From the IMG/VR virus record IMGVR_UViG_3300049737_000067, positions 1-20,041 of that record: a stretch of DNA of 20,041 bases, one strand, 5' to 3'. Shown piece after piece: positions 1 to 20,041 of this stretch. Under the pieces are notes generated by a model. It was not told the DNA's origin and ran no database searches. It was given only the letters and a program-made list of their open reading frames with translations. The position numbers and the translations under genes are program-made. Source of the stretch: a virus. The first letter of the stretch is position 1; every line of letters starts with the position of its first letter.

Positions 1-434
1 CCTGTTGTTGTTAAATTTTCATCACTAAAAGAAATTGCACCACTTGAATCTACAATTGAACCATTTGAAATTGATATATTACCTGCATGTACTGTAGGTG
101 CTGAAAGTGAAGTTATTACTGATACTACACTTGGTAAACCAATAGTTAAGGTATCTGTAGCAGTAACAACTGCTTCAATTTCATTTGAAGTACCTCTTAC
201 TCTTAATATATCACCACCACCAATTACTTGTTGTGTTGATGTACCATCTTCAATTGTCCAACCAGCAGTAGATGTAGCAATACTAATTGTTTCATTCATA
301 GCTGCAACTAAATTTGTTGCACTAATAGAACCACTTAGTAATGCAATATCACCAAACTCATTAGCCGCCAAATCGTTAAATGTGGTTCTAAATGTTTCTA
401 GTGTATCCGTAACTGCTATATTTTTAACTGCCAT
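1..434 (-). CDS. Fibre-like virion structural protein, N-terminal part (cut by window edge)
   Basis: The reading frame opens at the ATG at 434-432 and stays open to base 1, so only the first 144 residues are visible and the C-terminus lies outside the window. It starts MAVKNIAVTDTLETFRTTFN and continues with alternating Ser/Thr/Val-rich segments of the kind seen in beta-rich fibre proteins. From memory, the opening motif (DTLETFRTTFNDLA) is common at the start of structural or fibre-like proteins of marine T4-like phages. The start codon overlaps the TAA stop of the upstream 74-residue gene by one base (TAATG), which indicates translational coupling in the late operon. Its exact role (fibre, whisker or baseplate decoration) cannot be told from this fragment. 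Confidence 0.75.
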   Translation of the reverse strand, partial: MAVKNIAVTDTLETFRTTFNDLAANEFGDIALLSGSISATNLVAAMNETISIATSTAGWTIEDGTSTQQVIGGGDILRVRGTSNEIEAVVTATDTLTIGLPSVVSVITSLSAPTVHAGNISISNGSIVDSSGAISFSDENLTTT

Positions 435-658
435 TAGCTTTTAACTATCTCTTTTAATAAGTCTTTAATTTCTCTTAATTCGTTCTTTAGATTATTTATG
501 TCTTTTACCGCACTTCTAATTTTGTCGCCATCTTGTTCTCTTGACCTAATTCTTTTCATATAAATTTGATATTCTGTTACATTTGTATTCACAATAGCTC
601 CAGAATTATTATCTCTGACTAAATGTTCGTGACCTTCTACTTTTAATCTTGTACTCAT
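434..658 (-). CDS. Small conserved marine-myovirus protein with C-terminal coiled coil (74 aa)
   Basis: The first half (residues about 1-35, with the motif KVEGHEHLVRD and then GAIVNTN) is a compact polar segment. The second half (about 43-73) is a charged heptad-like helix (IRSAVKDINNLKNELREIKDLLKEI) that predicts a coiled coil. From memory, very similar small proteins with the LVRD...GAIVNTN motif occur in the structural gene blocks of T4-like cyanophages, where they are annotated as hypothetical. The start lies only one base after the TAA of the 2097-residue gene, and its stop overlaps the next start, so it is translated from the same late mRNA. A role as a small structural or assembly protein is inferred from context only. 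No enzymatic motif is seen. Confidence 0.8.
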   Translation of the reverse strand: MSTRLKVEGHEHLVRDNNSGAIVNTNVTEYQIYMKRIRSREQDGDKIRSAVKDINNLKNELREIKDLLKEIVKS

Positions 659-659
659 A

Positions 660-3600
660 TTAAACCGCTAACGCTATTGCCCTTAAATCTTTTAGTCTTG
701 CTGGGTAAGCAGAATTTGTTCCGTTAAATACAACTTTTATTTGGAAAGATGTAAATTCTGGCAAATCACTTACACTAAATTTGTAATCTCTAAAATCAAT
801 ATCTAAAACTTCATCACCTTGTGATGGTGTAACATTTGTATCAGATGAACCGTCTATATTAAATGGTGTAAACTCTATGTCTTGAATTCTTCGTGTTTCC
901 TCGCCACCAGATAGACGGAAAAACATCTTGATAGAAGAAGACGACCTCACACTAGCAGCCACTCTAACATCAATTGCTGTTGATGGATTTTCTAGTGATA
1001 CAGGTTTAGTTAAGTAAGAGCCTTCGGATGAACCACCCTCTGTAGCAGTATCATCTTCATAGTCAACTGTGTTACTTAATTTAGAAACAATTGTTGAACC
1101 AGCTGCAGGAGCAGTAGTTAATCTTAAAGTTGAACCTGAAACTGTAAAGTCATCAACTGGTGATAATTTTTTACCTGATTTTTTAACAGACACCAAATGT
1201 ACACTTGATGGTGAAGCAGCCATTGTAAAGTCCACAGTAGAACCATCACCTGTAAATGTATCAGTATTTGATACAATAGGTTGATTTAATCTATTTGATA
1301 TTGCAAAAGCATTTACTCGTTTTAAATCAATAATAGGAGATACATTAGCATTTGTAGAACTAATTGTCAAGTTTACAAACATAGATTTAGAACCTGCCAT
1401 TAAATTAGTTTCATTAATTGCACTTGCAACCATTCTTGGATTTGTAAAGTACAAGTTATCACCTAATACAACATTTTTAGCCGCTGTTGTACCTTGTAAA
1501 CTAAATGGTGATTCTACACCGTGAACTGATTTACCTGATGTTGTTCTTAAAGTTGCACTAATATTTGTAAGTGGATGTAAAACACTACCAATTTGTAATT
1601 GTAATAAATCAAAGCCTCTGTTTTGAGTAGCAGTTATAATTGAACCACCGACATCACCAGTTGCGTTTGCTGTACCACCTGTATTCAAATCATAACTATC
1701 TAAAGTAATATTAGATATGGATGTAAATGTTTTATTAATTGCGTTGACAGATGTATTAATACCGTTAGTTGTTCCTGATGGAAACCCGGTAATCGTAACG
1801 CTATTATTTGCACTATGCATACCATGATTTTTATGGAATACTCTAATAACGCCTGAACCATTAAATGTTCTAATAGGGTTACTGTCTAATGTTTTTACTG
1901 GTAAATTATCATTCACTAATGTTACAGTACCAGTTGATGATGTATCAAACTTAGCTTTCTTAATAGTAAGTTTCATGTCTTCCATTTGTTCGGAAGTCCA
2001 TGTTCTATTATTAGCAGATTTAAATAATACACCTATACTTGGTTGTGTAGATACTGTTCTATTTGAACCTATTACTTTTTCACCTAATCTTGCAACATAG
2101 GCCGTATAATCTGTTGAGTCAGAATATAATACAATACAATATTCTAATCCTTCTTGAACATAAACAGGAGAGTCAAAAGTAAATGTTGTTGCTACTGTTG
2201 CGTCTGCACTAGTATTTACTTGATTTGGATTAATCCATTTTAGTCCAAAAGGTAATATTTTAGGACCAGGATAACCATTAACCATATTTCTAATTTCTGC
2301 TTTGACAGGAATATTTTCTGATTTGGTAGCAAAGTAGGCGTCTATAGATGTGATAAAAATTCCATCTTCTTCATCTACTAAAAACGATTGAGCTAACGGG
2401 TCATTACCACCACCGCCGCCGCCGCCGCCGTTATCATTACCACCTCTATCTGGTGGTTGTCTTACTGCAATAACTCTACTAGCTGACCTTGTTTGTGTTC
2501 TATTACCTGTTGTAGCTGTTCTAACTGTTCGTGCTTCTCTACTTGAAACAATAGCTTCTTGTGTAGTTTCTAATAAACCTTTTGCGTCATAATCGCCCTC
2601 AGCAGATGTAGCTACATTTGTTCTATCTTGGCTGTTTGTAGATGAACTTGTTAATCTGAATACTCTCTTACCTGTACGCCATCTAGGATTTGATGTAACA
2701 TTTGGGTCAGGTATTGCAAAAGTACCTTTTACATAACCGTTTGTATCAGTAATTACATTACCACCTAATGAACCACCGTCTGGCGTAATATAAGTTGATA
2801 TATCAATATTATCAAAGAAAGGATAAACTCTAGTGTTTGGTCTTAAACCATACCCTTGAAAGGTAATTGTTCTACTTCTAATAAATGGTACAAAGGCGAC
2901 AGATATAACTCTGTTACCTAAACTTTGTCTTAATGCTTGAGGCACAATTGTTGTTCGTACACCAGCTCTGACTTGTGTTACATCTCTGTTTGTAGTTTCA
3001 ATTAATTGATTACCTTGCCATCTTTGTGTTGTTCTAGGATTACCAGACCATTGGTCTTGCCACTCATTCCATTCTGTACCAACTGGTATCTCTGATATAC
3101 TTGTATTATCTAAACCTCTAGCAATTGCCAAGTTATCAAATGTGCCATTTACATTTACAACAATTTCTGGAGCTCTTCTTGTTTCTTTCCATTCATCAAC
3201 TGGTGGGTCTAATTCAATATCTCCAATCCAATCAAATATTAAGAAAGGATTTAAATTTTCTGTTTTAGTTGCAAAAGGTTGCTCTAAATAATTTATTTCT
3301 GTATAAGGTAGAGAAATCAAGTCACCAGTTTTTGCATAGTTAGCGTCTGTTCTATCGCCAACTAATATTGAAGTGCCGTCATCATCTGCTTCAACTAAAG
3401 AAACCGAATCTTCATTAAATAATGTTCTTGCCTCACCTCTTGCTCTGTCAATTGCAAGTTTGTAATCATTATTACCTACATCACCGACATTGTGACCTGT
3501 AAAATTATCTACTACAAAACCATTTTTAAATCTATCAAAACCGTTTGCGTCTTGTATTTGCAATGATTGTGCGTCTGCTTCTAATAGAGATAATTGAGTA

Positions 3601-6600
3601 TAGTATTCAATGTTTTTAATTCTAGTTTCAAGATTACCAATATCTCGCATTGTATATCTTCTATTATCTTCTGCGTCAACTTTTACATCTTCTGTTTTTA
3701 ATGTATAAGCAGGAATATTTAATGTTGCCATCAACATGTGACCATCAAGGTTTTTAGGTTCTAATGGATTTAAATCTGAAGCGCCTGCTACAACTCTTAA
3801 ATTTCCTTCTCTTGTTAAGAAAATTTTATCAACTCTATTTAAATAAAATTCTAAGTCAGATGTAATATCTGAACCAAATTCTGGAATATTTACTGTTGAA
3901 GCACCTGTTCCGTCAAATGACCTATCGTTAGAACCACTATCAATTGTACTTGCGTCATCAACTCTTGGTCTAAAGTCTAATACATCTCTTAATTCAAACT
4001 TTTTACCTGAAGTATCAGATGTGTAACTTGGAATGTCTTCATAATCAATAACACCTGAATATGAATCAACATCAAAGTAATCTTCACCTGCGCCATGTGT
4101 AAAGAAATCAAAATCTACAAGTAATTGACCTGTTGGTACAATTGCACCTGGTTTTAATTTAATTCTACCTATGTCATAAAAATTATCTCTTTGACCATTA
4201 TCTAATTCAAATCTACTTGTAATGTCTGTATTTGAACTTGTTGCAGCTGCACCAAAACCACTTGACATGTAAACATTATTAAGTTTGAAAATATCTGCTT
4301 TTCCTAAACCAACAACTTTACTTTCAATTATTGTTTGTGATGAGATATTAACTGTTGAATTAGAGTTTAATGTTTTTGTTTTTGAACCTGCAATTGTTCT
4401 ACTTATTGTTGCTAAAATTTTTACTGTGTGACCAGCAAAATTAGCTCCGAAATCTAAGTTAAGAGTTTTACCTACTGGAGAACCTTGAAGAGTAAATATT
4501 GAATCTCCTTCATGGTTACTACCCGATAAGTTTAAAGTATCTCCGACTGCACCTGTTCCACCTGAACCTGTTGACATAATAGATACTGAGAAATCACTTA
4601 GAGATAATGAAGCAAATGTTTCGTCTGTACCAGCAGAAATTGTAATATCACCATTTGATGATAAGTCACCTTTGAATTGTCTTCTCACATTAAAGTTTGT
4701 ATCTGTAGCGCCACTATTTGTAGTAGTCTTTAATGTTTTAACAGTATTGTAAGGTAAATTAAATAGTAAAATATTATTTTCTGGATTATTTAATTTTGCT
4801 CTTTGTCTTGTAATAACAGCGGCAGTTGATACATCCGAACCGCCAACATTAGCAGTTAATGTAGCTTGTGATTGTGAAACAACATTTTTAATAATTGCTG
4901 TTACTGTTGAGCCTGCGTTGTTTGTAAATGATATTGTATCACCTACTTTTAAATCTGTATTAAAGTTTGTACCTTTACCTAATAAATTATTTGAACTATT
5001 TGCAATTGAAATATTACCTGTAATAGTTTCGTTTGTTCCGTAAGTAGAAGAAGTATCTGTATCAGCAGTATAAGTTGGCGAACCTGCCATACCAATTTGT
5101 TTAACTGCTGTAATATCTCTTGTTGCAACACCTTTTAAACCTAATCTATCAGGTTGAATTGTTGCACTACCATTTGAAGTTTGACCTGTAACTGTTTCAT
5201 TAATTGCAAAAGAACCTTTTACATTTGATAAGACTATGACACCATGTTTTAATGTAGGTCCTGAAGTAAATGCCGAAACATTTTGAGATGTTGTTCCGTC
5301 TGCGCCAAATAATTCAAAAGTATTTGTAGTTGTGTTTCTAACTGTAAATGTTCCTGGTGTATAAGCACTACCACCTATTGCAAAGTTACCGCCTGTAATA
5401 TTAATTTGTTGACCGTCTTTAAATCCGTGTGCATTTAATGTAACAACTCCTGGATTTGCAACTGAAATTGAAGTTGCAGCTGTTGACTTAGTTGTTGAAA
5501 TACTTTGAACAACACCAGTTGCGCCTGAACTAGCACCTGATACAATTTCACCTGTTGTAAATGAAGTTGACTCTAATACATTTAGATGAGTAAACATTTC
5601 AATATCAAATAAGTAGTGTCGCCAAACGCCAGTTTGTGCAAAAATATCACTTGTTTCTGAACCTGTTACATACTCAAAGCCTCTTGATTTAGCACGACCA
5701 ATTTGTGGTACAGTTGTACCTACTGTTGTTTGTTGTGTGCCTCTAACTGCTGTTGCTGTATCAAAAAGATTTACTGTCTTAAATGCCTCTACAGCACCTG
5801 AAACAAACCCTACATCAGGAGTATTATAAACATTATCAACATTAAAATAGTTATCTAAAGTAAATCTTGTTTTATTATTATTAGCAGTATCAAAATCTCT
5901 TGCTTTATCTACATCAACAAAAGTTGTTCCTAATCTTTCTGATTCATAACCGTTTACATATGATTTAAATGGTGAAACACCAATTGATAATTTAGTTGCT
6001 AAACCACCATCTGAAACTGAATTAATACCTCTATTATTACCTGAAGCTAAATGTTCTCGTACATCAAAATCTGGATTAACTAAAACATAATCACCTGATT
6101 CGTCAAATGTTCTTCTTGCTAATGTATCTTCTAGTACAGCATATTCTGTACTTCTAACCATAGATTTAACATTACCTGTATCTATTCTAGCAATCTCAAA
6201 GAAATTGTTATCGTCTGTAGCAGTCAATGATTTTTTTGAAAGTGTTAAAGTAATTTTAAATCTGTGAGCGCCAGGAGCATTTACATTTGAAGTGCCTTGA
6301 GCATTATCAACTAAATCGGGGTCATCATTAGGTGTCACAAAACTTTCTGTAACTGTTAAACCTATTCTATAATCTGGACTGTTTGTGTATTTGTCTAATA
6401 CTAAAGTTGTACTATCTACATTTACATGAAAACCATTAATGTAATAAACACCTGATTCAATAGCTGCAGCTGAACCTGTATGAGTTGTTGCAACTACAAT
6501 TGTTGGACTGCCTGTTGCATTTGATGTTACTGTTTCGCCGTTAGCAAAAACTAAATCTGTATTGTTTGTTCCTGATTTATCGTATTTAACAAATAAAGTG

Positions 6601-6953
6601 TCGGGGTCAGTACCGTCTGTGACAGAAATACCTACAACCTTTGCTACAACACCTGAAGTATTACCTGTTAGAGTTGTGTTATTATAAGTTTCTAAACTAG
6701 CGGCTGTCTTTGAAGTTAATTTAATTGATGTGTATTCAGTATCAATTGAAACCTGTCCAGGAATAACCATTGCACCTTGTTTAAAAAGATGGTCTGATAC
6801 TTTTTCTACCTGATTTTGTAGAATTGATTGTGATTGCGTTAACTCTCTTGCCTGAACTGCAAATGACGGTCTAAAAAGTATTCTGTGAAACTTCTTTGAC
6901 TCGTTAAAGTCATCATAGTAAGGTGAGAGGTTAAAGTCAGTTGGACTTGGCAT
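660..6953 (-). CDS. Giant virion structural protein, gp10-position, DUF4815-like (2097 aa)
   Basis: The N-terminus (residues about 8-70: SPYYDDF, FRPSFAVQARELTQ, then DHLFKQGAMVIPG) resembles the opening of the large cyanophage virion proteins assigned to DUF4815; this is recalled, not searched. A second conserved-looking block around 290-350 contains SPFKSYVNGYESER. The centre holds repeated small beta modules of the form GE-x-V-T/S-G-x-T/S-S-G-A. Residues about 1500-1560 hold a Gly-8 run followed by DPLAQSFLVD and IFITSIDAYFA, a marker I associate with this family. Near residues 1900-1955 lies a module with SGSTLRLTTAPAAG that recurs at the C-terminus of the 601-residue fibre. The start is firm: AGGAG lies 7 nt before the ATG and overlaps the end of gp8. 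Directly after gp8, it occupies the place of T4 baseplate pin genes 9-10. A role in the outer baseplate or fibre attachment is inferred. Confidence 0.85.
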   Translation of the reverse strand: MPSPTDFNLSPYYDDFNESKKFHRILFRPSFAVQARELTQSQSILQNQVEKVSDHLFKQGAMVIPGQVSIDTEYTSIKLTSKTAASLETYNNTTLTGNTSGVVAKVVGISVTDGTDPDTLFVKYDKSGTNNTDLVFANGETVTSNATGSPTIVVATTHTGSAAAIESGVYYINGFHVNVDSTTLVLDKYTNSPDYRIGLTVTESFVTPNDDPDLVDNAQGTSNVNAPGAHRFKITLTLSKKSLTATDDNNFFEIARIDTGNVKSMVRSTEYAVLEDTLARRTFDESGDYVLVNPDFDVREHLASGNNRGINSVSDGGLATKLSIGVSPFKSYVNGYESERLGTTFVDVDKARDFDTANNNKTRFTLDNYFNVDNVYNTPDVGFVSGAVEAFKTVNLFDTATAVRGTQQTTVGTTVPQIGRAKSRGFEYVTGSETSDIFAQTGVWRHYLFDIEMFTHLNVLESTSFTTGEIVSGASSGATGVVQSISTTKSTAATSISVANPGVVTLNAHGFKDGQQINITGGNFAIGGSAYTPGTFTVRNTTTNTFELFGADGTTSQNVSAFTSGPTLKHGVIVLSNVKGSFAINETVTGQTSNGSATIQPDRLGLKGVATRDITAVKQIGMAGSPTYTADTDTSSTYGTNETITGNISIANSSNNLLGKGTNFNTDLKVGDTISFTNNAGSTVTAIIKNVVSQSQATLTANVGGSDVSTAAVITRQRAKLNNPENNILLFNLPYNTVKTLKTTTNSGATDTNFNVRRQFKGDLSSNGDITISAGTDETFASLSLSDFSVSIMSTGSGGTGAVGDTLNLSGSNHEGDSIFTLQGSPVGKTLNLDFGANFAGHTVKILATISRTIAGSKTKTLNSNSTVNISSQTIIESKVVGLGKADIFKLNNVYMSSGFGAAATSSNTDITSRFELDNGQRDNFYDIGRIKLKPGAIVPTGQLLVDFDFFTHGAGEDYFDVDSYSGVIDYEDIPSYTSDTSGKKFELRDVLDFRPRVDDASTIDSGSNDRSFDGTGASTVNIPEFGSDITSDLEFYLNRVDKIFLTREGNLRVVAGASDLNPLEPKNLDGHMLMATLNIPAYTLKTEDVKVDAEDNRRYTMRDIGNLETRIKNIEYYTQLSLLEADAQSLQIQDANGFDRFKNGFVVDNFTGHNVGDVGNNDYKLAIDRARGEARTLFNEDSVSLVEADDDGTSILVGDRTDANYAKTGDLISLPYTEINYLEQPFATKTENLNPFLIFDWIGDIELDPPVDEWKETRRAPEIVVNVNGTFDNLAIARGLDNTSISEIPVGTEWNEWQDQWSGNPRTTQRWQGNQLIETTNRDVTQVRAGVRTTIVPQALRQSLGNRVISVAFVPFIRSRTITFQGYGLRPNTRVYPFFDNIDISTYITPDGGSLGGNVITDTNGYVKGTFAIPDPNVTSNPRWRTGKRVFRLTSSSTNSQDRTNVATSAEGDYDAKGLLETTQEAIVSSREARTVRTATTGNRTQTRSASRVIAVRQPPDRGGNDNGGGGGGGGNDPLAQSFLVDEEDGIFITSIDAYFATKSENIPVKAEIRNMVNGYPGPKILPFGLKWINPNQVNTSADATVATTFTFDSPVYVQEGLEYCIVLYSDSTDYTAYVARLGEKVIGSNRTVSTQPSIGVLFKSANNRTWTSEQMEDMKLTIKKAKFDTSSTGTVTLVNDNLPVKTLDSNPIRTFNGSGVIRVFHKNHGMHSANNSVTITGFPSGTTNGINTSVNAINKTFTSISNITLDSYDLNTGGTANATGDVGGSIITATQNRGFDLLQLQIGSVLHPLTNISATLRTTSGKSVHGVESPFSLQGTTAAKNVVLGDNLYFTNPRMVASAINETNLMAGSKSMFVNLTISSTNANVSPIIDLKRVNAFAISNRLNQPIVSNTDTFTGDGSTVDFTMAASPSSVHLVSVKKSGKKLSPVDDFTVSGSTLRLTTAPAAGSTIVSKLSNTVDYEDDTATEGGSSEGSYLTKPVSLENPSTAIDVRVAASVRSSSSIKMFFRLSGGEETRRIQDIEFTPFNIDGSSDTNVTPSQGDEVLDIDFRDYKFSVSDLPEFTSFQIKVVFNGTNSAYPARLKDLRAIALAV
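2406..2429 (-). repeat. Eight-codon glycine tract (GGC x5, GGT x3)
   Basis: Eight consecutive glycine codons encode residues 1509-1516 of the 2097-residue protein, flanked on both sides by Gly/Asn/Asp-rich sequence (GGNDN before, NDP after). The five identical GGC codons form a trinucleotide microsatellite that stands out as GC-rich in an AT-rich genome. In the protein it would be a flexible hinge just before the DPLAQ domain. Slippage could change the linker length without breaking the frame. Confidence 0.85.
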
Positions 6954-6962
6954 TTAACTCTC

Positions 6963-8423
6963 CTAAAATTCTATAACCAGTTTAATATTCTCTGTTTGGT
7001 CAGCAGCTCTTGTTATAGGCGCTCTGTTTTCAATATAGAGAATGTCACCAGAGTCAGCGTCAAGTTCCGAAGCAGAATAACCACTTGTAAAAGACTGACT
7101 GTTAATAGTGCTCGTTGATGTAGTCGGCGTACCATTAGCACTTGATGATTGGCCTGTAATAACATTTTGGCCACTAAATGCTGTTTGATTTCCGTTAGAG
7201 TCAATACCCTCGTCTGTATGTCTTGTTTGAATATAATATAAAATTTTGTTTGTTGAATCATATTCTACAACTTTACCTACTGCGCCAGTTGTTGCTTGAT
7301 TGATTTCTTCATCTGCTGTAAATGTTCCTGTAACACCTGAAAGATTAACTGCTTTTGTACCTCTTAAAGTATTTGCTGAGGCAGCAGAACCGCCAGATTT
7401 AGGGTCACGAATTAAACTAATTTTTCTAAAGTCGTTTGCAACTGAGAAGTCACTTGTATTTGAACTTTCTGTTCCTTCAAGTGATGTGTTCATCATTACA
7501 TAAAAACCACCTAATTCTTCTACTGCATTTTTACCATGACCACCTTTTGGTTCAATAATAACATCAATCTCTGCACCTGTTAAATTTGTCGCACCAGCGG
7601 CAACTATTTGTGCATTTGAAATTGTTCCAAAAGTATAACCTGTTCCTTCAGTTGTTACTGTTACAGCTGTTATTGCACCTGAAGTTACGGTAACTGAAAC
7701 TTTACCAGCTGAACCATCACCTCTAATATCAATATTAGTATGAGTGCCGTCTGCACCACCTGAACCAGCAGTTTTAATTTTTGCAATATGAATTGCACCA
7801 TCAATAGCTGCGGCCGCAACGGTTGAGTTTGTTGTAACTGCCATAAAATCTGTTGATAAGAAATTTGATTGTTGAGAAGCAGATAGAGTGTACATATATT
7901 TCCACTTATATCCATCAGCAGTAGAAATAATATCAACATCTACTCCTGTTGGTTCTACCGTAGAAGCAGTATTACCATCATTATCTAAACACTTATAAAC
8001 ATTTCTATCAGTTGTTAGTACATAGAAACTTGCGTCATGTAAAGTTGAAGCACCACTATTTGCTGTTTGAGCTGTTGTGCCACCTGTAATTCTTTCTCCA
8101 TAATCATGTCTGTAAATATCGTAAGTTGTGCCTGTAGCCCAATTTCTTCTTGGTATTGCGAATGTTACATCTGTAGTAGCAATTTTCTTCGCCGCCAACA
8201 TATCGTCAAAAGGAAAGTGTTGCGAATTAACATTATCTGCTGGAGTTACTGGAGCTGAATCAGTACCCTCATTATTTGTTCTAGCGTCACCTCTTGTAGA
8301 AGTAGCAAATGCTTGTGGTCTACCAATACCTAAGTAAAAAGTATTACCTGAGGACTCAGAAAATGCTTCTGAAAACTGTTCACTATTGTGAATTCTAAAT
8401 CTGTCTGTTATAATTGCTGGCAT
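6963..8423 (-). CDS. 8: Baseplate wedge subunit gp8
   Basis: This is the homologue of T4 gp8, a structural subunit of the baseplate wedge that binds gp7 and gp10 in T4. Diagnostic segments are the opening ITDRFRIHNSEQFSEAF (5-21), a VYKCLDN strand (142-148) and GYKWKYMYTL (171-180), which is the strongest family signature. At 486 residues it is longer than T4 gp8 (334). The extra length lies in the C-terminal half, which holds inserted beta modules such as GTGYTFG (about 260) and a TADEEINQATTGAVGKVVEYD-like repeat shared with neighbouring proteins. A perfect late promoter lies 25-32 nt upstream, and AAGGAAG lies 12 nt before the ATG, a longer spacing than usual. The 2097-residue gene follows after 9 nt. 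Assignment to gp8 is confident; functions of the insertions are unknown. Confidence 0.88.
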   Translation of the reverse strand: MPAIITDRFRIHNSEQFSEAFSESSGNTFYLGIGRPQAFATSTRGDARTNNEGTDSAPVTPADNVNSQHFPFDDMLAAKKIATTDVTFAIPRRNWATGTTYDIYRHDYGERITGGTTAQTANSGASTLHDASFYVLTTDRNVYKCLDNDGNTASTVEPTGVDVDIISTADGYKWKYMYTLSASQQSNFLSTDFMAVTTNSTVAAAAIDGAIHIAKIKTAGSGGADGTHTNIDIRGDGSAGKVSVTVTSGAITAVTVTTEGTGYTFGTISNAQIVAAGATNLTGAEIDVIIEPKGGHGKNAVEELGGFYVMMNTSLEGTESSNTSDFSVANDFRKISLIRDPKSGGSAASANTLRGTKAVNLSGVTGTFTADEEINQATTGAVGKVVEYDSTNKILYYIQTRHTDEGIDSNGNQTAFSGQNVITGQSSSANGTPTTSTSTINSQSFTSGYSASELDADSGDILYIENRAPITRAADQTENIKLVIEF

Positions 8424-8447
8424 ATTATTTTATTTCTTCCTTAACTA

Positions 8448-8455
8448 TATTTATA
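8448..8455 (-). promoter_or_regulatory. T4-type late promoter (TATAAATA) for gp8
   Basis: On the minus strand this reads TATAAATA, the exact T4 late -10 box recognised by the gp55-type sigma factor. It lies between the 57-residue gene and gp8. Initiation would fall near 8441, giving a leader of about 18 nt that retains the AAGGAAG ribosome-binding sequence. Confidence 0.75.
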
Positions 8456-8465
8456 CAAGTTTTCA

Positions 8466-8639
8466 CTACGCTCCTGGGTCTGTTATATTATTTCCGTCAA
8501 TTTCAGCCCAAGCTTGAATTTCAATGTAATGTATATTTCGTTGGTCTAACGGAACATCCCAAACCGTACCATCAGAAAGTGTCATTTTATAACCTATAAA
8601 TTCTCCTACTGAATATACTTTTTCTACTGCATTAATCAT
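8466..8639 (-). CDS. Small conserved-type virion-operon protein (57 aa)
   Basis: This short frame fills the gap between the 374-residue fibre gene and gp8. It starts MINAVEKVYSVGEFIGYKMT and contains LSDGTVWDVP (21-30) and IEIQAWAEIDGN (40-50). It has a good ribosome-binding site: GGAG in GGAGATATAAAAATG, overlapping the end of the upstream gene, with the start 3 nt after that gene's stop. From memory, small proteins with a DGTVWxVP strand and a QAWxxxG(N) ending occur in marine phage fibre/structural clusters next to fibre genes. Its function is unknown; a small fibre accessory or chaperone is possible but not shown. The reading frame, ribosome-binding site and exact fit to the intergenic gap support a real gene. 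Confidence 0.75.
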   Translation of the reverse strand: MINAVEKVYSVGEFIGYKMTLSDGTVWDVPLDQRNIHYIEIQAWAEIDGNNITDPGA

Positions 8640-8641
8640 TT

Positions 8642-9766
8642 TTATATCTCCGCTGCTACCATTATATAGCCGTTTGAGTCATTTATTCTTACTTCGTGGC
8701 AACCACCTGATGTCATACCACTCATTCCTGTTAAAGCCAATCTCATTTGTCTTTCATCACCTGCTTGTAAAGAAGCACCTGAAGCATTTGACCATGCGCC
8801 GGCAGTACCAGTTAAACCTTGTATATGACTAGCATCCGATATAGTAGCAGATGGTACAACTCTTTTTTCTGTTGCAAAATTAATTCTACCAAAAATACTT
8901 GAACCACTTGTACCTTGACCTATACAAATAACTGTTTCTGTTGATGATTTATCAATTCTTTCTAGGTACCTTTGACATCTTCTTAAACTGATATCAAATG
9001 GTATTTGTTCAAAATCTGTAGCAGTATTACCTATTTCAAATTGGTAACCTGTAATTTCTATAGTAGCATTATTAGTGGTTGAAAATGCATTACTTAAACC
9101 ACCTGCTCTTTTAGTTGCGTCAGAATCCCAAGCACCTCCTGTAGTAGAACCTGAACTTGAAAAGCTTGTGCCTGCAGCTGTCCAAATACTAACTTCCATT
9201 CCGTTATCGTTTGATGTTAAATCAAAAGCGTCGGATGTATTTCCAGCAAAAGTTACTGATTTCTTTTCCCAAGTATCTGCTGATGAAACAGTAAATGATT
9301 GAGAATTATATTTACTATGTTCTCTATCCCATAACTCAGCTACAAATGTTCCTGTAACACTTGATTTAATCCAAAAAGATAAAGTTGTTTGTTCAGCTGA
9401 AGCAGTACCATAATTTAATGTTCTTAACATTTGTTTTTCTATTCTTTGACCGTATCTAATAATACCGGATGAACCAAGTGATGTTTCAGCTGCCAATGTT
9501 TTCCATTCTAAAGAATTTCTAAAACCTTGTCCTGCCGGTACATCTGTTGTTTGTGTTAAACTACACTCATAAGATGTTCTACCTTCAATTCTAAGGTTAA
9601 ATCTATCTACACCAGCTTGACCATTTGCCACATCAGCAGTAGCACTTGTTTTGGCACCCCATTGCGATATTCCCATGTCACCATTAATCATTAAATTTTT
9701 AAATGTAGGGTTAACACCTTGTTGATTAGAAAGTGAATTAGCAAAATTTCTTGTTATTATTCCCAT
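8642..9766 (-). CDS. Tail fibre / receptor-binding-type protein (374 aa)
   Basis: Near the N-terminus it carries NLMINGDMGISQWG (about 24-37), a strand known from many phage fibre and receptor-binding proteins in the form NxLxNGxMxVxQRG. A beta-rich, jelly-roll-like body follows (SFWIKSS, WEKKSVTFAG), then the typical ITGYQFEIGNTATDFEQIPF...LRRCQRYLER segment (about 240-271). The end (NDSNGYIMVAAEI) is a short C-terminal tip. The combination is characteristic of distal fibre domains that contact carbohydrate or host surface; that role is inferred from the family, with no substrate evident. The start is supported by AGGA 8 nt upstream, inside the end of the 601-residue fibre gene (4-nt gap). 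It sits in a fibre cassette between the gp7-position gene and gp8. Confidence 0.78.
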   Translation of the reverse strand: MGIITRNFANSLSNQQGVNPTFKNLMINGDMGISQWGAKTSATADVANGQAGVDRFNLRIEGRTSYECSLTQTTDVPAGQGFRNSLEWKTLAAETSLGSSGIIRYGQRIEKQMLRTLNYGTASAEQTTLSFWIKSSVTGTFVAELWDREHSKYNSQSFTVSSADTWEKKSVTFAGNTSDAFDLTSNDNGMEVSIWTAAGTSFSSSGSTTGGAWDSDATKRAGGLSNAFSTTNNATIEITGYQFEIGNTATDFEQIPFDISLRRCQRYLERIDKSSTETVICIGQGTSGSSIFGRINFATEKRVVPSATISDASHIQGLTGTAGAWSNASGASLQAGDERQMRLALTGMSGMTSGGCHEVRINDSNGYIMVAAEI

Positions 9767-9770
9767 ATTT

Positions 9771-11576
9771 TTATCCTATGTACCTAACCACAATCTCTGC
9801 TCCGTTTGCCGGCGCCGTTGCGAAAGTTAATGTCGTGCCTGAAATTGTATAATCATCTGTTGGTACTAAACAAATACCATTTACAAAAACAAGTAATTCA
9901 TCAACATTTTTATCTGCTAATATTGTTATTGTTGTATCTGAACCATCACCTGTATTTGTTTTGTCAGTTGTTATGTTTAATCTTGATTGTCTACCTGTAG
10001 GTATATCTAGTGAATGACCCATGTAAGAATGAGCAGAGCATTCATAAAATAAAGGAGTTGGTGTTGCGCCTGTAACAGTAATTGTTGTGTGAGCGCCTGC
10101 TGAACCTGGTGTACCTGAAGTTACTACATTGGTAGTATATGCTCTTGTTTTATCTCTATCAAAATAAAATAATAAAGGGTGTCCTGAGTTTGTACCATCT
10201 GCTTGGTCAAATTTATAAACACCTTTTGATAAAGTAAGATGTGGACTTTCGTGTCCATCAATTTTATAACCACTTGATGAACCATCTCCATACTCACTAT
10301 GTTCGGTAGTTTTTGTTGCAACTGTAACTGTTAATGTTGTTGTTACTGTTGCGTCTGGTGAACGGTGAGATAAGTAACCAATATCGTGAATATCATTACC
10401 TTGTGCGTCCAAATCTCCGCCAAGTTGAGGTGTAGTGTCAGCTACAACACTTGCAATACCGCCGCCTTCATTACCTGGGTCAAATCTTCCACCAGCAGAA
10501 TTCCATTTTAAAACTTGGCCATCTGATATACTTGCAACAGAACCTACATTTCCTAAAAGTGAAATAGAATCACCTTCTTGTAATAATCTTTGCCAACCAC
10601 CTGCGTCTGCTACATATGGTACATTACCACCAATATCATACGCAAACATACCTTCGTAAGTTGCGGCTGTTGGTAAGGCACCTGTGTTTGCAAAGTTAAA
10701 TCTTAATTTGTTACCTGAACCTGTTGTATCTACTGTACCTGTACCTGATAAACTTGATGTACCTGAAATGCTAAAGTTTGAAGCTGAAGCCGCTGTGGCA
10801 CCTAGAACAACCGAAGTTGCACCTAAAGTAACTGATGAGTTTGCTAATTTAGAATTTGCTATAGCAGCACTAGATTTAATATCAGCATCCACAATGTTTG
10901 TAATTGTGTTATTGTCTGAATCAATTGTTTTATTTGTCAATGTATCAGTTGTTGCCTTACCTACTAAAGTATCAGCAGCGGCAGGTAATGTTACTGTGAC
11001 ATCACCAGTAGCAGCTGGTCCTATTAATGTGACTTTGTTTGTGCCATTATCTGAATCTTCAAAGAACTCTAAGAAACCTGCACTAGTAGCCCCATTCTTT
11101 AACTGTATTCCAGCGTTTGCGATAGGTGTTGTAAGTGTTGGTGTTGTTAAAACTTTATTTGTAAGTGTTTCTGAACCTGTTAATGAAACAAAACTATCAC
11201 CTTGTAAAGCTGTATTGAATTCTGCTAATGTACCTGTTAATGTGTTAGCGTCAAGGTCAATTGTTTTATTTGTAAGAGTAGATGTTTGAGAGGCGGAAAG
11301 AACTGTACCGTCAACTGCTAATGTTAAATTATTACCTGATATTGTAGATGAAATACCAGTACCACCTAGAATTTTAAATACTTCACCATTTGCTGAAACT
11401 ATTGTTTCTGTCGAACTATCATCATGGATTTTAATAGTACCATTTACTGTAGTACCGTCACCAATAGCTGTATAGATTTCGGTAAAGTTTAAATTAACTT
11501 TATTAGCACCATCACGGAGATTATCACCTGTTCCGTCATTTGCTGTGGATCCTCGATTTATTGTAAGTTTTGCCAT
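9771..11576 (-). CDS. Tail-fibre-type structural protein with cupredoxin-like domain (601 aa)
   Basis: The N-terminus carries DGTGDNLRDGANKVNLNFTEIY (14-35), a motif frequent at the start of marine myovirus fibre proteins, followed by fibre repeats with TLTNKTID/TNKVL units (about 100-235). Residues about 415-525 look like a cupredoxin: KGVYKFDQ, then SGHPLLFYF with His466, then a strand ending in FYECSAHSYMGH with Cys513, His516 and Met519. This His...Cys-x2-His-x2-Met pattern equals the type 1 copper ligand set of amicyanin. The last 45 residues form a module (LLVFVNGICLVP...TISGTTLTFATAPANGAEI) common in phage fibres and repeated in the 2097-residue protein. A perfect late promoter precedes it, and AGG lies 6 nt before the ATG. 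Copper binding is inferred and untested; the domain may keep only the fold. Confidence 0.82.
   Translation of the reverse strand: MAKLTINRGSTANDGTGDNLRDGANKVNLNFTEIYTAIGDGTTVNGTIKIHDDSSTETIVSANGEVFKILGGTGISSTISGNNLTLAVDGTVLSASQTSTLTNKTIDLDANTLTGTLAEFNTALQGDSFVSLTGSETLTNKVLTTPTLTTPIANAGIQLKNGATSAGFLEFFEDSDNGTNKVTLIGPAATGDVTVTLPAAADTLVGKATTDTLTNKTIDSDNNTITNIVDADIKSSAAIANSKLANSSVTLGATSVVLGATAASASNFSISGTSSLSGTGTVDTTGSGNKLRFNFANTGALPTAATYEGMFAYDIGGNVPYVADAGGWQRLLQEGDSISLLGNVGSVASISDGQVLKWNSAGGRFDPGNEGGGIASVVADTTPQLGGDLDAQGNDIHDIGYLSHRSPDATVTTTLTVTVATKTTEHSEYGDGSSSGYKIDGHESPHLTLSKGVYKFDQADGTNSGHPLLFYFDRDKTRAYTTNVVTSGTPGSAGAHTTITVTGATPTPLFYECSAHSYMGHSLDIPTGRQSRLNITTDKTNTGDGSDTTITILADKNVDELLVFVNGICLVPTDDYTISGTTLTFATAPANGAEIVVRYIG
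10921..10937 (-). repeat. 17-nt direct repeat encoding TNKTID, copy 1
   Basis: The sequence TCAATTGTTTTATTTGT (plus strand) is identical to bases 11257-11273. Both lie in the same frame of the 601-residue fibre gene and encode the TNKTID fibre repeat. The DNA identity suggests a recent duplication or conversion of fibre repeat units. Confidence 0.8.
11257..11273 (-). repeat. 17-nt direct repeat encoding TNKTID, copy 2
   Basis: Second identical copy of the 17-nt unit at 10921-10937, again encoding TNKTID. A diverged third unit (TNKVL) lies between them near 11145-11165. Confidence 0.8.
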
Positions 11577-11599
11577 GTTTGCCTGTTATCTCTTTATAC

Positions 11600-11607
11600 T
11601 ATTTATA
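11600..11607 (-). promoter_or_regulatory. T4-type late promoter (TATAAATA) for the fibre cassette
   Basis: A perfect TATAAATA on the minus strand in the 37-nt gap between the 875-residue gene and the 601-residue fibre gene. Transcription would start near 11593, leaving a leader of about 17 nt that includes the AGG before the ATG at 11576. It gives the fibre cassette its own late transcript. Confidence 0.75.
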
Positions 11608-11613
11608 ATGTTT

Positions 11614-14241
11614 TTACGGTGTTGTATCATCAAATGTTGCGTTTGTATTATCAAACTTAGTTAATGTGTTACTAAATAAGTCTTGGTTAAATCCTACAGA
11701 CGCCGGAAATGCATAATTCATCTTAATTGTTTTACCAATTTCATTTGATGTAAACAGAAATATAGGTACTTGTTGTCCATCAAGGGCTGTTTTAGTACCA
11801 GTAATTCTCAATGCACTTAAAGACTCGAAAGTATTTGCTTTAGAACCACTAGCTGATGTACCGAATACTGTATTAGCATATTTATTTAATGAAGAATATC
11901 TTGGTCCACCGTATGCGTAACCACTTCTTACATCATGTGTAACACCAGCATTATCTACAATTAAGTTTCTCTGCCTACTTAAATAATCAATTGTTATAGG
12001 TTCTCTACTGGCTGTTAAATCTCTTGTGTTTGCGTCAAAAGGGTCCCTAAAATCATTACTTACATCTGAATTACCACCAACTTGTGGCGTAGCTCTTAGT
12101 GATGTGCCGTCTGTAGTTGTTCCTAATCTTCTACCGAATACTGTTACAAATAATGTATTAACAAGTGATAGCAACGGTGTTTCAAGAACTCCTGAAGTTA
12201 CACCTTTAACAGGACCTTTTGCTGTTACTATAATTCGTGATTCAATATCTACTTGACCTGTAAAGTAAAAACCTGAAGTGTGCATTGTTTTTTTAAATGC
12301 GTCACGCCATCTTGCAATTGATTGGCCGACTTTAATTACATAAGAATAATCTTGATAGTATAAACTATCTTGTATTCTCATTGTTGTTTCAGAAACTTTA
12401 CCTCTTTCACTAATAAAAGCACCATCTGTATCTGATACAGAAACTACATTTACGGATGCTGTAGAAATATCTAATTTTCTAAGTTTGCAAGTACCACCTG
12501 TACTTGATGTAATTGTTTCATTAATAGAAAATGTTCCTGACACATTTTTAATTCTTAATAGACCTCTATCACTATCAATACCCTCTGCAATAGTACCTGT
12601 GGCACCTGAAGTATCTCCTGTAACAGTTGTAGCTGATATAAATGAACCTAGAATATTAGATACAATCATATTATTAAAGAAACCTAAAACTGGAGGTGTA
12701 GGAGCTGTTTCATAACTTCTACCTAATGAAACGGTTTTTAGTTTAACAATTTTACCTACATCATCACCATATGCTTTTACAATTGCATTTGAACCTGTAG
12801 ATGATGTAACTGTAACAGTAGGTAATGATGTATATTGTCCACCACCATTTGTTAAAAATATTTCTTCGATAGTTTGTAAATCGGTAAATTTTTCTTGTAC
12901 AATTGCCTTTCCCTCATATGGGTCACCTCTTGTTGTTTCATCTTCTAAAACAATTCTATCTTCAACACCTGTAGCAGCGTCTTTACTTCCGTTTTGGTCT
13001 GCAATACCACCATTTACAAGACTTACAAACCCGGCCGCATTACTACCACTTGTTCCTGTGTTTACAAAATTTAGTGTATCACCTATTTCATATCCAGTAC
13101 CTTTATTATCTAATACAATTTCAGTAATTTTTCCTGGACCAATATCTTCTATTTGAAATAATGCACCAGTACCACCAGCAGTCAATGTTATAGTGTCTGT
13201 TGTTGAGTTTAATGAACCATCATTTAAAATATTTTTTGTACCAGGTATACCTGTGACATTTGCTTTAATAAAATAATCGTCTGTATCAGCAGTTGTACCT
13301 TGTACTTCTTCACCTACTGTAAATGTACCTTGAATACTGTCTGAGTTTAAAATTAATTGTGTAACGGTTTTATCACCTATTTGAAAAGTAGATGTGTTTT
13401 CAATAATAGCAGTTGCGCCTGAACTTTGTCCTGTTATTGTTCTACCTATTAATAATGTTGCGTTACCTACTGAAGCAATAACTCTTAATACTTTTAATGT
13501 ATCAAATTGACCATCAGAAGCTTTAAGCATTTGTTCTCTAGGATAAAATGTTTCTGAAGTTTCACCAAATAATATTCTAAAAAACATTTCGTGGCCACGA
13601 ACTGAACCTTTTGACCTGTAAAGTGATTTAATATTTTTAATTAGTTTTCTTCTATCAACACTAGCAGCTAAATTTTCTGGTAATGTTGCTAAAAATTCAT
13701 CTCTCATTTGTGTTAAGAAATGATTTATTACTTTATCTGGATCCCTAAAGTTAATTAAATCTGTAATATTATTTACAGGATTAGGTCTATAATTTGTAAT
13801 ACTTGCTTGAGCACCTGAACTTGCGCCTACAATAACCTCAGTATCTATAAATTTATCTTGAGCTGATATTATTAATCTATTATTTGCAATATCTTCAACT
13901 AAAACTGTAGCTGTAGCTTTTGATGTTTGACCTGTTACGACTTCACCTCTAGTAAATTTACCATAAGTAGATTCTTCTAAAAGTAATTTATCGCCAGCGT
14001 CTAATAGTGTTCTAGCAGTACCTCTACTACTAGAGTTTAAAACTAAATTGTTTGATTGACCTGTTTCTGATTGAAGTAGAATACCATCTGTGCCTTCAAT
14101 AGTATCTATAGATAATTCTGCTGACTCTAATAATTGATAATAGACTTTTAGAAATTCTGCAAATTTTGGGTGGTCAGCAACGACAAATTCTGGAAGTTGA
14201 CTGTTAAGTATTGTTGAAATTTTATCATTAAATTTTGCCAT
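11614..14241 (-). CDS. Large baseplate/virion structural protein in gp7 position (875 aa)
   Basis: It begins MAKFNDKISTILNSQLPEFV and continues DHPKFAEFLKVYYQLLE (to about 39), an N-terminal segment I recall from the large structural protein next to gp6 in marine T4-like phages. A helical conserved-looking region follows at about 160-240 (DPDKVINHFLTQMRDEFL, then SLYRSKGSVRGHEMFFRILFGE). The rest is beta-rich, with repeated units of two kinds: (GE)xxTGQTSGATAxV (around 90, 125, 265 and 555) and ITEIVLDNKGTGYEIGD-like (around 375 and 470). In T4, gene 7 follows gene 6 and encodes a 1032-residue wedge protein, so position and size suggest a gp7 counterpart, but no direct gp7 homology can be claimed by eye. 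The start lies 6 nt after the gp6 stop with no clear ribosome-binding sequence, suggesting coupling to gp6. Confidence 0.8.
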   Translation of the reverse strand: MAKFNDKISTILNSQLPEFVVADHPKFAEFLKVYYQLLESAELSIDTIEGTDGILLQSETGQSNNLVLNSSSRGTARTLLDAGDKLLLEESTYGKFTRGEVVTGQTSKATATVLVEDIANNRLIISAQDKFIDTEVIVGASSGAQASITNYRPNPVNNITDLINFRDPDKVINHFLTQMRDEFLATLPENLAASVDRRKLIKNIKSLYRSKGSVRGHEMFFRILFGETSETFYPREQMLKASDGQFDTLKVLRVIASVGNATLLIGRTITGQSSGATAIIENTSTFQIGDKTVTQLILNSDSIQGTFTVGEEVQGTTADTDDYFIKANVTGIPGTKNILNDGSLNSTTDTITLTAGGTGALFQIEDIGPGKITEIVLDNKGTGYEIGDTLNFVNTGTSGSNAAGFVSLVNGGIADQNGSKDAATGVEDRIVLEDETTRGDPYEGKAIVQEKFTDLQTIEEIFLTNGGGQYTSLPTVTVTSSTGSNAIVKAYGDDVGKIVKLKTVSLGRSYETAPTPPVLGFFNNMIVSNILGSFISATTVTGDTSGATGTIAEGIDSDRGLLRIKNVSGTFSINETITSSTGGTCKLRKLDISTASVNVVSVSDTDGAFISERGKVSETTMRIQDSLYYQDYSYVIKVGQSIARWRDAFKKTMHTSGFYFTGQVDIESRIIVTAKGPVKGVTSGVLETPLLSLVNTLFVTVFGRRLGTTTDGTSLRATPQVGGNSDVSNDFRDPFDANTRDLTASREPITIDYLSRQRNLIVDNAGVTHDVRSGYAYGGPRYSSLNKYANTVFGTSASGSKANTFESLSALRITGTKTALDGQQVPIFLFTSNEIGKTIKMNYAFPASVGFNQDLFSNTLTKFDNTNATFDDTTP

Positions 14242-14247
14242 TTGTCA

Positions 14248-16098
14248 TTAATAACTTGATGTTGTTGTGTAGCCTACACCAGCATCAGCTGAGCCTCCTA
14301 CAAATGAATCTGCTGAAACTGTTATACTTGAATTTGATACATCTATTTCTACTATTTGGTCTCTTACAGGAACAATATCATTTGAATCTGGCGTAACAGT
14401 TAATTCTATTACAGTTGAAGTTGCACCTCTTATATTTGAAATAGAAGCAACATTTAAAGAGTTAACTGTAATTTGACCTGTTATATAATTAATTGTACCT
14501 TGTGTACTATTAATATATGTTCTAATACCTGAAGTCAAGTAATACATTCTTACATTACCAGCGCCATCATCATCAAAAAACATTTCATTATCATTACCAT
14601 CTATTTTAAAACCTGTTGATGATAAAATACCACCAGCTGCCGTATTGTGACCTGAATGAGGATTAAATAATGCGTTTCTAAAGTATATGTCATATTTGTT
14701 AGAAGATAATAAAGTTGGTGTAAAAGATTTTCTAATTTTTACAGTTGTAATATTAGATAAAATACTAGTATCTACAGAATCAATTAAGCCTGTTAATTTA
14801 GAGTGTCTATAGATTGAATCAAACTTTTGTAATGTGTTTGTATTATAATTTGTAATAGAAGTAATAATTTCTGATTTTAAAGTATCACTAGATTTAGTTG
14901 TTGTTGAAGTATTATATTTTACATTTGATGTTAACAAGACCGAAGTTGTTTCAGGATCCACAATCTGAGGAGATACTGAGGCAACATTATAAGGTTTAAG
15001 TTTATTAACAATATCTTGTTTAGTTGTTTCTGTAAGTGTTGAACCAGAGGCGGCTTTGATACCAATTTTTACAGTACCATATCTTGGCGTTTCATCATCT
15101 TCACCACCCCATGCACTTACTGATAATGCATTTGGATAAATTGATTGTACTAAAGTTTCATAATCAGTTGTAGTAACCGCTCTATCTTGAGCTGCATATT
15201 GTAATGGCGCATTTAATCTAATTGAATCGTCTGTTTCTCCTAATGCACCACCTTGAGAACTTGATACTGTTGAAATTGTAACATCTGTAAAACCACCAAT
15301 ATTGCCGGATAAAGTAAATGAACTTGCACCGTTTGAGTCTGTAATATTAGTAACAATATATTCTAATATAATAATATTGCCGTCTGCAAGAGCTTTACCG
15401 TTTACACCATCACCAAAATAAATTTCGTATTTGCCGTCTTGTCCTTCTTGTATAAAATATACTTTAGATGTAGAAGTTACATTATTATATCCGCCGGCTA
15501 ATGAATATGTTTCCGTTTTTGTATCACTAGAACTATTTTGTACTTTTACTAATAATGTAGAAGTATCCGCTTTAGCACTTGGCACAATAAATTTTTGGTC
15601 AACATCTGTGCTATCAACCGTATATTTAAATGTTACTAAAGTACCTTCGTAAATAGGTAAACTTGAAAATTTATAAATTCCTGCTAACGGTGTAATTGTA
15701 ACATCTGAGTTTGTCACATATTGATAAGAAGTATTATCTACACTTGTTGTAAAAACTGTTCCTTTACCCATAGTCACACTTGTGCCTGTTGCATTATTAA
15801 GTGTTACATCAATAGACGCTATTGGTGCTCTAGGTGATGATGGTGTGTAACCAATCATTTTTGCTAATGATACAATATTATTTCTTATGTCTGCACTATC
15901 AAGATATAACTCGTTAGTTGACATGTTTGCTAAGTAAGCAAGGTAATGTGTATTGTAAGATAAAATATCTAAAAGAATACTTAAAGAACTACCTTCAAAG
16001 TCATAATCTTGAAATTGTGTTTGACCTTGTAAAAATGATTTTAAGTTTGATTTGATTGCGTCAAAATCATAATCTGAAACTACTAGTTTGTTAGACAT
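14248..16098 (-). CDS. 6: Baseplate wedge subunit gp6
   Basis: This is the T4 gp6 homologue, a Baseplate_J-type protein that forms the inner ring of the wedge and joins neighbouring wedges around the hub. The N-terminal region is typical: DYDFDAIKSNLKSFLQGQ (9-26), FQDYDFEGSSLSILLDILSYNTHY (about 33-56), then NMSTNELYLDSADIRNNIVSLAKMIGYTPSSPRAP. The centre contains YEIYFGDGVNGKAL, and then APLQYAAQDRAVTTTDYETLV, the classic gp6/Baseplate_J region. At 616 residues it is close to T4 gp6 (660). It lies 3 nt after the gp25 stop and 6 nt before the 875-residue gene, the standard gp25-gp6 arrangement. No strong Shine-Dalgarno sequence is present, so translation is probably coupled to gp25. Confidence 0.93.
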   Translation of the reverse strand: MSNKLVVSDYDFDAIKSNLKSFLQGQTQFQDYDFEGSSLSILLDILSYNTHYLAYLANMSTNELYLDSADIRNNIVSLAKMIGYTPSSPRAPIASIDVTLNNATGTSVTMGKGTVFTTSVDNTSYQYVTNSDVTITPLAGIYKFSSLPIYEGTLVTFKYTVDSTDVDQKFIVPSAKADTSTLLVKVQNSSSDTKTETYSLAGGYNNVTSTSKVYFIQEGQDGKYEIYFGDGVNGKALADGNIIILEYIVTNITDSNGASSFTLSGNIGGFTDVTISTVSSSQGGALGETDDSIRLNAPLQYAAQDRAVTTTDYETLVQSIYPNALSVSAWGGEDDETPRYGTVKIGIKAASGSTLTETTKQDIVNKLKPYNVASVSPQIVDPETTSVLLTSNVKYNTSTTTKSSDTLKSEIITSITNYNTNTLQKFDSIYRHSKLTGLIDSVDTSILSNITTVKIRKSFTPTLLSSNKYDIYFRNALFNPHSGHNTAAGGILSSTGFKIDGNDNEMFFDDDGAGNVRMYYLTSGIRTYINSTQGTINYITGQITVNSLNVASISNIRGATSTVIELTVTPDSNDIVPVRDQIVEIDVSNSSITVSADSFVGGSADAGVGYTTTSSY

Positions 16099-16101
16099 TT
16101 A

Positions 16102-16527
16102 TTATCTTACCCTTTGTAAAAATGTTTGCACTACTTGTGGACCTGATACGCCAACAACATAAAAATAAATATCTACAACTAATCTATTATTATCTTGGTC
16201 ATCATCAACAGCAACATTTTGTAATTGTATTCTTGGTTCGTAGTTAATTAAAACTTCTTCTATTTTTCTTTGTAGAAAAACTTTAGTCATAGGTGTAAAA
16301 GGTTCAAATAATAACTCTCTTATACCACAACCTAATTCTGGCTGAAAAGGTCTCTCATAGAAATTAGTTTGTACTAAATTTCTAACAGACCTTTTAATAG
16401 CAATAATATTCTCTACCACATTTACATCATTTGTAACTGCGTTTCTATCAAAGTCTAAGTCAATATCTCTAAATGGTCTGGAGTTTCTTGTACTCTTACT
16501 TTGTGTTTGTGAATCATAGACTGCCAT
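16102..16527 (-). CDS. 25: Baseplate wedge subunit gp25 (lysozyme-like fold)
   Basis: This is a member of the GPW/gp25 family, the conserved wedge protein that joins sheath initiation to the baseplate core. It has RNSRPFRDIDLDF (14-26), the SVRNLVQTNFYERPFQPELGCGIRELLFEPF block (about 47-77) and the hallmark EPR motif (residues 97-99, in INYEPRIQLQ). Its 141 residues compare with 132 in T4 gp25. The ATG at 16527 is the only plausible start because the next methionine is residue 80, yet there is no Shine-Dalgarno sequence. A perfect late promoter box ends only 5 nt before the ATG, so a transcript from it would be leaderless. It follows the PAAR gene by 21 nt and precedes gp6 by 3 nt. Confidence 0.94.
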   Translation of the reverse strand: MAVYDSQTQSKSTRNSRPFRDIDLDFDRNAVTNDVNVVENIIAIKRSVRNLVQTNFYERPFQPELGCGIRELLFEPFTPMTKVFLQRKIEEVLINYEPRIQLQNVAVDDDQDNNRLVVDIYFYVVGVSGPQVVQTFLQRVR

Positions 16528-16532
16528 ACGGA

Positions 16533-16540
16533 TATTTATA
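16533..16540 (-). promoter_or_regulatory. T4-type late promoter box (TATAAATA) abutting gp25 start
   Basis: A perfect TATAAATA on the minus strand in the 21-nt PAAR-gp25 spacer. Its last base is separated from the gp25 ATG by only 5 nt, so initiation at the usual distance would fall on or next to the start codon. It either makes a leaderless gp25 mRNA or chiefly serves gp6 and the genes beyond. Confidence 0.6.
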
Positions 16541-16548
16541 AGGTTTTT

Positions 16549-16851
16549 CTAACCGTTTGCGAAAACATTACTAGAACCAGTAGTTAAAGCGCCAGCGTCT
16601 GTACTGTCACCTATTCTAGCGACTTTTAAACTATGAACAAATACATTTGGCGAACCAACATTTACATTTGCTACATGTGGCGGACACGCCGGTACAGGCG
16701 GGTGTATATGTGATACTGTTGGGTCTGTTATTCTTGCAACTAATATACTATTTGCAAATACACTACCTTGACCGGGTGTGTCAAGTGTAGTTGTAGCTAC
16801 ACAAGCATGACCTGTTGTTGTAGTATCGCCTTTTCTACTAACGGCTGGCAT
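16549..16851 (-). CDS. PAAR-domain baseplate spike tip protein (gp5.4-like, 100 aa)
   Basis: PAAR proteins cap the central spike of contractile tails and sharpen it for membrane piercing, usually folding around one metal ion. The protein starts MPAVSRKGDTTTTGHACVA and shows three repeats of the form GS-x-x-VFANS-x-x-VAR-I-x-D (29-43, 66-82 and a short 92-100), the typical PAAR repeat. Candidate metal ligands are His15, Cys17, His48, His50, Cys56 and His59. T4 gp5.4 has a similar length (about 97). The start overlaps the end of the upstream 84-residue gene by 14 nt. Placement just upstream of gp25 and gp6 fits a baseplate hub/tip gene. The family is confident; the exact ligands are inferred. 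Confidence 0.92.
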   Translation of the reverse strand: MPAVSRKGDTTTTGHACVATTTLDTPGQGSVFANSILVARITDPTVSHIHPPVPACPPHVANVNVGSPNVFVHSLKVARIGDSTDAGALTTGSSNVFANG

Positions 16852-17092
16852 TCTTAGCTTTTAACGCCTCTCTTCTTTGTTCTTGTAAAATTGATTGTCT
16901 TAATTTTCTACCTATTGGTATAACAATAGAATGACACATCTCTTTGCCTTTTTTACTGATATACTCAACACTTATCATCTTATCTTTAAAATCGCCTTGT
17001 ACGGACTTTGTTGCTTTCTTCAAACTTATGTCTTCTTTTTCTTTTTCAACACCATCTGCATTCCAAAACTTAAATAATCTCATTTTTGCCAT
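16838..17092 (-). CDS. Unknown small basic protein of the baseplate operon (84 aa)
   Basis: A Lys-rich, soluble protein with no membrane segment: FKFWNADGVEKEKEDISLKK near the N-terminus, then SVEYISKKGKEMCHSIVIPIGRK and a helical basic tail (LRQSILQEQRREALKAKN). I do not recognise a domain. It lies 5 nt after the Cys-rich gene's stop and overlaps the PAAR gene by 14 nt, so it is co-translated with the spike tip gene. A role in tip or hub assembly is only positional inference. Two in-frame starts are close together (codons 1 and 4); the first has TAGG 5 nt upstream and is preferred. Confidence 0.75.
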   Translation of the reverse strand: MAKMRLFKFWNADGVEKEKEDISLKKATKSVQGDFKDKMISVEYISKKGKEMCHSIVIPIGRKLRQSILQEQRREALKAKNASR

Positions 17093-17097
17093 AAAAC

Positions 17098-17235
17098 CTA
17101 CTTGTTAATTGGCGTATCACATCTACATTGTTTACAACATTCAATCGTAACTTGTTTTCCATCGCCATCTGTATGATTTTTCATACAAGGACTTCCACAA
17201 TGACACTCATGCCCACAATTTTTGCAATATTCCAT
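17098..17235 (-). CDS. Cys-rich small protein, putative metal-binding (45 aa)
   Basis: This short frame encodes MEYCKNCGHECHCGSPCMKN and ends with ECCKQCRCDTPINK. It has ten cysteines in 45 residues, arranged as C-x2-C-x3-C-x-C-x3-C and later C-C-x2-C-x-C, plus three histidines. The pattern suggests zinc or other metal binding (a tiny treble-clef- or metallothionein-like fold), but no family is certain. It has a perfect late promoter 19-26 nt upstream and a clear ribosome-binding site (AAGGA 8 nt before the ATG). From memory, similar tiny Cys-rich proteins (CxxC...CHCG...CxQCxC) appear in marine T4-like phages as hypothetical proteins. As first gene of this late transcript, it is probably made with the spike/baseplate proteins. 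Confidence 0.8.
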   Translation of the reverse strand: MEYCKNCGHECHCGSPCMKNHTDGDGKQVTIECCKQCRCDTPINK

Positions 17236-17253
17236 GTTATTTCCTTTTTCTAC

Positions 17254-17261
17254 TATTTATA
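17254..17261 (-). promoter_or_regulatory. T4-type late promoter (TATAAATA) for the Cys-rich/PAAR/gp25 operon
   Basis: A perfect TATAAATA on the minus strand, starting directly after the stop codon of the lipoprotein gene. Transcription would begin near 17247, leaving a leader of about 12 nt that holds the AAGGA of the Cys-rich gene. It appears to be the head promoter of the late transcript covering the Cys-rich, 84-residue, PAAR and baseplate genes. Confidence 0.78.
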
Positions 17262-17465
17262 TTAAAAACCACAACTCATTTTCATTGCTCTTAATTCTGT
17301 TTCAGATAAATTTTCTAAATTTTCTTGAGCTGATTCGCCGATTCGCTCTAAATCTGGCTTAATTTCACAATTTTTAACTGTTTTTGAGCATCCGGTTGCT
17401 AAAAAGAACGAAGTAAGAACAAAAAATATTAAATAGCGTTGATTTATAAGGGTTTTTTTATGCAT
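17262..17465 (-). CDS. Small predicted lipoprotein (67 aa)
   Basis: It has a signal-peptide pattern: basic start MHKKTLINQR, hydrophobic core YLIFFVLTSFFLATG (11-25), then a lipobox-like LATGC with Cys26 as the expected lipidated residue. The mature part is about 42 residues, acidic and helical (LERIGESAQENLENLSETEL) with two more cysteines (Cys33 and Cys65). This predicts a membrane-anchored protein in the periplasm or inner leaflet of the outer membrane of a Gram-negative host. Possible roles include lysis (Rz1-like spanin) or superinfection exclusion, but it lacks the proline-rich character of Rz1 and no partner is visible. No Shine-Dalgarno sequence precedes the ATG, and an A/T-rich stretch lies upstream. 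Confidence 0.68.
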   Translation of the reverse strand: MHKKTLINQRYLIFFVLTSFFLATGCSKTVKNCEIKPDLERIGESAQENLENLSETELRAMKMSCGF

Positions 17466-17492
17466 TTTTTTGAAAAAAAGTGAAAATAGTGC

Positions 17493-17521
17493 TTGCTTTC
17501 TATATTTAGTTGTGGTATAAT
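17493..17521 (+). promoter_or_regulatory. Sigma70-type early promoter (TTGCTT-17-TATAAT, extended -10)
   Basis: A -35-like TTGCTT (17493-17498) is followed after exactly 17 nt by a consensus TATAAT (17516-17521) preceded by TGG, an extended -10 that can offset the weak -35. Initiation near 17528 gives a leader of about 27 nt for the 62-residue gene. The -10 and following 10 bases are repeated exactly at 17771-17786. Confidence 0.75.
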
Positions 17522-17554
17522 GGACACATAATGAAAAACAAAAGGAAAAACACT

Positions 17555-17743
17555 ATGAAAACGATAATTGGTTCTATATTACTAGGATTTGGTATAATGA
17601 TGATGGCTGGTTCAGCAAACGATTGTGATGGCGCTTGTATGGAAACTGCAAATACACTATCTGAGATGTTATTTGTTGCAAGTATAGGTTTAGTTATGTC
17701 ATTTGCCGGTTTTATGACATTATATTCAAAAATACTTAAATAA
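17555..17743 (+). CDS. Small two-segment membrane protein (62 aa), early
   Basis: The ATG at 17555 is chosen because AAGGA ends 8 nt before it and it fits the promoter upstream. The in-frame ATG at 17531 has no ribosome-binding site, and the still earlier TTG lies inside the promoter. Two hydrophobic stretches are seen: IIGSILLGFGIMMMAGSA (4-21) and EMLFVASIGLVMSFAGFMTLY (37-57). Between them a short loop, DCDGAC, holds two cysteines. This predicts a small hairpin membrane protein. No family is recognised. Being an early gene, it might alter the host envelope or block superinfection, but that is speculation. The next gene starts 66 nt downstream with its own promoter. Confidence 0.75.
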   Translation: MKTIIGSILLGFGIMMMAGSANDCDGACMETANTLSEMLFVASIGLVMSFAGFMTLYSKILK

Positions 17744-17747
17744 ATGG

Positions 17748-17776
17748 TTGCCAAAAGCGAATCAATCTGTTATAAT
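17748..17776 (+). promoter_or_regulatory. Sigma70-type early promoter (TTGCCA-17-TATAAT)
   Basis: TTGCCA (17748-17753; five of six matches to TTGACA) and a consensus TATAAT (17771-17776) are separated by exactly 17 nt. It drives the 120-residue gene and probably the two tRNAs. The leader resembles that of the previous promoter. Confidence 0.82.
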
Positions 17777-17809
17777 GGACACATAAAATAAGAAAGGACA
17801 CTAAACACT

Positions 17810-18172
17810 ATGACTACTGTAAATAAAACTGCTCAAACACTTGACGAAGGAATTAAAAACTTGATGGCTGGCGCCAAAGATGACTATGTTAAATGGTCAA
17901 CTATTGGTGGTAAAGAGTTAACAGGTTATTCTAAAGAACAAGTTGATAATTGGGATTCTAAGACAAAAATCAAAAACGGTAAAAAGTATATTAAGATTGT
18001 ACAAGATACTGGCGTTTTTTGTTTTATTGCAAAAGAAGATTTTAAACACTTTAAAAAAGGTGATATATTGAAAGCCGCTGGTTACAACGCACCTGCTTTA
18101 AACTCACCAAGAGGAAATGTATTGTCAGGTAATTACCCTATTCAATGGACTGGTCCTCTTTATCTTAAATAA
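17810..18172 (+). CDS. Conserved-type phage protein of unknown function (120 aa), early
   Basis: A soluble protein beginning MTTVNKTAQTLDEGIKNLMA, with a central strand KNGKKYIKIVQDTGVFCFIA (56-75) and a C-terminal block HFKKGDILKAAGYNAPALNS (80-99), then PRGNVLSG, ending in WTGPLYLK. From memory, the FKKGDxLxAAGxxAPAxNxxRGNV pattern is shared by hypothetical proteins of T4-like marine phages. The function is unknown and no catalytic motif is seen. Start choice is supported by AAGGA (11 nt upstream) and by the shared CACTATG start context with the preceding gene. It stands under a strong early promoter, and tRNA-Arg begins 7 nt after its stop. Confidence 0.82.
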   Translation: MTTVNKTAQTLDEGIKNLMAGAKDDYVKWSTIGGKELTGYSKEQVDNWDSKTKIKNGKKYIKIVQDTGVFCFIAKEDFKHFKKGDILKAAGYNAPALNSPRGNVLSGNYPIQWTGPLYLK

Positions 18173-18179
18173 TTTTTAT

Positions 18180-18257
18180 CTGCCCTTAGCTCAGTTGGAT
18201 TAGAGCAACAGCCTTCTAAGCTGTGGGTCCCAGGTTCGAGTCCTGGAGGGCAGGCCA
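18180..18257 (+). tRNA. tRNA-Arg (anticodon TCT)
   Basis: Cloverleaf: acceptor CTGCCCT pairs with AGGGCAG; D arm GCTC...GAGC; anticodon stem ACAGC/GCTGT with loop CTTCTAA (anticodon TCT, reads AGA); T arm CCAGG-TTCGAGT-CCTGG; discriminator G; and an encoded CCA at 18255-18257. AGA is the common arginine codon in the phage genes here. It is likely co-transcribed with the 120-residue gene. Confidence 0.96.
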
Positions 18258-18269
18258 ATTAGTGTAGTA

Positions 18270-18352
18270 GCGACCATGGTGAAAATGGTAAACACAACAG
18301 ACTTAAAATCTGTCGCTTAGGCTTGTCGGTTCGATTCCGTCTGGTCGCACCA
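18270..18352 (+). tRNA. tRNA-Leu (anticodon TAA)
   Basis: Class II tRNA: acceptor GCGACCA pairs with TGGTCGC; anticodon stem ACAGA/TCTGT with loop CTTAAAA (anticodon TAA, reads TTA); long variable arm (about 12 nt from CGCTTAGG); T loop TTCGATT; discriminator A; encoded CCA at 18350-18352. The T stem GTCGG/CCGTC has one T-T mismatch at its second pair. It starts 12 nt after tRNA-Arg, and its CCA directly touches the stop codon of the convergent oxygenase gene. Confidence 0.95.
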
Positions 18353-19021
18353 CTAACACTCTTTGCAACAATCATCTGTACCACAATTCGTGTGTTCTAT
18401 ATTCCACTTTTCTTCATCACGCCAAGATTCATCTAATTGCATATCATCTAAATTAGATTGTAATACTGTAGCAACCAAATGCACTCTATCAACTTCACTA
18501 CCGTTAAAGAAGTTATGATACTTTGTGTTGTCAGTTAGAAAAGCACTACCACTTGCTGGCATATGAAACGCCTCATTTTCAATTACCATTTTACATCCTT
18601 TATTTGTAATAATAGGAATATGTAATCTCATTTCGGGGTCACGGTGCCATGATAAACATGTTCTAGGTGGTTTCATTAAGAAACGAACACGACCTACTTT
18701 AAACATTTTGTTAATCTTGTTATACACTTCTTCTACATAAGTGTCTTTAAATTCTGGACAGATTTCAGTATATAAATGTTCTTGTATTTTTTCTAGTCGT
18801 TGTTCTTCGTGATTTGTCGTATCAGGCATAGTCCAATACAGACCTCTAACATTACCACCAGTAATAGAATTTTCATCATCTGGTATTCTGTTAATACAAA
18901 TGGCATTAAAATCAATTAAGGTCTTATCATCTTTTTTAAAACCCATTTTGCTTTTAAAGTCGAAATAACATTTTCCTAGTCGGTCAATGTTAATGTTTAA
19001 TGGATGTTCTCTATAATGCAT
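18353..19021 (-). CDS. Fe(II)/2-oxoglutarate oxygenase, Asp/Asn beta-hydroxylase-like (222 aa)
   Basis: The C-terminal half matches the Asp/Asn hydroxylase type of 2OG oxygenase. LSWHRDPEMRLHIPIITNKG (123-142) supplies the facial-triad His126 and Asp128 plus the following Arg132. SAFLTDNTKYHNFFNGS (159-175) supplies the distal His169, and DRVHLVAT (178-185) supplies Arg179 for 2-oxoglutarate. The enzyme would couple oxidative decarboxylation of 2-oxoglutarate to hydroxylation of an unknown substrate. The N-terminal 100 residues are less conserved. The tail NCGTDDCCKEC holds four cysteines in the last ten residues, unusual for the family and possibly metal-binding. It diverges from the P4H-type gene across 54 nt and converges on tRNA-Leu with no spacer. 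The ATG has only AGG directly adjoining, so the initiation mechanism is unclear. Confidence 0.82.
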   Translation of the reverse strand: MHYREHPLNINIDRLGKCYFDFKSKMGFKKDDKTLIDFNAICINRIPDDENSITGGNVRGLYWTMPDTTNHEEQRLEKIQEHLYTEICPEFKDTYVEEVYNKINKMFKVGRVRFLMKPPRTCLSWHRDPEMRLHIPIITNKGCKMVIENEAFHMPASGSAFLTDNTKYHNFFNGSEVDRVHLVATVLQSNLDDMQLDESWRDEEKWNIEHTNCGTDDCCKEC

Positions 19022-19037
19022 CCTATATTTAGTATGG

Positions 19038-19066
19038 TTGCCATTATGTAATAAATAGTATATAAT
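19038..19066 (+). promoter_or_regulatory. Sigma70-type early promoter (TTGCCA-17-TATAAT)
   Basis: TTGCCA (19038-19043) and consensus TATAAT (19061-19066) lie exactly 17 nt apart, with the same GGTTGCCA -35 context as at 17746-17753. The expected start near 19073 leaves only about 3 nt before the oxygenase ATG at 19076. The GAGG at 19067-19070 would then lie upstream of the transcript. Confidence 0.78.
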
Positions 19067-19075
19067 GAGGATATT

Positions 19076-19621
19076 ATGAATAAGTATATAAAAGTATATG
19101 ATGATGTTTTAAGTAAAGAACAATGTCAAGCATTAATCAACCGATTTGAAAGTAGCGCCTCACAACAACATAAAGAAAGTTGGCGTGATGTAAGAAACTT
19201 CACAGAATTAAATATCAATCAACATGAAAATTGGAATGACGCTTTACGCAAGATATATTCTGTATTAAAAATGAATATAGAAAAATATCGACATGATTGT
19301 AAAATAACACCTTTACAATGGCCTGATAAATTTGCATTTGAAGAAATACGATTTAAACGATATCTACCAAATAATAAAGATGAGTTTAAAGAACATGTTG
19401 ATGTAACAACTCATGCAAGTGCTAAAAGATTTTTAGTAATGTTTATTTACTTAAATGATAATCTTGGTGGTCATACATCATTTAGTGAATACGATACAGC
19501 AGTACAACCTAAGGCAGGTAGACTATTAATGTTTCCTTCCACATGGACATACCTACACGCAGGACATAAACCGATAGAAACAAGTAAATACATCATAGGT
19601 AGTTACTTGCATTACCTATAG
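19076..19621 (+). CDS. Fe(II)/2-oxoglutarate oxygenase, prolyl-4-hydroxylase-like (181 aa)
   Basis: A double-stranded beta-helix oxygenase of the P4H type. FKEHVDVTTHASAKRFLVMF (104-123) supplies His107 and Asp109. YLNDNLGGHTSFSEYD (125-140) is the typical LND...GGxTxF segment. GRLLMFPSTWTYLHAGHKP (148-166) supplies the distal His161. SKYIIGSYLHYL at the end supplies Lys171 for 2-oxoglutarate. All catalytic residues are present, so it should be active on an unknown protein, nucleotide or small-molecule substrate. From general knowledge, such oxygenases are frequent in T4-like marine phages and their targets are mostly unknown. GAGG lies 5 nt before the ATG, but the strong promoter just upstream may start transcription after it. 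It is divergent from a second 2OG oxygenase of another subfamily. Confidence 0.9.
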   Translation: MNKYIKVYDDVLSKEQCQALINRFESSASQQHKESWRDVRNFTELNINQHENWNDALRKIYSVLKMNIEKYRHDCKITPLQWPDKFAFEEIRFKRYLPNNKDEFKEHVDVTTHASAKRFLVMFIYLNDNLGGHTSFSEYDTAVQPKAGRLLMFPSTWTYLHAGHKPIETSKYIIGSYLHYL

Positions 19622-19626
19622 AGAAA

Positions 19627-19650
19627 TTCCGAGAATCCGAGAGTCCGACA
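19627..19650 (+). repeat. Three tandem 8-nt repeats (NTCCGAGA type)
   Basis: TTCCGAGA, ATCCGAGA and GTCCGACA follow each other without a gap, sharing TCCGA and differing at the first base and in one base of the third copy. They start 6 nt after the oxygenase stop codon. No hairpin forms, so they are not a terminator; a protein-binding site is possible. Confidence 0.7.
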
Positions 19651-19813
19651 ATTTTAGTTAATAGTACATTGAAGTACCAGATAGAACAAAAAGAACATAA
19701 TTATAGAGGTCTTTATCTTCCTCTTAGTGTGTGAGTCCATTGTATTATTTATGGAATAGGTACTCTGGAGGTTCCTTGGAGGACGGACACCGTTATATAT
19801 AATAGTTGTAAGC

Positions 19814-19842
19814 TTGACATCATGCGACAAATGGTGTATAGT
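19814..19842 (+). promoter_or_regulatory. Sigma70-type early promoter (TTGACA-17-TATAGT)
   Basis: A perfect -35 TTGACA (19814-19819), a 17-nt spacer and TATAGT (19837-19842; five of six). A TATAAT overlaps just downstream (19842-19847) but with a 22-nt spacing. The expected start near 19849 coincides with the ATG of the 53-residue gene at 19850. Confidence 0.72.
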
Positions 19843-19849
19843 ATAATAT

Positions 19850-20011
19850 ATGAAAAAGAGATATTTCCATGAGGTAATTGAAGAAGAAGAAAAGATATTG
19901 GCCATTGGTCTAAAACAAAGTAGATTACATAAGAAAGAAAGACTTGATAGAGAAAAGAAGAAGACTGAATCTGAACAACTACAAGATGAATTGGAACCAA
20001 TAGATGATTAA
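19850..20011 (+). CDS. Small highly charged protein (53 aa), early
   Basis: The frame encodes MKKRYFHEVIEEEEKILAIG, then a Lys/Arg/Glu-rich helix (HKKERLDREKKKTESEQLQ), ending in ELEPIDD and TAA. Nearly half the residues are charged; there is no membrane segment and no recognised domain. It probably forms one long helix. It follows the TTGACA-17-TATAGT promoter so closely that the mRNA would begin at or one base before the ATG; no Shine-Dalgarno sequence is present. Small charged early proteins of T4-like phages often bind host machinery, but no specific target can be named. The gene is supported by the promoter and the biased composition, but it is short. Confidence 0.62.
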   Translation: MKKRYFHEVIEEEEKILAIGLKQSRLHKKERLDREKKKTESEQLQDELEPIDD

Positions 20012-20041
20012 GGGTTGTATAGGGTTTAGTTATATATCTGG

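Follow-up and report, generated by a model that had tools for sequence, protein, structure and literature searches.

Does a phage tail fibre carry a metal centre of the kind known from type 1 copper proteins? The question is raised by a gene in a 20,041-base IMG/VR virus record, analysed here over its whole length (the window), which likely derives from a marine phage with SAR11 as its probable host. The initial annotation described a 601-residue fibre-type protein with His466 and Cys513-x2-His516-x2-Met519, placed these residues in a domain spanning residues about 415-525, and suggested a copper centre with a role in stability, redox sensing or host binding. The ORF and codons proved to be as described and the domain held, with slightly wider limits (about 411-526). 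The copper centre and its role are inferred only, in the absence of metal or functional data. We propose that residues 405-530 form a metallated, copper-type cupredoxin module on a baseplate fibre, a reading that we consider likely (probability about 0.75) and in which the identity of the metal and the function are inferences.

The fibre protein and its baseplate setting

Table 1. Position of the fibre gene, its modules and the putative ligand codons in the window.
Feature	Position	Strand	Description or basis
Fibre gene	9771..11576	minus	601 aa, T4 gp10-like baseplate/fibre protein with cupredoxin-like domain
N-terminal baseplate-attachment module, residues 5-65	11382..11564	minus	PF07880 T4_gp9_10_N, E 2.4e-7, above cut-off
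Cupredoxin-like domain, residues 405-530 (fold core about 411-526)	9987..10364	minus	conservation and AlphaFold2/Foldseek
His466, putative first ligand	10179..10181	minus	in SGHPL just before strand 4
Cys513, putative ligand	10038..10040	minus	end of strand 7
His516, putative ligand	10029..10031	minus	between strands 7 and 8
Met519, putative axial ligand	10020..10022	minus	before strand 8
C-terminal fibre segment, residues 526-601	9771..10001	minus	common segment following the cupredoxin-like domain

The fibre is baseplate-anchored, because its first 65 residues constitute a T4 gp9/gp10 N-terminal domain and this module also matches T4 gp10 structures (E 3e-6). Genes of the window match a T4-like baseplate module, encoding gp25, gp6, a gp7-like 875-aa protein, the fibre, gp8 and a 2097-aa DUF4815 protein. 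With both the N-terminal PF07880 domain and the baseplate gene order in place, the protein qualifies as T4 gp10-like. This likeness to T4 gp10/gp9 rests on the N-terminal 60 residues and on the position of the gene next to gp25, gp6, gp7-like and gp8 homologues, but it does not extend to the cupredoxin-like domain, for which no match was found in any PDB chain of T4 gp10. The domain is likely to have been placed in the distal half of the fibre as an insertion. A gp10-like N terminus is common to 36 of the 117 viral ORFs that bear the domain, and the C-terminal fibre segment is present in 49 of them.

A nearly identical gene order is found in Pelagibacter phage Mosig, whose "putative tail fiber protein" contains a domain that is 73% identical to that of the window. 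Immediately after the cupredoxin-bearing gene, the window encodes a 374-aa fibre protein (8642-9766, minus strand), which Mosig does not have at this place; its locus there holds another protein together with a putative tail assembly chaperone. The window also encodes a PAAR-motif tip protein (16549-16851, minus strand; E 4.7e-7), another component of this baseplate that is likely to bind metal.

Fold and homology of the domain

AlphaFold2 predicted a single compact domain with an eight-strand beta sandwich. A first model, built with 34 viral sequences, reached a pLDDT of 93 and a pTM of 0.86, while a second, built with 60 diverse sequences, reached 98.2 and 0.90, with all five models similar in score. 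In cupredoxins, one His precedes strand 4, the Cys ends strand 7, and the second His and the Met lie before strand 8. The phage domain shares with amicyanin, pseudoazurin, plastocyanin and rusticyanin (PF00127 and relatives) both the eight-strand sandwich and the order of the ligands relative to the strands, and the type 1 set His, Cys, His, Met is present in canonical order and loops. Its Cys-x2-His-x2-Met loop has the same length as that of amicyanin, as had been claimed. No distances were measured in the models; that the four residues cluster in space is inferred from their strand positions and from profile alignment onto plastocyanin/amicyanin-type ligands.

In Foldseek searches of the PDB, both models retrieved rusticyanin as the top match, followed by multicopper oxidases, nitrite reductases and amicyanin. 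All 21 best matches of the second model and the top nine of the first have the cupredoxin fold; Ig-like sandwiches appeared lower in the list, and factor V/VIII and SufI were among the fold matches. The matches were weak, with E-values between 0.002 and 0.2 overall, between 0.004 and 0.16 for the 21 best of the second model, and none below 0.001, and TM-scores were mostly 0.4-0.5 (about 0.45; 0.43-0.56 for the second model), pointing to a distant relative. A Greek-key sandwich of seven to eight strands that matches solved cupredoxins is thus predicted, as a distant match. The cupredoxin-like fold proposed in the initial annotation is supported, although these model-based matches are suggestive and not conclusive.

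Taken alone, the window domain matched no Pfam or NCBIfam family, including no Pfam cupredoxin family, and direct sequence searches of the PDB with the single domain or the protein returned no cupredoxin. When a profile of the 60-sequence family was searched against 177,635 PDB sequences, the top two matches were a pseudoazurin (E 0.043) and a protein of the multicopper-oxidase/copper nitrite reductase type (E 0.055), each weak taken singly. We also performed profile-profile comparisons with PF00127 proteins gathered from cyanobacteria and archaea, using reversed targets and 40 column shuffles as controls. The close-family profile of the window domain matched a Prochlorococcus protein with 92% probability (E 6e-7, 79 columns), a broader viral profile matched the same PF00127 protein with 95% (E 7e-8), and the family profile with cellular members included matched plastocyanin and archaeal cupredoxins with 86% (E 5e-6), the ligands being in register. 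For all three links, reversed targets and all 40 shuffles scored far lower. Against plastocyanins alone, the viral profiles were weak (9% and 2%, and in the 2% case two of the 40 shuffles equalled the real score), and the link to cupredoxins therefore passes through intermediates. The Prochlorococcus protein is 134 aa long, has a signal-peptide-like start and scores above the PF00127 cut-off. With HPFYIKT and Cys-x2-His-x4-Met, it was the closest cellular bridge that we found from plastocyanins to the phage domain.

The curated cut-off of PF00127 (Copper-bind) was not met by the family itself: the window domain had no match, and its cellular relatives reached only E 0.07-0.2. The best Pfam relative was PF25489 (At5g54830-like), a family named for a plant protein and without copper-binding annotation, which was matched by 24 of the 60 members at E 0.5 or better (best 2.8e-7). 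A Marinifilum lipoprotein exceeded the curated cut-off of PF25489, whereas the window domain did not match, and a search for PF25489 in cyanobacterial genomes found none. The relatives from Marinifilum and marine archaea are lipoprotein-like and carry the domain at the C terminus; in the archaeal proteins, a collagen-like Gly-x-x linker precedes it. Inspection by eye of the genes neighbouring these relatives revealed no recognisable copper pathway gene. Based on the computed fold and profile links, we regard homology of residues 405-530 to cupredoxins as very likely.

Conservation and spread of the putative site

His466, Cys513, His516 and Met519 were invariant in all 34 close viral relatives, and among copies outside the search pattern Y[QE]C[ST][AS]HxxMG, 47 of 48 scorable ones kept the His, Cys, His and Met. 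Since the patterns of some scans contained the Cys-His-Met loop, we also performed an unbiased scan in which the query alignment stopped before His466. Here, the His and the Cys-x2-His-x2-Met loop were intact in 75 of 76 distinct viral copies, the sole exception having Cys-x4-His-x2-Met, and the His-to-Cys spacing was 47 in 73 of the 75 intact copies. Plastocyanin has the same spacing (H37, C84). In the 60-sequence alignment, from which a few fragmentary or degenerate copies lacking the His or Cys had been left out, mean column identity was 45% and the invariant columns were Phe456, His466, Cys513, His516, Met519 and Gly520. The expectation that the ligands would be conserved in homologues was therefore strongly borne out.

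The whole 601-aa protein contains only two Cys, three Met (one being the start) and ten His (51, 397, 404, 426, 442, 446, 466, 496, 516 and 521). Because these residues are scarce, amino acid composition does not account for a Cys-x2-His-x2-Met loop 47 residues past a conserved His. An iron site of the His-x-His type was rejected for the window fibre, in which none of the ten His lies in such a motif. An internal disulfide as a general rule was likewise rejected, with 159 of 169 copies having a single Cys per domain.

Further information came from degenerate copies. In the gp7-like proteins of the cyanophages Syn33, S-RIM2, S-RIM8 and S-BM1, one copy retains the FNQDDxSN strand, while Ser replaces the Cys and the second His and the Met are gone; the first His is still present in two of the four. 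The same ORFs bear an intact YYYCxxHxxM or similar loop elsewhere, so that the domain occurs more than once in one giant baseplate protein. A repeat in a SAR86 protein has lost the first His, the Cys and the second His together. Loss of the ligands as a set, with the fold motif retained, implies that these residues share a joint function, for which metal binding is the obvious candidate. The four gp7-like phages are related, and their degenerate copies possibly reflect one event. They offer a natural comparison of putatively metal-binding and metal-free versions of one module.

The initial annotation had also raised the possibility of a wide distribution of the domain among structural proteins of marine phages, and this held. 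The family representative has matches in at least 204 public phage records, almost all of marine origin, from phages of Synechococcus, Prochlorococcus, Pelagibacter and Methylophilales and from uncultured marine phages; part of these matches span the first half of the domain only. The records are named tail fiber, baseplate wedge subunit, virion structural protein or hypothetical protein, and in PHROGs the domain falls in several tail and baseplate families. The SAR11 myophage HTVC008M of Pelagibacter, unlike Mosig, is not among the matching records, and the module is thus not universal. Below E 0.001, Foldseek against a viral protein structure library gave 57 matches, among them "beta-sandwich" proteins of giant viruses; the matches were mainly unannotated phage and giant-virus relatives and are informative on spread, not on function. 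Searches of the open-access literature for cupredoxin or plastocyanin-like together with tail fiber returned no paper, and those for cupredoxin together with virion or cyanophage returned none of relevance. The cupredoxin family itself is classic; in the literature searched, its occurrence as a virion module that has the site intact is undescribed.

A proposed metal site on the virion and competing explanations

We infer, without a metal measurement, that the site likely binds a metal in the finished virion. Copper is, on balance, our favoured candidate for the natural metal, again by inference, while a role of the module in contact with the host surface, although part of our working model, is a tentative inference that we rate somewhat below even odds. 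In our working model, synthesis and assembly of the fibre would take place in the cytoplasm, which offers little free copper, and the site would be filled after lysis, outside the cytoplasm, most likely with copper, or with zinc first. Copper uptake outside the cytoplasm is suggested by the free-standing cellular relatives that we examined (lipoproteins or signal-peptide proteins), which are exported. With metal bound, the module on the baseplate exterior would be locked in a stable, rigid state; in azurin, metal binding is known to have a stiffening effect. The locked module would then serve as part of the cell-contact surface, which is plausible because the fibre that bears it is an external part of the baseplate. 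If T4 gp10 is taken as a guide (three chains, six wedges), a virion may carry about 18 sites.

Several points speak against this reading: no metal has been measured, the fold matches are distant, no Pfam cupredoxin family is matched, and the protein folds in the cytoplasm. In contrast to type 1 copper proteins, the phage domain is a distant relative built into a fibre and not exported, and its metal is unproven. In addition, the residue following the first His is Pro in the window domain, as opposed to the usual Asn of cupredoxins; in multicopper oxidases, too, a type 1 site with His-Pro is known.

The alternative that survives best is a purely structural clamp, in which Zn(II) or Cu(I) would be held without any redox or recognition role. 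This is possible, and a clamp using only zinc is not excluded. Zinc is easier to obtain than copper in the cytoplasm, in which the protein folds; Zn can enter type 1 sites produced in bacteria, as established for azurin; and other baseplate metal binders exist, the PAAR tip protein of the window likely among them. Against it, the invariant axial Met is typical of copper sites and not of structural zinc sites.

In a second alternative, which we consider unlikely, the copper centre would bait or dock with metal receptors or electron-transfer proteins of the host, as a copper counterpart to the iron Trojan horse proposed for tail fibres. It is supported by the iron precedent, namely the HxH motifs of T4 gp37 and the proposal for an Alteromonas phage fibre (PMC11705849), and by the presence of the domain on an external fibre module and in several baseplate proteins. 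However, no receptor is known, and the occurrence of the domain in phages of Prochlorococcus, Synechococcus, SAR11 and Methylophilales as well as in cellular lipoproteins argues against one specific receptor.

It is also doubtful that the domain is a cupredoxin-derived adhesion or spacer module without metal, in which the ligand residues would be kept for folding or assembly. Cupredoxin-fold domains that lack metal or a type 1 site do exist (such as the factor V/VIII and SufI matches), and there are no metal data for the phage domain. Yet in the degenerate gp7 copies the fold motif persists although Cys, His and Met are gone, whereas nearly all other copies keep all four residues, and a lone conserved Cys, two His and a Met have no obvious non-metal reason. 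Finally, a chance motif in an unrelated beta sandwich, which the Foldseek E-values above 0.001 and low TM-scores would allow, is all but excluded by the near-invariance of the site in 60 diverse sequences and in the unbiased scan, and by the shuffle-controlled profile link to a PF00127 member.

A bolder extension of our preferred reading, possible at best, is that copper centres are a common component of the baseplates and fibres of marine tailed phages. The cupredoxin would have been captured from exported cellular proteins, would take up copper in seawater once the host cell has lysed, and would serve in attachment or as a trigger at the cell surface, with virions carrying dissolved copper. 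If the module is metallated, type 1 copper centres are part of the virions that infect some of the ocean's most abundant bacteria, a virion property that is readily measurable by metal content, colour and EPR. The domain, now listed in the matching records under structural or hypothetical names, would gain a functional label.

Metallation would also extend the iron chemistry of phage tails to copper. In T4 gp37, HxH motifs bind iron, and the same has been proposed for Alteromonas phage R22Y (PMC11705849). The window domain would share with these fibre tips the placement of metal ions on a tail fibre, which in the present case is inferred; the tips differ in fold, in their paired-His octahedral ligands and in their metal, iron (PMC11705849). 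A phage-borne cupredoxin is also known in the plastocyanin (petE) auxiliary gene of cyanophages. Its product, unlike the window domain, is not part of the virion but a free, soluble protein that carries electrons for the infected cell.

Away from the baseplate genes, the window encodes two iron-dependent oxygenases, an Asp/Asn beta-hydroxylase (PF05118; 18353-19021, minus strand) and, beside it, a 2OG-Fe(II) oxygenase (PF13640; 19076-19621, plus strand). The pair adjoins tRNA-Arg(tct) and tRNA-Leu(taa), and similar genes are present in Mosig.
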